NCBI GenBank assembly: GCA_007695115.1
Contig: REEK01000170.1
Location: 1-64,000, forward strand
DNA: 64,000 nucleotides
Source: Sphaerobacteraceae bacterium
GTDB lineage: Bacteria; Chloroflexota; Chloroflexia; Thermomicrobiales; Thermomicrobiaceae
Direction: 5' to 3'
Shown here: one piece after another, positions 1 through 64,000 of the stretch
Numbering within the stretch: position 1 is the first letter of the stretch
How the letters are laid out: each line of letters starts with the position of its first letter
Notes under the pieces: generated by a model
Database searches by the model: none
Told to the model about the DNA's origin: nothing
Seen by the model: only the letters and a program-made list of their open reading frames with translations
Made by a program: the position numbers and the translations under genes

Positions 1-1341
1 GAAGAGAATTGACGAGGAGAAAAGAGCGAGAAGAAAGACGAAAGCGCCCCAGTGAGTAAGGAGATCGACGAAGCTGGTCCGGTCCCAGGCGACATATCCA
101 AATAAGTTCCACAAAACAAGTGATTCAATAAAGGTTGTGTCAGCCCCGGTCGGTGTCGGCGCATCGTAGCGCAGAGCGAAGGGCAGGGCAGCGAGTAGAA
201 GGCCGCCGCCGATGGTTCCGAGCAGCAGTAACCCTTGCCTCAGTGGCAGGGTCAAGAGCGCCAACAGGGCGATGACTGCCACCAGCAACAGGAGAATCGC
301 GATGTCCCAGGTATTTAGCGAATAGAGCGCACCAATGGCCACACCAGCTCCGGCACTGGCCAGAAGGGCGGTTCGGGGTTCTGGATTCGGCCGCAATGCA
401 AGAAACAGGTTGGCAACAAGTGCGACCGCCAGTAGCATCCATGGATAGGCGATGACGTGGGGATGGAGGTCGCCCAGAATCCAGGAGAATGCCGGAAACT
501 CGGTGATGACGGTTCGAGTTCCGCCTCCCTCGAATCCGGTGTCTTCGATGACGCGCGACGACTGCCAGCCGAACCCTCCCCACCATGAATCCTGGATGGC
601 ACCCCGCCCTCGTGAAACGACCTGCGCGATAGCGTGGAGATTTCCGGCGAAACCGAGCAGATAGCCGGTCAGTAGCGCTGAACCGATAATGGCCCGGTTG
701 GAGCCACCCGCGCGCTCCACGAGGTTCGCGGTGAGGCCGCCTGCCGCAATCACCGACATCGCCGCGATCGTCGCCAGAGACAGATTGAAGACGACTTCAC
801 CGGGAATGCCAGTGAGCATTCCGGTTCCGCCAAGAATCACATAGCCGAAATAGTAGTAGTTGATCGACTCGCCAGCGAACCATGGGTCTGGCGCGGGAAT
901 CGATTGATGAGCCATCACCGAATTGAGAAAGGCGAGCTCCATCGGTTTCTCAGTTCCGGAGATATCCGGGTTGAACCCACGCACGATCAGAACGGCAGCC
1001 ATGATGAAGAACGTTGCCGCTTCGGTGAACGCCAGGCGCCGCCATCGCTCCTTGAGAAACGGAATCAATGCGCCATGATGTATGGCATAGATCCAGATCG
1101 CGACGCCCAGCGACAGCGCTACCAGCCCGATGGTCCAGGGGCCGAGTGAGACACCGGTGACGTGGCCCATCGTCCAGAATGGAAGAAACAGGATGAGCAG
1201 CCCGGCTGGACGTGCCAGTGTCAGGCCACGATCCGGCAGAAACCTCGCGACCTGAAACAGAAGCGGATAGGCCAGGGCCGCGACCAGGGTGATCGTCAGA
1301 TACCAGAGCAGGGCGACCTGTGCGGATTCGAGGATCGTCAT
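1..1341 (-). CDS. Chlor_Arch_YYY (DUF2298) membrane protein, C-terminus off the left edge
   Basis: The minus-strand frame is open from an ATG at 1341 to the window edge (447 codons, no stop). Many hydrophobic segments are visible. The family hallmark NYYYFG is at about residues 161-166, preceded by a PDPWFAGE segment at about 151-158; the upstream protein has the equivalent PHDPWFADG and NYYYYG. The Chlor_Arch_YYY family is very hydrophobic, is known from Chloroflexi and some archaea, and has no assigned function; a role in envelope glycoconjugate assembly is only an inference from the glycosyltransferase-like partner. The ATG overlaps the stop of the preceding gene as ATGA, so the two are probably translationally coupled. 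The full length is unknown because the 3' end is missing. Confidence 0.85.
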   Translation of the reverse strand, partial: MTILESAQVALLWYLTITLVAALAYPLLFQVARFLPDRGLTLARPAGLLILFLPFWTMGHVTGVSLGPWTIGLVALSLGVAIWIYAIHHGALIPFLKERWRRLAFTEAATFFIMAAVLIVRGFNPDISGTEKPMELAFLNSVMAHQSIPAPDPWFAGESINYYYFGYVILGGTGMLTGIPGEVVFNLSLATIAAMSVIAAGGLTANLVERAGGSNRAIIGSALLTGYLLGFAGNLHAIAQVVSRGRGAIQDSWWGGFGWQSSRVIEDTGFEGGGTRTVITEFPAFSWILGDLHPHVIAYPWMLLAVALVANLFLALRPNPEPRTALLASAGAGVAIGALYSLNTWDIAILLLLVAVIALLALLTLPLRQGLLLLGTIGGGLLLAALPFALRYDAPTPTGADTTFIESLVLWNLFGYVAWDRTSFVDLLTHWGAFVFLLALFSSSILF

Positions 1342-4300
1342 TGCTGTTGACCTGCTTGATCGAATGGAAGGACCCGATAGACACGGGTGCCTTCTTCATC
1401 GAACACGACTTCCAGCTCGCTGCCGACGAGTTGTTCGAAGGCGTCGAGTCCGTCGGCAGGTGCGTAGTAGTCGGGAGCGCCGTCTACCAGTTGGTCACTC
1501 AAGATGGTCAGTCGCTCGACATCTCCGACGATGATGTATTCGATCGCATGACGCCGAATCAGGTAGCGTTTGCGCTCGAGATCGGTCGTTGAGTAGATCT
1601 CCCGAACCTCCGCAAGACGTGGGGAGACCTCTTCTCCCGGACGCTGCTGGCTCTGGTGAAAATCCCACCCGAGCACTGCCGGGAAACCGGTCGCTGAGCT
1701 GATCCGGGATCCGCCACCGCGATAGGTTCCGATGGACGCTTCGAGAATCACCGGTGTTCCTTCAGCTGATTCCCGCAGCCAATCGATGGCCAGACGATCT
1801 CCGGTGAAGTCGATCGCCTCACCTTCCTGGTTGTAAAGCACTCCTCCGGTCATCCATTCGTTTCCCTGGAGTGATGGGAACGACGGGCTGGATTCCATTC
1901 GCTGACTGAACCGGTCGATCGTCCCGAACACCGGGTATGCCAGCAATGTGGCAGATAGCATCACAACTGGCACCGCAGTTCCGACATAGATCCACCGACG
2001 GTCTGGTTCATTGTCACCGACAAGTCGATTCAGCAGTAGTGGGCCGAATCGGTGAATTGTTCGATGGATCAGCCAGAGCAGCGCCGCGGCGCTGGCGATG
2101 CCAATCAGCGTCCAGGCCTGGAAGTAGAGCTTGAATATCGTATTCATGCGTTCCCAGTCGCTGGTGTACAGGTGGTCGGCGACCAGGATCAGGTCGACCG
2201 AAAGCACCAGGCCAGCACCGGAAGCCCCGACGATTGCCAGAAGGGTGGCGGCAGATCTTCCCGGGTTCTGCAGCCATAGACAGAGGAAGAGGCCCACAAT
2301 TATCGCGGAGATCGACGCGACTGGTCGGATTAGCGCCATCGCACCGGAAACGGCGATAAACGGAGAAACCAGAACCAGCGCACGGTCGAATGACTCTATC
2401 GAACGGTCTCTATCAGCCGCGATTGCAATCAACGCGCCGAATGTCGCCACTAGAATCCCGGTGATCACGAATCGAACTGGAGATACGTCAGTAACGCCAA
2501 TAGCGTAGGCCCCTGTAAGATAGGAACCTGTTCCAAGGATCGCTCCATATGCCGAATAGCTGAGGTTTAGCTGCCGGACAGACAACAACCGGACGATCGC
2601 AATCACCACAACGACTGAAATGATCGTCAGGAACCCACCGAAGTGAACGAAGAACTGCCCAGTATCCGTGCCGGTGGCCGTGGTGTCGATCCCGTCCGTC
2701 TGCGGGTCGAACGTTCTCAGGAACCGGGAAAACATCAACAGCGCAACAAGGCATGCACCGGCGGCGGCGAGAACGGGAGTTGACACTACGGAGTAGGAGA
2801 GCCTGAATCGCGACACCACGGGAAATGCGATTGCTGCCAACAGGATGACTGCAGCGGTGGGGCCGTCCCACAGGTTGATCAATGCAAGGCTCGACGCGAC
2901 AATCCCAGTTGCGATGATCCATGGAATGATCCATTCAGGCCGACTTCGTCGAGTTTCCAGAATCCAGCCATATCCCAGCGACACAACCAGCACCAGCACG
3001 GGAGCAGCGATCAGGTGCGGGTGGACGTCACCGTACATAAAGCTGAAGTAGGGGAATTCGGTGATCCCGTAATGAACTACGCGGCTACTCTCCCAGAAAT
3101 CGACTTCGAGTGATCGAGTTCGCAGTATTTCGCGAATCGCCTGCAGGTTGCCACTCAGCGTCACCAGCACGGCAGTGATTGATCCACCAGCAATCAACCA
3201 TCCTGTTCGACGGGTGTGAAGCACCGAACCAGCGAGCGTGCTGCCGATGCTGAATAGCCCGGCTGAGAGGAACGCAGCGACGCTCGCCAGCGCCAGATTG
3301 AAGGCAATCTCAGCCGGAATACCCGTTACCACGATGATCAGCGCGAACAGGAAGAAACCGTAGTAGTAGTAGTTGAGGTGGCCATCGGCAAACCAGGGAT
3401 CGTGTGGCGGAAACTCACCCGTTCGGACGATCGCGTTGAGATAGGCCGTCTCCATCGGCTTCTCGCCACCGTAGAACGGGTGCCAGAGATCCGGGTAGTA
3501 CAACCTCAGACCGAGGACCAGCAGGAAACCGGCGAAGAACGCGATCAGGCTCCCCAGCACCAGCGGTGACCGAATTAGAGATAGGAGCTCGAGTTTTCGT
3601 GGCCCTCCTGCAAACGTCCACGCGATCGCCGCGAGGATCACGGCGGCACCGAGGACTGTCGCGGGCGTCAGCCTGATGATCTCGAAGCTCCAACCGATCC
3701 AGACCAGCGCTCCAGTGCCGAGCAAGCCGATCAGCGGAGCGAATCCGAGGCCATAGTCAGCAAACCGACCCAGAACGCTGGCAGCGACTGGCAGGCCTGC
3801 GCCAGTCAGCGCTAACAGAGCGATGAGCCAGATTGCCACTGCGAATCCGGACGTTCCAGTCAGTCGTTCAGACCAGTCCGCATGCTGGTTTACATCACGT
3901 TCGGCCAGTGGCTCAGCGAGCCGAAGCGTGGGTGACTCAGGATAGCGTGCCGGAATCCGTGGCTGAGCAGCCGCATGAGCGAAGCGAAGCTCGATCTCCT
4001 CAACCGGTAGCGTCTCGACCTTGCGATAGATTTGCACCGGTGGATGATCGTAGACGCTGAAACTCTCATCAGCTGCCAGGGTGTTGATTCTGAAGTCGCC
4101 GAAACCTGGATAGTTGGTTGCCTCGTATGCCAGTTCGAAGCCGAGTTTTTCTTGCTCCAGCAGTCGGTAGTATTCGCTCTGGACCGGATATCTCCACGGA
4201 AGACGCGGGATCGAATGAGAAAGCCGCTGGCTCGCCAGCACAATGTAGTCAACATCGTGTAGCACATCGGTCACGAATTCGACGGCTTCTTCATTGGTAC

Positions 4301-5735
4301 GGTCGCTGTAAAGATCGAGGCCACGATACTCGTAGATTCCTCCGCTACCGCCCGGAAGTGCGACAGGGAGTCGATCGTCCCAGATCTCATGAGTGATGGT
4401 CGATCCAGGCTCGACATTCTCGTAGATCCACTGGGACGCATCGACCCGCGGATGAGTCCCGGAGTAGACTGTCATGAACATCGCCGCCCAGATTGCCGTG
4501 ACGCCGATGACGACTGCTATCGCGGTCGCAGGAGCGATACGACTCCGGAGAAGCGCCGGACGACTCTCCCAGAGATAGGCGAGCTGATGACCGACGATTA
4601 TCGCCAGCGGCGGAACGAGCGGGGCTGCGTAGCGCAGAAATCTCGCTTCCGACGAGGCAATGACGTAGAAGTACGGGATGATCCAGGACAAAAGCAGAAT
4701 ATAGCGTGGGTCTCGTTTTCGGATCGCCAGATAGAGACCGATCGTAACCGCGATGATCGCAGCGACTCCGAATCCGGGAGCTATGCCCCAGAGGACCAGA
4801 TTTTCGATCTCGTTCAGTCCGGAGATCGTTCCCACGAATTGCCGGGTAAACGGAATATCGAAGATCCCATTGACGATCTCCCACTGGCGTCTGATGTCGT
4901 CAATGAATGGGCCCGGGCGCCACAATGCGTATGGCTCGAAGGTGAGAAAGACCGCGAATGTAGGAACGGCGGCGATAGCGAGACCGCGCAGGTATGTCCA
5001 GGCTGCGTCTCGCCACGGTAGCGACAGGCGGCTTATCCCGATTGCCATTCCAGCCAGAATCGGGATACCGAGAACTCCAACACTCACCTTGGTCGCCAGC
5101 GCCGCACCCCCAAGGGCACCGACCAGCAACAACCACTTGAGCTCGAATCGCTCCGAGATTCGATAGGCAGCGTAAAGCGTGGCTGTTGTGAAGAACGTCA
5201 CCCAGGTGTCGACCGTAAAGAAGCTCGTCAACTGGATCAACACGACTGAACAAGCGGTGAGGGCTCCGGCGATAAGACCGGCCAGGTCACCAAATGCCCG
5301 CCTCGCAAACAGAACAACGATGGCGACCGTGCCCAGATCGACGAGCGCAGTCAGAAATCGTCCGAACTCACCGACATTGGCGTAAGTAAGCGGGTCGGTG
5401 TTCGAGAGGACACCGATTATGGACCCGAGAACAAGGGCAACCAGGAATGGCAGGCTTCCGTAGGCGAATTCCTGCGGATTGCCTGCTTCATCGTCGGATC
5501 GGGTGTTGAGGGGGCTGGTCTCCGGTTCGAAAAGTGAGCCGAGATTACCGGGGGAGGGCAGGGAAATCCGGTTGTCCATGACCGTGGCGATGAATCGCTC
5601 GTCGGGATGGAAGTAGTGACCGTCGTCCCAGTCCTGCCCAGAGAATCGGAGCAACGCAGCGATTATCATGATCACCGCGAAGACGGAATTGAATCGGGGC
5701 GATCTCGGTGAGTCAGCGGAAGGTTGATCCTGCAT
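1338..5735 (-). CDS. Fusion of GT39-like glycosyltransferase domain and Chlor_Arch_YYY domain
   Basis: A 1465-residue polytopic membrane protein. About the first 570 residues resemble ArnT/PMT-type (GT39/GT83) lipid-linked-sugar glycosyltransferases: a first membrane helix is followed by FHPDERF near residue 40, then many helices and a soluble stretch. The second half, from about residue 620, is a YYY (DUF2298) domain with NYYYYG near residue 789. GTG at 5780 would add 15 residues, but ATG at 5735 fits better because a promoter-like TATGAT ends 9 bases before it, so the message may be leaderless. The stop overlaps the next YYY gene. Seen: two hydrophobic modules and the motifs. Inferred: a membrane glycosyltransferase for an envelope polymer; donor and acceptor cannot be read from the sequence. 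Confidence 0.8.
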   Translation of the reverse strand: MQDQPSADSPRSPRFNSVFAVIMIIAALLRFSGQDWDDGHYFHPDERFIATVMDNRISLPSPGNLGSLFEPETSPLNTRSDDEAGNPQEFAYGSLPFLVALVLGSIIGVLSNTDPLTYANVGEFGRFLTALVDLGTVAIVVLFARRAFGDLAGLIAGALTACSVVLIQLTSFFTVDTWVTFFTTATLYAAYRISERFELKWLLLVGALGGAALATKVSVGVLGIPILAGMAIGISRLSLPWRDAAWTYLRGLAIAAVPTFAVFLTFEPYALWRPGPFIDDIRRQWEIVNGIFDIPFTRQFVGTISGLNEIENLVLWGIAPGFGVAAIIAVTIGLYLAIRKRDPRYILLLSWIIPYFYVIASSEARFLRYAAPLVPPLAIIVGHQLAYLWESRPALLRSRIAPATAIAVVIGVTAIWAAMFMTVYSGTHPRVDASQWIYENVEPGSTITHEIWDDRLPVALPGGSGGIYEYRGLDLYSDRTNEEAVEFVTDVLHDVDYIVLASQRLSHSIPRLPWRYPVQSEYYRLLEQEKLGFELAYEATNYPGFGDFRINTLAADESFSVYDHPPVQIYRKVETLPVEEIELRFAHAAAQPRIPARYPESPTLRLAEPLAERDVNQHADWSERLTGTSGFAVAIWLIALLALTGAGLPVAASVLGRFADYGLGFAPLIGLLGTGALVWIGWSFEIIRLTPATVLGAAVILAAIAWTFAGGPRKLELLSLIRSPLVLGSLIAFFAGFLLVLGLRLYYPDLWHPFYGGEKPMETAYLNAIVRTGEFPPHDPWFADGHLNYYYYGFFLFALIIVVTGIPAEIAFNLALASVAAFLSAGLFSIGSTLAGSVLHTRRTGWLIAGGSITAVLVTLSGNLQAIREILRTRSLEVDFWESSRVVHYGITEFPYFSFMYGDVHPHLIAAPVLVLVVSLGYGWILETRRSRPEWIIPWIIATGIVASSLALINLWDGPTAAVILLAAIAFPVVSRFRLSYSVVSTPVLAAAGACLVALLMFSRFLRTFDPQTDGIDTTATGTDTGQFFVHFGGFLTIISVVVVIAIVRLLSVRQLNLSYSAYGAILGTGSYLTGAYAIGVTDVSPVRFVITGILVATFGALIAIAADRDRSIESFDRALVLVSPFIAVSGAMALIRPVASISAIIVGLFLCLWLQNPGRSAATLLAIVGASGAGLVLSVDLILVADHLYTSDWERMNTIFKLYFQAWTLIGIASAAALLWLIHRTIHRFGPLLLNRLVGDNEPDRRWIYVGTAVPVVMLSATLLAYPVFGTIDRFSQRMESSPSFPSLQGNEWMTGGVLYNQEGEAIDFTGDRLAIDWLRESAEGTPVILEASIGTYRGGGSRISSATGFPAVLGWDFHQSQQRPGEEVSPRLAEVREIYSTTDLERKRYLIRRHAIEYIIVGDVERLTILSDQLVDGAPDYYAPADGLDAFEQLVGSELEVVFDEEGTRVYRVLPFDQAGQQQ

Positions 5736-5744
5736 GGTGCACGA

Positions 5745-5773
5745 ATCATAGCAGCGAGAGCGCTCTGCAGTCA
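5745..5773 (-). promoter_or_regulatory. Candidate promoter of the glycosyltransferase-YYY gene
   Basis: On the minus strand TGACTG (5773-5768), a 17-base spacer and TATGAT (5750-5745) form a sigma70-like promoter. The expected transcription start lies at or within a few bases of the ATG at 5735, which implies little or no leader. The -35 match is weak. Confidence 0.45.
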
Positions 5774-5874
5774 CGGCCACGCTGGGTTACACTGGAGCCA
5801 CTCGATCGTGTGACGTAGAGTTGTACGAACGCGCCCGGATCTGGGAGTCAGATTCGAACCCGAGAGGCGAGTCA

Positions 5875-6378
5875 ATGCGCACGCTGAAGGTAATCATTGG
5901 TGGAGAGGGGAACGTCGGCAAGACGTCGCTGATCCGCCAGTACGCAAAAGGAAAATTCAGCGAGGCTCGCAATATCACGCTTGGCATTGACATAACCACG
6001 CAGGAATTTGAGATCGATGGTCAGCCGCTCAGGCTGGCGATCTGGGACATTGAAGGGCAGGCGGGTAATCGTCCGAACTTCTACCTCGGGGCCCAGGCGA
6101 TTGTGCTGGTCTACGACGTCACTGAGCCAGCATCACTCCAGGCAATGAACGAATGGTATGCGAGGTGCCAGCGCTACGCTCCAACCGCTCCTATACTGAT
6201 CGCCGGCAACAAGGCTGATCTCGGCGTCAGGTTCCCGCCAACCTGGGGACGTGTGATGGCCCACTTCATTGGTGCCAAGCACGGATTTCTGTCCGCTAAG
6301 ACAGGGCAGAACGTCAGCCGGGCGTTCAATCTCCTCGGGCGGGCCGCGGCACATCACGCGAGGATCATGCAGCGATGA
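5875..6378 (+). CDS. Ras/Rab-like small GTPase
   Basis: A 167-residue single-domain GTPase. G1 is GGEGNVGKTS at residues 8-17, the switch I region carries a TLGID motif like Rab TIGVD, G3 reads WDIEGQ with the catalytic-type glutamine kept, G4 is GNKADL and G5 is SAK. No membrane helix or C-terminal cysteine lipidation motif is visible, so it is probably cytosolic. The frame is open from 5821, but ATG 5875 is chosen because the fold starts immediately (MRTLKVIIGG) and a purine-rich GAGAGGCGAG precedes it. The stop overlaps the fmt start as ATGA. Such bacterial Rab-like GTPases (MglA relatives and others) often act in polarity or signalling; no activating protein is encoded beside it, so its role is open. 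Confidence 0.85.
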   Translation: MRTLKVIIGGEGNVGKTSLIRQYAKGKFSEARNITLGIDITTQEFEIDGQPLRLAIWDIEGQAGNRPNFYLGAQAIVLVYDVTEPASLQAMNEWYARCQRYAPTAPILIAGNKADLGVRFPPTWGRVMAHFIGAKHGFLSAKTGQNVSRAFNLLGRAAAHHARIMQR

Positions 6379-7367
6379 CCCACACCGCTACTTCCATAAA
6401 GGTGGTCTTCCTTGGGTCACCCACGTTCGCAGTTCCGTCCTTGAACGCGATGGTTCACTCACCGAAAATCGATGTCCCGCTCGTCATAACTCAGCCAGAT
6501 CGCCCTGCCGGACGAGGCAAGACTCTCACGGCGCCTCCGGTCAAAGAGGCCGCGCTCAGCCACGGTCTCCCGATCCTGCAACCTGAAACTCTCCGCGATC
6601 CAGCAACGGTCGAAACCATTCGTGAGACCGCACCCGATGTATTGATCGTGGTCTCCTATGGGGAGATTCTCAGACGAAATGTACTGGAACTGGCGCCCAA
6701 CGGTTGCCTCAATGTGCACCCATCCCTCCTGCCCCGTTACCGTGGCTCGATCCCGATTCAGGCTACGATCCTCAACGGCGACGATGAAGGCGGAGTTTCC
6801 TTCATCAAGCTAGTCAAGGCGATGGATGCCGGTCCGATTGTTCATCAGATTCCGGTGCCGCTTTCCGGCGACGAGACCTCTGGCGAACTCTTCGATCGTC
6901 TGAGTGAAGCGGCTGCCGAGGCACTTCCAGATGTGGTCGTGAACTGGGTTGACGGGCGAATTGAAGCGCGGGAGCAGGATCACGCTGTCGCCAGCTACAC
7001 CCGGGAGCTGCGAAAAGCTGATGCCCAGATAGACTGGTCGTCACGTGGCGTCGATATCGAACGACACGTGCGGGCAATGAATCCCTGGCCCCGGGCGTGG
7101 TCGACAATTGCTGGAAAACGTGTGGCCATCGACCGGGTAAGCCTGATCTCGACAGAGAATGTAACCTCCGCCGCCGGGACGCTTCAAACAGTTGAGGGGT
7201 GGCCAGCGGTGAGTACACGAGATGGTGTGGTCAGGATCGAGAAGCTGACGCCGGCGGGCAAGAAGCAGATGACTGGACAGGACTGGCTCCGAGGAACCCA
7301 GGAGCTCGTCGGGGAAGTCTTCGATAGCCCGGAAAGCGCCGCAGAGCCGCTGATTTTCACGCGATAA
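6375..7367 (+). CDS. fmt: Methionyl-tRNA formyltransferase
   Basis: A 330-residue enzyme that formylates initiator Met-tRNA with 10-formyl-tetrahydrofolate. The N-terminal formyltransferase domain shows VVFLGSPTFAVPSL at about 10-23, a folate-site segment NVHPSLLPRYRGSIPIQ at about 115-131 (the usual SLLPRWRGAAPI loop) and the DAGPI motif near 150. The C-terminal OB-type domain begins at about 205 (DAQIDW; AMNPWPRAW). The start overlaps the GTPase stop by four bases, so the two are co-translated. The usual partner def is not present here. Confidence 0.93.
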   Translation: MTHTATSIKVVFLGSPTFAVPSLNAMVHSPKIDVPLVITQPDRPAGRGKTLTAPPVKEAALSHGLPILQPETLRDPATVETIRETAPDVLIVVSYGEILRRNVLELAPNGCLNVHPSLLPRYRGSIPIQATILNGDDEGGVSFIKLVKAMDAGPIVHQIPVPLSGDETSGELFDRLSEAAAEALPDVVVNWVDGRIEAREQDHAVASYTRELRKADAQIDWSSRGVDIERHVRAMNPWPRAWSTIAGKRVAIDRVSLISTENVTSAAGTLQTVEGWPAVSTRDGVVRIEKLTPAGKKQMTGQDWLRGTQELVGEVFDSPESAAEPLIFTR

Positions 7368-7429
7368 CGAAGCAATGTAGACATAATGAGTGGCAAGCTA
7401 GACTGAGTTCGAAAGGGTGAATTGGTTCA

Positions 7430-8308
7430 ATGAGTAAGTTTCATCGGTTTTCGATCGGAAGCAGTGAGGTCGTCGTTCTTTCGGATGGAAACACGGCGTT
7501 TCCCGGTCCGTTCCTGATGATCGGGGTGGACGAAAACGAGCAGCTCGAAGCGTGTCGTAAGCATCAACTGGATCACGCGGCCGTCGAGTCGAACATGAAC
7601 TGCGTCTACGTGAACCTCAACGGTAATCGGATTCTGTTCGACACGGGAGCTGGATCGACCTTGCCCGGTTGCGGCCAGATCTTTGACGCGATGGATTCTG
7701 CCGGGATCTCTCCGGCAGAGATAGACTACGTGGTCCATACACACCTTCATCTCGATCATGTCGGTTCCAACGTCGATTCCTCCGGCAAGCCCGCATTTCC
7801 GAACGCTCGATATCTGCTCGGCGAGACTGAGTGGGCGTTCTGGTCTGATGAAGAGAATCTGGCAAGCCTCGATCGTGCCGAATTCTGGAAGCTTCCGGAT
7901 TTCGAGCCAGCCATGGCTGCCACGGCCAGAACCAGCGTCCTGGCGATCCGTGAGCACGTCGATACGTTCCCGGACGATGCAGAGCCGCTCCCGGGTGTCC
8001 GAGCCATTCCCGCATTCGGGCATACCCCGGGGCATCTGGCGTACGAGGTCGACCTGGGTACCGAAACACTGTTCATTACTGGAGATCTGGTGTTGAGTCC
8101 ATTCCACATCGATCATGCACGCTGGTTTCCGGCAGTCGATCTCGATCCCGAGCAAGCCGTCGCGAGCCGTGCGAAAGTATTCAATGCCGCGGCGGACAAG
8201 GGAGCGCTGGTCTCCGGCTACCATCTTCCGTTTCCGGGAATTGGCCGATTGAGCCGTGGTGATGATGGGTGGAACTGGGTCGACGAGTTCGCGATGTCGA
8301 CCCCATAG
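7430..8308 (+). CDS. Metallo-beta-lactamase-fold hydrolase
   Basis: A 292-residue protein of the MBL superfamily, lactonase/glyoxalase-II-like. The metal-binding signature THLHLDHVGSN (HxHxDH) is at about 104-114, a later histidine lies in AFGHTPGHLAYE near 195 and an aspartate in FITGDLVLSP near 215. No signal peptide is visible, so it is likely cytoplasmic. AAAGGGTGA precedes the ATG. It lies 62 bases after fmt and is followed by a strong hairpin at 8334-8361. Quorum-quenching lactonases share this organisation, but the substrate cannot be assigned. Confidence 0.8.
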   Translation: MSKFHRFSIGSSEVVVLSDGNTAFPGPFLMIGVDENEQLEACRKHQLDHAAVESNMNCVYVNLNGNRILFDTGAGSTLPGCGQIFDAMDSAGISPAEIDYVVHTHLHLDHVGSNVDSSGKPAFPNARYLLGETEWAFWSDEENLASLDRAEFWKLPDFEPAMAATARTSVLAIREHVDTFPDDAEPLPGVRAIPAFGHTPGHLAYEVDLGTETLFITGDLVLSPFHIDHARWFPAVDLDPEQAVASRAKVFNAAADKGALVSGYHLPFPGIGRLSRGDDGWNWVDEFAMSTP

Positions 8309-8333
8309 CCCTCGGAATCGGGGAAGAAGTGAT

Positions 8334-8361
8334 AATGCGGATAAGTGCAGTTATCCGCATT
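8334..8361 (+). terminator. Hairpin after the MBL gene
   Basis: AATGCGGATAA (8334-8344) pairs perfectly with TTATCCGCATT (8351-8361) around a six-base loop, 26 bases after the stop. It is followed by GGCGTTTCCCCC rather than a clean U-tract, so it is a hairpin with uncertain termination strength. The rest of the gap to 8586 has no gene; it contains a TATAAT box at 8503-8508 upstream of the ThDP gene, without a good -35. Confidence 0.5.
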
Positions 8362-8585
8362 GGCGTTTCCCCCGTTGGTCCGGGGTTGTACATCACATCT
8401 GGTTCAGAAACCGTCCAGGGTGGCAGATCGAACGCAACGGCAGATCACGAGTGCGACAGTGTGCGTGCTAGCGTGAAAGAAGCCTTGAGTTGAGTTGGAC
8501 GCTATAATTCGGTCCAGCTTATAAGGAATGAATCGACTTACCGGCCAGTCTGAATGCGCACGAAATTCGAAAGGCAGCGAAAACC

Positions 8586-10223
8586 TTGGCTACAGATGTC
8601 AAACGGAAAGTTCGTGGCGGCGCAGCGCTCGTCAAAGCTCTTGAGGCGAATGGCATTCGAACCGTTTTTGGAATCCCGGGGGTACACACCCTCGATGCCT
8701 ACGACGCATTGATCGACAGCGATTATGTCGATACCGTATTGCCCCGTCACGAACAAGGTGCTGGCTTCATGGCGGATGGCTATTACCGGGCGTCAGGTCG
8801 GCCAGGTGTCGCCCTGATCGTCACCGGGCCGGGAGTCACCAACGTTGCCACTGCGGTTGGCGAGGCTTTCGCAGACTCATCCAAGGTGCTCGTCATTGCC
8901 ACGAACCTCGAACGTGAGTATCTCGACAAGCTCGAAGGCAACCTGCACGAGATCACTGACCAGATGGGCGTGATGAAGCCGATCACAAAGTGGTCTCGTC
9001 GAATTATGTCAACTCAGGAGATCCCCGGTGCGATTGCCGAAGCGCTTGAGCAGCTCGATATCGGGCGGCCGCGTCCGGTCTATCTCGAGATCCCGCTGGA
9101 CGTCCTGGCTGAAGAGTGCGAGATCGATGATCTGCCGACAGCGACTCATCAGGTGAAGCTACCGGCGCCGGAGTCGATCACGGCCGCCGGTGACGCCATT
9201 CGATCTGGCGGTAAGCTCCTTCTATTCGCCGGCGGCGGATGTGTGAGTGAGGAAGCCTCGGCGGCTCTCACAGAACTGGCTGAAATAACCGGTGCTGCGG
9301 TCTTCACCTCACTTATGGGCAAAGGCTCGATTGCTGAAGACCATTCCCGGGCACTCGGAGCCTTCGGCTACCGATGGTCCGATGATTCGCCGATCGTGCC
9401 GTTCATGACCGGAAGCGATACCTGCCTGGCGATTGGCACAGGCCTCGGCTTGCGAACGACGGCGAACGGCTCTATGCCATTGCCATCCCGGCTGGTGCAT
9501 GTCGATCTGGACCCGAACGAATTCAACAAGCGCTACCAGGCTGACGTGGCGATCGAAGCCGACGCGACCGAGTTCCTGCGAGCCCTGGTGAACGACGTCA
9601 AGCTCAATGGTGGTCCCGGAGCTCAATGGAGTGACGCAGAGATCGCCGAGGGACGCGAGAAGAACTTCGCCCCGGCTGACGAGCGAGCAGCCCGTTACAT
9701 TCCGTATCTCAACGCTCTGCGAGCCGCCATCCCCCGCGATGGGATCGTGATCAACGACATGACGATGATGTCCTATGAAGCGGCACGATACTTTCCGGTC
9801 TACGGCCCGCGAACGTACACGTTCCCGCGAGGGTTTGGAACGCTGGGGTCATCCTTGCCAACGGCTATCGGCGCGAAGGTCGCACGGCCGGACAAAGCGG
9901 TGATCTCGATCAACGGTGACGGCGGCGTTCAGTTCACATTGACTGAACTGGGAGCCGCAGTCCATCACAAGATTCCGGTGCCGTTCGTCATTTTCAACGA
10001 CAGCACCCATACCGCGGTCAAAGCGGCGCAGCAGCGCACCTACCCGGGTCGATTCATCGACGTCGATCTGGTGAACCCTGACTACGTCAAGATTGCCGAG
10101 GCCTACGGGATCCCGGGCTACCGGGCAGAATCTCCCGAGGAGCTCGAGCGCTTGCTCAAGGAGTCTCTGAGATCTTCGACGCCGGTGATCATCGATGTAC
10201 CAATCGACCTGGAACGGTACTAG
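8586..10223 (+). CDS. Thiamine-diphosphate-dependent enzyme, acetolactate-synthase family
   Basis: A 545-residue enzyme with the three-domain ThDP architecture. The N-terminal pyrimidine-binding domain carries the catalytic glutamate in RHEQGAGF near residue 57 and a GPGVTNVATAV loop near 83. A central Rossmann-like domain is followed by the PP-binding domain with NGDGGVQFTLTEL near 442-454. It starts at TTG 8586, after AAAGGCAG. Relatives include acetolactate synthase catalytic subunits, sulfoacetaldehyde acetyltransferase and other 2-oxoacid enzymes. No ilvN regulatory subunit or other branched-chain gene is nearby, so a catabolic or specialised carboligase is as likely as AHAS. The next gene begins directly after the stop. 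Confidence 0.82.
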   Translation: MATDVKRKVRGGAALVKALEANGIRTVFGIPGVHTLDAYDALIDSDYVDTVLPRHEQGAGFMADGYYRASGRPGVALIVTGPGVTNVATAVGEAFADSSKVLVIATNLEREYLDKLEGNLHEITDQMGVMKPITKWSRRIMSTQEIPGAIAEALEQLDIGRPRPVYLEIPLDVLAEECEIDDLPTATHQVKLPAPESITAAGDAIRSGGKLLLFAGGGCVSEEASAALTELAEITGAAVFTSLMGKGSIAEDHSRALGAFGYRWSDDSPIVPFMTGSDTCLAIGTGLGLRTTANGSMPLPSRLVHVDLDPNEFNKRYQADVAIEADATEFLRALVNDVKLNGGPGAQWSDAEIAEGREKNFAPADERAARYIPYLNALRAAIPRDGIVINDMTMMSYEAARYFPVYGPRTYTFPRGFGTLGSSLPTAIGAKVARPDKAVISINGDGGVQFTLTELGAAVHHKIPVPFVIFNDSTHTAVKAAQQRTYPGRFIDVDLVNPDYVKIAEAYGIPGYRAESPEELERLLKESLRSSTPVIIDVPIDLERY

Positions 10224-11078
10224 ATGCTGAGAGGAGTCGAAGACTCGTCGAACACAGCTGAGCAGACGAGCACCCTGCCGGTTCATCGATTCGGTCTGCT
10301 CGACGTTCCGGGTCTAACCCACGGGATAACCTCGCGGACGTCAGATCTGCCTTTGAACGGCAACATGAGTTTCATGGTGGGCGACGCTCCCGATCTCGTG
10401 CAAACGAACAGGGTAGCCTGGGCTAGTGCGATTGGCTATGACCCCGACCTTCTGGTTCTGGGCAGGCAGGTCCACGAAACAACTGTGTTTGCGGTCGATG
10501 AATCTCACGCCGGCAGCGGTGCCCAGAGCGTGGAAACATCAATCCGACGCGTTGATGGGCTGATGACCAATGTGCCCGGCATTCCGCTGGGTGTCATGGC
10601 GGCCGATTGCGTACCACTCTTGATCCATGACCCTGGTCTCGGAGCCGTCGCTGCGGTACACGCCGGCTGGCGCGGAACCGTGGATGGTATCGCGAGTATC
10701 GCGGTTGCTCGTATGGCTGATGCATACGGTACTGAACCGGCAGGCCTGAAAATCGGGCTCGGACCATCGATCTGCGCTTCTTGTTACCAGGTAGGCTCTG
10801 AAGTCGTTGATCGTTGGCAACATGGACCGGTATCCACGACGGCGGATCCTGTTCGAGTCACGTCGGACGGTCTGTACTTCGATCTTCGCGAGGCCAATCG
10901 AGGCCAGTTGATTGCTGCTGGAGTCCATCCAGACCGGATCGAGATCAGCGATGTCTGCACTCAGTGTTCGAACGGCGCTCAGTTTTCCCGGAGGGGGCTG
11001 GGACCACGCACGGGGTTATTCACATCGATCATCATGCTCGACGATAGTTTCCGAATAAATCAGGGCAGGCAGTCGTGA
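10224..11078 (+). CDS. pgeF: PgeF/YfiH-family purine nucleoside phosphorylase (multicopper-like fold)
   Basis: A 284-residue protein of the YfiH (DUF152, laccase-domain) family, which acts on purine nucleosides and is linked to peptidoglycan-precursor editing. The zinc-site residues are visible: histidine in GRQVHETTVF near 78, cysteine in AADCVPLLIHD near 131 and histidine in AVHAGWRGT near 149. A C-terminal CTQCSNGAQFSRRG motif ends the domain. It directly abuts the ThDP gene and overlaps yggS as GTGA, the common pgeF-yggS pairing. Confidence 0.88.
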   Translation: MLRGVEDSSNTAEQTSTLPVHRFGLLDVPGLTHGITSRTSDLPLNGNMSFMVGDAPDLVQTNRVAWASAIGYDPDLLVLGRQVHETTVFAVDESHAGSGAQSVETSIRRVDGLMTNVPGIPLGVMAADCVPLLIHDPGLGAVAAVHAGWRGTVDGIASIAVARMADAYGTEPAGLKIGLGPSICASCYQVGSEVVDRWQHGPVSTTADPVRVTSDGLYFDLREANRGQLIAAGVHPDRIEISDVCTQCSNGAQFSRRGLGPRTGLFTSIIMLDDSFRINQGRQS

Positions 11079-11755
11079 GTATCGCAACCAATCTCGTGGC
11101 CATTCAGGATCGGGTCGCCGACGCCGCAGCTACCGCAGGGCGCCCGGTGTCAGACATCCAGCTCGTTGCCGTGAGCAAGACCGTTGATCGTGACATGGTC
11201 GAAGCTGCCTACGCTGCCGGGGTTCGACACTTCGGCGAGAATCGTGTGCAGGATATGCGACAGAAGTTCGAGCAACCCATCGGTTCAGACAGCGTCGTCC
11301 ATCTCATTGGCCACCTGCAGACGAATAAGGCGCGTGACGCAGTGCGCTATTGCAGCATCGTCGAGTCAGTCGACCGGATTTCGCTGGTTGATGCCTTGCA
11401 GAAGCGCTGTGAGGTCGAAGACACCACTCTGGAGATCCTGCTTCAGATCAATATCGCCGAAGAAGAGCAGAAGTATGGATGCGATCCGGGTGACGCAGCT
11501 GATTTGCTCGATCACGCCCTGGCTCAGGATCGCCTGACAGTTCGCGGACTAATGACGATTGCGCCTCTGGTTGACGATGTTGAAGAGACTCGGCCCGTCT
11601 TTCGCGGGCTACGTGAACTTCGCGACACGCTTCAGGAGTCCCGGCCATCAGCTGAACTCTCACAGTTGTCAATGGGTATGACCAACGATTACTGGATTGC
11701 GATCGAAGAGGGTGCCACGATGATCCGGCTTGGGCGAGCAATCTTTCAGGGGTAA
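11075..11755 (+). CDS. yggS: YggS-family pyridoxal-phosphate homeostasis protein
   Basis: A 226-residue single-domain alanine-racemase-fold (type III) PLP protein. The PLP lysine is in LVAVSKTVD near residue 34; FGENRVQDM near 54-62 and LIGHLQTNKA near 78 are family signatures, and LSMGMTNDYWIAIEEGATMIRLG closes the barrel. It has no known enzymatic reaction and controls free PLP levels. It starts at a GTG overlapping the pgeF stop and is two bases from the next gene, so it is part of the same operon. Confidence 0.93.
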   Translation: MSIATNLVAIQDRVADAAATAGRPVSDIQLVAVSKTVDRDMVEAAYAAGVRHFGENRVQDMRQKFEQPIGSDSVVHLIGHLQTNKARDAVRYCSIVESVDRISLVDALQKRCEVEDTTLEILLQINIAEEEQKYGCDPGDAADLLDHALAQDRLTVRGLMTIAPLVDDVEETRPVFRGLRELRDTLQESRPSAELSQLSMGMTNDYWIAIEEGATMIRLGRAIFQG

Positions 11756-11757
11756 TC

Positions 11758-12597
11758 ATGAGTCGATCATCTACCGGCGAGATGCCGGAACTCGTCGTCT
11801 CGAGTCTTGGCAGCGGTAGCAACGGGAACGCGTTTCTTATCGAGTTCGATGAGACGCGAATCCTGCTTGATTGCGGCGTCCCGATACGCACGCTTCTGGC
11901 CTGCCTGGCTCATCGATTCATCACACCAGCGGATCTCTCCGCCATTCTGATCTCGCATGAGCACATTGACCATATGCGTTCGCTAACCCAGCTCCTGAAA
12001 CGGAGCGATCTGCCCGTGCTCGCCACCTATGGGACGATCGCCGGGATCGAGCACCTGGACCGGGCTGAAACGTCGGTCGTGAAGCCGCTGGAGGCGTTCG
12101 AGATCGGCCCGATCGAGATCACGCCGGTTCCCGTGAGCCATGACGCCAGGGAGCCTGTCGGATTCTTCGTCCGGAGCATGGCCGGGTCGGTAGCGCTGTT
12201 TACTGACCTCGGAGAGTACAGCGACGACAACCTGGAGTTTGCGGCCCAGGCGGATCATCTGGTGATCGAGTCGAACTATGACGAATCGATGCTGCGCGCG
12301 GGTCGATATCCGGCACACTTGAAGCGGCGAATCCGGTCTGCCGATGGGCATCTCAGCAACGACGACTGTGCCACGTTTCTCTGTGAGATCGTCAGCCAGA
12401 AGACGCGCGACATCTGGCTCTGTCACCTGTCGGAGAACAACAATCGGCCCGAGAACGCCGAGCGAACCTCGGTGGAAGCCCTGCAGAAACGCGGGTTACA
12501 CCGTTCGATCACCGCGCTGCCTCGCTATGATGGAACGGTAAAGACCTGGCGCTCATCGCAGAAGAGCCATCAGACCGAGCAGACCCGCCTCTTCTAA
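11758..12597 (+). CDS. YycJ/WalJ-like metallo-beta-lactamase-fold hydrolase
   Basis: A 279-residue MBL-fold protein. The N-terminus has the SLGSGSNGNAFLIE strand-loop typical of the YycJ/VicX family, the metal site is SHEHIDHMRSL near 63-73, and further ligands are expected in VSHDAREPVGF near 127 and ESNYDE near 167. YycJ relatives are putative nucleases acting in DNA processing or cell-wall-linked pathways. It starts two bases after the yggS stop and converges on the ABC operon with a 13-base gap. The last 20 residues (RSSQKSHQTEQTRLF) look like a disordered basic tail. Confidence 0.83.
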   Translation: MSRSSTGEMPELVVSSLGSGSNGNAFLIEFDETRILLDCGVPIRTLLACLAHRFITPADLSAILISHEHIDHMRSLTQLLKRSDLPVLATYGTIAGIEHLDRAETSVVKPLEAFEIGPIEITPVPVSHDAREPVGFFVRSMAGSVALFTDLGEYSDDNLEFAAQADHLVIESNYDESMLRAGRYPAHLKRRIRSADGHLSNDDCATFLCEIVSQKTRDIWLCHLSENNNRPENAERTSVEALQKRGLHRSITALPRYDGTVKTWRSSQKSHQTEQTRLF

Positions 12598-12610
12598 CTT
12601 CAGCCGACAA

Positions 12611-14431
12611 CTAATCTGCCGCCTGATCGCCCGAGCGGTATTGCATGGTGTAGAGCATGTAGTAGTGACCACGCTTCTCGATGAGCTCGTCGTGTGTGCC
12701 CTCTTCGACGATCTCGCCCTGGTCGATCACGATCACTTTGGTTGCTTCGCGTACTGTCGATAGCCGGTGGGCAATCATGAATGCGGTACGACCTTCGAGG
12801 ATCGTCCGGAGGGCGTCCTGAATCACGATCTCGGTCTCGGTGTCGACACTGGATGTCGCTTCGTCCAGCACCACGATTCGTGGATCTGCCAGCAAGGCGC
12901 GGGCAAACGACACCAGCTGTCGCTGTCCGACCGAAAGCGTGATCCCGCGCTCATTCACTTCGGTATCGTAGCCGAGCGGCAGAGCTTCGATGAAATCGTG
13001 CGCTCCGACAGCCCTGGCGGACTCGATGATCTGTTCATCGGTGGCGTCCATTCGTCCATACCGGATGTTGTCTCGAATGGTGCCGGTAAAGAGGAACGTA
13101 TCCTGGAGCACGATCCCGAGCTGATCCCGCAACGATTGCTGGGTGACGTCACGGATGTCGTGTCCATCGATGAGAATCTGGCCGTCCCAGATGTCGTAGA
13201 ACCGGCTCAGCAAGCTGATGATCGAGCTCTTCCCGGCACCGGTTTCCCCGACCAGGGCTATAGAATCACCCGGCTGGGCCTCCAGACTGATACCTCGCAG
13301 AACCGGGGTGTCCTCATATCCAAAGTGCACATCACGAAACTCAACGTGCCCCTGAATCTTGGGCAGGGGGTAAGCATCCGGTTTGTCGACGATCTCCGGC
13401 TCAATATCTTCGAGTTCGAAGATGCGTTCTCCGGCAACCATGGCGGCCTGAAGCGAGTTGTAGCGCTGCGAAAGGTCCCGGATCGGCTCATAGAAGCGGC
13501 TGATATACGCCGCGAAGGTGAACAACTCCCCGATTGTGAACGCACTTCCCCCAAGGATGAAGAGGCCGCCGACGTAGAGAACGAGCGCCGTCGCCAGTGC
13601 CTCGACGAACTGGACAACGGGAAAGAGCAGCGCCGCGAGCCGGGCAGCCCAGAGATTCGCTTCGAGGTTGTCGTGGTTGACGTCATCGAACCGGTCGATG
13701 TTCTCCTCTTCGCGGGAAAACGCCTGAACCACGCGAACTCCGGCGATACTCTCAGCCAGACTGGCATTCACCCGGGCCATCGTCAGGCGGGTTGCCCGAT
13801 ACGCCGAGATGGCGAACCGCCGCCAGATGACCATGGTGATTGCCATGATCGGCATCACCGAGAGGGCCAGTAGTGCGAGCTGCCAGTTGGTGTAGAACAT
13901 GATTCCGATAATGCCGAAGAGCAGAATGAAATCACTCAGCACACCGACGAGGCCCTCGCTGAAGAGCTCGTTGATCACACTGACATCGTTCTGAACCCGC
14001 GACATGGTTGAACCCACACCGCGTTTGTCGACGTGTCGAATACCCATCTTCTGCAGATGCCGGAACAACGTCGAGCGCAGGCTGTAGACGATCCCCTGCC
14101 CGATCTGGGATGTGTAATACACCTGACCGTAGAAGCTGAAGAATCGAACGATGATCGCCAGCGCGAAGGCGCCAAGGAGCCAGTCGAGCGCCTGGACCCC
14201 GCTCATTCCGAAGAATGTTCGCGGCGTGTCCGGGTTGACCACGTCGATACCGAGGCCAAACAGGTATGGGAGAGCGAGGTCTGCCGCGGCCGTGATTGCC
14301 ATCAGGAACGCCGTGAAGATCATCCGGGCGCGATATGGCATGGCTCGCTGCAGGAGTCGGCGCGCAACGCGGCTGTCGTACGCCTTGCCAAGTACCTCTT
14401 CGTCTGGTGTCACCTTGTGGCTAACGACCAT
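12611..14431 (-). CDS. ABC exporter half-transporter, catalytically canonical Walker B
   Basis: A 606-residue type IV ABC half-transporter with a six-helix membrane domain at about 35-320 and an NBD at about 355-600. Walker A is GETGAGKSS, the signature is LSVGQ rather than LSGGQ, Walker B is VVLDEATSS with the catalytic glutamate, and the H-loop is IAHRLST. Together with the upstream gene this gives a BmrCD/TM287-288-type heterodimer in which this subunit supplies Walker A/B of the competent site and the altered signature of the degenerate site. It lies 11 bases after its partner. The likely role is export of lipids or amphipathic drugs; the substrate is unknown. Confidence 0.9.
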   Translation of the reverse strand: MVVSHKVTPDEEVLGKAYDSRVARRLLQRAMPYRARMIFTAFLMAITAAADLALPYLFGLGIDVVNPDTPRTFFGMSGVQALDWLLGAFALAIIVRFFSFYGQVYYTSQIGQGIVYSLRSTLFRHLQKMGIRHVDKRGVGSTMSRVQNDVSVINELFSEGLVGVLSDFILLFGIIGIMFYTNWQLALLALSVMPIMAITMVIWRRFAISAYRATRLTMARVNASLAESIAGVRVVQAFSREEENIDRFDDVNHDNLEANLWAARLAALLFPVVQFVEALATALVLYVGGLFILGGSAFTIGELFTFAAYISRFYEPIRDLSQRYNSLQAAMVAGERIFELEDIEPEIVDKPDAYPLPKIQGHVEFRDVHFGYEDTPVLRGISLEAQPGDSIALVGETGAGKSSIISLLSRFYDIWDGQILIDGHDIRDVTQQSLRDQLGIVLQDTFLFTGTIRDNIRYGRMDATDEQIIESARAVGAHDFIEALPLGYDTEVNERGITLSVGQRQLVSFARALLADPRIVVLDEATSSVDTETEIVIQDALRTILEGRTAFMIAHRLSTVREATKVIVIDQGEIVEEGTHDELIEKRGHYYMLYTMQYRSGDQAAD

Positions 14432-14442
14432 TGTCGGGCACC

Positions 14443-16194
14443 TCAGTCACCAATCGAAGCAACCTCTTCCTGCTCCTTCAGTTGCAAGTCGTAAATCCGG
14501 GCGTACGCCCCGCCGCGTCTCAGCAGATCATCATGCTTGCCACGTTCGATGATCTCTCCATCGTCCATCACCAGAATCTGGTCAGCGGACTTAAGCGTGA
14601 GAAGCCGATGCGCGATGACGAAGGTCGTCCGACCCTTCATCAGTTCGGCGAGTGCGGCCTGAATCGCGAACTCGGTCTCAGTATCAACATTTGATGTCGC
14701 GTCGTCGAGAATCAGGATCGACGGCGCCATAAGCAAGCCGCGAGCAATAGCGATGCGCTGTTTCTGGCCACCTGAGAGCGAGACCCCGCGCTCACCGATA
14801 ACCGTGTCATACCCTTCGGACATCTCGAGAATGAAGTCGTGTGCGCGTGCCGCCTTTGCCGCGGCGATCACCTCTTCATCGGTTGCGTCCATGCGGCCGT
14901 AGGCGATGTTCTCTTTGATCGTCACCGAGAACAGGAACGTGTCCTGCAACACGATGCCGATCTGTCTCCGCAGCGTCGGAAGATCCAGATCCTTGACATT
15001 GTGCCCGTCGATCAGAACCCGACCGCTGGTGACGTCGTAGAAGCGCGGAATCATTGCGGTAATCGAGCTCTTGCCGGCTCCTGTCGTCCCGAGCAGCGCC
15101 ACCCGCTGGTTCGGCTCGGCGACGAACGAAATGTCTTTCAGCGCATATTCGTCTGTTTCCGGATAGCGGAACCAGACGTTCTGAAACTCGACGCGTCCCT
15201 CGATTGGGTCGAGAACAGTTGCGTCTGGCTTCGAGCGAATCGAAGGCTTCTGGTCCAGTACCTCGAAGATGCGCTCGCCGGAAGCAATCGCCCGTGCGGC
15301 GCTGTTGACGACAAAGCCCAGAACACGTGCCGGCATCTGGAGCATAGCGAGGTAGAGATAGAAGGCAGTCAGCTGACCGACAGTGAGATCTCCGGCGACA
15401 ACCAGGCGGCCGCCATACCAGAGGATCATTGCGATCGAAAGTGTAGACAGCACCGTCATGAATGGAAAGTAGAATGCTGACTTCTTGATCGCGTCGATAT
15501 TCCGATCGTAGAGTAACTCCAGCTCGTGATCGAACTCCTCGATCTCCCGGTCTTCCTGCGCGAACGACCGCACAACGCGGGTGCCGGCGAGATTCTCCTG
15601 CATACGGGTGGTCATGACGCCAAATTGTTGCTGTACGGCGAGGTAGAGTGGTCTGATCGTCTGCCCGAAGTGGAGCGCGGTAACCACCAGCACCGGCATC
15701 AGCGCCAGCGATAACAGCGCCAGTTGCCAATTAATCGTCAGCAGGATGATGGTGATGACAAGCAGCATTCCGAATGATTGCACCAGCATTCGCATGGAGA
15801 ACATAAGGAATCGACGGATGCTGTTTATGTCCTCAGTTCCCCGGGACATCAACTGACCAGTGTGTGCCCGGTCAAAGAACGAGAATGTCGAAAACTGCAA
15901 ATGGCGATAGAGGTGATTCCGGATGTCATATCCGACCTGTTCGGCGAGGAACTGGAACATGAAACTACGCAGATAGGTAAAGACACCCTGGGTGAGCCCC
16001 ACAGCGACGATCGCCAGCACACCGATGGTAAGAACCCGAGTGCTGTCCTGAACCAGACCGCCATCGATAACATACTCGACCAGCCGGGGAATGCTCATTT
16101 GCATTCCGATGCTGATCAGTAGCGCGATGTAACCGGCTAAGGTGTACTTCCAGTATGGGCGGATGTATGAAAATATTCGGAGAATAACGCGCAC
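14443..16194 (-). CDS. ABC exporter half-transporter with degenerate Walker B
   Basis: The first gene of the exporter pair, 583 residues from GTG 16194. It has a membrane domain to about 300 and an NBD from about 330. Walker A is GTTGAGKSS, the signature LSGGQ is canonical, but Walker B reads LILDDATSN, so the catalytic glutamate is aspartate. The frame is open to an ATG at 16257, but that start would lie upstream of an extended -10 element (TGTTATATT). GTG 16194 has TGGGGA before it and gives a natural N-terminus, so it is preferred. It is divergent from the HTH regulator at 16431, a plausible local controller. Confidence 0.88.
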   Translation of the reverse strand: MRVILRIFSYIRPYWKYTLAGYIALLISIGMQMSIPRLVEYVIDGGLVQDSTRVLTIGVLAIVAVGLTQGVFTYLRSFMFQFLAEQVGYDIRNHLYRHLQFSTFSFFDRAHTGQLMSRGTEDINSIRRFLMFSMRMLVQSFGMLLVITIILLTINWQLALLSLALMPVLVVTALHFGQTIRPLYLAVQQQFGVMTTRMQENLAGTRVVRSFAQEDREIEEFDHELELLYDRNIDAIKKSAFYFPFMTVLSTLSIAMILWYGGRLVVAGDLTVGQLTAFYLYLAMLQMPARVLGFVVNSAARAIASGERIFEVLDQKPSIRSKPDATVLDPIEGRVEFQNVWFRYPETDEYALKDISFVAEPNQRVALLGTTGAGKSSITAMIPRFYDVTSGRVLIDGHNVKDLDLPTLRRQIGIVLQDTFLFSVTIKENIAYGRMDATDEEVIAAAKAARAHDFILEMSEGYDTVIGERGVSLSGGQKQRIAIARGLLMAPSILILDDATSNVDTETEFAIQAALAELMKGRTTFVIAHRLLTLKSADQILVMDDGEIIERGKHDDLLRRGGAYARIYDLQLKEQEEVASIGD

Positions 16195-16234
16195 GAATGT
16201 CCCCAGCCAACCCCGGTGAAAGACAACGAGGTTC

Positions 16235-16243
16235 AATATAACA
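16235..16243 (-). promoter_or_regulatory. Extended -10 promoter of the ABC exporter operon
   Basis: The minus strand reads TGTTATATT (16243-16235), an extended -10 (TGn plus TATATT). A start about seven bases downstream gives a leader of roughly 35 bases before GTG 16194. No clear -35 is visible, which is usual with extended -10 promoters. Confidence 0.45.
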
Positions 16244-16352
16244 TGACCGGCAACCATAATAGCGCATCATGCAGGATTTGCGGCACTCCGGATTTCGGAT
16301 ATTTGCGATCGATTACCCATCACCTGCGACCGTACGACGCGAACTCCTGTTC

Positions 16353-16381
16353 TTGACCCGGTTTCACCCTGCGCGTACAAT
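16353..16381 (+). promoter_or_regulatory. Sigma70-type promoter of the HTH regulator
   Basis: TTGACC (16353-16358), a 17-base spacer and TACAAT (16376-16381) form one of the best promoters in the window. Just downstream, GTACGTAC (16384-16391) is a perfect palindrome at the expected transcript start and could be an operator. It serves the regulator starting at GTG 16431. Confidence 0.7.
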
Positions 16382-16430
16382 AGGTACGTACAGAGGAGGC
16401 GGTGAGAATCGGACCAGGAGAGGTCGGGTC

Positions 16431-16967
16431 GTGGACGAAGAAAGACCTAACTATCGAAAAGCTATAGATGATGCACTACTTCTTGTTTACAGCCACCATC
16501 ATCGCCTGATGAGTCGTCTTCATCCAGATACTGTTCGAAAACTCGAGCTCGAGGAGATCCAGTCTGGACCAATGGGACAGGATCTCGAGAAGCTTTCCGC
16601 CATCGCGCAGGGGGAGACGCGCGAAGAGCGAGAACGCGTACTCGAAGCTATCGAATCAGTTCTGCAGATGTTGTTCTGGCCGCCAGGTTCGGAGGCATAC
16701 CAGGTACCGCGGAGCTTCTGGGAAACCGATCTGGGTCGAATGATCTCGATGGCGAAGTTCCGATCGTACGAGCCAGCAGACCTGGTGAGTATCGGCAATG
16801 CTGCTCAGCAACTGGGTGTTACCCGTCCCACTATCTATCGATGGATGGACGATCGGACACTCGGTTATGTGAGAGATGAGATGTCGGGGCGGACTTTCGT
16901 TGTTCGTGACGATGTTGATGTTCTCCGTCAGCATAGTGCCGAAGAGATGATGGAAGGTCCATCCTAG
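16431..16967 (+). CDS. MerR/excisionase-type HTH DNA-binding protein
   Basis: 178 residues from GTG 16431. A long alpha-helical N-terminal region (about 1-120) with no recognised motif is followed by a MerR-like/HTH_17 domain at about 124-172: VSIGNAAQQLGVTRPTIYRW is the helix-turn-helix and the wing continues to GRTFVVRDDVDVLRQ. The frame is open upstream to 16269, but a strong promoter ends at 16381, so the earlier starts would not be transcribed from it; AGGAGAGG precedes the GTG. It is divergent from the ABC exporter, so regulation of that exporter or of itself is plausible but not shown. Confidence 0.72.
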   Translation: MDEERPNYRKAIDDALLLVYSHHHRLMSRLHPDTVRKLELEEIQSGPMGQDLEKLSAIAQGETREERERVLEAIESVLQMLFWPPGSEAYQVPRSFWETDLGRMISMAKFRSYEPADLVSIGNAAQQLGVTRPTIYRWMDDRTLGYVRDEMSGRTFVVRDDVDVLRQHSAEEMMEGPS

Positions 16968-17000
16968 ATCGACCTCATCCTGCTTGCATGGTAAACGACA

Positions 17001-17027
17001 GCCCGCGAACGTTGATCGTCCGCGGGC
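17001..17027. terminator. Convergent hairpin between regulator and CBS gene
   Basis: GCCCGCG (17001-17007) pairs with CGCGGGC (17021-17027) around a 13-base loop, in the 93-base gap between two convergent genes. It could stop transcription from either side. No strong U-tract follows. Confidence 0.45.
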
Positions 17028-17060
17028 CTCGGTTAGTTAACTCATTGTCGCAATGGGATG

Positions 17061-17552
17061 TTACGCTCCGGATTGCTCAGCCAGGTACCGCGCTTCCTGA
17101 ATGGCGATCATTTTCACCACGTCAGCTCTCGCAACAATACCCACAAGTTGCTCCTGATCATCCACCACTGGAATCGCGTTGATTCGGTGTTCGTACATGA
17201 TTGTAGCTGCGTCCTGCACGGTGTCTGACGGGCTAACCGTCATCACCGGATAGCTCATCAGTTCGCGAGCGGTGGTTGCAAGTATGCGCCTCAACTGCTC
17301 TGGATCCCCGGTTCCCGGCACTTGAAAATAGACATCGATGAATGGCAAGTAGATCGGGCCGTCATATTCTGTCTGGCGCGAGATGATGTCGTAGTCAGTC
17401 ACCATCCCGACCACTCGCCCCTGTTCGGTCACCGGGATCGAACTTACATCGTTCTCCCAGATCAGGCGCGCGACCTCGCCAACGTCAGTCTCGACCGTAC
17501 AGGTAATCACTGAACGACTCATGATCTTTTCAACTCGTGTGTCCGCTGTCAT
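17061..17552 (-). CDS. Tandem CBS-domain protein
   Basis: A 163-residue protein made of two CBS repeats and little else. The first covers about 8-65 (KIMSRSVITC; ARLIWENDVSSIPVTEQGRVVGMVTDYDI) and the second about 90-155 (LMSYPVMTVSP; AATIMYEHRINAIPVVDDQEQLVGIVAR). CBS pairs bind adenine nucleotides and act as energy or ligand sensors. No catalytic domain is attached. It starts 17 bases after the nnrD stop and is probably the last gene of that operon; its target cannot be inferred. Confidence 0.88.
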   Translation of the reverse strand: MTADTRVEKIMSRSVITCTVETDVGEVARLIWENDVSSIPVTEQGRVVGMVTDYDIISRQTEYDGPIYLPFIDVYFQVPGTGDPEQLRRILATTARELMSYPVMTVSPSDTVQDAATIMYEHRINAIPVVDDQEQLVGIVARADVVKMIAIQEARYLAEQSGA

Positions 17553-17569
17553 ATCTCTTACCTGCCCCG

Positions 17570-19195
17570 CTACGATTGATTTCGGACTGATATCAGTGGC
17601 TGACTCGTTCGAACGAACTCTCGAGCCTCGGGAATTGCCGCAATCAGGTCACTTGCCAGATAGCCAGTCTGCCCGGCCCACTCCTGGAGAATCAATGCCG
17701 CCTCGCTTCCGATCGCCACTCCGGCAATCGCCGCTTCGGATGCGGATAGCCCCTGCGCCAGCATCGATCCAATCAATCCGGCAAGTACGTCGCCTGTTCC
17801 GGCCGTTGCCAGTCCTACCGGCGCATACTCGGCAACATACACAGGTCCTTCGGGTGAGGCCACGACGGTGTGTCCATGCTTCAGCACGACGGTCTGGCCG
17901 AACTTCTTTGCGGCATCCGAGGCGTGCTTCCAGGGATCTGCCTCGATTACCTCGCGTTCAACCTCCAGCAATCTGGCAAGTTCACCGGCATGGGGTGTCA
18001 ACACCAGCTCCGCACCGGACAGTACTTTCCACCACTCCTCGACGCCCGACAGCCAGTTCAGACCGTCAGCATCAATTACCGCTCGCCCAGTGAACGGATC
18101 CACCGGCTCCGGGTCTGTGAATGACCCAAAACCGATTCCACTCCGGCCAGGCTGTCCAAACCCGAGTAGCTGTCCCAGAAACTCCGGGACCGGCGTTTCT
18201 GTGCCCAGGCCGGGTCCAATGACCAATGCATCGTGTTCGTCAATGTGTTTTCCGACGATCTCAGCCATACGTGCCGCTGCACTGGCATGTTCAGACACCG
18301 GAAGCGGCAGGAATGTCAGCTCCGGGACCGCGGTTGCAATCGGCGCGATGATCGAGGAAGGGGCCGCGATCATCACCAGACCAGCCCCACCTCGCATGGC
18401 CGACTCGCCCGTCAAGCGCGGCGCACCGTAGTAGTTCGGCGAACCACCAATGATCAACAAGGTACCGGCAGTTCGCTTGTGAATACCGGTGCGGCGATCT
18501 GGAAGCGCACGTCGGGCAAGGTCAGATGTCAGAAGACATGCTGAGGCCGATTTTGGCTCGATCGCAGAGTCTAGTCCAATATCGACGAGGCGAATCTCAC
18601 CGCAAATCCCGGACGCAGGTTGCTGGTAGAGTCCGACCTTCGGCAAGCCGATGGTCAGCGTCACATCAGCGGACAGTACGTCCTCGCTCGCTTCGCCAGT
18701 GTCCGCCGAGACACCTGAGGGCAGATCAACCGCCCACACGGGGAGATACCCGCTCTCCTGCTGATCACGAACAATCCCGAATGCCTCGATCACGTCTTCT
18801 GGCAGCTCGAGGCGACTTCCAGCGCCGAATACGGCATCGAGAACCAGATCTGCTGATTCGAGCGACTCTTTGAGCTGTTGAACACCGGTCACCCAGATGA
18901 TCTGTTCCAGAGACTCCGTCTCTACGGGCACCTCGGCGTTGTCGTCCCGGTTCCAGCCCCAGACGTCAACCGACCAGCCAGCTCCGTCGAGAAGCGTTGC
19001 CAGAACAACCCCGTCTCCACCGTTCTTACCCGGGCCGGCCAGTATCACGGCATGGCCGATATCCTCGTAATGCTCGGTGATCTCATGGAACATCGCGGTC
19101 GCTGCGCGGATCATCAGTTCGGATTCGGTGACACCTGCCTCAACTGCGTTCTGCTCGGCAGACTTGACGTCCTCGACTGTGTGAAGCGGAATCAA
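17570..19195 (-). CDS. nnrD: Bifunctional NAD(P)H-hydrate epimerase/dehydratase
   Basis: A 541-residue fusion that repairs hydrated NAD(P)H. The N-terminal YjeF_N epimerase domain (about 1-220) carries the GPGKNGGDGVVLA nucleotide loop near 54-66 and an AVDLPSGVSADTGE segment near 155. The C-terminal YjeF_C kinase-like dehydratase domain (about 235-525) starts with HKRTAGTLLIIGGS and contains VIGPGLGTE, TPHAGELARLL and GTGDVLAGLIGS, the ADP/ATP-site motif. The start overlaps the acpS stop by four bases. The acpS-nnrD order is common in bacteria. Confidence 0.94.
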   Translation of the reverse strand: MIPLHTVEDVKSAEQNAVEAGVTESELMIRAATAMFHEITEHYEDIGHAVILAGPGKNGGDGVVLATLLDGAGWSVDVWGWNRDDNAEVPVETESLEQIIWVTGVQQLKESLESADLVLDAVFGAGSRLELPEDVIEAFGIVRDQQESGYLPVWAVDLPSGVSADTGEASEDVLSADVTLTIGLPKVGLYQQPASGICGEIRLVDIGLDSAIEPKSASACLLTSDLARRALPDRRTGIHKRTAGTLLIIGGSPNYYGAPRLTGESAMRGGAGLVMIAAPSSIIAPIATAVPELTFLPLPVSEHASAAARMAEIVGKHIDEHDALVIGPGLGTETPVPEFLGQLLGFGQPGRSGIGFGSFTDPEPVDPFTGRAVIDADGLNWLSGVEEWWKVLSGAELVLTPHAGELARLLEVEREVIEADPWKHASDAAKKFGQTVVLKHGHTVVASPEGPVYVAEYAPVGLATAGTGDVLAGLIGSMLAQGLSASEAAIAGVAIGSEAALILQEWAGQTGYLASDLIAAIPEAREFVRTSQPLISVRNQS

Positions 19196-19641
19196 ATCAG
19201 ATCGTCCTCTCCGTAGCTTCCCGGGATCTTCGTTGCCGCGACAACGGCAATCGAGTCCGTCCGGCTATGTGTCAGCGAAATTGCAACATGACGGAAGCCG
19301 AGCTCCCGCGCGCGGTTCGCAGCAGTTTCGTGCAGCTGAACAATCGGCTTGCCTCGACGGTTCGGCAGGGTTTCAATGTCCCGCCATCGGATCCCTCGGA
19401 CACCGGTTCCCAGCACTTTCATCACCGCTTCTTTCGCGGCAAATCTGGCCGCCAGCTCCGCAGGGCGCGTACCGTATCGCTCACGCTCGCGCTCTGTATA
19501 GATCCGTTTGAGAAAACGCTGGCCAAAACGCTCCAGCGCTGCCGCGATTCGTTCTATCTCGATTGCGTCTACACCAACTTCAACAGGGCCAGCCGCCTCT
19601 GGGTCCCAGATCGGTTGGTATCTATCGTCCGATGCCTGCAT
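19192..19641 (-). CDS. acpS: Holo-[acyl-carrier-protein] synthase
   Basis: A 149-residue enzyme that transfers 4'-phosphopantetheine from CoA to ACP. Its motifs are VGVDAIEIERI near 22-32 with the magnesium-binding aspartate, RFAAKEAVMKVLGTG near 66-80 with the catalytic Glu-Lys, and ISLTHSRTDSIAVVAA near 120. The first 20 residues precede the conserved fold and overlap the 3' end of the UDP-glucose dehydrogenase gene by 20 bases; a shorter start is possible. It overlaps nnrD by four bases. Confidence 0.92.
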   Translation of the reverse strand: MQASDDRYQPIWDPEAAGPVEVGVDAIEIERIAAALERFGQRFLKRIYTERERERYGTRPAELAARFAAKEAVMKVLGTGVRGIRWRDIETLPNRRGKPIVQLHETAANRARELGFRHVAISLTHSRTDSIAVVAATKIPGSYGEDDLI

Positions 19642-20914
19642 AGATGAACCCCTGCTTTCTCACGTCTTCCGGTTCGTACATGTTTCTTCCATCCAGAAGC
19701 ACCGGAGTCTTGAGTAGCTCACGAACTCGCCCAAGATTCGCCTGGCGGAACTGATTCCACGGCGTGATCAGGATCAACGCATCGGCACCGTCGACCGCAT
19801 CGTATTGATTCTCCGCAGTTTCGAGGTCTGGAATTTCTGTCCGTGCATTCTCCATAGCCGCCGGGTCATAGGCAATGACCGTCGCACCTCGCTGGAGGAG
19901 CATCCGGATGACGTCGATTGCCGGCGACTCTCGAATGTCGTCCGTATCCTGTTTGAACGAAAGTCCCCAGACGGCGATCCGCTTACCATTGAGGTCTTCC
20001 AGAATGTCCTGAAGTTTGTGTACGAACCGTCGGCGCTGATCCTGATTGATCTCGAGGACTGCGTGGAGCAGTTGCGGGTGAGTTCCCGCCTCCGCGGCCA
20101 TGTGCGCCAGTGCACGTACATCTTTGGGGAAGCATGAACCCCCGAATCCGATGCCGGCATCCAGGAACAGTGGTCCGATACGCGGATCCAGACCCATTCC
20201 TCTACTCACCACCGTAATGTCTGCGCTAACACCTTCACAGATCTGGGCAATCTCGTTGACGAAGCTGATTCGCGTCGCCAGAATCGCATTCGATGCGTAC
20301 TTGATCATCTCCGCTGTCCGGGTGTCAGTAACGACGGTAGGAGCGTCGAGCGTTCGATAGAGTTCTGAGACAGCGGCGCAGGCATCTTCGTTCGTGGATC
20401 CCAGTACGATTCGACTCGGTTGAAATACGTCCCGTACAGCGTTTCCCTCTCGAAGGAACTCTGGGTTACTGACGACGGCAAAGGTCGCGTCCGGATTGCG
20501 GTGCTGCTCAACAATCGAGGAAACCAGATCACCTGAACCGATCGGCATCGTTGACTTGTTGATGATAATGGTGTGTCCGGACAACGCTTTACCGAGCATC
20601 TCTGCAGCAGAGCGAACCATTCTCATATCAGCTTCACCGCTGAACGCTGAAGGCGTATCAACGCATATGAATGCGAATTCTGAATTCGGAACCGATTCAG
20701 CGTATGACGAGGTGAATTCGAGCCGACCAGCCTCGAGATTGCGCTGCAGCATCTCTTCAAGGCCTGGCTCGAAAATCGGGCAGACGCCCGATTGCAGCAG
20801 CTTGACTTTTTCCTGATTGATATCCACGCCGTAGACATGGTTTCCAAGGTCCGCGAACGCCGCTCCGTAAACCAGTCCAACATACCCGGTGCCGATAATC
20901 GAAATTGTTGCCAT
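19622..20914 (-). CDS. UDP-glucose/GDP-mannose 6-dehydrogenase family protein
   Basis: A 430-residue NAD-dependent nucleotide-sugar dehydrogenase. The Rossmann motif GTGYVGLVYGAAFADLG is at 8-24, the linker has KSTMPIGSGD near 120, and the catalytic cysteine is in GFGGSCFPKDVRAL near 258-271. The C-terminal UDP-binding domain includes WGLSFKQDTDDIRESPA near 315. The product would be UDP-glucuronate or a related uronate for envelope polysaccharide. It follows the FecR-like gene by 57 bases and overlaps acpS. Substrate choice between UDP-Glc and UDP-ManNAc/GlcNAc cannot be settled by eye. Confidence 0.9.
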   Translation of the reverse strand: MATISIIGTGYVGLVYGAAFADLGNHVYGVDINQEKVKLLQSGVCPIFEPGLEEMLQRNLEAGRLEFTSSYAESVPNSEFAFICVDTPSAFSGEADMRMVRSAAEMLGKALSGHTIIINKSTMPIGSGDLVSSIVEQHRNPDATFAVVSNPEFLREGNAVRDVFQPSRIVLGSTNEDACAAVSELYRTLDAPTVVTDTRTAEMIKYASNAILATRISFVNEIAQICEGVSADITVVSRGMGLDPRIGPLFLDAGIGFGGSCFPKDVRALAHMAAEAGTHPQLLHAVLEINQDQRRRFVHKLQDILEDLNGKRIAVWGLSFKQDTDDIRESPAIDVIRMLLQRGATVIAYDPAAMENARTEIPDLETAENQYDAVDGADALILITPWNQFRQANLGRVRELLKTPVLLDGRNMYEPEDVRKQGFIYAGIGR

Positions 20915-20971
20915 TCAGAAACGTACCCTTCATCCTGCCCGACATATCATCCAGAATATGGGATGACCGGA

Positions 20972-22303
20972 CTAATCATACCCCTCGTCTCCGGTTTCGC
21001 TACTGGTAAGCGAAACACCCGTGACATGGGTTCGATAGCTATGCCCCGAGCTATAGAGCTTGATCGAGGAAATCTGCCGTGGAAGCGGCTCCAGATCACC
21101 AAGCGACATCTCTGCATGCGTCCATTCGCTGCGCTGAACCCGGGTGGCGACGTCTTCAGGGACCGGTTCGGACGGGTTCTCGGCGATATAGAAGCCATGC
21201 CACCACTCCCGATCATGTCCGTTCACATCGACGTAGTCAATCTTCACGATCAGCGGGAACTCGGTCATGGCGTCGCCTCCTCCGAGCGGACGCTGTTCAT
21301 CGATTCTGAGATCGAGAGAGAGATTCAGCGAAGAATGTACTCGCAGAGACTGCCCGATCGACTGCTGCACTCCGGTTTCCCAGTTGTCGCCCGCGTTCGT
21401 TGAGCGAGACAACTGAAGCGCGACACCGGAACGGTTCTCATCCTCCACCGGTACGCGCTCGATCTGGCCAGATTCGGTCGTCCCTTCCCCATCGTGATCG
21501 TGAAACTCGATCCAATCGGACATCTGATGGGAAAAATCGCCGTTGCGGATGTGCTCACGAGTCGCGCTGGTGACACCACCGTGTGAGCCTGCCGGATCCA
21601 CCAGAACCTGTTCGTTGGCGCTGAGGGTTCGAGTTTCCTGCTCGGTTTCCACTTCGGCAATACCGCGGAGAACCGCAACGCGCACATTGAGAATCAAGTC
21701 TTCTTCGCCACCGGATCTGTCCAGCCGCTGGGTTTCCACCATGAAGGCGCCAGTCTGGACGTTGCGGATCTCATCACGCATCTTGATGCTGGCTGGCCCC
21801 GATTCAACGCGAAAAATCGAGGAGTTGAAATCTCCCCGGGGTGCCATGCCCACATAGATCGAACCCCGGATCGGCTCGATGACGGTCTCTTTCCGCTCGC
21901 GAAACAGGCGTGAGGTGCGCATCTTGTCGACGCGGATCAGAGAGGTTTCCGAAACTTCGATGGTGCTGTTGTCGAAGAGGGTGATCCAGGCAACTGACGC
22001 CGAGCCGGTCGAGATCTGGTCTCCTTCTCGAACGTCCGTCCGTTCGGTTACCAGGCGCCAGTCCTGTTCACCTTCGGACCGGATGAGAATGCTCTGTCCG
22101 GACACTGCTTCGATGGTCGCGGTCTGCTCCTGGGTGCTGTCGAGGACGTAGGAATAGGCAACATTGCCGGTGAACAGGGCGAGCGCCAGAAAGGCCGCAA
22201 GGCCACCCAGCAACAGTACCCATGCCCGAACAACCTGCTGGGACGGGGAGCGGGTTATCGACGTATCTCGAATGATGCCGGAATGTTCTGTGGATTGATC
22301 CAT
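20972..22303 (-). CDS. FecR-domain membrane protein with C-terminal carbohydrate-binding-like domain
   Basis: 443 residues. A cytoplasmic N-terminus of about 27 residues precedes one membrane helix (about 28-52, WVLLLGGLAAFLALALFTG). A FecR-type domain follows at about 63-235, with a beta-rich VREGDQISTGSASVAWITL core. Residues 250-430 look like a jelly-roll of the carbohydrate-binding type (RNGDFSHQMSDWIEF; DLRIDEQRPLGGGDAM). FecR domains occur in sigma regulators but also in extracytoplasmic matrix proteins; there is no sigma gene beside this one, so a surface role is more likely. The start overlaps the acylphosphatase gene by about 50 bases. Confidence 0.7.
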   Translation of the reverse strand: MDQSTEHSGIIRDTSITRSPSQQVVRAWVLLLGGLAAFLALALFTGNVAYSYVLDSTQEQTATIEAVSGQSILIRSEGEQDWRLVTERTDVREGDQISTGSASVAWITLFDNSTIEVSETSLIRVDKMRTSRLFRERKETVIEPIRGSIYVGMAPRGDFNSSIFRVESGPASIKMRDEIRNVQTGAFMVETQRLDRSGGEEDLILNVRVAVLRGIAEVETEQETRTLSANEQVLVDPAGSHGGVTSATREHIRNGDFSHQMSDWIEFHDHDGEGTTESGQIERVPVEDENRSGVALQLSRSTNAGDNWETGVQQSIGQSLRVHSSLNLSLDLRIDEQRPLGGGDAMTEFPLIVKIDYVDVNGHDREWWHGFYIAENPSEPVPEDVATRVQRSEWTHAEMSLGDLEPLPRQISSIKLYSSGHSYRTHVTGVSLTSSETGDEGYD

Positions 22304-22548
22304 TGCACATCGATCTTGTCAACGCGTGCTCCGGGCGGGCCCGCAGCCAGCAGCTCAGTCATACGGTGGACAGGCGCCGAAGCACCCTGAACTTCTGCTT
22401 CTACGGTCTGACCATCTTGACGGTTCATCACCCAGCCGCTCAGGTTTCGCTGCCGAGCCAGCTTCCTGACCCACTGGCGAAATCCGACGCCCTGCACTCG
22501 TCCCTCAACGACTATTCTGGCACACACGACGTTCCTGGAGTCTCCCAT
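22255..22548 (-). CDS. acyP: Acylphosphatase
   Basis: A 97-residue acylphosphatase. The phosphate-binding signature EGRVQGVGFRQWVRKLA at about 16-32 contains the catalytic arginine, and the catalytic asparagine lies in LSGWVMNRQDGQTVEAEVQG at about 38-57. ATG 22548 is preferred, with GAGG eight bases upstream; a GTG at 22575 overlapping the tgt stop as GTGA is possible. It hydrolyses acyl phosphates in the cytoplasm. It is co-oriented and overlapping with both tgt and the FecR-like gene. Confidence 0.9.
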   Translation of the reverse strand: MGDSRNVVCARIVVEGRVQGVGFRQWVRKLARQRNLSGWVMNRQDGQTVEAEVQGASAPVHRMTELLAAGPPGARVDKIDVQWINPQNIPASFEIRR

Positions 22549-22571
22549 TATGACAACCTCGGTCATTCGTC

Positions 22572-23768
22572 TCACGTACGCGCACGGCTTTCAAGCCATA
22601 GCTGTCGCTGTTCCTGAGTCACTCGCTCGTCCACCCTCGCGTAGCGGGCGAGAAACTCATCGTGGGCGGCTTCGAACGAACCACTTGTGATCGCTTCCCG
22701 GATCTGCACCATCATGTTGCGCAGAAATCGGAGATTATGAATGCTGGCCAGGCGCTGGGCGAGCATTTCGCCAGCCCGAAACAGATGATGCACATATGCC
22801 GCAGTGTAGTTCTGACACATCAGGCAATCGCACGTCGAGTCGAATGGCTCGAAAACGTCTCGGAACCGGCCAGCCGGGATGTTCACCCGCCCGTCTAGTG
22901 TGAACAGCGCCCCACGCCGGGCCACTCGTGTCGGATGCACACAGTCGAACATATCGACCCCGCGGAAGACGGCCATCCAGATATCTTCCGGAGATCCAAC
23001 ACCCATCAGATAGTGCGGGCGATCCGGCGGGAGACCCTCGAGCGACGCATCAAGCATCTCAAAGAGTTCCTGTTTCGTTTCACCAACACTCAGGCCTCCG
23101 ATTGAGAAACCATCGACCGAACGTTCAGCTGTTTCCTTCGCCTGGCGAGTTCTCACAGATGGATCGAATCCACCTTGAGTAATGCCAAACAGCATTCCAG
23201 GGTCACGACCATCCTCAACCAGTTTCCGATGATGTGTAACGCTTCGGTCAAGCCAGCGGATTGTGCGGGTCGCTGCGCCAAGTTGATCACCCGGGTCGGC
23301 ATCGTAGCCGGCGAGTTCGTCCAGCGGCATGATGACGTCGGACTGATACCCGGTCTGGAGTTCGAGCACCGACTCCGGCGTCAGCTCGTACTTGCGACCG
23401 TCAATGTGCGATCGGAACTCGACGCCACGCTCCCGTACTTTTCGCATCGACGCGAGGCTGAAGACCTGAAATCCGCCAGAATCGGTGAGAATCGGACCGT
23501 CCCAGCTCATGAACTGATGAACCCCGCCGGCCTGGGAGATTATCTCCGGCCCCGGTCGCAGCAAGAGATGATAGGTATTGGCCAGGATGATCTGCGCACC
23601 GGTTTGCCGGACCTCCTCGGCCGTCATGGTCTTGACTGCCGCCTGAGTACCGACCGGCATAAACGCAGGAGTTTCGACGTCGCCTCGTCGTGTGTGCAAT
23701 ACACCGGTGCGAGCGGACGTCGTATCATCTGTGGCGGTAATGGTGAATGTATTTGTCACCTGCGTCAT
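22572..23768 (-). CDS. tgt: tRNA-guanine transglycosylase (queuine insertion)
   Basis: 398 residues. It exchanges G34 of GUN-anticodon tRNAs for preQ1; the tRNA-Asn(GUU) of this window would be a substrate. Seen: nucleophile region LTDSGGFQVFSLA near 94-106, GGLSVGETKQE near 222, GVGSPEDIWMAVF near 254, and the zinc site CDCLMC followed by HHLFRAGEM near 310-345. ATG 23768 has a very close GGCAGGG; GTG 23759 (three codons in) has better spacing and may be the real start. Other queuosine genes are not in the window. Confidence 0.93.
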   Translation of the reverse strand: MTQVTNTFTITATDDTTSARTGVLHTRRGDVETPAFMPVGTQAAVKTMTAEEVRQTGAQIILANTYHLLLRPGPEIISQAGGVHQFMSWDGPILTDSGGFQVFSLASMRKVRERGVEFRSHIDGRKYELTPESVLELQTGYQSDVIMPLDELAGYDADPGDQLGAATRTIRWLDRSVTHHRKLVEDGRDPGMLFGITQGGFDPSVRTRQAKETAERSVDGFSIGGLSVGETKQELFEMLDASLEGLPPDRPHYLMGVGSPEDIWMAVFRGVDMFDCVHPTRVARRGALFTLDGRVNIPAGRFRDVFEPFDSTCDCLMCQNYTAAYVHHLFRAGEMLAQRLASIHNLRFLRNMMVQIREAITSGSFEAAHDEFLARYARVDERVTQEQRQLWLESRART

Positions 23769-23838
23769 CCCTGCCGCTCATTCGAACATCTGGCGTTCTC
23801 AAGTAGAACTTGACGTTGAAGAGGATGGTAACACGCTG

Positions 23839-24498
23839 ATGTTGCGGGCTGTTCGCCGTATGGTACTAATCAGATTGTTCAACGCACTGTATAGCGCTGG
23901 ACGCTGGGCCTACGACCCGCTAACGCGGGTGTTCTTCGGAAGCGCCTGGCATAACTGGCGCCGGACGCTTCTCCCCTTCACCGGGCCGGATCGCACGCTC
24001 GAGCTCGGCTGCGGCACCGGCGAGTTGCTTCCCGAGATTGCGCTGAGATCGAGGGTGGTTGTCGGGTTCGACTTCTCTGATTCCATGCTGGAGGCGGCAA
24101 GACAGCGGGTTGCGAAGTCGGAAATCGATGCAGTAATCATTCGAGGAGACGCTCGTGCGTTGCCGTTTGTAGATGAGGAATTCGATTCAGTCGTCTCGAC
24201 GTTTCCGGCCAGCTTCATCGCCAGTAAGACGACACTGAACGAAATAGCCCGCGTGCTCAAGCCGGGCGGACATTTTGCCGTCGTCGTTTCGGCCCGATTC
24301 ACACGATTCCAATGGAAGCGGCCATTCATACACCCGGTTCTACGCGTGGCTTATGGATCTTCGCGTTCAATGAATCGGTGGTCCGACGATCTGCTGGCCC
24401 ATCCCGCTATGCCCGGCAGCTGGCAGGATCTCAAAACGCCGGAAGGCGAGGCGTTTGTCTGGGTAGCCCGCAAACGCCAGCCTCAGTCCGAAACCTAG
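23839..24498 (+). CDS. Class I SAM-dependent methyltransferase
   Basis: A 219-residue methyltransferase. Motif I is LELGCGTGELLPEI near 54-67, motif II VVGFDFSDSML near 73, and RGDARALPFVDEEFDSVVST near 99-118 covers motifs III-IV, as in UbiE/Methyltransf_11 enzymes. ATG 23839 is chosen because upstream in-frame starts lie inside the divergent tgt gene. An N-terminal segment with tyrosines and RLFNALYSAGRWAYDPLTR resembles small-molecule or lipid methyltransferases such as MenG/UbiE-like enzymes. The last four bases overlap the convergent TatA-like gene. The substrate is unknown. Confidence 0.8.
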   Translation: MLRAVRRMVLIRLFNALYSAGRWAYDPLTRVFFGSAWHNWRRTLLPFTGPDRTLELGCGTGELLPEIALRSRVVVGFDFSDSMLEAARQRVAKSEIDAVIIRGDARALPFVDEEFDSVVSTFPASFIASKTTLNEIARVLKPGGHFAVVVSARFTRFQWKRPFIHPVLRVAYGSSRSMNRWSDDLLAHPAMPGSWQDLKTPEGEAFVWVARKRQPQSET

Positions 24499-25268
24499 CC
24501 ACGCCGGGAACGGCTACTGACGATCGGGCCATCATCGACACCCATCAGATCGCCCAACGGATCATCTTTACTGGCCGAACTGGATGCAGCTGCCAGGGCA
24601 GCAGGCTCTCGCTGCTTCCGCTTCTTTTCAGTCCGGGCTCGCCGACCGTCTGCGGTCGATTTGCTCTTCGTCTTTGCGGATGCCTTGTCAGATTTTTCAG
24701 ACTTCTCAGCCTTTTGACTGGAAGACTTCGCCGCGGATTTTGTCTTCGCTGTAGTGCTCTTCTTCTTGGCTTCTGTGGATTTCTTCTTCGTCGCTGACGC
24801 CGTTGATTTCGATGCCTTGGCTGGAGGCTTCTCTTCAGCACCGTTCGAGGACTCGGTCTTATGGTACTGGTCCCGAGCTTTGGCGATACGTGCTTCAGCG
24901 CTCGCGGATGGTTTTGTTGCGGGGCTATCCATCTGATCGAGGCTCAGCCCTTCGGCGACTTCGTCTGCCGTCTCCTGGGTCGAGGTTTCGAAATCCCTCG
25001 CGGCAGCGATCAGGTCACCCTGAGCATCATTGAAGGTGTTCTCCGCTTCGGTCTGAAACTCCATCGCCGTGTTCTTGAAATCATCGGCAGTTTCCTGGAG
25101 TTCATTCATAGTCTGTTTGAAATCGCCGGTGATATCGTCAGTAGCTGACCGAAAATCACGAACCGCACGACCAATAGTCTGACCAATTTCAGGGAGTTTA
25201 CCTGGGCCGAAGATGATCAATGCGATGATAAGGATCACCGCGATTTCCATCGGTCCCATTCCGAGCAT
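24495..25268 (-). CDS. TatA/TatB-like translocase subunit with long K/S/A-rich tail
   Basis: 257 residues. The N-terminal helix with the FGPGKLPEIG hinge (about 21-30) followed by the amphipathic IGRAVRDFRSA is the TatA/B signature; it inserts in the membrane and forms the twin-arginine export channel. From about 60 to 105 the sequence is helical, as in TatB. From about 120 it is low-complexity, rich in Lys, Ser, Ala and Glu, and probably disordered. Its length and extended helix suggest a TatB-like role, with the 62-kb paralogue as the TatA. tatC is not in the window. The divergent glycosyltransferase gene is about 130 bases away. Confidence 0.85.
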   Translation of the reverse strand: MLGMGPMEIAVILIIALIIFGPGKLPEIGQTIGRAVRDFRSATDDITGDFKQTMNELQETADDFKNTAMEFQTEAENTFNDAQGDLIAAARDFETSTQETADEVAEGLSLDQMDSPATKPSASAEARIAKARDQYHKTESSNGAEEKPPAKASKSTASATKKKSTEAKKKSTTAKTKSAAKSSSQKAEKSEKSDKASAKTKSKSTADGRRARTEKKRKQREPAALAAASSSASKDDPLGDLMGVDDGPIVSSRSRRG

Positions 25269-25402
25269 TCAGGGGACTCCGTTCGTCTTTGCCAAAGGTT
25301 TCCAGGTTACGCCTGCTACGCGCCGGTAGTATACCATTCATCAAGCCGCAGCCCGGTGAGCAGCCGGCCGGCAGATTAGCGTCGAGTCTGGAGGTTCCGA
25401 GC

Positions 25403-26536
25403 GTGCGAAAGGTGGTCATCGATGGTCGCATTCTCGGTTACCGCTATGGCGGCATCGCCACATACGCACGCCAGCTGGCGCTTCGCATTCCCCGGCTGAC
25501 GAGCAACCTGAACCTGTCGATTGCACTGCGGCGTCAGGTTCTCGAATTCGCCGATCGATCGCTCCAGACACTGACCCCGCCCCACCATCGTTTCGAGCGG
25601 GAACTGTTTGGACTCGAGATCACGGCAAGACAGCCCGACCTCGTCCACTCAGTAGATTATGTCACCCCAGTTGCCCGAGGGCCAAAGACGGTTGCCACGG
25701 TTCATGACCTGGCGTTTCTCGATCATCCTGAACTGGTCACGGCAGACTCGTATGCCTATTACTCGCAGATCCACGATGCGTTGCCCACGACCGACCGGGT
25801 GATCGCCGTTTCACCAGCAACACGGGATCGGCTGATCGAGAGGTTCAACCTGCAACCGGAACGGGTCACCATGATCCCCAACGGCTATGATGACGCAACC
25901 TTTCAGCCTGAGGTTTGCAACGATATGAGACTGATCGGCGAACGCTCACCGTTCCTGGCCAGGGCAATTCGAGATGAACGGCCAATCGTACTCGCGGTCG
26001 GGACCGTCGAACCTCGAAAACGCTACGAAATACTTGTGGATGCACTGGAGAATCACCGGGCTGAAATCTGCCGACTCGCGGGAACAGAACCGGTCGTTGT
26101 TATCGCCGGACAATCTGGCTGGCTGTCTGATGAACTGGTGGCCCGTATGCGCCATCAGGCAACTCAAGGTCGCCTGGTCTGGATACGTGATTGCGTCAAC
26201 GACGAGCTCGCCGCGCTCTATCGACAGGCAAAGCTTCTCGTCATGCCATCGATAGACGAAGGGTTTGGACTCCCTGTGCTCGAGGCGATGGCCTCGGGAA
26301 CGCCGTCTCTTGTGGCCAACACTGGCGCGCTTCCCTGGCTGGTTGCCGATTCAGGGTTCATTGAGGACACTGATGTGGCCTCGGCCTGGGCCGAGAAGAT
26401 CGGCATGATTCTGGCAGACAATGAAGTGCGTCAGCTGCGGGGCAAGCGTGGAATCTCGCGGGCAGCGACGTTCACATGGGATGAAACAGCCCGCCAAACC
26501 GCCAAACTGTATGAAGAGGTAATGAATGAGCGTTGA
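25403..26536 (+). CDS. GT4-family glycosyltransferase (GT-B fold)
   Basis: 377 residues from GTG 25403. The N-terminal domain begins with DGRILGYRYGGIATYARQL. The C-terminal nucleotide-sugar domain contains VGTVEPRKRYEIL near 196, VIAGQSGWLSDEL near 232, the WIRDCVNDELAALYRQAKLLV stretch near 256-277, and the EX7E-type motif MPSIDEGFGLPVLEAMASG near 278-296. A start at 25289 is possible, but GGAGG is spaced well before this GTG and the fold starts at once. It transfers a sugar from an activated donor to an envelope acceptor; donor and acceptor are unknown. It overlaps pth by 11 bases. Confidence 0.87.
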   Translation: MRKVVIDGRILGYRYGGIATYARQLALRIPRLTSNLNLSIALRRQVLEFADRSLQTLTPPHHRFERELFGLEITARQPDLVHSVDYVTPVARGPKTVATVHDLAFLDHPELVTADSYAYYSQIHDALPTTDRVIAVSPATRDRLIERFNLQPERVTMIPNGYDDATFQPEVCNDMRLIGERSPFLARAIRDERPIVLAVGTVEPRKRYEILVDALENHRAEICRLAGTEPVVVIAGQSGWLSDELVARMRHQATQGRLVWIRDCVNDELAALYRQAKLLVMPSIDEGFGLPVLEAMASGTPSLVANTGALPWLVADSGFIEDTDVASAWAEKIGMILADNEVRQLRGKRGISRAATFTWDETARQTAKLYEEVMNER

Positions 26537-27125
26537 CTCGATGCGGATCATTGCAGGTCTTGGTAATCCCGGGGATCGCTATCGTGGGACCAGGCACAAT
26601 ATCGGGTTCATGGTCGCCGAACGGTTGATCCAGCGCCTGGGATGCGATGCGGCCGAGGCCAAATTCAATGGGCTGTTCAATGGCTGCCGTAGCGAATTGG
26701 GACGAGTTGGGATTCTGCGTCCGCAGACCTTCATGAACCGAAGCGGAAACAGCGTGGTTCCGGCGCTGAACTGGTTTAAACTCGAGCCGGAAGAGGATCT
26801 GCTTGTCGCCTACGACGATCTGGATCTCCCATTCGGGGAGATTCGCCTGCGCCGCAGAGGCTCAGCTGGCGGCCACAATGGGCTCAGTTCGATCATGGAG
26901 AAGCTCGGGACTACCGAAGTACAGCGACTGCGGATCGGGATCGGCAGGCCATCGCAGGGTGATACGGTCTCGTACGTGCTGAATCGATTCAGCAAGGAGG
27001 AAGAAGCCGATTTGCTGGCAGTCGTCGATCACGCAGCCGACGCGGCGATCGCCTGGCTCACCAGCGGGCTGGATGAGACGATGGGGCGATTTAACGGCAC
27101 CAACGTGCTGGTAGTACCGGAGTAG
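26526..27125 (+). CDS. pth: Peptidyl-tRNA hydrolase
   Basis: 199 residues. It recycles peptidyl-tRNA. The fold begins at IIAGLGNPGDRYRGTRHNIG with the catalytic histidine in RHNIGF near 25, then RPQTFMNRSGNSV near 65, the YDDLDLPFGEIRLRRRGSAG stretch near 95-114 with the catalytic aspartate, and GGHNGLSSI. ATG 26526 has GAAGAGG before it; an in-frame ATG at 26541 is an alternative. Confidence 0.95.
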   Translation: MSVDSMRIIAGLGNPGDRYRGTRHNIGFMVAERLIQRLGCDAAEAKFNGLFNGCRSELGRVGILRPQTFMNRSGNSVVPALNWFKLEPEEDLLVAYDDLDLPFGEIRLRRRGSAGGHNGLSSIMEKLGTTEVQRLRIGIGRPSQGDTVSYVLNRFSKEEEADLLAVVDHAADAAIAWLTSGLDETMGRFNGTNVLVVPE

Positions 27126-27251
27126 TCGTTCGATTGGCGACACGTCATCGATGGCTGGCGGTAGAATTGGGCCAGCAGTCGCCAGAAGCTATGACCACGA
27201 CGTTCATCGACTGTCTAGATGAAACGGTCGGAATGAAAGGCAAGCTGACGG

Positions 27252-28106
27252 ATGGACATTACACGGGTGGCGGTAATCGGAGCGGGTACGATGGGTGCAG
27301 GTATCACTCAGGTCGTTGCTCAATCCGGAATACCTGTCACATTGATCGATCGCGACAGCGAAATTCTCAAACGTTCGATTTCCAGGATCGAGAATCAGCT
27401 ATCGCGAGCGGTTGATCGAAACCGGATGACAAGGGATGAAGCCGATGTCACGCTCAGCGTGATCGACACAGACACGTCGATCGATGCCGCAAGCGAGGTC
27501 AACCTCGTCATCGAAGCCGTCCCGGAGCAGTTCGAGCTCAAGGCGAACATTTTTCGTCAACTGGACGGCATTTGTGGCTCGACAACGATTCTTGCAAGCA
27601 ACACATCATCGATTTCAGTAACTCGCCTCGGCAGTCAGACCAACAGGCCAGAGCTGGTAGTTGGCTTGCACTTCTTCAACCCGGTTCCGCGGATGGAGCT
27701 GGTGGAAGTCGTTGTTGGCGGGCGGACCGGAGATGTCGTCGTCGATACGGTGCAAGAGTTTGCCCGATCGCTCGGCAAGACCCCGGTTATGGTTCAGGAT
27801 TTCCCGGGATTCGTATCGAATCGGGTGCTGATCCCAATGATTAACGAGGCGATCTTCTGCTATCACGAGAGCGTCGCCGGCGTTGAAGAGATCGATACGG
27901 TGATGAAGCTCGGTATGAATCACCCGATGGGTCCACTGGAACTGGCAGACATGATCGGACTGGATGTCTGCCTCGATATTCTCGAGGTGCTCCATTCTGA
28001 ACTTGGAGATCCAAAGTACCGGGCATGCCCGCTCCTGAAGCAGATGGTGGCCGGGGGTAAACTGGGTCAGAAGTCTGGCGAAGGATTCTACTCGTACGAA
28101 GACTAA
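27252..28106 (+). CDS. 3-hydroxybutyryl-CoA/3-hydroxyacyl-CoA dehydrogenase
   Basis: A 284-residue two-domain NAD-dependent dehydrogenase. The N-terminal Rossmann motif VAVIGAGTMGAGITQVVAQ is at 6-24, the catalytic histidine lies in GLHFFNPVPRMELVEVV near 137-153, and the C-terminal helical domain contains VSNRVLIPMINEA near 185 and GMNHPMGPLELADMIGLD. It interconverts 3-hydroxyacyl-CoA and 3-oxoacyl-CoA in beta-oxidation or butyrate-type pathways. A TAGAAT box lies in the 126-base gap upstream and AAAGGC precedes the ATG. It heads the acyl-CoA/B12 cluster with three co-oriented genes. Confidence 0.92.
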   Translation: MDITRVAVIGAGTMGAGITQVVAQSGIPVTLIDRDSEILKRSISRIENQLSRAVDRNRMTRDEADVTLSVIDTDTSIDAASEVNLVIEAVPEQFELKANIFRQLDGICGSTTILASNTSSISVTRLGSQTNRPELVVGLHFFNPVPRMELVEVVVGGRTGDVVVDTVQEFARSLGKTPVMVQDFPGFVSNRVLIPMINEAIFCYHESVAGVEEIDTVMKLGMNHPMGPLELADMIGLDVCLDILEVLHSELGDPKYRACPLLKQMVAGGKLGQKSGEGFYSYED

Positions 28107-28137
28107 CCCGATTACAAGAACTGGACTGGATATAAAC

Positions 28138-28716
28138 ATGTCAGCAACTGAAGAGACAGCCGAAAAGGCAGCCGAAACCACCGAACGCAGCGGATATTTG
28201 CTCCTCCTCACGGGTGACGAACGACGCACCGCTGAGGCGGCGCTCGGGATCGCCCTTCGTGGCGCTGGACACAACCTTCGCGTTCACATTAGTCAGCTCT
28301 TGAACCGCGCAGATCGACAGCGTGGTGAAGTCGCCGCGGTTTCGTTTCTTACCGGAGTCACGCTGAGTCAGCACGGAAAGATTGGCGCTGTCCAGACTAA
28401 GGCAGACGTTGAGGGACCAGGAATCACTGAAGAGCGCCTGGAAACGGCGTTGCAAGAGGCGGCAGTCCACATTCATCGCGAGGTAACCAACATCCTCATC
28501 ATGGACGGACTGCTAACGCTTATCGACGAAGGTTTCATTGACGAATCCAGAGTATTGAAACTTGTCAACCGTGCCGGCGCCGGGCTCGACATCGTCCTGA
28601 CGGGTCGGAAGGCCAGTGATACGTTGATCGAGGCAGCTGACACGGTCACAGAGATGAACGTGATCAAGTCGCCAGGCTCAGGCGACGACGCGCCGCGCCG
28701 TGGGATTCACTACTAG
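28138..28716 (+). CDS. BtuR/CobO-family homologue with a degenerate P-loop
   Basis: 192 residues. The C-terminal half matches ATP:cob(I)alamin adenosyltransferases of the BtuR/CobO family: DEGFIDESRVLKLV, then DIVLTGRKASDTLIEAAD, then VTEMNVIKSPG and a terminal RGIHY. The N-terminal half should carry the Walker A loop GNGKGKTTAA, but reads LTGDERRTAEAALGIALRGA at about 23-42, with no GK(T/S). The Walker B-like DEIN is MDGLL. ATP binding by the classical mode therefore looks lost. The gene sits just upstream of a B12-binding mutase subunit and MeaB, so a non-catalytic cobalamin-handling or chaperone role is plausible. The family is clear; activity is doubtful. Confidence 0.78.
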   Translation: MSATEETAEKAAETTERSGYLLLLTGDERRTAEAALGIALRGAGHNLRVHISQLLNRADRQRGEVAAVSFLTGVTLSQHGKIGAVQTKADVEGPGITEERLETALQEAAVHIHREVTNILIMDGLLTLIDEGFIDESRVLKLVNRAGAGLDIVLTGRKASDTLIEAADTVTEMNVIKSPGSGDDAPRRGIHY

Positions 28717-28744
28717 CGCGGCAAGATGGCAGGATGTGGGCTCG

Positions 28745-29191
28745 ATGCGAACTCAAACACGCCCGGTGAACCAGCAGACCGGTGAACGCCGAATCCGGGT
28801 CCTCATTGCCAAACCGGGCCTTGATGGCCACGATCGAGGCGCAAAGGTGATGACCCGGGCGCTTCGTGATGCCGGCATGGAGGTCATCTACACAGGGCTG
28901 TTTCAGACGCCGCAGATGATCGCCCGGGCCGCACTTGATGAAGACGTCGATGTTGTCGGTCTGTCGATCCTCTCTGGTGCCCACAACTCGCTAGTCCCGG
29001 ATGTCATCTCGGAACTGAACGCATCCGGACTGGACGATGTGCTGGTGGTTGTTGGCGGCACCATACCGATGAGCGATGTCGACAAGCTCTATGAGGTTGG
29101 TGTCTCCGCAGTATTCGGTCCCGGTACGCCTCTTGAACGCGCTATCTCCTACATCCGCCACCACGCTCCCGGTCGGGACGACACGTTGTGA
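28745..29191 (+). CDS. Methylmalonyl-CoA mutase-type cobalamin-binding subunit
   Basis: A 148-residue free-standing B12-binding domain. The motif DGHDRG near residues 27-32 contains the histidine that replaces dimethylbenzimidazole on cobalt; SILSGAH near 79-85 and VVVGGTIP near 104 complete the DxHxxG...SxL...GG signature. It would pair with a separate catalytic mutase subunit (methylmalonyl-, isobutyryl- or similar acyl-CoA mutase), absent from the window. ATG 28745 is chosen over an upstream start at 28700. The stop overlaps the meaB start as GTGA. Confidence 0.92.
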   Translation: MRTQTRPVNQQTGERRIRVLIAKPGLDGHDRGAKVMTRALRDAGMEVIYTGLFQTPQMIARAALDEDVDVVGLSILSGAHNSLVPDVISELNASGLDDVLVVVGGTIPMSDVDKLYEVGVSAVFGPGTPLERAISYIRHHAPGRDDTL

Positions 29192-30144
29192 ACGGCTTGC
29201 TCGATAGATTTCTCGACGGTGATCGGCAGGCGCTCGCGCGTCTGCTTTCCCATGTCGAAAACGAGACTCCGCTTGCCGATGAAGCGATGCAGGAGCTGGC
29301 CGATCGTACCGGCAGCGCTCATGTGATCGGGCTCACCGGGCCACCCGGCGCCGGCAAGAGCACCCTGGCCAATGAATTCGTGAGGCAAACTCGGAACTCC
29401 GGCAAGACAATCGCCGTACTTGCCATCGATCCGACGAGTCCGATCTCCGGAGGCGCCACGCTCGGTGATCGCATCCGGATGCTCGACATGCAGGACGACG
29501 ATGGCGTCTTTCTCCGCAGCATGGCATCCCGAGAGCAGACGGGCGGATTGAGCCTCGCCGCATTTGGCGCAACCATGATCCTCGATGCGTTCGGGTTCGA
29601 CATCGTGCTCATCGAGACGGTCGGCGCCGGGCAGGATGAGGTCGATATCGCCCGACTTGCCGATACCGTAATGCTGGTTCAGACACCTGGGATGGGTGAT
29701 TCGATCCAGGCTGTCAAGGCAGGTATTCTGGAGATTGCTGATGTTCTGGTCGTCAACAAGGCTGATCAGCCAGGTGCCGACGAGACAGTACGCACCCTTC
29801 GAGAACACGTCCGCCAGAGCACAACGTCTGGATGGCGTGTACCGGTGTTAGCGGTGATTTCCAGCACGGGCCAGGGTATCGAAGATCTGATAAGTACGCT
29901 GGAGCAGCACCAGCGTATGACCAGCCAGCAGGTTGCATTCGAGGAGACGCGTCGAAGGCAACGACTCCACTACCACGCGAGAATGCTGGCAATCCGGGAA
30001 CTGGCTCGACACATAGAACGAAATCAGGCTGGCAATCCGGGTTGGTCGGACCCGCATCAACTCGCTGAGGAAATGATCAACGCGTTTGTCCAAGATCGAA
30101 CCGAAACCAAACCGACGTCATCAGCGGATCATCCAGCCGATTGA
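29188..30144 (+). CDS. meaB: MeaB/ArgK-family G3E GTPase, mutase chaperone
   Basis: 318 residues. It gates cofactor loading and protects acyl-CoA mutases. Walker A is GPPGAGKSTL near 51-60, the G3E ExxG region is LIETVGAGQDEVDIA near 145-159, and the guanine motif is VVNKADQPGAD near 189. A long helical C-terminus serves dimerisation. It starts at a GTG overlapping the B12-subunit stop. Its last 16 bases overlap the convergent larB gene. Confidence 0.93.
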   Translation: MNGLLDRFLDGDRQALARLLSHVENETPLADEAMQELADRTGSAHVIGLTGPPGAGKSTLANEFVRQTRNSGKTIAVLAIDPTSPISGGATLGDRIRMLDMQDDDGVFLRSMASREQTGGLSLAAFGATMILDAFGFDIVLIETVGAGQDEVDIARLADTVMLVQTPGMGDSIQAVKAGILEIADVLVVNKADQPGADETVRTLREHVRQSTTSGWRVPVLAVISSTGQGIEDLISTLEQHQRMTSQQVAFEETRRRQRLHYHARMLAIRELARHIERNQAGNPGWSDPHQLAEEMINAFVQDRTETKPTSSADHPAD

Positions 30145-30902
30145 CGAGCAATCCTTGCGGCAGCGATCCCTGCCCCGACGGTGTTGTCGATATTCACCAC
30201 GGTCAAACCCGGAGCACACGTCTGCAACATCGCCATCAGGGCGGCCTCACCGTTTCCTCCGAAGCCATAGCCTACTGAGGTCGGCAGTCCGATTACCGGG
30301 ATGGGGGAAAGCCCGGAAACAACCGACGGCAACGCTCCATCCATACCGGCTAGCACAACGACAACATCGGCATCCCACTCGATTGCCTCACGGAACGGCT
30401 GAATCAGGCGATGCAGGCCAGCTACACCCATGTCCGGCCAGATTCGGGCGCTCGACTGCATCTCCTCGACGACCAGTCTGACCTCGTGGGCGTATGGGAC
30501 ATCAGACGTCCCGGCCGTGAGGATGGCTACCCGCCCGAGCAATCGCCGGTCTTCGTCCGGTTTTGAGGCTGATCGCTGAATTCGAACCATTCTGGAGCCA
30601 GCCGGGTGCTCTATCATGTCCTCGATGTAACGCTCCTTGAGAGCCTCGAGGATCGGCTCGGTAACCCGGCTGATGAGCGCAGTGCCGGTCTGATCGAGGA
30701 GTAGACCCGTCAGCCGGACTACCTGCTCCGGTGACTTCGTCTCGCCCAGAATGATCTCCGGGACACCCAGCCGGGCAGCGCGGGTCGTCTCCAGTTGTGC
30801 ATCGTCATCTCCGGAGTACCGTGGTGGCTGATCCAGCGCATTTCGCAGTTCCCGCAGCAACTCGTCGCTTCGGAAGCGATTCGTTTCGTCGGCACCGCTC
30901 AT
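30129..30902 (-). CDS. larB: LarB, pyridinium-3,5-bisthiocarboxylate nickel-pincer biosynthesis
   Basis: A 257-residue LarB, a NaAD carboxylase/hydrolase of the AIR-carboxylase (PurE-like) superfamily. Seen: VAILTAGTSDVPYAHEV near 125-141, the PurE-like GMDGALPSVVSGL near 188-200 and GLPTSVGYG near 208. It starts the synthesis of the nickel-pincer cofactor of lactate racemase and relatives. larC, larE and larA are absent here, so the pathway must be completed elsewhere or LarB acts alone. The start overlaps the tlyA stop by four bases and the 3' end overlaps meaB. Confidence 0.9.
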   Translation of the reverse strand: MSGADETNRFRSDELLRELRNALDQPPRYSGDDDAQLETTRAARLGVPEIILGETKSPEQVVRLTGLLLDQTGTALISRVTEPILEALKERYIEDMIEHPAGSRMVRIQRSASKPDEDRRLLGRVAILTAGTSDVPYAHEVRLVVEEMQSSARIWPDMGVAGLHRLIQPFREAIEWDADVVVVLAGMDGALPSVVSGLSPIPVIGLPTSVGYGFGGNGEAALMAMLQTCAPGLTVVNIDNTVGAGIAAARIARQSAG

Positions 30903-31696
30903 GAGTCCGCCTCTGAGTTCTCGACAGTCTCCTTGATCAACCTGTCCAGATCGGAAATCGGCGACGTGTCGCCCAACTCGAACAACATCAGAAACTCTCG
31001 ATTCCCCTTCGGCCCATAGATCGGAGAAGCGGTCAGGTTCGCAGGTTGTAACCCGAACGTTGCTGCACTGGTGGCTACCGCGTGGATGACATCCCGATGA
31101 ACCCGTCGATCGCGAACAATGCCCCCTTTGCCAACCCGGTCTCGCCCCGCCTCGAACTGCGGCTTGATGAGCGCAATGCAGCGACCAGATTGTGAGTTCA
31201 GGACTCGCTGAACTGTGGGAAACATCTGAGTCAGCGAGATGAACGAGACATCGATCACCACGAGATCTACCGGCTCTGGAAGCGACTCGAGATGCCGGGC
31301 ATTCGTGCGCTCCATGACGACCACTCGCTCATCGGTGCGAAGCTGATAATCAAGCTGGCCGTATCCCACATCGACTGCGTAGACGCGAATGGCTCCATGT
31401 TTCAGCAGAACATCGGTAAACCCTCCGGTCGATGCGCCGAAGTCAGCGCATACCCAGCCGTTCGGGTCAATCGAAAAGTGCGTCAACGCGTGAACCAGCT
31501 TCTCACCTCCTCGGCTGACGTATTCCGGGCCAGACACCACCATAAGTTCAGCGTCGGTCGAGACTGCCGCACCGGCTTTATCGATCACGGCATCGCCGAT
31601 TCGAACCTGTCCAGCCATGATCAACGCCCGCGCCTTGCTCCGTGTCGGTGCCAGGCCCTGTTCGACAAGAACCTCATCGGCGCGTCGCTTGCTCAC
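30899..31696 (-). CDS. tlyA: TlyA-family rRNA (cytidine-2'-O) methyltransferase
   Basis: 265 residues. An N-terminal S4 RNA-binding domain (about 3-60, RADEVLVEQGLAPTRSKARA) is followed by an FtsJ-like SAM domain with CADFGASTGGFTDVLLKHGA near 82-101 and VDLVVIDVSFISLT near 140. TlyA proteins methylate 16S/23S rRNA and some act as hemolysins; KPQFEAGR near 175 is a family signature. It overlaps ruvC and larB by four bases each, forming a ruvC-tlyA-larB operon. Confidence 0.92.
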   Translation of the reverse strand: MSKRRADEVLVEQGLAPTRSKARALIMAGQVRIGDAVIDKAGAAVSTDAELMVVSGPEYVSRGGEKLVHALTHFSIDPNGWVCADFGASTGGFTDVLLKHGAIRVYAVDVGYGQLDYQLRTDERVVVMERTNARHLESLPEPVDLVVIDVSFISLTQMFPTVQRVLNSQSGRCIALIKPQFEAGRDRVGKGGIVRDRRVHRDVIHAVATSAATFGLQPANLTASPIYGPKGNREFLMLFELGDTSPISDLDRLIKETVENSEADS

Positions 31697-32202
31697 GACG
31701 TGCCTCCTTCGACCGATTCAAGGAACCCGGCGTGCTGAACGTGGCAGATTGCGACAGCAAGTGCGTCGGCGGCATCGTCCGGCTCCGGAATTTCCTCCAG
31801 GCCGAGAATCAGCTTGACCATCTCTTGGATCTGCTTCTTGTCGGCGTTCCCGTATCCGGCGACTGCCTGTTTCACTTCGGCCGGTGTGTACTCCACGACA
31901 GAGATCCCCGACTCTGCGGCCGTCAGCATCGCCACTCCGCGTGCCTGGCCAACCGAGATCGCGTTGGTCACATTCCGGGAGAAGAACAACTTTTCAATCA
32001 CCATCACAGCGGGACGATACTCCCGAATAAGGCCGATCAGTTCATCATGAAGTTGAAGCAATCGGGCGGGCATATCCTGGCTCGACGTCGTTTCAACGAT
32101 GCCGAACTCCAGCGAAGATGCCGGGTCTGATCCTCTAATAACGCCGTAGCCTAGCCGGGCGGTGCCCGGATCGATTCCAAGTGTTACGCGGTCTGGGGTC
32201 AA
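31693..32202 (-). CDS. ruvC: Crossover-junction endodeoxyribonuclease RuvC
   Basis: 169 residues. It resolves Holliday junctions. The catalytic acids are visible: Asp in LGIDPGTARLGYGVI near 10, Glu in MVIEKLFFSRN near 70 and the late Asp cluster in PDDAADALAVAICH near 143-156. YTPAEVKQAVAGYGNADKKQ near 105-124 is the family DNA-binding stretch. ruvA and ruvB are not adjacent. It is divergent from the sigma-factor promoter. Confidence 0.95.
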   Translation of the reverse strand: MTPDRVTLGIDPGTARLGYGVIRGSDPASSLEFGIVETTSSQDMPARLLQLHDELIGLIREYRPAVMVIEKLFFSRNVTNAISVGQARGVAMLTAAESGISVVEYTPAEVKQAVAGYGNADKKQIQEMVKLILGLEEIPEPDDAADALAVAICHVQHAGFLESVEGGTS

Positions 32203-32249
32203 AATAGCTCTCTCACCGTCTGATTCGGCAGTTCTTCGGCGTCGGGTGC

Positions 32250-32278
32250 TTGATTTTGCGATACTGGCGCGCTATAAT
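32250..32278 (+). promoter_or_regulatory. Strong sigma70 promoter of the primary-type sigma factor
   Basis: TTGATT (32250-32255), a 17-base spacer and a perfect TATAAT (32273-32278). Transcription would start near 32285, giving a leader of about 170 bases before ATG 32454. Confidence 0.8.
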
Positions 32279-32373
32279 CGGTGTTGGGAGTAAGGGTCAG
32301 GTCACTAATGATCAGTCAAATTTCGATAAAATCAAAGAATTGTCCCGTTCAAGTCGGAACGTAACGTGAGATG

Positions 32374-32397
32374 CCCTGCGCGTGTGTGCGGGGTTTT
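32374..32397 (+). terminator. Terminator-like hairpin within the sigma-factor leader
   Basis: CCCTGCGC (32374-32381) pairs with GTGCGGGG (32386-32393), with two G-U pairs and a four-base loop, followed at once by TTTTGTTGT. It lies about 90 bases after the expected transcript start and 56 bases before the sigma-factor ATG. This looks like an attenuator, or the end of a short RNA of about 110 bases. No riboswitch aptamer or leader peptide is recognised. Confidence 0.5.
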
Positions 32398-32453
32398 GTT
32401 GTGTACGGCGGAGTCGACGCATAACGTCGAACCAGAAAATGGGTGGGGGTTCA

Positions 32454-33644
32454 ATGGAAGCCAGCCTGATCGAAATGGGCAAGGACCGTGGATATCTGTT
32501 GTCGGATGAAGTCATTGCGGCGTTCCCTCACCCCGAGGACGACGTCGAACTCCTTGACGATTTGTACCATAGCCTGCTCGAGAATGGCATAGAAGTCCTC
32601 GACGATGATCCCAATAAGCGAAAGATGGATCTTCGCTCACGGCTTTCACTCAACGGTGGCCATCATCCAGTCCCCGATCCGGCAGAATCGTCTATTCCCG
32701 ACAGCAAACAGATCGCCGAAGAAGCACTTGCTGCCGGTGTCAGCGACTCGGTTCGTCTCTATCTTCAGGAAATTGGGGTCACCGATCTTCTGAAAATGGA
32801 AGAGGAAGTCTGGCTGGCCAAGCGCATGGAGCGCGGCCTTATCGCAGAAGAGCGCATCAAGAACGGTGATTACCTCACTGACTCCGAACGGTTCGAACTC
32901 AATGCCGACAAGGAAGACGGAGATCAGGCCCGCTCTCATCTGATTCAGGCGAACCTTCGCCTGGTCGTCAGCGTGGCCAAGAAGTACGTTGGCCGCGGTC
33001 TCTCGTTCCTCGACCTGATTCAGGAAGGCAACATTGGCCTGATGAAGGCGACGGACAAGTTCGACTACCGACGTGGCTTCAAGTTCTCCACCTATGCCAC
33101 CTGGTGGATCCGACAGGCCATCACCAGGGCTATTTCCGATCAGAGCCGCACCATCCGTCTCCCAGTTCATGTGGGCGAGACGATTAACCGGGTCAAGAAG
33201 ACCGGTCATCGCCTGCAGCAGATCTTCGAGCGGGAACCGACCTCGGAAGAGGTTGCCCGGGCAATGGACGTCCCCGAAGAGAAGGTACGCCAGGTACTGG
33301 ACGCTTCACGCCTTCCGGTGTCACTCGAGGCGCCCGTTGGCCAGGAAGGCGATGCTTTCCTGGGCGACTTCATCGAAGACGAGACCATGCCCCCACCACT
33401 GGAGCTCGCTTCACAGCAACTGCTGAAGACCCAGATCACTGACGCACTTTGCCGCCTGACTGAGCGAGAACGCCGCATTGTGATTCTCCGCTTCGGGCTG
33501 GACGACGGTCAGTTCCGGACGCTGGAAGAAGTCGGCCGTGAGTTCGGGATCACGCGAGAGCGAATTCGTCAGATCGAGGCGAAGGCGCTCCGCAAGCTGC
33601 GTAACCCGCAGCACTCCGAGACGCTCAGGGGCTATCTCGACTAG
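32454..33644 (+). CDS. Primary-type sigma factor (RpoD/SigA family)
   Basis: 396 residues from ATG 32454, preceded by GGGTGGGGG. Region 1.1-like sequence is at about 10-55, region 1.2 around [15 protein letters not shown] near 102, region 2 from [20 protein letters not shown] through [18 protein letters not shown] to [12 protein letters not shown], region 3 to about 320, and region 4 ends with the HTH in [20 protein letters not shown]. It directs core RNA polymerase to the TTGACA/TATAAT promoters seen throughout the window. Chloroflexi often carry several RpoD-like sigmas, so sigA versus a group 2 paralogue is open. It has its own promoter and a structured leader. Confidence 0.88.
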
Positions 33645-33678
33645 CCAGGTCGGTAAGCAGGAAACAAAAGATGGTTCT

Positions 33679-33703
33679 GGGCGCGTCAGATGACGCGCCC
33701 TTT
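33679..33703 (+). terminator. Intrinsic terminator of the sigma-factor gene
   Basis: GGGCGCGTCA (33679-33688) pairs perfectly with TGACGCGCCC (33691-33700), followed by TTTGCTTT. It sits 34 bases after the sigma-factor stop and before the convergent fabF gene. Confidence 0.75.
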
Positions 33704-33716
33704 GCTTTGCCTGTAA

Positions 33717-34967
33717 TTATGTTGACAAGCGGGAGATCGTCAGTGCAACGTTGTGCCCGCCGAAGCCTAGCGAATTGCTCAACGTGTGGTTCAACTGAGC
33801 TTTGCGAGGCCCCTCCGTTACATAGTCGAGTGTGCAGTCAGGGTCCGGGTTCTCGTAATGCCATGTCGGTGGAATAACACCACTGAGTATCGACTGGATC
33901 GTAAAGACGGCTTCGACTGCAGCGCCAGCGCCGAGCAGATGGCCGGTGAGAGCCTTTGTAGAACTGATCGGTGGTGCCGTCTCTTCACCGAAGACCGACG
34001 ACGTCGACAGCGACTCAAGTCGATCGTTCAAAGGTGTCGACGTCCCATGCGCATTGATGTAGTCGATGTCACCGGGTTCCAATCCAGCCTGCTGGATGGC
34101 GATGCGCATCGCTCTGGCTGCTCCACTACCGTCCATGGCCGGTTGAACGATATGCGATGCATCTCCGGTGGCGCCGTAGCCAGTGATCTCCGCGAGAATC
34201 GTCGCACCACGAGACTGTGCATGCTCCAGTGATTCGAGAATCAGAACTGCTGACCCCTCTGCGATGACGAACCCGTCCCGCGTCAAGTCAAATGGTCTGC
34301 TCGCGGTCGTTCCTTCGGAGTTGCGCGTCGAAAGCGCCTGGAGCGCCGCAAATCCAGCAACTGATCCACGCGTCACCGCTGCCTCAGAACCTCCCACGAT
34401 CATCACATCGGCGTCATTACGCCGAATCGTGTTGGCCCCCTCACCTATCGCGTGTGCGGCGCTGGCACAGGCAGAGAGCGTGGCGAGGTTCGGGCCTTTG
34501 GCACCCAGCGTGATCGAAACGTAGCCGCTGGCCATATCAGCGAGATACATTGGAACGAAGAATGGACTAACCCGACTCGGCCCACGCTCGTTCAGTGTCG
34601 CGATCTCTCGCTCGATCGTCTCCATACCGCCCATCGCGGTACCGATCAACACGCCGATCCGGTCTGCGTTAGATCGATCGATGCTCAACCCTGCGTGCTC
34701 GGTAGCATCGAGGCTGGAGGCCACTGCCAGTTGAACGAATCGATCAGACCGGCGAGCCTCTTTCGCCCCCAGATACGCTTTCGGGTCGAAGTCGAGCACT
34801 TCGCCAGCAATCTGCGAACTGAGATCGCTGGCATCGAACCGCTGAATCGGGCCGGTTCCAGACCGGCCCTCCATTAGCGATTTCCAGACGGCGTCCAGCG
34901 TTGACCCGATCGGGCTATGGATTCCCATGCCGGTCACGACAACGCGGTTCGTCTTCTGGTCAGTCAC
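33717..34967 (-). CDS. fabF: 3-oxoacyl-[acyl-carrier-protein] synthase II
   Basis: 416 residues. It condenses malonyl-ACP with acyl-ACP in fatty-acid elongation. The catalytic triad is visible: Cys in [15 protein letters not shown] near 167, His in [15 protein letters not shown] near 307 and His in [19 protein letters not shown] near 343; the N-terminus [11 protein letters not shown] and C-terminal SLGFGGHNV are standard. No other fab gene is nearby. Its start overlaps the 2-hydroxyacid dehydrogenase stop by eight bases. Confidence 0.94.
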
Positions 34968-35937
34968 GCGTGAGCACCTCCGGGTTCAGACAGCGAGGTG
35001 GCGTTGTGCCATTGAGCACCGCCAGGACATTGTCGGCAGCGAGTTTGGCCATTCGTGATCGTGTCACTTCACTGGCGCTCGCAATATGCGGACAGACTAC
35101 CGCACGATCGATGCTAAGCAATGGATGATCTGCCGGAATCGGCTCCGGATCGGTGACATCGAGTCCTGCGCCCCAGATCTCACCCGATTTCAACGCTTCA
35201 ACGAGCGCATCGGTATCCACAACCGGTCCCCGTGCTGTGTTGATGAGAATCGAGCTCGACTTCATCTTCTTGAACTGTTCAGTGCTGAACAGGCCACGAG
35301 TCTCCGGTGTAAGCGGGGTGTGAACTGAGACGAAGTCGCTGCGGGAGAGGAGATCATCGAATTCAACATGTTCGACGCCAAGCTCGGACTCGGCCGCCTC
35401 GTTGCGGTACATGTCCGAATAGACGATCGTCATGTTGAATCCGGCGGCACGTTTAGCCATCGCCACGCCAATTCGGCCCATTCCGACGATACCGAGCGTT
35501 GCGCCATAGACATCCTGACCGAGGTATCCGAGTGGCTCCCAGGTCTTCCATTCGCCTCGAGCAATGGACTGATGTGATTCCGAAACGCGTCGTGCGGCCG
35601 ACATTAGCAGTGCGAAAGCGAAGTCGGCCGTGGTATCCGTCAGCACATCTGGCGTAATACAAACGGCGATTCCGCGCTGTGTGCAGGCATCCACATCGAT
35701 GTTGTCGTAGCCTACCGCGAAATTACTCACGACTTTCACTGCCGGAAGTTTGTCGAGCACGCTTCCGTCGATTTTGTCGTTCAGTGTCGAGAGAATGCCT
35801 GCGGCCCCCTCGACGTGCTCCAGCAGCTGCTCTGGTGACGGCGGCAATTGCTCCGGCCAGACGACGACGTCGGCTCCTGAGCTTTCCAGTGTTTCCAGCG
35901 CCACTGCTGGAATTTTTCGGGTCATTGCAATACGCAT
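34960..35937 (-). CDS. D-2-hydroxyacid dehydrogenase (glyoxylate/hydroxypyruvate reductase type)
   Basis: 325 residues from ATG 35937. The NAD site is [16 protein letters not shown] near 148-163, and the catalytic residues are Arg in [13 protein letters not shown] near 236, Glu in [11 protein letters not shown] near 265 and His in [12 protein letters not shown] near 284. It reduces glyoxylate or hydroxypyruvate with NAD(P)H. The frame is open up to 36177, but that region is antisense to the 6S RNA gene and has no protein homology; AGGAGGGAG before ATG 35937 decides the start. Confidence 0.9.
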
Positions 35938-36037
35938 CCCGGTACTCCCTCCTGTACACGCGCATTCTAAGCGGCAGCACCGCAACGGGCAACAAGAACG
36001 ATCAAACCCGGATTCAGAACATGTGTTCGCAACCCGG

Positions 36038-36067
36038 TTGAAGCCGACCGGAAACGGGTGATATGAT
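36038..36067 (+). promoter_or_regulatory. Extended -10 promoter of the 6S RNA gene
   Basis: TTGAAG (36038-36043), an 18-base spacer and TATGAT (36062-36067), with TG at 36059-36060 giving an extended -10. The predicted start is near 36074-36075, just at the 5' arm of the 6S closing stem. Confidence 0.75.
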
Positions 36068-36074
36068 GTGGTCG

Positions 36075-36237
36075 GTTGAGTCCTGAGTTCGATGCGCTGC
36101 AAATAGTGTGTTGAGCCAACGTAAGATAACAAAAGGGAGCTGCTAAGCGGGTCTCGTGGGATCCGGGGTTGCGGCACCCACCTGCTTTTGCAGGTTCAAG
36201 ACCTTATCAGTGGTCGAGCTACAGGACTCTCCTTTTT
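36075..36237 (+). ncRNA. ssrS: 6S RNA (ssrS), global RNA-polymerase regulator
   Basis: A transcript of about 160 bases. The 5' AGTCCTG (36079-36085) pairs perfectly with CAGGACT (36222-36228), and with one bulge the closing stem continues (AGTTCGA with TCGAGCT, one G-U). The 3' half has the family-typical GGCACCCACCT-loop-AGGTTCAAG segment (36174-36200), whose ACCTGC/GCAGGT hairpin has a TTTT loop, and GGTCT (36150-36154) pairs with AGACC. The middle (about 36095-36148) is poorly paired, as expected for the open-promoter-mimic bubble. TTTTT follows at 36233-36237. 6S RNA binds the sigma70 holoenzyme and releases by pRNA synthesis. Family assignment is by remembered consensus, not by a covariance search. 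Confidence 0.82.
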
Positions 36238-36270
36238 CTTCATCTGCACCCCACTAAACCGGAGCAAGCC

Positions 36271-37308
36271 GTGTCGACAGGCGGACTCAAAGCCCCGATT
36301 ACGATCCTGCACGGTGATAACAGACTCGAGATACGCGACCGCCTCTCAGCGGCCCGTGAGTCGATCGATCCGACCGGGCTGAGCACGTCGGTGTTCGAGG
36401 ACGCCAGCCGGGTAACGGACGACGTCGCTCTGGCCACCGGATCTCCGGGATTTTTCGGTGCGGATCGACTGGTCATCTGTCACGATCTGATTACTCCATC
36501 GACAGGCGGACGCCGCCGATCTTCACCAAAAAAACAGCCAGAAGCCGATCCGCTCAAGTTTCTTGGTTCAACCGCACCTGGTGTGTGGGTCATTATTGTG
36601 GAATCGAGCCTGAAGCGACCAGACGAGAAGCGTGTCAGATCGATCACCGACGCGCTCGATGTGCAGCAGGTCAATGTCCCGCGTGGGCGCGGATTGATCG
36701 ACTGGGCATGTGAACGGGCGAGACGCCACGAGGCAATGCTGGACGGAGCTACCGCGACGCGCCTCGTCGAGGCATTGTTCCCGGGAACATGGCGCGAAGT
36801 CGCTCGTCAGAACGACGTTCCGCCTGACCTGTATCGACTTGATGCCGAGATCGCCAAGCTGTCTGTGTCTGTCGGCCCAGGCGGAGAGATCTCGTCTGCT
36901 GCAGTTGCCGAGCTGGTTCCGAACGCCGACGCCCTCGACATATGGGGATTGAGCAATGCGATCGCGGATCGTGATCAGGCCCGGGCGATCAAGCAGCTCG
37001 AGCTGGCGCTCGATACCGGGCAGGCACCAGAGGCGATTCTTGGCCAGTTGGCCGCACAATTCGAATCGTTCGCGGTGGTCCTGTCCGCCCGGGGACGGCC
37101 AGATCAGGCGGTTGCCCAGATGACCGGGTTGACCGAAGGCCGGTTGCGACAGGCTTCTCGTGCCGCTCGCAACTATTCGCGGGAAGATCTGCGACGAGCG
37201 ATGGTGGGCATTCGCGACGTGGATTTCGGAATCAAACAGGGACTGCACGAACCTTCGGACGCCCTGAGCGGGCTGGTCGCGGAACTTTCACGTCGACGGA
37301 GTCGGTAA
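36271..37308 (+). CDS. holA: DNA polymerase III subunit delta
   Basis: A 345-residue clamp-loader delta subunit. Seen: ITILHGDNRLEIRDRL at the N-terminus, a lid-like domain with VARQNDVPPDLYRLDAEIAK near 185, DIWGLSNAIADRDQARAIKQ near 224-243, and a C-terminal helical collar ending in GLVAELSRRRSR. The frame is open from 36169, but that would start inside the 6S RNA. GTG 36271, six bases after CCGGAG, is the natural start. It is downstream of 6S on the same strand; read-through past the U-tract could co-express them. Confidence 0.85.
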   Translation: MSTGGLKAPITILHGDNRLEIRDRLSAARESIDPTGLSTSVFEDASRVTDDVALATGSPGFFGADRLVICHDLITPSTGGRRRSSPKKQPEADPLKFLGSTAPGVWVIIVESSLKRPDEKRVRSITDALDVQQVNVPRGRGLIDWACERARRHEAMLDGATATRLVEALFPGTWREVARQNDVPPDLYRLDAEIAKLSVSVGPGGEISSAAVAELVPNADALDIWGLSNAIADRDQARAIKQLELALDTGQAPEAILGQLAAQFESFAVVLSARGRPDQAVAQMTGLTEGRLRQASRAARNYSREDLRRAMVGIRDVDFGIKQGLHEPSDALSGLVAELSRRRSR

Positions 37309-37329
37309 CGTCCTGTTGGCGCGCACAGC

Positions 37330-37355
37330 AAAAGCCGCCCACAATCGTGGGCGGC
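37330..37355 (-). terminator. Intrinsic terminator of rpsT
   Basis: On the minus strand GCCGCCCAC and GTGGGCGGC (37334-37355) form a perfect nine-base-pair stem around four bases, followed by TTTTG. It ends rpsT and may also stop holA transcription from the other side. Confidence 0.8.
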
Positions 37356-37382
37356 CCCGGTGGAGTCCTGAAAGGGACGTGC

Positions 37383-37667
37383 CTAGCTGCTGGCTGCTCC
37401 GGCGTTGACCAGATTGTTGAATTTCTGGCGCAGACGCGACTTGCGGCGTGCAGCGTTGTTCGGGTGAATGACACCCTTGTTCGACGCCTTGTCCAGCGTG
37501 CTGATCGCATCACCGACGGCCAGAGCGGCATTGTCAGCATCACCCTGCTGGATCAGCTTCTCGGCGCGACGAATTCGCGTCCTGGCGGCCGAGATATAGA
37601 CACGGTTTCTCTGGCGTCGTCGTTCGGAAACGTCGACTCGCTTCGCAGCGGACTTGATGTTCGGCAA
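37383..37667 (-). CDS. rpsT: 30S ribosomal protein S20
   Basis: A 94-residue S20, a helical bundle that binds 16S rRNA. The sequence LPNIKSAAKRVDVSERRRQR is the standard N-terminus, read as Met from TTG 37667, with AGGTGGAAG before it; the C-terminus KGVIHPNNAARRKSRLRQKF is diagnostic. An ATG at 37721 would add 18 unrelated residues and is rejected. It has its own promoter (37730-37758) and a strong terminator, and is convergent with holA. Confidence 0.93.
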   Translation of the reverse strand: MPNIKSAAKRVDVSERRRQRNRVYISAARTRIRRAEKLIQQGDADNAALAVGDAISTLDKASNKGVIHPNNAARRKSRLRQKFNNLVNAGAASS

Positions 37668-37729
37668 GACTTCCACCTTCCGGGAATTCAGCACAAAATG
37701 TCGTTGGCAGCGAACTACCAACCTCGCAA

Positions 37730-37758
37730 AGTTTAGCAGCGAACATCTGTTTCGACAA
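37730..37758 (-). promoter_or_regulatory. Promoter of rpsT
   Basis: The minus strand reads TTGTCG (37758-37753), a 17-base spacer and TAAACT (37735-37730). The start would be near 37723, giving a leader of about 55 bases. Its -35 shares bases with the murJ -35 on the other strand. Confidence 0.6.
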
Positions 37759-37778
37759 CCGCGCGTCCAGCGTACAAT
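37751..37778 (+). promoter_or_regulatory. Promoter of murJ, giving a near-leaderless message
   Basis: TTCGAC (37751-37756), a 16-base spacer and TACAAT (37773-37778). The murJ ATG is at 37787, only eight bases after the -10, so the transcript would begin at or just before the start codon. Confidence 0.5.
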
Positions 37779-37786
37779 ACCTCGCG

Positions 37787-39406
37787 ATGAATGTGAACAG
37801 TGACGACGATCAACAACAGAGCCCGAGCGCCAGGCTGACCACCCGTTCGGTGGCAGTCAATGCAGGCATCGTCGCAGCCGCGTTCATCGTCAGCCGGATT
37901 CTCGGGTTGCTTCGCGAGGTCCTGATTGCCAGCCAGTTCGGCACCAGCCCGGAGTACGATGCCTACGTTGCGGCATTCCGGATCCCTGACCTCCTGTTTC
38001 TGGTGGTGATGAGCGGCGCCTTCGGCTCAGCGTTCATCCCGGTATTCGGCGGATTCATTGGTCGCCGGGAGTACGCGAAGGCCTGGGCTCTGGCCAGTAC
38101 GGTCCTGACCTACACGGTCGTCGTCCTGCTGATCGTGGCGCAGATCATTTTCTTCTTTGCTGGACCAATAATCGGAACATTGATCGCCCCGGGCCTCGGG
38201 CCAGAACAGCAGGAACTCGCGGTCAATCTCACCCGGATGCTCCTGCTCTCCCCGCTCCTGCTCGGCCTCGGTGCCGCAGCTAAGGGGATGCTCGAGGCGC
38301 AGGATTCGTTCACGCTTCCGGCCATCGCTCCAATCCTCTACAACGTCGGGATCATTTTCGGCGCCGTAGTACTTGCTCCGGAGTACGGTGCCTACGGCCT
38401 TGCCTACGGGGTGATCGTTGGAGCCGCGGCACATGCAACCGTGCAGTTCGTCGATCTGGCGTTGCGAGGATGGAGCTTCCGGCCATCATTCAATTACCGG
38501 ACCGAAGGTCTCGGCACCGTTACCCGACTAATGGCACCACGGATCATTGGCCAGGCAGCGTTTCAGGTGAACATCATTGTGATGACGAATTTCGGATCCC
38601 GGCTCGGTGATTCACGTGTCTCGGCGTTGAACTACGCCTACCAGCTCTTCATGCTGCCTCATGGCGTGCTGGCGCTCAGTCTTTCGACGGTCATCTTCCC
38701 GTTGATGGCCCGGCAGTTCGAGCTCGGTCAGCACCAGGAAATGAAACAGACGCTAACCCGCGCGCTCGGCCCGCTCATCTTCCTGACCTTTCCGGCGGCA
38801 ATCGGCCTGATTGTCTTCCGGGAGAGCATCGTCCAGATGATCCTTCAGTTCGGCACCTTTTCAGCTGAGTCCACCCAACTTGTGGCAACCGCGCTGGCGT
38901 ACTTCGCCATTGGTCTGATCGCTTTCGCCGTCGTCGAGGCAATCACCCGGGCGTTCTATGCTATGCAGGACACGCTGACGCCAGTCATCGCCGCTGTACT
39001 CACCGTGGCGGCGAATATCGGACTGAGCTGGTTGCTGGCGCCGATACTCGGGCACGGCGGTCTGGCATTGAGTATTTCGATCACCACCTCGATCGAAGCT
39101 GCGGTATTGCTATTCGTGCTGTATCGACGAATCGGCGGGCTGGGTTCGCCACTGTTGCTCTCAGTTCTGAGAACTTCGGCAGCCGCCGTGGTGATGACGA
39201 TCGTCGCCCTGTTGATCGCTGGCCCGGTGGCGGAAGCAACCGATCCGGGCGACGGACGTTCGATCTGGAGTATCGGGCTGTTCCTGTTCGCATTGGCGAC
39301 GGCTGGCGCAACTTACCTCTGTGCCGCCTGGTATCTGCGGGCACCGGAATTGATCATGCTGATAGAACGAATCTCAAGCCGGATTCCGGGTCGCGCTCGC
39401 GGATAA
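37787..39406 (+). CDS. murJ: MurJ lipid II flippase
   Basis: A 539-residue MATE/MVF-superfamily membrane protein with about 14 helices. The N-terminal NAGIVAAAFIVSRILGLLRE at about 25-44 and SGAFGSAFIPVFGGF near 84 are MurJ/MviN signatures; YAYQLFMLPHGVLALSLSTV near 283-302 is the second-lobe repeat. It moves lipid II to the outer leaflet for peptidoglycan synthesis. It lies within 11 kb of murE and a FemAB ligase. Confidence 0.93.
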   Translation: MNVNSDDDQQQSPSARLTTRSVAVNAGIVAAAFIVSRILGLLREVLIASQFGTSPEYDAYVAAFRIPDLLFLVVMSGAFGSAFIPVFGGFIGRREYAKAWALASTVLTYTVVVLLIVAQIIFFFAGPIIGTLIAPGLGPEQQELAVNLTRMLLLSPLLLGLGAAAKGMLEAQDSFTLPAIAPILYNVGIIFGAVVLAPEYGAYGLAYGVIVGAAAHATVQFVDLALRGWSFRPSFNYRTEGLGTVTRLMAPRIIGQAAFQVNIIVMTNFGSRLGDSRVSALNYAYQLFMLPHGVLALSLSTVIFPLMARQFELGQHQEMKQTLTRALGPLIFLTFPAAIGLIVFRESIVQMILQFGTFSAESTQLVATALAYFAIGLIAFAVVEAITRAFYAMQDTLTPVIAAVLTVAANIGLSWLLAPILGHGGLALSISITTSIEAAVLLFVLYRRIGGLGSPLLLSVLRTSAAAVVMTIVALLIAGPVAEATDPGDGRSIWSIGLFLFALATAGATYLCAAWYLRAPELIMLIERISSRIPGRARG

Positions 39407-39479
39407 TCTGTGAGCTGACACTCACTCCGGTATACTTGTGGTTTGAAATTATTGCCTCGGAGTAAGCAGGGTAGCGAGT

Positions 39480-41309
39480 ATGAAGGATCAACGGTTCATA
39501 CGGAACTTCAGCATTATTGCGCACATCGATCACGGCAAGTCCACCCTTGCCGACCGATTGCTCGAACATACCCACACGGTGAGCGACCGCGACATGAAGG
39601 AGCAACTTCTCGACTCCATGGATCTGGAGCGCGAGAAAGGTATTACCATCAAAGCGCGGGCCGTGCGTATGGACTACGAGGCATCCGACGGCAACGTCTA
39701 CGAGCTCAACCTGATCGACACTCCAGGGCACGTCGACTTCTCCTATGAGGTCAGTCGCAGCCTCGCCGCCTGCGAAGGCGCATTGCTGGTGGTCGATGCT
39801 GCACAGGGCATCGAAGCGCAGACGATGGCCAACGTTCATCTGGCGGTAGAAACTGGTCTTGAACTGGTTGCCGTGATCAACAAGATCGATCTGCCAAACG
39901 CTAACCCGGAACAGGTCAAGAAGGATCTTGGGAATATGGTTGGACTGCTAGAGGACGAAGTCCTTGCTGCGTCGGCCAAAGACGGCACCGGCATTGCCGA
40001 AGTGCTGGAAGCGATCGTTGCCCAGATTCCGCCGCCAACCGGCGATCCCGACGCTCCGCTGCGGGCGCTGATCTTCGATTCCCACTATGACGCCTACAAA
40101 GGCGTGATCGCCTACGTGAAAGTCATTGACGGGCGACTGACTCAGCACGACACCATCCACATGATGCAGCGTGACAAGAACACAGAGATCCTCGACGTCG
40201 GCATCTTCCGCCCAGCAATGCTGACCAAAGAAGAACTCACGGCTGGCGAAGTCGGCTATGTGGCAACCGGACTGAAGAATGTCGGTGATTGCGAAGTTGG
40301 AGACACCATCACGCTAAGGAAGAATCCAGCCAGCGAACCGCTGTCCGGATACCGCCCGGCCAAGCCGATGGTCTTCGCCGGCCTTTTTCCGGTTGAGGGT
40401 GAAGAGTATCCGCAGTTGCGTGACGCGCTCGATCGTCTGAAGCTGAACGACGCATCGCTGGTCTTCGAGCCGGAGGCCTCGGATGCACTCGGGTTCGGAT
40501 TCCGCTGCGGTTTCCTCGGACTGCTCCACATGGAGATCATTCAGGAGCGCCTTGAGCGTGAGTATGATCTCGATCTCCTGGCTACTGCCCCGAGCGTGGA
40601 GTACGAAGTTCTCAAGAACGACGGAACGGTGCTGGCCATCGACAACCCGTCGGCGCTCCCGAACCTCGGCGAAGTCAGTGAGATTCGGGAACCATGGGCC
40701 GACGTCTCGATCCTTTCTCCCAGTCAGTACATCGGTGCGCTGATGGAACTGGTTACCACTCGTCGCGGTGAGCTGGTGAACATGGAGTATCTCGATGAGA
40801 ATCGGGTGCACCTGACGTTCGGCGTGCCGCTGGGCGAGTTGATCGTTGACTTTTACGATCAACTGAAGTCGCGCACGCAGGGTTACGCCAGCCTCGACTA
40901 CCATGTATCTGGCTATCAGGCGTCGAATCTCGTCAAACTCGACCTTCTGGTCAATGGACAGCCGGTGGACGCCCTGTCGATGATCACCCATCGCGATGAT
41001 GCGTATTATCGCGGTCGCGATCTCGTGCAGCGTCTGCGCGAACTGATCCCGCGGCAGATGTTCGACGTCCCGATTCAGGCATCGATCGGCAGCCGGATCA
41101 TTGCCCGCGAGACCGTCAAGGCAATGCGCAAGAACGTTCTGTCGAAGTGCTACGGTGGCGACGTCTCACGTAAGCGCAAGCTCCTGGAGCGCCAGAAAGA
41201 GGGCAAGCAGCGAATGAAGATGGTCGGCAGTGTGGAGATCCCTCAAGAGGCCTTCCTCGCCGTGCTGAGCATCAATGGCAGCGGCTCGAAGGAGATGAGC
41301 AAAGCGTGA
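39480..41309 (+). CDS. lepA: Elongation factor 4 (LepA)
   Basis: 609 residues. A translational GTPase acting on stalled or back-translocated ribosomes. G1 is [13 protein letters not shown] near 14-26, G2 includes [12 protein letters not shown] near 51, G3 [13 protein letters not shown] near 79 and G4 NKIDLPNA near 132. The EF4-specific C-terminal domain contains [19 protein letters not shown] near 536 and the [20 protein letters not shown] stretch near 558-577. A TATACT box lies 49 bases before the ATG. It overlaps the mazG gene as GTGA. Confidence 0.96.
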
Positions 41310-42652
41310 GTGCCGTCCCGTTGCGCGTCACGGTTATCTCGGCCGAACACATCTCAGATCTGCCAGACATTCCGTTTGTGGCCCGTTCACCGGTTCCTGG
41401 TGAGCCTGCGGGTCAACAATGCGTTCTGGAACCTCTCTCAACTGATTCCGACTTCTGGACGACAGACTGGGTCGCAAACCTCATCTCGATTCTTGAATCG
41501 CGTTCAATCGATAATCATGTGGGATATGTCGTGCCGGGACACCCGATGCTCGGTGATCGAACAATCCAGGCGCTTGTCGATCTCGACGCCCGAGGCGAGA
41601 TCAACCTGGAACTCTTCGACGAGCCGCTACCAGTGGTTCTGACCGAGCTGCTGTCTGCATCTGCTGGCCCACCGGCGTTTATCGATGGCCTTACGTTGAT
41701 CGAGCGCGCCCGGACTGCACCATTCGATGGTGGACAATCCCCGTTCAATACGTCCCAGACGTCGATCATCACGTCGATACCACCGGCCCGCGCTGGAGAG
41801 TTTCTGGCAGATTATGCGACTCGCTGGTACCGACGAACCACGGAAGTCCGGCTGATTCCGATGACTGGCGAGCTGGAACAGGTCGTTCTGCCGCTTGATC
41901 AGGTCCGGGAAGAGTCTTCGCTCTATCCTCACTACCTCATCATTCCGCCTGTTGAGGCTGATGAGTACCAGCGAAGCTCTGATGACCTGCAGCGCATTGT
42001 TGCGCGTCTCAGGGCCCCTGGCGGCTGCCCGTGGGATATCGAGCAAACCAATCAGTCGCTCAGTAAGAACCTGATCGAGGAGTCCTACGAGTTGCTCGAT
42101 GCGATCGAGCGAGGGAATCGCAAAGCAATCCAGGAAGAGATGGGTGACTTCCTCCTTCAGGCGTTCATGCACACCCAGATCACTCGGGAGACCTGGAACA
42201 TGACGCTCGAGGATGTGAACCAGTCGCTGATCGACAAGCTCATTCGCCGGCATCCTCATGTGTTCGCCAATCAGAACGCGGACTCCCCCGACGCGGTGGT
42301 TCAGTCCTGGGACGAGATCAAGCGGAACGAACGTGCGGCAAAGGGCAACGTTGAGACGAGCTCCCCACTCGGGGATATCCCGCTGTCTCTGCCAGCATTG
42401 TCGCGGCTCCAGAGCGTACTGAAGCGATCACGGAGAGCGAATCTCGATTCGTCGAGACTGGATCAGGCAGTCGTGTCAACAACGAACGGGGTCGATGATC
42501 AGCGCGAGCAGGAACTTCTGGAACAGCTGATCAGTGTGGCCAGGGACGCGCAGGAAGCCGGTATCGATCTGGAAAATGTCGTCCGCTCATGGACTCATCG
42601 CTACGAGCAACAGATCACCAGCGCCCTGTCGACCTCGGAAACAGCGGACTGA
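41306..42652 (+). CDS. mazG: YabN-like fusion of degenerate tetrapyrrole-methylase domain and MazG
   Basis: 448 residues. The C-terminal half (about 225-445) is MazG nucleoside-triphosphate pyrophosphohydrolase: [20 protein letters not shown] near 235-254, [13 protein letters not shown] and [13 protein letters not shown] carry the metal-binding EExxE...ExxD pattern. The N-terminal half (about 1-220) resembles the TP-methylase domain of YabN-type proteins ([18 protein letters not shown] near 72-89), but the SAM-binding GxGPG loop is missing. It removes non-canonical or excess NTPs. It is co-translated with lepA (four-base overlap). Confidence 0.88.
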
Positions 42653-42727
42653 CTGGACAATTCCCCCTGAATCACGAACAATTGGCAACTTGAAACCGAC
42701 GGCACGTAGTGATCGGAAGGACCGACC

Positions 42728-44551
42728 ATGCAGGAGACAAAGCCCACTGTGAAACGTTCCTACACCACCTGTGGGGAACTGAACGCGGGCAATATCGGCG
42801 AACAAGTGACCCTCAAAGGCTGGGTCAATCGACGCCGAGACCATGGCGGTCTGATTTTTCTCGATATGCGTGATCGCTACGGTATCACTCAGGTCGTGAT
42901 CAACCCGGAAAACGCCAGAGATGCACATGCAGTAGCAGAAGGTGTCCGTGGAGAGTACGTCCTCGCGGTCACCGGTAAGGTCGGTGAGCGTCCGGAAGGT
43001 ACCGAGAACCCGAACATGGCCACCGGCGAGATCGAGCTCGTGGTCAGCGATATCGAGGTACTCAACCCGTCAAAGACTCCCCCGTTCTACGTCAACCAGG
43101 AGTCCGACGTTGACGAATCGCTGCGCCTGACCTATCGATATCTGGATCTGCGACAGCCAAGAATGCAGCGCAACCTGCGGCTTCGACACCGGGCGATCAA
43201 GATCATTCGTGATTATCTGGATGATCGAGACTTCCTCGAGATCGAGACGCCGATTATGGTGAAGAGCACGCCGGAAGGTGCCCGGGACTACATCGTTCCG
43301 AGTCGCGTCTTCCCTGGCGATGTCTACGCGCTCCCGCAGTCTCCACAGCAACTGAAGCAGCTGCTTATGGTCAGTGGAACCGATCGGTACTACCAGATTG
43401 CACGCTGTTTCCGTGATGAGGATCTTCGGGCCGATCGCCAGCCAGAGTTCACCCAGCTCGACCTCGAGATGTCGTTCGTCGATCGCGAAGACGTTCTGGA
43501 CCTCACCGAGGGACTCTTCGTCAAGATGTTCAGCGAGCTTGCGGAGAAGCCGCTAAAGGATTCCACGTTTCCCCGGCTGAGCTACCAGGAATCGCTGCTC
43601 AAGTACGGAACCGACAAGCCGGACACGCGGTTCGGGCTGGAGATCAGCGACGTAAGCGAAATCGTTGCCTCAAGTGAGTTTGGCGTGTTCGCCAACACGG
43701 TGAAGTCAGGCGGAGTTGTCCGCGGATTCTCGGTACCTGGCAAGGGCGACATTCCTCGTTCGCAGGTTGATGCGCTGACGTCTGCCGCACAGGGGTTCGG
43801 AGCCAAAGGACTGGTCTGGATCGGCCTCGAAGAGGGCGAAAACGGACTGTCCGCCCGCTCTCCGATTGCCAAGTTCCTCAGCGATGATGAGGTCAACAAC
43901 CTCGCCACCGCGACCGGGGCGTCTGCCGGCGACCTGATGTTGTTCGTGGCCGACAAAGAGGCTCCCACGGCCGAAGTGCTGGGCCGGCTGCGGAACCATG
44001 TCGCACACGAATATGAACTGATCGATGAGGGCTCCCACGCCTTCTGCTGGATTCTGGACTTCCCGCTCTTCGAGTGGGACGAAGACGGCAACCGCTGGGA
44101 TGCGGCTCATCACCCGTTCACTTCCCCGATGGATGAAGACGTCCAGTTCCTCGATTCCGATCCCGCCCGGGTGCGCGCCAAGAGTTACGATCTGGTACTG
44201 GACGGGTTCGAACTCGGCAGCGGCAGTATCCGGATTCACGATCGGGACATCCAGAACCGGATGTTCGGTCTGCTCGGATATTCTGATGAGCAAGTCGAGG
44301 AGCGATTCGGCCATCTTCTCCGGGCATTCGAGTACGGCGCACCACCCCATGGCGGCATCGCTCCGGGCATCGATCGCACGGTCATGCTGCTCGCCGGAGA
44401 GCACAACATTCGTGAGGTGATCGCCTTCCCGAAGAACCAGAGTGGACAGGACCTCCTCATGGGGGCACCGTCGCCGATCGACGAGACCCAGCTTCAGGAA
44501 CTTCACCTGCAGCTCGATCTGCCGCCGGAAGAAGACCACGAAGACGAGTAG
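42728..44551 (+). CDS. aspS: Aspartyl-tRNA synthetase, probably non-discriminating
   Basis: 607 residues. An OB-fold anticodon domain (GWVNRRRDHGGLIFLDMRD near 31-49) is followed by a class II catalytic core with motif 2 QIARCFRDEDLRADRQPEFT near 221 and motif 3 GIAPGIDRTVMLLAGE near 543, and a bacterial GAD insertion. His39 in RRRDHGG matches the histidine of non-discriminating AspRS (discriminating enzymes have Leu here), so it may charge both tRNA-Asp and tRNA-Asn. GGAAGGACCGACC precedes the ATG. No asnS or gat gene is in the window. Confidence 0.95.
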   Translation: MQETKPTVKRSYTTCGELNAGNIGEQVTLKGWVNRRRDHGGLIFLDMRDRYGITQVVINPENARDAHAVAEGVRGEYVLAVTGKVGERPEGTENPNMATGEIELVVSDIEVLNPSKTPPFYVNQESDVDESLRLTYRYLDLRQPRMQRNLRLRHRAIKIIRDYLDDRDFLEIETPIMVKSTPEGARDYIVPSRVFPGDVYALPQSPQQLKQLLMVSGTDRYYQIARCFRDEDLRADRQPEFTQLDLEMSFVDREDVLDLTEGLFVKMFSELAEKPLKDSTFPRLSYQESLLKYGTDKPDTRFGLEISDVSEIVASSEFGVFANTVKSGGVVRGFSVPGKGDIPRSQVDALTSAAQGFGAKGLVWIGLEEGENGLSARSPIAKFLSDDEVNNLATATGASAGDLMLFVADKEAPTAEVLGRLRNHVAHEYELIDEGSHAFCWILDFPLFEWDEDGNRWDAAHHPFTSPMDEDVQFLDSDPARVRAKSYDLVLDGFELGSGSIRIHDRDIQNRMFGLLGYSDEQVEERFGHLLRAFEYGAPPHGGIAPGIDRTVMLLAGEHNIREVIAFPKNQSGQDLLMGAPSPIDETQLQELHLQLDLPPEEDHEDE

Positions 44552-44581
44552 GGTCTAAACCCTGTAACCCTCAGAATTCAG

Positions 44582-44612
44582 CAGCGGCCGGGTGACTTTC
44601 ACCCGGCCGCTG
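44582..44612. terminator. Strong convergent hairpin after aspS
   Basis: CAGCGGCCGGGTGA (44582-44595) pairs with TCACCCGGCCGCTG (44599-44612) around CTT, a 14-base-pair stem between convergent genes. No long U-tract follows on either strand, so termination may be partial. Confidence 0.6.
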
Positions 44613-44639
44613 TTCGTCCCAGAATCTCTTCTTCTACGG

Positions 44640-45665
44640 CTAGTCTGTCCAGCTCATCCCGGAAGCGGGGTCGATTCCGTCTTCCCGGAACAGCGTTTCG
44701 GGATCAGAGGCGCTCGGCGACCCATCCCCATTGACGGAGAACTCCACTACCGCGGCCCGGAACGTATTGCCGTCAGGGTCAAAGAATGCGAGGAAGTCTC
44801 CGCTCGGGGACCACTCCGGCGCAGTCACGTCGCCCAGTTCGGTTATCCGGGTTGGATCACCACCGTCTGCGGGCATCACCCAGATGTCCGATTGCCCCTC
44901 ATATCGACGAACAAACGCGATCCACTCGCCATCAGGAGACCAGCGCGGGAAGAATGACGAATCATCCGGCCCACCACTCGTAAGGTCAGTTCGCTCATCA
45001 TGATTGAGATCACAGATTCGCAGTTCCATCCAGCGATTGAGGTCCGCCTGACCACTCATGCGCTGAGCAAAAACGATCTGCGTTCCATTCGGCGCGAAAT
45101 CTGGTCGCTCGACATTGTCGTTCTGACGCTGCGAGCAAGGAACTCTCCAGGGGTCTCCCGTGGCACTTCGTCGATGCCAGAGAAAGTTGTAGCTGGTGCC
45201 GGCATCGCTCACGTAGGCGACGCCAACCCCAGTCGGAGAGAACACGGGATCGAGCGCCCAGGACACCTGATCCAGATACGCTTCTGTCCCCGGAGTCGAG
45301 TCGGGCTGGTTACCGGTCACGCGCTGTCCGGAGCCTGAATCTGCATCAGCGAGAAACAGGTCTGAGTAAGCGTCCCCCGTGCGAACAAAGAGGAACTGAT
45401 CACCATTGTGAGACCATGCCGGCGAAGATGCATCCCCATAGTCGGTTAGTTGCGTAGTAGAGCCATCCCAGAGGTGAATATCGCCGTCTGCCGCAAAGAG
45501 AATTGTTCCCTCGTCTGCGGCAGCGGCTTCCAGTCGAGGATCGGCTTCGGCATCCATTTCGCCACAGGATGCCAGCGCGACCGCGAACGTGATCGTTACC
45601 AGGATTGTCGTGACGATGAACCGTCGGTGCTTGAATGAGATCACACGTGGCCTTCCGTACTTCAC
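44640..45665 (-). CDS. PD40/TolB-like beta-propeller lipoprotein
   Basis: 341 residues. Residues 17-34 form a signal sequence ending in the lipobox ALASCGE (Cys34 the predicted lipidation site). The rest is a beta-propeller of PD40 type with repeated SPAWSHNGDQFLFVR, DPVFSPTGVGVAYVS and FPRWSPDGEWIAFVR blades. It is exported and membrane-anchored; the function is unknown, and TolB-like resemblance does not imply a Tol system. It overlaps the murE stop as ATGA and is the last gene of that operon. Confidence 0.82.
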   Translation of the reverse strand: MKYGRPRVISFKHRRFIVTTILVTITFAVALASCGEMDAEADPRLEAAAADEGTILFAADGDIHLWDGSTTQLTDYGDASSPAWSHNGDQFLFVRTGDAYSDLFLADADSGSGQRVTGNQPDSTPGTEAYLDQVSWALDPVFSPTGVGVAYVSDAGTSYNFLWHRRSATGDPWRVPCSQRQNDNVERPDFAPNGTQIVFAQRMSGQADLNRWMELRICDLNHDERTDLTSGGPDDSSFFPRWSPDGEWIAFVRRYEGQSDIWVMPADGGDPTRITELGDVTAPEWSPSGDFLAFFDPDGNTFRAAVVEFSVNGDGSPSASDPETLFREDGIDPASGMSWTD

Positions 45666-47200
45666 TTCCCGGTTCGGTCTCTATCTGCGGCCCTGTAGCC
45701 GGCATGGTTCAGCGCAGCTGCTGCGATGTTAGCTTCGTTCCAGGGTCTGCGCTGATCACCATAGATCATACTCGTTTCGTGCCCTTTACCGGCAAGCAGA
45801 ATTGTATCGCCCGGTCGCGCACGAGACACAGCCTCCTCGATCGACGCCTTGCGGTCTTCGACGTTGAGAAATGACTCCCCGTCAACAGCTCCAGCTTCGC
45901 GAGCGCCATCTGCAATATCGTCGATAATGCGCTGCGGATCCTCGAACCTTGGATCTTCAGACGTAAAAATGCTGAAGTCCGCCAGTTCGGCAGCGATTCT
46001 CCCTTGAACAGCTCGCTTACCTGTGTCGCGCTCGCCAGCGCTTCCCATGACGAGAATGACGCGGCCACGAGTCACCGAACGAACCAGGTCCAGTGTCGCC
46101 GCCAGCGACGCCGGAGAGTGCGCGTAGTCGACGATAACATTGAATGGCTGCCCGAAATCTACTGGTTGCATGCGCCCCGGTACATGAGACAACGACTCGA
46201 GCCCCTGTGCAATCTGCTTCAGATCCAGTCCAACCGCCATTCCTGCTCCAGCGGCTGCCATAGCATTAAAGACGTTGTAGTAGCCGATTAGTTTCAGATT
46301 GACCTGCACGGATTTCGAATCAGCGGTCATTGTAAATGATGTACCGGTCGCACCGACGCTGACGTCACTCCCGAAGATCGTCGCCGAGGAATCTTCGAGG
46401 CTGAACCACGTGACAGGAAGACAAGACGACTGCCCTATCATCCGGGCTCCCGGATCATCCAGATTAACGACCACCCCCCGAGGATACGGCCGATCGCGAC
46501 CTGATTCAACATGCCTGATGAGCTGAGCCTTCGCCTCACGATACGCCTCGACCGTCCCGTGAAAATCGAGATGCTCACGCGTCACGTTGGTCACGATGCC
46601 GACGTCAAACGGGCAGTGATTCAGCCGGTAGAGTGCCAGCGCGTGTGAAGTAGCCTCAAGAATGGCCCAGTCGACCGATTCTTCCACCATATCAGAGAGT
46701 AGTCGTTGAACTTCGAGCGATTCCGGGGTTGTCTGACGAGTGTCGTGCTCGACAATCGAGTCGCCGATTCGGATTGCGACGGTACCCACCATACCGGTGC
46801 GCAGGCCGTTGGCTCTAAGCATCGCATCGACCAGATAGGTGGTCGTTGTCTTTCCGTCGGTTCCGGTTATTCCGATCACGCCAAGCTTGTCACCAGGATA
46901 GTCGAAGAAGCGAGCTGAAACGGGTGCAAGCGCTTCCCGGGAATTGGATACGACGGCAACTGCGTCGAAGTCATCCGCTGCGGAAGGATCTTCTACCAGA
47001 GCTGCACTAGCGCCACGCTGACGTGCTTGCTGAAGGAAGGAGTGTCCATCGGCGTATCCCCCGCGGAGTGCAACGAAGAGATCTCCCTGCGAGATCTTGC
47101 GGGAGTCGTATTGGATTCCGGAAATCAACAAGTCGTCACGATCTCGAAGGACCGAGGCGTCAAGCCCTTTCAGCAACGAAGTGAGGGTCCACGGGCTCAT
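45662..47200 (-). CDS. murE: UDP-MurNAc-tripeptide synthetase (MurE)
   Basis: A 512-residue Mur ligase. Seen: ATP P-loop GITGTDGKTTTTYLVDA near 114-130, TNVTREHLDFHGTVEAY near 212-228 with the carbamoylated-lysine region after it, and VDYAHSPASLAATLDLVR near 353. The third-residue specificity site that is DNPR in DAP-adding enzymes reads SEDPRFEDP near 427, as EDPR, closer to the DDPR of the lysine-adding Thermotoga enzyme. The third residue of the stem peptide may thus be lysine or ornithine rather than meso-DAP. It directly follows a FemAB-type ligase gene. Confidence 0.92.
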   Translation of the reverse strand: MSPWTLTSLLKGLDASVLRDRDDLLISGIQYDSRKISQGDLFVALRGGYADGHSFLQQARQRGASAALVEDPSAADDFDAVAVVSNSREALAPVSARFFDYPGDKLGVIGITGTDGKTTTTYLVDAMLRANGLRTGMVGTVAIRIGDSIVEHDTRQTTPESLEVQRLLSDMVEESVDWAILEATSHALALYRLNHCPFDVGIVTNVTREHLDFHGTVEAYREAKAQLIRHVESGRDRPYPRGVVVNLDDPGARMIGQSSCLPVTWFSLEDSSATIFGSDVSVGATGTSFTMTADSKSVQVNLKLIGYYNVFNAMAAAGAGMAVGLDLKQIAQGLESLSHVPGRMQPVDFGQPFNVIVDYAHSPASLAATLDLVRSVTRGRVILVMGSAGERDTGKRAVQGRIAAELADFSIFTSEDPRFEDPQRIIDDIADGAREAGAVDGESFLNVEDRKASIEEAVSRARPGDTILLAGKGHETSMIYGDQRRPWNEANIAAAALNHAGYRAADRDRTGK

Positions 47201-47202
47201 CG

Positions 47203-48270
47203 TCAGGCGCCTGGACCTGAGCGAAATCGCCGCCAGAGGTTGACGAGTCCGGGCTGATAGACTCGCTCATGGACACCGGGATAAATGGATATGTCTCCAC
47301 CAAACCCCTGTTTGAATCGGTAGACGCCCCAGAGGCCGGAACGAACATTGATTTCGTCCTCGCTCGCTTCGTCTGGGGGAGTGTCTGTCGGAGGAATACC
47401 CCACAGATCGTAGCGCTCGCATCCCCGCTCTCGAGCCCACTTCATCGCTTCGAACTGCAGCAGATGTGTCGGCATATGGCGTTGAGCATGTCGCGACGAG
47501 GCGCCGAACATGTAGATCGCCTCGTCCTGGTGCTTGAGAATGATTGCCCCAGCGACGATCGAGCCATCGAACTCAGCCACCAGAAGGGCAGCATCTTCAC
47601 CGAAGGCGTCGATCATGTCGGCGTAATACTCGATGCTGTGGATACCAAATTCATCGCGGGAACTGGTCTCTTCCAGAATCTCGTAAAACTCGGGAATTTC
47701 GTCAACTGATGCTTCACGGATCGTGACACCACGACGTCCGGCGAGCCGGATGTTGTAGCGGGTCTTGCTCTTCATAGCTTCGAGAAGCTCATCGTCTGAG
47801 CCAGACACCGGCACCTTGATGGTACGCAGCGGCTGGAGCTCGATTGGCGAAGGTTGCCACCCGAGTTGGCCCTGCTCTGTGAGACCCGAGATCGGGGCAT
47901 CTGGCTCGACAAACGCGACAACGCTTCGACGCTGAGAAGCGAGGTCGTCAATTGCCAGCGTGAGTGTGGCCAGTTCTGCAGGAGATGTCTGGTCAGAAAC
48001 GACCGGACCCCGTGGAGCGTACAGCACGGTGAACGGGCCGATTGACCGCACCAGCACCTGGGCAGCAGCCACAGGCTTGTCCCGGTTTTCGACCACTATC
48101 CGAACCGGCTCCCAGCCGTGGAGTGACTTGAATTCTCCCCACTGCCAGGTCTGAAGAACACTGCCACCGAGCGCTGAGATCGCAGCATCCCATTCAGCAC
48201 GATTGGAAACATGTTTCGCGCGAATAGAATGGGCCAGCGTTGCGGCAACATTCGGGTTGACTACGTTCAT
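47203..48270 (-). CDS. FemAB-family peptidyltransferase
   Basis: 355 residues with two GNAT-like domains of the FemABX fold. Seen: an N-terminal QTWQWGEFKSLHGWEPVRI near 40-58 and LYAPRGPVV near 84; the second domain has KTRYNIRLAGRRGVTIREAS near 168-187, YYADMIDAF and YDLWGIPPTD near 292, a typical Fem end. There is no coiled-coil arm like that of FemA. FemAB proteins add amino acids from aminoacyl-tRNA to the lipid II side chain. It sits two bases upstream of murE, in line with interpeptide-bridge synthesis. It overlaps the HEAT gene by four bases. Confidence 0.87.
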   Translation of the reverse strand: MNVVNPNVAATLAHSIRAKHVSNRAEWDAAISALGGSVLQTWQWGEFKSLHGWEPVRIVVENRDKPVAAAQVLVRSIGPFTVLYAPRGPVVSDQTSPAELATLTLAIDDLASQRRSVVAFVEPDAPISGLTEQGQLGWQPSPIELQPLRTIKVPVSGSDDELLEAMKSKTRYNIRLAGRRGVTIREASVDEIPEFYEILEETSSRDEFGIHSIEYYADMIDAFGEDAALLVAEFDGSIVAGAIILKHQDEAIYMFGASSRHAQRHMPTHLLQFEAMKWARERGCERYDLWGIPPTDTPPDEASEDEINVRSGLWGVYRFKQGFGGDISIYPGVHERVYQPGLVNLWRRFRSGPGA

Positions 48271-49229
48271 TGGTCCTCCAGGCCAGTGGGCTCCCGCAGG
48301 AATGTGGCTTCTTCGATCGCCTCTTTGATCAACTCCTTGCGATGCTCATCAGAGACCTGCGTCTCGAGATAAACCAGCGTGTCGATTGCGGCCTTGCCGC
48401 CAATACGACCGATCGAGAGGATCGCCACAGATCGAACTTCGTCGTCTTCATCCTCGATCATGGCAGACAGTTGATCGATCGCCGATGGATCCTCGAACTC
48501 TCCGGCAGCCCGAGCAGCCTCGCATCGGATGTCGGGATCTTCGTTCTCGAGCTCACGGAGTACGATCGGCAACCACTCCGGGCTGAGCTGATGTCCCATC
48601 GCGACGATGGCCCCGGCCTGTTCCAGCTCGAAATCAGATTCATAGGCATCGAGAATCGCCTGCCGGACTCGAGGTTCGCCAGTCAGAAACGAAGCGGACT
48701 CGAGCGCACGCCGCCGGACCATCCAGTTTGCTCCGTGGTCCATCAGGTGAAACAGCGCATTGCGGGTCAGCGATGCCGACTCACTATCCAGGGCCTCGGT
48801 CTCGGCATCGAAACTGTACCTGCCGAGTCTCTCAGCCACTGCCTGCTGAACGGCCGCGCTCTGGTCGTTGTGCGCCAGTTCGACAAGGTCAGCCAGAAAC
48901 GCCGTGGAGTCGTCCTCCCAGAGTCCCTGAATCGCACGTGCCCGCACGGTTTCGTCTTCTTCCTTCATCATCAGGCGAAACAGGCGGCTGAAATCAAGCG
49001 CAACGTTTTCGTTGGCCATTTCAACAAGAATGAGCACGGTGTCGCGCTTCAGCTCATCTGGAAGCGTCTGCCAGTGTTGAGCAAACACCGACACCTGACT
49101 TCGGGTCAGATCAGAGAGTTCAGCCAGACGGCCGGGTTCAACTTGCCCGGCCGCTATCTCTCTCAGAATTTCTGCGGGATCAGTCGGTTGATTCGTTGCT
49201 GGATCCTGGTGTGAAGTAAACGACATCAT
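48267..49229 (-). CDS. HEAT-repeat protein
   Basis: 320 residues, all alpha. Repeats of the PBS-lyase/HEAT type are visible at about 70-110, 165-200, 205-250 and 250-300, for example DPDIRCEAARAAGEFEDPSA and DDEVRSVAILSIGRIGG. No catalytic motif or signal peptide is seen, so a cytoplasmic scaffold is likely. GGAGG lies before both ATGs at 49229 and 49226. Its first 50 bases overlap the 3' end of the upstream unknown gene and its stop overlaps the FemAB start as ATGA. A scaffold role for the wall-synthesis genes is inference from the operon only. Confidence 0.75.
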   Translation of the reverse strand: MMSFTSHQDPATNQPTDPAEILREIAAGQVEPGRLAELSDLTRSQVSVFAQHWQTLPDELKRDTVLILVEMANENVALDFSRLFRLMMKEEDETVRARAIQGLWEDDSTAFLADLVELAHNDQSAAVQQAVAERLGRYSFDAETEALDSESASLTRNALFHLMDHGANWMVRRRALESASFLTGEPRVRQAILDAYESDFELEQAGAIVAMGHQLSPEWLPIVLRELENEDPDIRCEAARAAGEFEDPSAIDQLSAMIEDEDDEVRSVAILSIGRIGGKAAIDTLVYLETQVSDEHRKELIKEAIEEATFLREPTGLEDQ

Positions 49230-50856
49230 CCGCCTCCGGATCGATCGTGAACTGAGGATATTTGTCCGACGCTGCGAGATTCCGGATCAGTGCCGCCGGC
49301 ATCGGGCGTTCGACGTTGGCAGCAGCGACAATCTCATCCATCACGGCCATCAACTGTTCGGAGCTGGAATCAACGCGCTCTCCGGCATACGCAAATGCAT
49401 GCTCCAGAACCTGAGCGGGCTGCCGTCGGACGCGATCATCGAGCGGAGACGTGCCTGCCAGCTTTGGAAATCTGTTCTCGCTGACCAGCATGTCCTCGTT
49501 CGGCGCACAGTAGAAGGTCACCGTGTCGAACTTGTACTGCTGCTTCTTTTCGTCGATTGTCAGAAGCTTGCGATCCTGGCCAGAAACGGTCAGGAACTCG
49601 ATCGTGTAGTGCCCAGGCGTCTCGCCAGCTTCGATCGTTACGAAGGCACCCGGAACGAGATGCTCCTTGAAGAACGCAGCGAACCCGGCAAGGTATCCGC
49701 CACGATTGCCCGTCGGAAAGCGCACCTCGATCGGAAAGGTCTGGTTGGTGAGCGGGGACTCGAACGTCACAATCGCCGATCGCTGTCCGGGTAAGACGGC
49801 TCCGGAGATGATCGACTGGAACGTTGCGTCATACGGCAGTACGCCATGACGATGTTCGTAGAATGTCAGAACGTGCTCGACGACGCCCGCATCAATGATT
49901 GAGGGTTCATCGTTCAGATCGATGAGAACTCGATAGTCCTGGCCAACCTCGCTCGCCTTCCGGTTTGCAACATCCGGAGTTGACGTGCCAGACGTCGTCC
50001 AGAAGTGCGCACCAGCAATCCCGACAAACTCGAAATCACGCGTCTCTCGGGAGAGTCGGAAGTTCACCGAAAATACGTGCAACGGGTATTCCTGAGCGTT
50101 CTGACGAATCCCCAGCAAATCCTGGACGATCTGATGATCGGAGACCGGTCCACCCTGCTCGGCAACATAGTCCTTGATCCGTCGCAGATCACCGCGACTC
50201 AGCCGCGGGACTTTGTCCTCGGCCATCCACTCGTCGCCGAAGTTGGCAACAGCGTAGTCATAGGCCAGCTGGTCCCGAAGCGCCTGGACAATCTCCTCAT
50301 CCGTGGCGTCGTTCAGATCTGCAACTGTCTCGACGTCCGCGGCGGCCGGAGCCGCTGAGGCCTCTGGCTCGTCCTGAGGAACAGCTTCAGACTCGTCGAG
50401 TGGCTGATCAGTGAACGTGTCATCACTGGTGACGCCATCATCCGAATAGGTCCCGAATCCTTCGTCATCGGCAATTGCCGTTCGCCGAGCCGGATAATTG
50501 GAAGGAGTCGGCAGTGGCTCGCTGAAACGCGCTGCGAACGTGTGGTCAGCGTCTTCGACGCTTTCCAGCTCCGGAAGCATTCCGGTCCGCGTGGTCAGAA
50601 AGATGACCTCATCATCCTGCTCCTGCCGAATGAAGATGTGATCGTTTGCCTTCAATGCGGCATCGATCGAATCAACCTTGGTGCCATCCGCGGTTTCCAG
50701 ATGATCGGCAATAGCGCTCAACCGCACTGAGATAGGAGATGTTGCGCTAAAGAATCGAGCAGTTGCGCTTACCAGCCCGAAGACCTTCTCGGCCACTTCC
50801 TTCTGGTCTGCTGATCCCTTGAACTTCGGACGGACTGTTTCCGCGGTTGCCTGCAT
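49180..50856 (-). CDS. Unrecognised protein with repeated winged-helix-like modules
   Basis: 558 residues from ATG 50856 (GGAAGG six bases upstream; an in-frame TTG at 50889 is less likely). No family is recognised. Three segments share a helix-helix-helix-strand-strand layout: about 15-80 (ending NDHIFIRQEQDDEVIFLTT), about 210-285 (RRIKDYVAEQGGPVSDHQIV, then FEFVGIAGAHFW) and about 490-550 (ending YPQFTIDPEADDVVYFTPG). This resembles HARE-HTH-type winged helices. Between the first two lies an acidic linker; the middle is an all-beta region (about 300-460). No membrane helix. It precedes the HEAT, FemAB and murE genes in one operon. Possible DNA- or protein-binding regulator; function unknown. 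Confidence 0.7.
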   Translation of the reverse strand: MQATAETVRPKFKGSADQKEVAEKVFGLVSATARFFSATSPISVRLSAIADHLETADGTKVDSIDAALKANDHIFIRQEQDDEVIFLTTRTGMLPELESVEDADHTFAARFSEPLPTPSNYPARRTAIADDEGFGTYSDDGVTSDDTFTDQPLDESEAVPQDEPEASAAPAAADVETVADLNDATDEEIVQALRDQLAYDYAVANFGDEWMAEDKVPRLSRGDLRRIKDYVAEQGGPVSDHQIVQDLLGIRQNAQEYPLHVFSVNFRLSRETRDFEFVGIAGAHFWTTSGTSTPDVANRKASEVGQDYRVLIDLNDEPSIIDAGVVEHVLTFYEHRHGVLPYDATFQSIISGAVLPGQRSAIVTFESPLTNQTFPIEVRFPTGNRGGYLAGFAAFFKEHLVPGAFVTIEAGETPGHYTIEFLTVSGQDRKLLTIDEKKQQYKFDTVTFYCAPNEDMLVSENRFPKLAGTSPLDDRVRRQPAQVLEHAFAYAGERVDSSSEQLMAVMDEIVAAANVERPMPAALIRNLAASDKYPQFTIDPEADDVVYFTPGSSNESTD

Positions 50857-50912
50857 GGTAAGCCTTCCTGATTTGTCAGAAGCATTCAATCTGGAGCGGG
50901 GAATCCGCCAGC

Positions 50913-51026
50913 CTATCGCTGGCGCAACGAGGCGATGAGTTCGTCCGTTGATACGGGACGATCTTGATTGCGAAGAATGGTGATCACGTAGGTAATTTGC
51001 TCATCCGTGAGTCGCACTTGGCGCAC
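50913..51026 (-). CDS. 37-residue small protein leading the murE/FemAB operon
   Basis: GTG 51026 starts a 37-codon frame ending at TAG 50913, translated as MRQVRLTDEQITYVITILRN and seventeen further residues ending in LRQR. AAAGGAG lies seven bases before the GTG and a promoter with 17-base spacing ends at 51066, so expression is well supported. The peptide is soluble, with a helix-turn-helix-like RNQDRPVSTDELIASL stretch resembling the first helices of the winged modules in the next gene (24 bases would separate it from a TTG start, 56 from the ATG). It could be a small DNA-binding protein or a leader peptide; no homologue is recognised. Confidence 0.65.
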   Translation of the reverse strand: MRQVRLTDEQITYVITILRNQDRPVSTDELIASLRQR

Positions 51027-51065
51027 AGTCTTACTCCTTTGCGGTACAAGGTTCGCCAACCGCGC

Positions 51066-51094
51066 AGTATACCGCAAATGGAGCCAATCTTCAA
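51066..51094 (-). promoter_or_regulatory. Promoter of the small-gene/HEAT/FemAB/murE operon
   Basis: On the minus strand TTGAAG (51094-51089), exactly 17 bases, then TATACT (51071-51066). The start near 51059 gives a leader of about 33 bases carrying the AAAGGAG site. It lies between the stop of the co-oriented ROK gene and the 37-codon gene. Confidence 0.7.
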
Positions 51095-51121
51095 CCGCTT
51101 GTTGAGCAAGAGTGAACTGTG

Positions 51122-52141
51122 CTATTTCGTCTCTATCGACCTCAACGCCAGTGCTGATGCTCCAATGACATTGGCATCGGCCCCAAGGAATGACCGGGTA
51201 ATTCGCGCACGACGCGCTGCGGCCGGATATGAGTATTGCCTCACTCGTGCCATCAGTGGATCGATCAATACCGTTCCTGATTCTGAAACGTATCCCCCGA
51301 ACACCACAACACCTGGACTCAGGACGGTGATCAGGTTCGCCACCGCAATGCCCAGCACCTGTACCGTCTCGGCAATTATCCGGCTGGCTACCCCGTCGCC
51401 CCGTTCGGAATCCGCGAAAATCGACCGCACGGTGAGCGTCCGCTCACCTTCGGCCATCATAATCGCCTGCTCATCACTTGATTCCTGAACAGCCTTTCTG
51501 AAACGTGAAAGAATCGAGGGGCCGGACGCATAGGCTTCGAGATGACCGGGTTTCCCGCAGGAGCAAATCGGGCCATCGGGGGCGATCATCATGTGGCCGA
51601 TCTCTCCAGCAGTGTTGGACGGTCCACGGACAAATTGGCCATCAACCATGATCCCGGCACCGACACCGGTACCAAGATGGATATAGACAACGTCCCGGCT
51701 ACCTCTGGCTGCACCGAACCGCGCTTCCCCAAGCGCAGCGGCACGTGCATCGTTCTCCATAATGGTGGACACGCCGAGATGTTCCTCGATGAGGTGGACT
51801 AGCGGGAAGTTCTCAAACCCGGGCGCACGGTGTGACAGCAGCGTCAGCCCACGATCAGCATCCACCGGTCCGCCAAACGCGATACCCGCTGCGGACAGTT
51901 CATCGGTACGCACGTCAGCACGGTGGCAGGCTTCGTCGATGAGGCCCTCCACCGTATCGAGCACTGTCGTTGCCGCTGCTGAGCTGTCGATTGCATGGGC
52001 CTGCCCGATAATCGCTCCCGCGCGGTCACAAACGACAACCCGCTGCCCACGTCCACTAATTTCGATCCCGAGCACCCGTGTTTCCGGGTCGATCACCTGT
52101 CTACCGGATTCGGTTGTTCCCCGCTCGAATTGCTCACCCAT
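51122..52141 (-). CDS. ROK-family sugar kinase
   Basis: 339 residues. A glucokinase-like ROK kinase without an N-terminal HTH. ATP site: LGIEISGRGQRVVV near 24; substrate and catalytic region AGIAFGGPVDADRGLTLL near 82, ENDARAAALGEARFG near 129-143 with the catalytic aspartate, and HLGTGVGAGIMVDGQFV near 154. The zinc motif reads CSCGKPGHLEAYASG near 193-207, with histidine in place of the usual third cysteine (CxCGxxGCxE). It phosphorylates a hexose; the sugar is unknown. A nested palindrome at 52219-52262 lies just upstream. Confidence 0.87.
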   Translation of the reverse strand: MGEQFERGTTESGRQVIDPETRVLGIEISGRGQRVVVCDRAGAIIGQAHAIDSSAAATTVLDTVEGLIDEACHRADVRTDELSAAGIAFGGPVDADRGLTLLSHRAPGFENFPLVHLIEEHLGVSTIMENDARAAALGEARFGAARGSRDVVYIHLGTGVGAGIMVDGQFVRGPSNTAGEIGHMMIAPDGPICSCGKPGHLEAYASGPSILSRFRKAVQESSDEQAIMMAEGERTLTVRSIFADSERGDGVASRIIAETVQVLGIAVANLITVLSPGVVVFGGYVSESGTVLIDPLMARVRQYSYPAAARRARITRSFLGADANVIGASALALRSIETK

Positions 52142-52218
52142 CGTTTCTCCACAACAGCTGATCGCCGCTCACGGGCGACCCCGAATCCAACAGAAATCTG
52201 GCTAAATCGTAGCAGGTT

Positions 52219-52262
52219 TGTGCGAAAATGCACGATCGATCGTGCAGCACTATTCTCGCACA
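52219..52262. promoter_or_regulatory. Nested palindrome, candidate operator or hairpin upstream of the ROK gene
   Basis: TGCACGATCGATCGTGCA (52229-52246) is a perfect 18-base palindrome, flanked by TGTGCGA (52219-52225) and its complement TCGCACA (52256-52262). For the minus-strand ROK gene, TACGAT (52211-52206) could be a -10, putting the palindrome over the -35. For tRNA-Asn it lies just upstream of the -35 (52271). It has the look of a dimeric repressor site; no cognate protein is known. Confidence 0.5.
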
Positions 52263-52270
52263 GAAACAGG

Positions 52271-52300
52271 TTGGCAGCGCCGGCTGGTGCATGGTAGACT
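52271..52300 (+). promoter_or_regulatory. Promoter of tRNA-Asn
   Basis: TTGGCA (52271-52276), an 18-base spacer and TAGACT (52295-52300), with the mature tRNA starting 25 bases after the -10. Confidence 0.6.
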
Positions 52301-52325
52301 CTGCGCCGTAACAACTGAAGAGCAT

Positions 52326-52397
52326 TCCCCGATAGCTCAATGGTAGAGCGACCGGCTGTTAACCGGTAGGTTGTAGGTTCGAGTCCTACTCGGGGAG
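52326..52397 (+). tRNA. tRNA-Asn(GUU)
   Basis: A 72-base cloverleaf. The acceptor TCCCCGA pairs with TCGGGGA (52390-52396), discriminator G at 52397; D arm GCTC/GAGC; anticodon stem ACCGG/CCGGT with loop CTGTTAA, giving anticodon GTT; T arm GTAGG/CCTAC with loop TTCGAGT. CCA is not encoded. GUU is a queuosine target (see tgt), and charging may go through AspRS plus amidation. An open minus-strand frame over it (52093-52413) is spurious. Confidence 0.97.
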
Positions 52398-52405
52398 CCC
52401 CAGAA

Positions 52406-52432
52406 GGCGCCACAAATGTGGCGTCTTTTTTG
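52406..52432 (+). terminator. Intrinsic terminator of tRNA-Asn
   Basis: CGCCAC (52408-52413) pairs with GTGGCG (52418-52423) around AAAT, extended by a G-U and a G-C pair, followed by seven T. It is a textbook terminator nine bases after the tRNA. Confidence 0.88.
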
Positions 52433-52511
52433 TATCAGTTTTCCAACCGCGTGCTACACTCGCCCCCAACACGTATCGAAGATACCAGCCACCGAAAAGA
52501 ATGGAGCACGA

Positions 52512-53498
52512 ATGCTTGCCCTGACTGCACAGGATGTCCAGACACTCGTCCCGATGAAACGCGCTGTCGAACTCATGAAGATCGTCTTCTCGGATCTTTC
52601 GGCGGGCAAGACTACCTCTCCACTCCGAACTCCAGTACCGGTCCCTGAGGCAGACGGCGTCAGCCTCTTCATGCCGGCCTACGTTCCGTCAATCGAGGGC
52701 CTTGGGATGAAGGTCGTCTCGGTATTCCCACGAAACCGTGAGCAGAACAAACCGACAATCAATGCGATTGTCGCCGTCCTCGATGCCAGCACTGGCGAGC
52801 CGGTGGCGTTAATGGACGGAACATTCCTCACCGCCCTTCGAACCGGAGCTGGTGCTGGAGCCGCAGCCGATCTTCTGGCGCGGAAAGACAGCAAGGTGAT
52901 CACCTGTATCGGAGCCGGCGCTCAGGGCCTGACGCAGGTCTGGTCCGTTTCGGAGGTTCGCGACATCGAGACCGTTTACATCTACGATCCCGACGATTCG
53001 ATGCGCGAGTCATTCGTTGATCGCCTGGCTCGTTACGACTCGAATCTTGCGAAGAAGGTAGTTCCCGTGACTGACCTGCCAGCTGCACTGCGGGAGTCGG
53101 ATGTGGTCTGCACGGCGACCACATCGAAGACGCCAGTCTATGATCATGCCGATATCCGGCCAGGCACGCACATCAACGCCGTCGGCGCTTTTCAACCGAC
53201 GATACAGGAGATCCCTGTCGAGACACTGCTCAACAGCTATGTGGTTGTCGATTCGGTTGAGGCGGCAATCGAGGAAGCTGGCGACCTGCAGATTCCGATC
53301 AACAACGGAGAGATCAGTCGAGACCTGATCAGTGTCGAAGTCGGGCACCTCGTCGATGGAACGGCAAAAGGCCGAACAAGCGACGATCAGATCACGTTCT
53401 TCAAGTCGGTCGGCAATGCCGTTCAGGACATCATTGTTGCCAAAGAAGCCGTTTCTCGCGCGATCGAGACTGGCCGGGGACAGGAATTCTCACTCTAG
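52512..53498 (+). CDS. Ornithine cyclodeaminase/mu-crystallin family dehydrogenase
   Basis: 328 residues from ATG 52512 (GGAGCACGA before it; the frame open to 52416 would start in the tRNA terminator). Seen: MDGTFLTALRTGAGAGAAAD near 101-120, the NAD site IGAGAQGLTQVW near 132, and NAVGAFQPTIQEIPVE near 219. Members deaminate ornithine to proline or act as alanine or other imino-acid dehydrogenases; the reaction cannot be fixed here. It ends in a strong terminator. Confidence 0.87.
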   Translation: MLALTAQDVQTLVPMKRAVELMKIVFSDLSAGKTTSPLRTPVPVPEADGVSLFMPAYVPSIEGLGMKVVSVFPRNREQNKPTINAIVAVLDASTGEPVALMDGTFLTALRTGAGAGAAADLLARKDSKVITCIGAGAQGLTQVWSVSEVRDIETVYIYDPDDSMRESFVDRLARYDSNLAKKVVPVTDLPAALRESDVVCTATTSKTPVYDHADIRPGTHINAVGAFQPTIQEIPVETLLNSYVVVDSVEAAIEEAGDLQIPINNGEISRDLISVEVGHLVDGTAKGRTSDDQITFFKSVGNAVQDIIVAKEAVSRAIETGRGQEFSL

Positions 53499-53526
53499 CT
53501 GTCATGGCAGCGAATACTCATAAAAC

Positions 53527-53556
53527 AAACGCGCCGGGAAAAGTCCCGGCGCGTTT
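53527..53556. terminator. Bidirectional terminator between OCD-family gene and nuoF
   Basis: AAACGCGCCGGGA (53527-53539) pairs perfectly with TCCCGGCGCGTTT (53544-53556) around four bases. The plus strand runs on into TCTCGTTC, and the minus strand into TTTGTTTTATG, so it can end both convergent genes. Confidence 0.8.
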
Positions 53557-53588
53557 CTCGTTCAAGTGATTGTCGAACTTCTGGATCG

Positions 53589-55319
53589 TCAGTCTGCGGC
53601 CACCGGCTCGAGTCGCAGTTTCGGCTGACTCACCGGACACTGACCTTGCGGGCAGGTCCCATCCCGGAAGTGCGCTTCGAACTCATCAGGGAACGCCTTC
53701 ATCATGCCCAGCAGCGGCATCGGCGCGACCTGTCCAAGTCCGCACAGAGAGAGATCAATGATGTTTTCACTCGTTGCCTCGATCAGGGCGGCGACTTCGT
53801 TCGGCGACTGGCCATTGCGGACCTTATCGACAATTTCGAGTAGCGCCTTGTTGCCCAGTCTGCATGGCGTGCACTTGGCACAGGACTCATACCGGTTGAA
53901 CTGGGTCAGGTAACGTGCGAAGTCAACCGCGCAGATCGACTCGTCGAAGGCAACGAAGCCCCCGGAGCCGAGCATAGCGCCGACTTCTTCAAGCGATTCG
54001 AAATCGATACCCACGTCGAGTTGATCCATTCGCAACGGTCCTGCAGAAACACCGCCCATCTGGATGCCCTTGAGTGTGTATCCCTCTTTCGCTCCGCCAT
54101 AGATGTCTTCGATAAGCGATCGCAACGAGTAGCCCATGTCGACTTCAGCGACACCGATTCTCGCCACCGGACCCTGAATCGTAACGAGCTTGGTGCCCTT
54201 GCTCTGTTCCGTGCCGATCGAGGCGTACCAGGAGCCACCATTGTTGATGATCGAAGGAACTGCGGCGTAGGTCTCGGTGTTGTTCAACACAGTTGGACGT
54301 CGCCATACGCCCTCTTCGACTGAGCGAGGTGGCTTGGTTCGTGGTTGTCCACGCTCACCCATGATGGCGTACATCAATGCTGAGCCTTCGCCGCAAATGT
54401 AGGCGCCACCACCACTTCGGACGCGCATGTGAAACGATTTCCCAGTACCGAGCACGTTGTCACCGAGCAGACCCAGCTCGTAGGCCTGGTCGACGGCGTG
54501 CTGGAACCGCGCCAGCGCCAGAACGTGCTCACCGCCGATGTAGTTGTAACCATGTGGTGTCTCGAGCGCGACACAGGCAATCATCAGTCCTTCGAGGACC
54601 AGGTGGGGATCACTCTCGATCAACCGGCGATCCTTGAAGACGTTCGGCTCGCCTTCGTGACTGTTGGCAACAACATATTTCGGCCACGCCTGCGTTCGCC
54701 GTCCGCTCTCCCACTTGATCCCTGCCGGGAAGCCGGCCCCGCCACGTCCACGAACGTTTGATTCCTTGACTTCATGAACGATCTCTTCGGGGGTCATCTG
54801 CAGCAACGCCTTGACGAAACCGGCGTAGCCACCATTGGCGATGTACTCTTCGATCGAGTCCGGATCGATTTCGCCGGCCCGCTTGAAGAGCAAGCGATGC
54901 TGGCCCTTGAGGAACGGATGCTCGTTCAGCGGTGCGATCCCCTTGAACGATTCATCGCCACGGACACCCATCGCATGCTCAACCGGGAAATCACCGGTCT
55001 TGAATGCCTGAACGAGTTCCGGAACGAGATCGGTCACCACATTCTGAAATACGATGCCCGGGCTGTCCGGGGCGAAAACTTCGATGAATGGCTCGGCGAA
55101 ACACCAGCCGGCGCAGCCGACCTGATGCAGCTCGTAGTCCAGTCCACTGTTGTCCAGATGGAGCTGGAGGTTCGACCAGGTGTCGAGCGCGCCTTTCGCC
55201 TTGCTGCACTCACTGATCCCGACGTTGATCACCCAGCGATCGCCACCGAACTTCGACGTCCAGCGCTCTTGAGCCTCGCTAGCGTATTTCTCGAAGGCTT
55301 CCTGATTAGTCAGTCTCAT
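53589..55319 (-). CDS. nuoF: NuoF-like NADH-oxidising flavoprotein with N-terminal thioredoxin-like domain
   Basis: 576 residues. An N-terminal ferredoxin/thioredoxin-like region (about 25-110) has cysteines in ISECSKAKG and GCAGWCFAEP, three in all, so a [2Fe-2S] site is uncertain. The NuoF core follows: FMN loop RGRGGAGFPAGIKW near 191, ANSHEGEPNVFKDRRL near 222 (usually NGDESEPGTFKDR), GAYICGEGSALMYAIMG near 310, an SLBB domain, and the [4Fe-4S] motif SCAKCTPCRLG near 481. This is the HndC/HoxF/formate-dehydrogenase-beta arrangement. It overlaps nuoE by 14 bases. No hydrogenase or formate-dehydrogenase catalytic subunit is in the window. Confidence 0.88.
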   Translation of the reverse strand: MRLTNQEAFEKYASEAQERWTSKFGGDRWVINVGISECSKAKGALDTWSNLQLHLDNSGLDYELHQVGCAGWCFAEPFIEVFAPDSPGIVFQNVVTDLVPELVQAFKTGDFPVEHAMGVRGDESFKGIAPLNEHPFLKGQHRLLFKRAGEIDPDSIEEYIANGGYAGFVKALLQMTPEEIVHEVKESNVRGRGGAGFPAGIKWESGRRTQAWPKYVVANSHEGEPNVFKDRRLIESDPHLVLEGLMIACVALETPHGYNYIGGEHVLALARFQHAVDQAYELGLLGDNVLGTGKSFHMRVRSGGGAYICGEGSALMYAIMGERGQPRTKPPRSVEEGVWRRPTVLNNTETYAAVPSIINNGGSWYASIGTEQSKGTKLVTIQGPVARIGVAEVDMGYSLRSLIEDIYGGAKEGYTLKGIQMGGVSAGPLRMDQLDVGIDFESLEEVGAMLGSGGFVAFDESICAVDFARYLTQFNRYESCAKCTPCRLGNKALLEIVDKVRNGQSPNEVAALIEATSENIIDLSLCGLGQVAPMPLLGMMKAFPDEFEAHFRDGTCPQGQCPVSQPKLRLEPVAAD

Positions 55320-55854
55320 CGGAATCCTCCACGGTTGCTGCTTTTGACTCAGACCGGAGCGTGTCCATCAGTCCTTCGAACGATTCGACGGTCAGATGGC
55401 CGCAATAGTCGTGATGATCGAGCTGTGCCACCGGGGCGAGATCACAGACACCCAGGCACCCATTGACGATCTGAACCGTCAAGGTTCCATCCCTGGTCGT
55501 CTTTCCGCTGGTCACGTCATATCGTAGATCGAGATGATCCACCAGCTTCTGAGAGCCCCCGACGTAGCAGGCCGTCCCATGGCAGAGCAGCATTGTGTGT
55601 TCGCCAGGTTCGTCCGTCAGGAAGTCAGCATAGAATGTCAGTAGCCCGAAAATCCGGTTGGTGCTGACACCCAGGTGCTCGGCAATCGCTTCAGTGGCAG
55701 CCTTCGGCACATAGCCGTAAAGGTGCTGAGCCTCCTGGCACGCCTGAACGATAAGCTCCAGCGAATCCTGATAATTCTCAGGGTTGTAGCGGTCTTCGAG
55801 AATCGTGCGAAGCGGTTGCAGGTCGATTTCAGAGGCAGGTGCGCCATGCGCCAA
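55306..55854 (-). CDS. nuoE: NuoE-like [2Fe-2S] subunit
   Basis: 182 residues. A helical N-terminus (RYNPENYQDSLELIVQACQE near 22-41, YGYVPKAATEAIAEHLGVS) is followed by a thioredoxin-like [2Fe-2S] fold with CHGTACYVGGSQKL near 91-104 and the second cysteine pair in NGCLGVCDLAPVAQLD near 131-146. It passes electrons from the NuoF flavin to a partner. It heads a two-gene unit with nuoF that ends in a terminator, so this is a stand-alone diaphorase module. Confidence 0.92.
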   Translation of the reverse strand: MAHGAPASEIDLQPLRTILEDRYNPENYQDSLELIVQACQEAQHLYGYVPKAATEAIAEHLGVSTNRIFGLLTFYADFLTDEPGEHTMLLCHGTACYVGGSQKLVDHLDLRYDVTSGKTTRDGTLTVQIVNGCLGVCDLAPVAQLDHHDYCGHLTVESFEGLMDTLRSESKAATVEDSDETD

Positions 55855-56017
55855 GGTTCGTTCCCTTCAGACTGGGCGGGCAACACCATGTTGCACCGTT
55901 CTGTGAGGGCATTCACATATGCTCTGGAGTATAACAACGCCCATTTTTCCCGGCAAATCGTGGCAAAATAGTGACACGCAAACGGGTCAGTCCCGCTTGC
56001 GCCAATTCGAGACATAC

Positions 56018-56527
56018 ATGTTGAAAGGTTCTTCTCCTGTGTCGTATTGGGACATCATCGCTGAAAACCAGATAAAGGACGCGATTCAAAAGGGCGATTT
56101 CGAAAACCTCAAGAATGCAGGCCGCCCCCTCGCCAGCAAAAACGACGAGATGGCCGGGGAAAACTGGCTCGCGAATCACATTCTCGAGCAAAATGACGAA
56201 CTCCCCGATTGGCTCTCGCTCCGCCTGGATATCACTCGCCAGCGAGAAGTAGCCAAGAAGTTCCGGGATGAGGCGGTAGCGCGACTCAACGAACTACCAA
56301 ACCGTCTATGGCCGACCGATGCGCGATTGCGCCGGTTGATCGAGTTGTACGGAAAGAATGTGAAGAAGCTGAATCTGTTGATCGATGAGCACAATCATCG
56401 ATGTCCATCTATTCAGCATGAGCTGGTGCGAATGCGTGAAGACGCGATCGACCGCAAACGCGAGATCATTCGCCGGGAGCGAGCGCTCGCATTTACTCGT
56501 GACTCAACTGTCGAACCCGATCGATGA
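56018..56527 (+). CDS. DUF1992 (DnaJ-homologue subfamily C member 28-type) protein
   Basis: 169 residues from ATG 56018; GTG 56039 with AAAGG upstream is another candidate. The conserved domain covers SYWDIIAENQIKDAIQKGDF, ENLKNAGRPLA and NWLANHILEQNDELPDWLSL (about 8-60), followed by a helical, highly charged tail. DUF1992 has no established biochemical role; it is not a J-domain itself. Its 3' end overlaps the convergent anti-sigma gene by 35 bases. Confidence 0.82.
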   Translation: MLKGSSPVSYWDIIAENQIKDAIQKGDFENLKNAGRPLASKNDEMAGENWLANHILEQNDELPDWLSLRLDITRQREVAKKFRDEAVARLNELPNRLWPTDARLRRLIELYGKNVKKLNLLIDEHNHRCPSIQHELVRMREDAIDRKREIIRRERALAFTRDSTVEPDR

Positions 56528-56717
56528 GGCGCTCAGGAGCCGAAACCTTCCGGCAATGCTCACCGATAATCGTAAGCATCCCTGCTTCGAGGCGAAATAC
56601 GTGTTTGCATGGAGGGCATGCGTCAAGATGCTGACGCACACGCCTGTGCTCGTCATCCGTGAGCTCCCGATCAATGTATTGATACAGGAGCTTTGCAATA
56701 TGCTCGCAGTTGCGCAT
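56493..56717 (-). CDS. Zinc-finger anti-sigma factor (zf-HC2, RsrA/ZAS type)
   Basis: 74 residues. The ZAS motif is visible as NCEHI near 3-7, then HLDACPPCKHVF near 30-41 (HxxxCxxC). It would bind zinc and hold the ECF sigma factor encoded directly upstream; RsrA-like members release it on thiol oxidation, a possibility here. It has no membrane helix, so it acts in the cytoplasm. The ATG overlaps the sigma stop as TAATG, indicating coupled translation. Confidence 0.87.
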   Translation of the reverse strand: MRNCEHIAKLLYQYIDRELTDDEHRRVRQHLDACPPCKHVFRLEAGMLTIIGEHCRKVSAPERLIDRVRQLSHE

Positions 56718-57313
56718 TATCCTGCCCCTTGCGCTTCGGTATCTGTGTCCTGACGAATCGACATCAATTGCTCCCGAAGGCGCTTGCGAGCCCGGTGCAA
56801 TCGAGACATCACCGTTCCCACTGGAATATCGAGAATCTCGGCGATCTCTCGGTACGCAAACCCTTCGACGTCGGCCAGAAGCACCACCTGTCGATAGTTA
56901 TCCTGAAGATCATCCAGTGCGCGAAATACATCAGCATCGTCGATCTGGGCCAGAATCTGGTCCTCGGTAATCGAAGATGACGGCTGCACACCGCTTTCCA
57001 CCAGATGACTATACAGGTAGTACTCTTCAACATCATCCAGTGACTGGTTACGCGGTCGACGAACCCGCTTCCGGTACTCGTTGATGAACGAGTTCGTCTG
57101 TATCTTGAACAGCCAGGCACGCAGATTTGTTCCCGGCTTGAACTGCGCGATCGACCGGAACGCACGCAAGTACGTTTCCTGAACCAGGTCCTCGGCATCG
57201 GCTGGATTCCCCGTCATTCGGAGCGCCGTGCGATAGAGAGAATCGATATAGGAGATGGCCTCATCTTTGATTGCCTGTAGTTGATCGGTTTCCGGGCAGC
57301 ACGTGTTTGACAA
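56717..57313 (-). CDS. ECF sigma factor (SigR/RpoE-like)
   Basis: 198 residues from TTG 57313, with AAAGGG eight bases upstream. Region 2 covers [33 protein letters not shown] and [20 protein letters not shown] (about 18-85), and region 4 covers [20 protein letters not shown] and [20 protein letters not shown] (about 137-176) with the HTH. The cognate anti-sigma is the next gene. A stem (GCCGGTC/GACCGGC, 57355-57373) lies in the upstream gap; no clear ECF promoter motif was found there. Confidence 0.9.
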
Positions 57314-57429
57314 TTCCTGGACCCTTTCACGCCACCGTGAGGTAGTGGTAACGGGCCGGTCTTCATTGACCGGCGCGGTGGATCGGTTGATTGGGAGATT
57401 CGCACGTCTGGGGCCGTAAAGCTGCAGAA

Positions 57430-57798
57430 TCAGCGGCGTCTATTGAATTGCCTGAGGAAATTACCGTCGAACGATTCAAGAAAACGATGCATGTCGAGAA
57501 CATCATCCACCGTGACCGGATCAGTCTCGGCATATTCAGATTCGAATGCATCTTCTTCTTCGATCAGATCGATAGCCGCTGCTTCAACTGTCGTACCGTC
57601 GTCGTGTTCACCAACAACAGCCGCCACAAACGACTGTGTTGCGCACTCGGGACAGCGAACAGCCAGTACCCACAGATTTCCGTTTCGTCCAACGACTCGC
57701 ATGTCGTTCAACGAAAAACGCTGGCGGCATTGAACACAGTCTTCAACAACCGACAGCACAATGCGTCTGACTTCCGATGAGTGATCGTGTTCCATCAC
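57430..57798 (-). CDS. Small zinc-ribbon protein of unknown function
   Basis: 122 residues. An N-terminal zinc ribbon is formed by CVQC near 21-24 and CPEC near 49-52, between short strands ([18 protein letters not shown]). The C-terminal half is acidic ([17 protein letters not shown]) and ends in a basic FLRQFNRRR. It is 15 bases after the bifunctional-nuclease gene, on the same strand. No family is recognised; it may be a lineage-specific nucleic-acid- or protein-binding factor. Confidence 0.65.
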
Positions 57799-57813
57799 AT
57801 CGCTCAGACCGAG

Positions 57814-58371
57814 CTAATTCTCTCGCTTTCTGTCGAAATCATCCAGATCGAGTGAGTTGATGAAGTCTCGAAAGACGGTCAGATCTTCCTCCGCAGGCGA
57901 GTCAGTGGAAGCAGAAGATGATTCCGCCTCTGACATCGCTGCGTCCTCATCAACTTCCTGTTCTGATTCAGCGTCGAGCATTACACCAGCTCGCTCCATT
58001 ACCGATTCATCGACAAAGATCGACACGTCGGTACGAACGGCCAGCGCAATCGCATCACTCGGGCGGCTATCGATTTCCACCCGACGACCCTGCTGATCGA
58101 TAACGATCCTGGCGTAAAAAACGTCTTGCGCGAGATCAGTTACGAGGATCTCCTGAACCGTTCCTCCCATATCGCTGATCATCGTCTTGATCAGATCATA
58201 CGGAAGCGGACGTGCCGCAGAGACACCCTGGAGTTCCATCGCAATCGCTTCAGCCTCGAACGGTCCGATCCAGATCGGCAGGTGTCGCTCGCCATCAACT
58301 TCCTTGAGGATGACGACTCGATGTTGTGTGACAAGGCTGACACGAATACTGTCGACAATCGTCTCAATCAT
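57814..58371 (-). CDS. Bifunctional nuclease family protein (DUF151/BFN)
   Basis: 185 residues. The BFN domain occupies about 1-130: HRVVILKEVDGERHLPIWIG near 17-36, EAEAIAMELQG near 39, RPLPYDLIKTMI near 54, VFYARIVID, and EIDSRPSDAIALAVRTDVSI near 98-117 (RPSDA is the family hallmark). The C-terminus is acidic and serine-rich. Plant relatives act as DNase/RNase; the bacterial role is not established. Confidence 0.87.
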   Translation of the reverse strand: MIETIVDSIRVSLVTQHRVVILKEVDGERHLPIWIGPFEAEAIAMELQGVSAARPLPYDLIKTMISDMGGTVQEILVTDLAQDVFYARIVIDQQGRRVEIDSRPSDAIALAVRTDVSIFVDESVMERAGVMLDAESEQEVDEDAAMSEAESSSASTDSPAEEDLTVFRDFINSLDLDDFDRKREN

Positions 58372-58509
58372 CCGGCGAACCTTCCTCGCGCGCCGTTCGG
58401 ATCATTTCGACCCGACTTCTAAACCACGAGCACGCGCCGTATCGAGCGTGAGACCTCAATTTCGATTCTACTATCCGGAACGAAGCGACGCCACAGACAA
58501 GCACGTTGC

Positions 58510-59310
58510 TCATTCGAGGGCGTATGAGGGTCTCGGGAAGACTTGAATCGATCCGGGCGGCCAGTACGCCACCCATGATTTGCCAATTATGTCATCTTTG
58601 GGCACCGTGCCAAACGAGCGTGAGTCGCTCGAGTTCTCACGATTGTCACCAAGAACGAAGAACTCGTCTTCAGGTATGACAATCGCTGACTGATTCCCAC
58701 CGCGCCAACTCGTCGATGAGGAGACATAGTTCTCTTCGAGCATCATATCGTTGACCCAGACGGAGCCATCACGAATATCTACCGTTTCTCCCGGTAAACC
58801 GATAATCCTCTTGATGTATGGATCAGAGCCCGATCCTGGTGGGGTAAACACCACGATATCGCCACGTTGGGGCGGATTGAAGATGTATCTTCGATCTTCA
58901 GCTTGCCTGGTCACACCCGGAAGTGCACTGAGTACCGAGTTCAGGTCAAAACTGGTGTAGGCTCTTCGGTTGATCACCAGCATTTCAGAGTGAGACAGCG
59001 TCGGCTCCATACTGTTGCCATCAACCCGGAAATTAATGACAACACCGCGAACCATGAGGAAGATCAGAAGGGCCAGCAGGATCGTTTCGATGATCTCCCA
59101 GGCCGTGGCCCGGTGATCTTTCTTGCCCGCTTCCTGCTCCGATTGTTCAGGGTAGTAATCTTCAGCCGGATAGCTGGCGCTTTCGGCAGCTTGCGCATAG
59201 CCTGAATGCTCAGGGTAATCAGGTTGGTGCGCTTGGTCTCGGTTCCATCGGGGTTCGGAGTCCATGAACGGACCTGACGAACGGCGCTCTGGGTTATCGC
59301 TACGATCCAC
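58510..59310 (-). CDS. lepB: Signal peptidase I with long N-terminal tail
   Basis: 266 residues. A 65-70-residue hydrophilic N-terminus rich in Tyr, Pro and Glu precedes one membrane helix (about 71-92). The catalytic serine is in DGNSMEPTLSHSEMLV near 96-111 and the general-base lysine in DPYIKRIIGLPGETVDIRDG near 163-182; the conserved box E region is FFVLGDNRENSSDSRSFGTV near 217-236. It cleaves Sec and Tat signal peptides outside the membrane. The N-terminal tail is unusual and probably cytoplasmic. Confidence 0.93.
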   Translation of the reverse strand: MDRSDNPERRSSGPFMDSEPRWNRDQAHQPDYPEHSGYAQAAESASYPAEDYYPEQSEQEAGKKDHRATAWEIIETILLALLIFLMVRGVVINFRVDGNSMEPTLSHSEMLVINRRAYTSFDLNSVLSALPGVTRQAEDRRYIFNPPQRGDIVVFTPPGSGSDPYIKRIIGLPGETVDIRDGSVWVNDMMLEENYVSSSTSWRGGNQSAIVIPEDEFFVLGDNRENSSDSRSFGTVPKDDIIGKSWVAYWPPGSIQVFPRPSYALE

Positions 59311-59529
59311 TTATCCTCCATAAAACGCCTTGGGCACCCGGCTTAGCCGTCGTGCAACAGAGATTATACATTCGTCAGCGTCTGAATTCCGAAACTTTTG
59401 GGTGATATGGATTAGCCGGAGAATCGACACGGCCAACGTATAATTGAGATATCTGAACGTATCAGACGAGAATTCTCCAGCGTCACTCCTGATTAGCTGA
59501 TCACGGCAACATCGAGATCACGGGCAGGT

Positions 59530-61515
59530 ATGGAACCAACGAGAAGGCCAGCTACAACACTACTCAGTCAGGGCACCGTGCTCGAGGATCGTTATGAGAT
59601 CCTGCGGATCTGTGGTCGTGGCGGTATGAGCACGGTCTACGCAGCGCGTGATCTGCGGTTTCACCATGTCGAACGGATGTGTGCGGTCAAGGAGATGCAG
59701 GTTGCGGCGCCTGACGATCACACGCGCGTCCTCCGTATCGCAACCTTCGAGCAGGAAGCGGCGATGCTGGCGACGTTGAGTCACCATGCGATCCCCAAGA
59801 TCTTCGACACATTCTCCGGAGGGGGGCTCGTTTACCTCGTTCTCGAATTCATCGAGGGCGAGAACCTCGAATCAGTCATCGACAACGCTCCCGAGCCCTT
59901 GCCCGAGGCAACAATGATCAACTGGGGGCTGCAGATCCTCGAGGTGCTCGAATACTTGCACGGTCACGCTCCTGAGCCGATCGTGTTCCGTGATCTGAAG
60001 CCGTCAAACATTATGCTCAAGCCTGACGGCCGACTGTCACTCATCGATTTCGGCATTGCGCGGACGTTCCAGCCGATGCAAAAGGGAACCATGATCGGCA
60101 CCGAAGGCTACGCTCCACCGGAGCAGTATCGTGGAATTGCCGAACCGCGTGGCGATATATACGCACTTGGAGCTACCCTGCATCATCTGGCAACCCGGAC
60201 CGATCCGCGTAGCGAAACACCATTTACGTTCGAGCAGAGGCCGGCACGCAAGGCCAACCCTGATTTGTCTCGTGAGTTCGAAGAGATTCTTACCCGGTCA
60301 CTGGCCTATTCTGCTGCGGATCGATTTCCGAGCGCCCAGGCCATGGCAACCGCACTCAGGGGCCTGAACCCCGACGTTGTCGCTCCTGCCGGGGCCAATA
60401 AGTCGGCTAGTCAGAATTCCGGCAAGACCACCGGTATTGCGCCACCGGTGAAAAATCTGACTCAGTTCGGAACAACGTTCATCGATGGAGCCGGCCCCGA
60501 GCACGTTGAAGCGGAGAGCGAGGAACTGCCACTCCCGGATGGATCGCTTCCGGTTAAAGAACGGGTGGTCTGGGCGCACAAGACTGGCGATGAAGTACGG
60601 GGTAGCGCAGTGATTCATCATCGGCGCGCGCTCATTGGATCCTATGATCGCCATCTCTACTCGATAGACCAGTCAACAGGAGCAGTCAACTGGCGTTTCC
60701 GCTGTCATCGCGGCGTCGTGGCCCGGCCGGCGATTGCCGGCGATTACGCGTACGTCGGGGCCGAAGACCAGTCGTTCTACTGCGTCCGAATGTCAAACGG
60801 CCGGATGGAGTGGACATTCCGCGCAGCGATGCCAATCCGGTCATCGGCGAGCGTGGCGAACTCACGCGTCGTTTTCGGAGCAGACGATGGCTACTGTTAT
60901 GCACTGGACAGCACGACAGGTGAACTCAGGTGGCGACAGCGCACCTGGGGGCCCGTACGGTCATCTCCGGCCAGCCATCAGGACAGCTTTCTGATCGGCT
61001 CGGATGACGGCGCAGTCTACCGTTTGAACAGTGACGATGGCCGGATCGTCTGGCGCACTCCCCTTGGAGCGCGCATCTTCTCGTCAGCGGGTGTCGATTC
61101 AGGCGTCGTGATCATTGGCTGCAACAACGGTGGGATTTACGGACTTTCCTTTCAATCCGGGGACATCCTCTGGAAGCAGCAAACACCCAACGAAGTCCGG
61201 GCAAGTCCGAGAATTCTCGGTGGGGTCGCCTACATCGGCGGTACCGACGGAGCGTTGTACGCACTGAGCACCAGTGACGGAAGCGAGATCTGGCGCACGC
61301 AGATCGCCAACCAGATCACATCTACCGTGGGAATCTACAGCGGATATGGCTATGTCGGGACAATTGACGGTTATGTAAACTGCGTCAACCTGAGGGACGG
61401 TGGCACCGTCTGGCGATATCGACTGGGAGGACCGGTAACGTCGACTCCAGCTATTGGCGACGGCGTTCTGATTATCGGCAGTCTGGATCACAAGGTCTAT
61501 GGTTTGAGGCTCTGA
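59530..61515 (+). CDS. Ser/Thr protein kinase fused to a PQQ-type beta-propeller
   Basis: 661 residues. An N-terminal Hanks-type kinase (about 20-285): glycine loop GRGGMSTVYA near 29-38, lysine AVKEM near 52-56, catalytic loop FRDLKPSNIML near 153, DFG in LIDFGIARTF near 172, and activation loop MIGTEGYAPPEQYRG. After a linker, a PQQ_2/propeller domain (about 345-661) repeats blades such as LIGSDDGAVYRLNSDDGRIV and VGTIDGYVNCVNLRDGGTVW. No membrane helix is seen, unlike PknB-type kinases, so the propeller may be a cytoplasmic ligand or partner platform. GGGCAGGT precedes the ATG; a TATAAT at 59439-59444 has no good -35. Confidence 0.9.
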   Translation: MEPTRRPATTLLSQGTVLEDRYEILRICGRGGMSTVYAARDLRFHHVERMCAVKEMQVAAPDDHTRVLRIATFEQEAAMLATLSHHAIPKIFDTFSGGGLVYLVLEFIEGENLESVIDNAPEPLPEATMINWGLQILEVLEYLHGHAPEPIVFRDLKPSNIMLKPDGRLSLIDFGIARTFQPMQKGTMIGTEGYAPPEQYRGIAEPRGDIYALGATLHHLATRTDPRSETPFTFEQRPARKANPDLSREFEEILTRSLAYSAADRFPSAQAMATALRGLNPDVVAPAGANKSASQNSGKTTGIAPPVKNLTQFGTTFIDGAGPEHVEAESEELPLPDGSLPVKERVVWAHKTGDEVRGSAVIHHRRALIGSYDRHLYSIDQSTGAVNWRFRCHRGVVARPAIAGDYAYVGAEDQSFYCVRMSNGRMEWTFRAAMPIRSSASVANSRVVFGADDGYCYALDSTTGELRWRQRTWGPVRSSPASHQDSFLIGSDDGAVYRLNSDDGRIVWRTPLGARIFSSAGVDSGVVIIGCNNGGIYGLSFQSGDILWKQQTPNEVRASPRILGGVAYIGGTDGALYALSTSDGSEIWRTQIANQITSTVGIYSGYGYVGTIDGYVNCVNLRDGGTVWRYRLGGPVTSTPAIGDGVLIIGSLDHKVYGLRL

Positions 61516-61550
61516 CACCGAACGAGTTGTGAAACGGAGGGCGAACATCA

Positions 61551-61826
61551 GTGGCAGTCAAAGTTATCCTGCACGTGCTGAATGAAGAACCGATTGTGGC
61601 TGATCTCGACGAGCTTCCAGACACAAAAGACAACTGCGTTGTGGCTCGCAAACCGCGCAGACGCGATGGAAAGTCGCTGTCCATGCTGGCCGAAGGGGTG
61701 GAAACCGTCATCTATCCCTGGACACGCATCACCTTCATTGAGGTGCTGGATACAGTGCACGCCTCGTCGGGGTCGACAGCAGAGAACATCGTGGGCTTCT
61801 TCCGGGAAGACAGTCGGGAATCGTAG
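61551..61826 (+). CDS. Small protein encoded after the kinase-propeller gene
   Basis: 91 residues starting at GTG 61551, with GGAGGG upstream. Largely beta-strand sequence (VKVILHVLNEEPIVADLDEL; CVVARKPRRRDGKSLSMLAE; YPWTRITFIEVL) suggests a small barrel; no catalytic motif, helix or signal peptide is seen. It lies 35 bases after the kinase and ends before a strong terminator, so it forms a two-gene operon. No family is recognised; a substrate or partner of the kinase is only a guess. Confidence 0.65.
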   Translation: MAVKVILHVLNEEPIVADLDELPDTKDNCVVARKPRRRDGKSLSMLAEGVETVIYPWTRITFIEVLDTVHASSGSTAENIVGFFREDSRES

Positions 61827-61886
61827 CGATAGTCGCATCCAGTTGACTTGAGTGCGGAACGTCAGTGACACAAGACGTTTAACAAA

Positions 61887-61921
61887 AGCAGCCCCGCCGG
61901 AGTTACTCCAGCGGGGCTGCT
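61887..61921. terminator. Bidirectional terminator between the kinase operon and tatA
   Basis: AGCAGCCCCGC (61887-61897) pairs with GCGGGGCTGCT (61911-61921), and an inner GGAGT/ACTCC extends the stem. On the minus strand TTTTGTT follows, a good terminator for the TatA gene. Confidence 0.8.
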
Positions 61922-61964
61922 CGTTCGCTCTAGAGCTGGTCAGGCAGGCTATCGAACGCTAAAT

Positions 61965-62318
61965 TTATGCATCTCGACGAGCAGGTTCGCCACTACCGCT
62001 ACCCTGCTGTTCACCTGGCTGAGCCTGCTGCGGTGCAGCATTCGGATCACTGTGATACTGCGGCTCGGCAGGTGGCGGTGCTTGCGGTTGTTGTGCGTAT
62101 TGCTGCTGCGGGTACTGCTGACCATACTGCTGCTGGCCGTACTGCTGCTGCTGTTCTTCCTGTTGCTGTTCTTCCTCTTCGTCTTCATCTCGTGCGGATT
62201 CCTTGAACTCCCGGATTCCGCGACCGAGTGCACCACCAATCTCCGGCAGTTTACCTGCTCCAAAGATAATGATGACAATCACGAGGATGATGGCCAACTC
62301 CCATGGGCCGATTGGCAT
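61965..62318 (-). CDS. tatA: TatA-like translocase subunit with Gln/Tyr-rich tail
   Basis: 117 residues from ATG 62318 (GAGAGG eight bases upstream; an ATG at 62339 adds seven residues). The N-terminal helix with [20 protein letters not shown] near 18-37 is a textbook TatA hinge and amphipathic helix. From about residue 44 the tail is acidic, then a run of Gln/Tyr/Pro ([20 protein letters not shown]), with no fold expected. It is the shorter of two Tat-like subunits here. It follows the ABC solute-binding gene on the same strand; the 146-base gap between them has no other gene. Confidence 0.87.
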
Positions 62319-62464
62319 ATTTCGGATCCTCTCATTCAATAACCCGCCAGCGCGACCACTTCTGGCTCGGGATTATAACCCATCCGGTTCTGCAAATCCT
62401 AACCGGATTTCCTGCCCGGTAACGTCCCGTTCCGGTCTCGTTTCCACGAGCTCTTTACGAGGCG

Positions 62465-64000
62465 TTACGATCCACCAATACGCCACTCCGGTATCTGCCG
62501 GACTCGATCCCCTGGATCAACCAGCGGCATCGGCTCTCCGACTTCTATCCGATCCGAAACAGCATAGTGGTAACGTGGATAGAATAATACCACCGCCGGA
62601 ACTTGCTCAGCAAAAACCTGTTGGAATCCTTCGTAGTGCTCGTTCTGTTCCTCGATCGTCGAGGATTGTCTGGCGGCTACCAGATACTCGTCAGCGAGAG
62701 TATCGGCAAACCCGGTGAAGTTCGAGCCGTCCTCGCCTCGTGATGAATGCCACATCTGAAACCCGTCCAGGCTTCCGGTAGATGTCCTCCACCCGTACAT
62801 CGCAGCAGTAAACTGACGATTCTGCAGGGCCTGCTGGAGATCATCGTTGGACATCACCTGAACATCGACCGATATCCCGATATCGCGTAGTTGCTCCTGA
62901 ATCAGGTTGGCCACAGCAATTCGCTGAGAGTCATCGCTATTGACGATGATCGGAACCAGGAAATACTCCCCATCCCGTTGTCGAATCTCGTCACCGTCCT
63001 GAAGATCCCACCCCTCCTGCTCCAGAAGCTCCTCTGCACGCTCAGGATCGAACTCTGCGTGGTCTCCGGGCTGATGGGCAGACGACATCACCGGGATCGG
63101 GCTGGAACCTCGATCGGCACCTCCGTCAAGAATCGACTCCAGGATCGCATCACGGTCGATTCCATGTTCGATTGCCATCCGGGTATTGACCTCGCGAAAA
63201 TGTGGGTGCCGAACATTGAAAAAGAGAGCCGTGTATCCGGAGAGTTCCGGGTCAAATATCTCCCCGGCGTCGTCGATATCGTCGTTCGCGTGAATCTCTT
63301 CGATCGGGATATACGAGATTCCGTCAACATCGCCGTCGAGAAACGCCGCCACCGCCTCCGGACGTGAGTCGTAATAGCGAAAAACCACTGGATCCAGTGC
63401 GTTTTCAGCAGGTTCCACTTGCTCGAAATGTATCTCCGCGGCGGAGTAGTCGATCTCCTGGATCGAGAACGCTCCACTGCCGATCAGTGAGGTATCCAGT
63501 TCAATATCGGCCAGATCCCCGGCCAGATATGACCCGAACTGATGACGAGGAAGAATCGGAAGCTTGAGGTAGTGGGCAAACCCAACATAGGGCTCCATCA
63601 ACTGGAACTCGATCGTATGGTCGTCAATCTGCGTCAGGGTGATCGGCTTCCAGAAGAGCGAGAGGTTTCGATCTCCCGGGAACTCCGGATCCTGCACCAG
63701 CGAGACGGTGAAGAGGACGTCAGTCGCCGTGATCGGCTCGCCGTCATGCCAGCGAGCCTCAGGGTCCAGTTCGATCGTGTGTGTCTGTCCATCTGTCGAC
63801 ACCGTCCACTCCGCTGCTAGATCAGGCACCGGATCGCCGCGCTCATCGGCTTGCATCAGCGAGCGGTACAGCATGGCGGCAACCGATCGCTCGGAAGCCG
63901 ATTCAGCGAGCAAAGGATTCAATGATCGAGGAAACCCGACTGTCGCCTCAACATATGTCAGATCCTGTGGTTCATCAACGACCGGAGTCTCGGACCCTTC
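62465..64000 (-). CDS. ABC transporter family 5 solute-binding protein, N-terminus off the right edge
   Basis: 511 codons are open from the window edge to a stop at 62465, with no start in the window. Reading in from 64000: EATVGFPRSLNPLLAESASE is the typical mature start of peptide/nickel-binding proteins. PDLAAEWTVSTDGQTHTIEL, ITATDVLFTVSL, YTALFFNVRHPHFREVNTRM and SAAMYGWR-like segments follow the DppA/OppA order. The signal peptide must lie beyond the edge. It captures peptides or similar ligands for an ABC importer; the permease genes are not visible and the ligand is unknown. A TTG at 63922 is internal, not the start. Confidence 0.87.
   Translation of the reverse strand, partial: EGSETPVVDEPQDLTYVEATVGFPRSLNPLLAESASERSVAAMLYRSLMQADERGDPVPDLAAEWTVSTDGQTHTIELDPEARWHDGEPITATDVLFTVSLVQDPEFPGDRNLSLFWKPITLTQIDDHTIEFQLMEPYVGFAHYLKLPILPRHQFGSYLAGDLADIELDTSLIGSGAFSIQEIDYSAAEIHFEQVEPAENALDPVVFRYYDSRPEAVAAFLDGDVDGISYIPIEEIHANDDIDDAGEIFDPELSGYTALFFNVRHPHFREVNTRMAIEHGIDRDAILESILDGGADRGSSPIPVMSSAHQPGDHAEFDPERAEELLEQEGWDLQDGDEIRQRDGEYFLVPIIVNSDDSQRIAVANLIQEQLRDIGISVDVQVMSNDDLQQALQNRQFTAAMYGWRTSTGSLDGFQMWHSSRGEDGSNFTGFADTLADEYLVAARQSSTIEEQNEHYEGFQQVFAEQVPAVVLFYPRYHYAVSDRIEVGEPMPLVDPGDRVRQIPEWRIGGS

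Follow-up and report, generated by a model that had tools for sequence, protein, structure and literature searches.

The sequence analysed here, referred to as the window, is a 64,000-nucleotide stretch from a Sphaerobacteraceae bacterium. It contains a gene for a D-2-hydroxyacid dehydrogenase and, in divergent orientation, holA, which encodes the delta subunit of DNA polymerase III. Between the two lies a match to 6S RNA (ssrS), with promoter elements ahead of it and a T-rich stretch at its end; a gene for a sigma70-type factor is located further upstream (Table 1). 6S RNA is a small bacterial RNA that parks the transcription enzyme as growth slows.

Table 1. Genes and RNA features at the 6S locus of the window
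Feature	Position	Strand	Basis or remark
Sigma70-type factor (regions 1.1, 1.2, 2, 3, 4)	32457..33641	+	about 2.4 kb upstream of 6S
D-2-hydroxyacid dehydrogenase, divergent neighbour	34960..35937	-	Pfam PF02826 and PF00389
-35 element TTGAAG	36038..36043	+	most relatives have a TTG-type hexamer, spacing 16-19
Extended -10 element TGATATGAT	36059..36067	+	TGNTANNNT conserved in relatives
6S RNA (ssrS)	36077..36231	+	full-length RF00013 match, homologues, covariation
Closing stem, 5' strand GAGTCCTG	36078..36085	+	pairs with 36222-36229; covarying helix 1
Helix adjoining the central bubble, 5' strand, and predicted pRNA template starting at C36120	36111..36120	+	third base after GAGCC
Central bubble, remainder of 5' side	36121..36134	+	unpaired in alignment consensus
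Conserved GGGAGC, start of upper arm	36135..36140	+	GGG invariant in 33 sequences
3'-side bubble hairpin ACCTGC-TTTT-GCAGGT	36180..36195	+	3 consensus pairs; 6 predicted once pRNA forms
Closing stem, 3' strand CAGGACTC	36222..36229	+	fold
T-rich stretch CCTTTTTCTTC, presumed RNA 3' end	36231..36241	+	sequence
holA (DNA polymerase III delta), conserved downstream neighbour	36271..37308	+	Pfam PF21694

Family match, fold and promoter

The whole window was compared with Rfam at the curated cut-offs. Only a tRNA was reported, and 6S RNA was not among the hits. With relaxed thresholds, the 6S / SsrS model RF00013 matched the 6S segment over its full length (model positions 1-187 of 187) with 40.9 bits. 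The E value was 4.2e-07 in the local scan and 1.0e-6 in a search of the whole genome, in which this was the sole match. The curated cut-off (gathering score) of RF00013 is 46.4 bits. The window's 6S RNA falls 5.5 bits short of it, and default annotation thus omits the gene. Other Rfam matches in the segment (bxd_5, isrK and sR43) reached 12-13.5 bits against cut-offs of 45-50 and were set aside as chance hits. A first-pass annotation, made from the sequence alone, had proposed a 6S RNA gene at 36075-36237 and named RF00013 as the model to check it with. That segment does match 6S RNA, although the Rfam match is slightly narrower than the proposed limits.

The 163-base segment folds as a rod with -71.5 kcal/mol (z -5.0), and none of 200 shuffled sequences (0/200) gave a structure as strong. 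The structure of the minus strand was weaker (z -3.0) and was discarded. The closing stem described in the first-pass annotation is present, and its pairing continues inwards beyond the two strands listed in Table 1; the segment that it had called typical of 6S RNA was found as GCACCCACCTGC at 36174-36185 and GCAGGTTCAAGAC at 36190-36202. In an alignment of 33 sequences, compensatory changes occur at 29 of the 48 predicted pairs. The proportion of paired cells is 92.7%; shuffling lowers it to 81.1%, and sliding the partners against each other to about 40%. The covariation score is 0.374 (0.173 in shuffles, at most 0.088 with slid partners). The rod of closing stem, central bubble and upper arm is thus conserved by compensatory change. 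In the free minimum-energy fold of the window's own sequence some bubble bases are paired; the evidence for an open bubble comes from the family and the alignment consensus. The motifs that flank the bubble (TGAGCC, GGGAGC and CCCACC...GGTTCAAG) are present. Across the 33 sequences the blocks TGAGCC, GGGAGC and CCCACCTGC..GCAGGTTCA are invariant or near-invariant, as in the 6S family, and the blocks GAGCC, GGG and CCCAC.TGC...GC.GGTTCA are nearly or fully invariant.

Ahead of the RNA, the promoter with an extended -10 that had been proposed was recovered: TTGAAG is followed after 18 bases by TATGAT (36062-36067), which has TG ahead of it. The site agrees with the consensus at 9 of 12 positions, and 0.2 such sites would be expected from shuffles of the region. 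An extended -10 (TGnTAnnnT; TGNTANNNT) is found 15-20 bases ahead of the first base of the model in 30 of 34 loci, with about 0.007 expected per locus. Judged from sequence, the 6S RNA has a housekeeping-type promoter of its own. Of the terminal U-run suggested earlier, the T-rich stretch stands, but a canonical intrinsic terminator hairpin was looked for after the window's 6S RNA and not found, so the 3' end is a presumed one. At three of three loci of genus g2 (L030, L035 and L038) the 3' strand of the closing stem reads GGTGGGG and is followed, within about 20 bases after the 6S match, by CCCCACC and a T run; this GGTGGGG could belong to the closing stem or, alternatively, to a separate terminator-like hairpin.

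At the sequence level, these data establish membership of the 6S family, a conserved rod-shaped fold that contains a central bubble, and a conserved promoter. We conclude that 36077-36231 is almost certainly the genome's single 6S RNA gene, with a predicted RNA of about 155-160 bases made from its own sigma70-type promoter.

Overlapping frames and linkage to holA

Open frames cross the 6S RNA gene on both strands, as the first-pass annotation had pointed out. The dehydrogenase frame is open to 36177 on the minus strand, and the holA frame runs on the plus strand from a TTG at 36169. The accompanying warning, that an automatic gene caller could misplace the starts of both neighbours, is a fair one. 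Based on where homology begins, the true starts are likely GTG 36271 for holA and ATG 35937 for the dehydrogenase, whose homology in relatives starts at the methionine at 35937. As parts of the 6S RNA in the window are spanned by open frames on both sides, the segment could be taken for coding sequence, that is, for an N-terminal extension of HolA or of the dehydrogenase. However, among eight genomes the phase of the 6S RNA with respect to holA is 0, 1 or 2 and the extensions, once translated, differ and are unrelated, the dehydrogenase frame closes ahead of the RNA in four genomes (G002, G003, G010 and G013), and sequence changes follow the base pairing. The occurrence of all three phases in close relatives indicates that the protein frames are due to chance; they are not conserved as coding, and the probability of a coding segment is in our view vanishingly small. 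A full-length RF00013 match, strong covariation and flanking frames without conserved coding thus support the original reading as a 6S RNA. One of the four genomes, G002, shares 221 identical bases with the window around the 6S RNA (36040-36260), yet of these two sequences only G002 has a stop in the dehydrogenase frame ahead of the RNA.

Of the 34 loci, 33 have holA directly downstream of the 6S RNA and in the same orientation; the exception, L027, lies on a contig that runs out 165 bases further downstream. Family f2 is more distant and gives weaker 6S matches, and there too holA comes directly after them. Outside the order, the three Chloroflexota loci examined have LysM/glycosyl hydrolase 25 (GH25), methyltransferase and amine oxidase genes as 6S neighbours in place of holA, and the 6S-holA linkage thus seems to be particular to this order. 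We did not find this linkage in the open-licence literature, where papers containing both words concern other subjects, going by title and abstract.

Such a close association raises the question of whether the RNA might be a structured holA leader with a purely cis-acting role, such as an attenuator or RNA thermometer, that resembles 6S RNA. The RNA ends 40 bases ahead of holA on the same strand with holA next in 33 of 34 loci, and a terminator hairpin was not found between the two, which makes some read-through plausible. Co-transcription would still allow 6S function, though, and a leader has to be weighed against the full-length 6S covariance match, the canonical invariant blocks of 6S RNA and the presence of 6S RNA with other neighbours in other classes of the phylum, so that holA is not an obligatory partner of the RNA. 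We consider the leader very improbable. A 6S RNA proper could also be kept ahead of holA through functional coupling, in which read-through from the 6S promoter would set the supply of the clamp-loader subunit with growth phase, and those genera of the window's family f1 with a relocated holA would have lost 6S RNA altogether. This idea seems unlikely to us, if less so than the leader.

Occurrence in related genomes

RF00013 matches were obtained in 41 of the 61 genomes of the window's order, 28 of them above the cut-off, with a best score of 77.8 bits. All 5 genomes of the window's genus have a 6S RNA, and each scores under the RF00013 cut-off (36.6-44.1 bits). An order-specific model, R1, comprises 33 aligned homologues including the window and finds 6S RNA in 44 of the 61 genomes. 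It gives the window's 6S RNA 112.1 bits, a score that is high partly by construction because the window belongs to the model. In a sample of the phylum Chloroflexota, 54 of 301 genomes were above the RF00013 cut-off.

Within family f1, genera g1 and g2 carry 6S RNA, as does most of the order. No credible 6S RNA was found in g3, g4 and g6 of the same family even at E values up to 10, and several of these genomes are 99% complete. The best R1 score in G006, G007, G009, G011, G012, G014, G015, G017 and G018, which belong to these three genera, was 19.9 bits (E 0.8), and 6S motifs were not found upstream of holA in their loci L055-L061 and L064-L065. The RNA has apparently been lost or has diverged extremely in the three genera, and it is thus not universal in the family.

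With related genera that have no 6S RNA or an unmatchable one, and with a score of 40.9 against 46.4 bits, the window's gene might itself be a decayed or non-functional copy. Its promoter and invariant blocks are intact, however, R1 (window included) scores it as high as it does, and the gene is retained in 5 of 5 genomes of the genus. We regard decay as less probable again than the leader, and keep to the reading of an intact 6S RNA gene.

The presence of 6S RNA in Chloroflexi was known before (Wehner et al. 2014, as cited in PMC7726162). The newer points are modest: the order-wide 6S-holA linkage and the apparent absence of 6S RNA from three f1 genera. RNAs of this kind are ordinary, and the window's gene leaves the understanding of 6S RNA itself unchanged. 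It does fill an annotation gap, as the whole genus is under the Rfam cut-off and default annotation would label its genomes 6S-free. The R1 alignment, together with the linkage to holA, provides an easy route to the gene in related genomes, and, through the apparent absence of the RNA, the three genera offer a natural comparison for asking which functions require 6S RNA.

Predicted pRNA and comparison with known 6S RNAs

In E. coli, the pRNA starts at U44 (PMC8876501), a position three bases past GAGCC. C36120 occupies the equivalent position in the window, and a pyrimidine (C or U) is found there in 33 of 34 loci. From this correspondence the template start was predicted at C36120, with a pRNA 5'-GUUGGCUCAACACA read towards lower coordinates. 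The predicted pRNA starts are GUUGGCUCA in the window's genus and AUCGG or AUUGG in other genera. The pRNA was mimicked in silico by blocking 14 template bases in the 34 sequences and refolding them. With the template blocked, a 6-bp ACCUGC/GCAGGU hairpin is predicted in the 3' bubble of all 34 sequences, compared with a median of 3 pairs before. A switch from helix to hairpin is thereby predicted in 28 of the 34; the other 6 form all 6 pairs of the hairpin even without the block. The predicted hairpin resembles the 3'-bubble hairpin described for 6S release in E. coli (PMC8876501).

As judged from its family, the window's 6S RNA would imitate an open promoter, bind the holoenzyme of RNA polymerase with the housekeeping sigma factor and retain it as growth slows. 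When nutrients return, the polymerase would copy the RNA from C36120, and pRNA synthesis would open the adjoining helix. The freed 3' strand could then form the ACCUGC/GCAGGU hairpin, upon which the polymerase would be released. The sigma factor encoded at 32457-33641 would be the expected partner; region 1.1 also occurs in a second protein, encoded in the genome at G000:C157:11380-11529.

The RNA shares with E. coli ssrS the rod of closing stem, central bubble and upper arm, a sigma70-type promoter of its own, and the TGAGCC block, with the pRNA start (predicted in the window) three bases past GAGCC. Both also carry, in the 3' bubble, a CACC...GGUUCAAG block that can fold into an extended hairpin once the pRNA has been made (again a prediction for the window). 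It differs in size (about 155 bases versus 183), in the first base of the pRNA (G predicted versus A in E. coli) and in the downstream gene (holA versus fau/ygfA). The pRNA of B. subtilis 6S-1 is 5'-GUUCGGUCAAAACUA (PMC12005410); the predicted pRNA of the window likewise starts with G and has a similar pattern. Both RNAs have a small 3'-bubble hairpin in the free form, whereas the extended 3' hairpin predicted for the window is nearer to the E. coli type. Compared with 6S-1, a bubble-collapse helix is suggested weakly here, and for the window's genus only. The candidate, GUAAG/CUUAU in the pRNA-blocked fold of the window, was by eye not retained even in all congeners and was dropped.

A 6S-like rod is also formed by Ms1 RNA of Actinobacteria, which binds core RNA polymerase and has a HAD hydrolase gene alongside (PMC9130861). 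The window's neighbours, holA and the dehydrogenase gene, and the match to RF00013 argue against its RNA being an Ms1. Among other Chloroflexota 6S RNAs (L046-L053), most of the eight loci share the CCACCTGCGAAAGCAGGTTCAA core with the window, and their upper arm is longer than the window's. Most of these eight loci also have a near-identical upper-arm block (AACGCGATAGGC.TGAGCCAAGGCGGCGTTTC), which includes a second TGAGCC.
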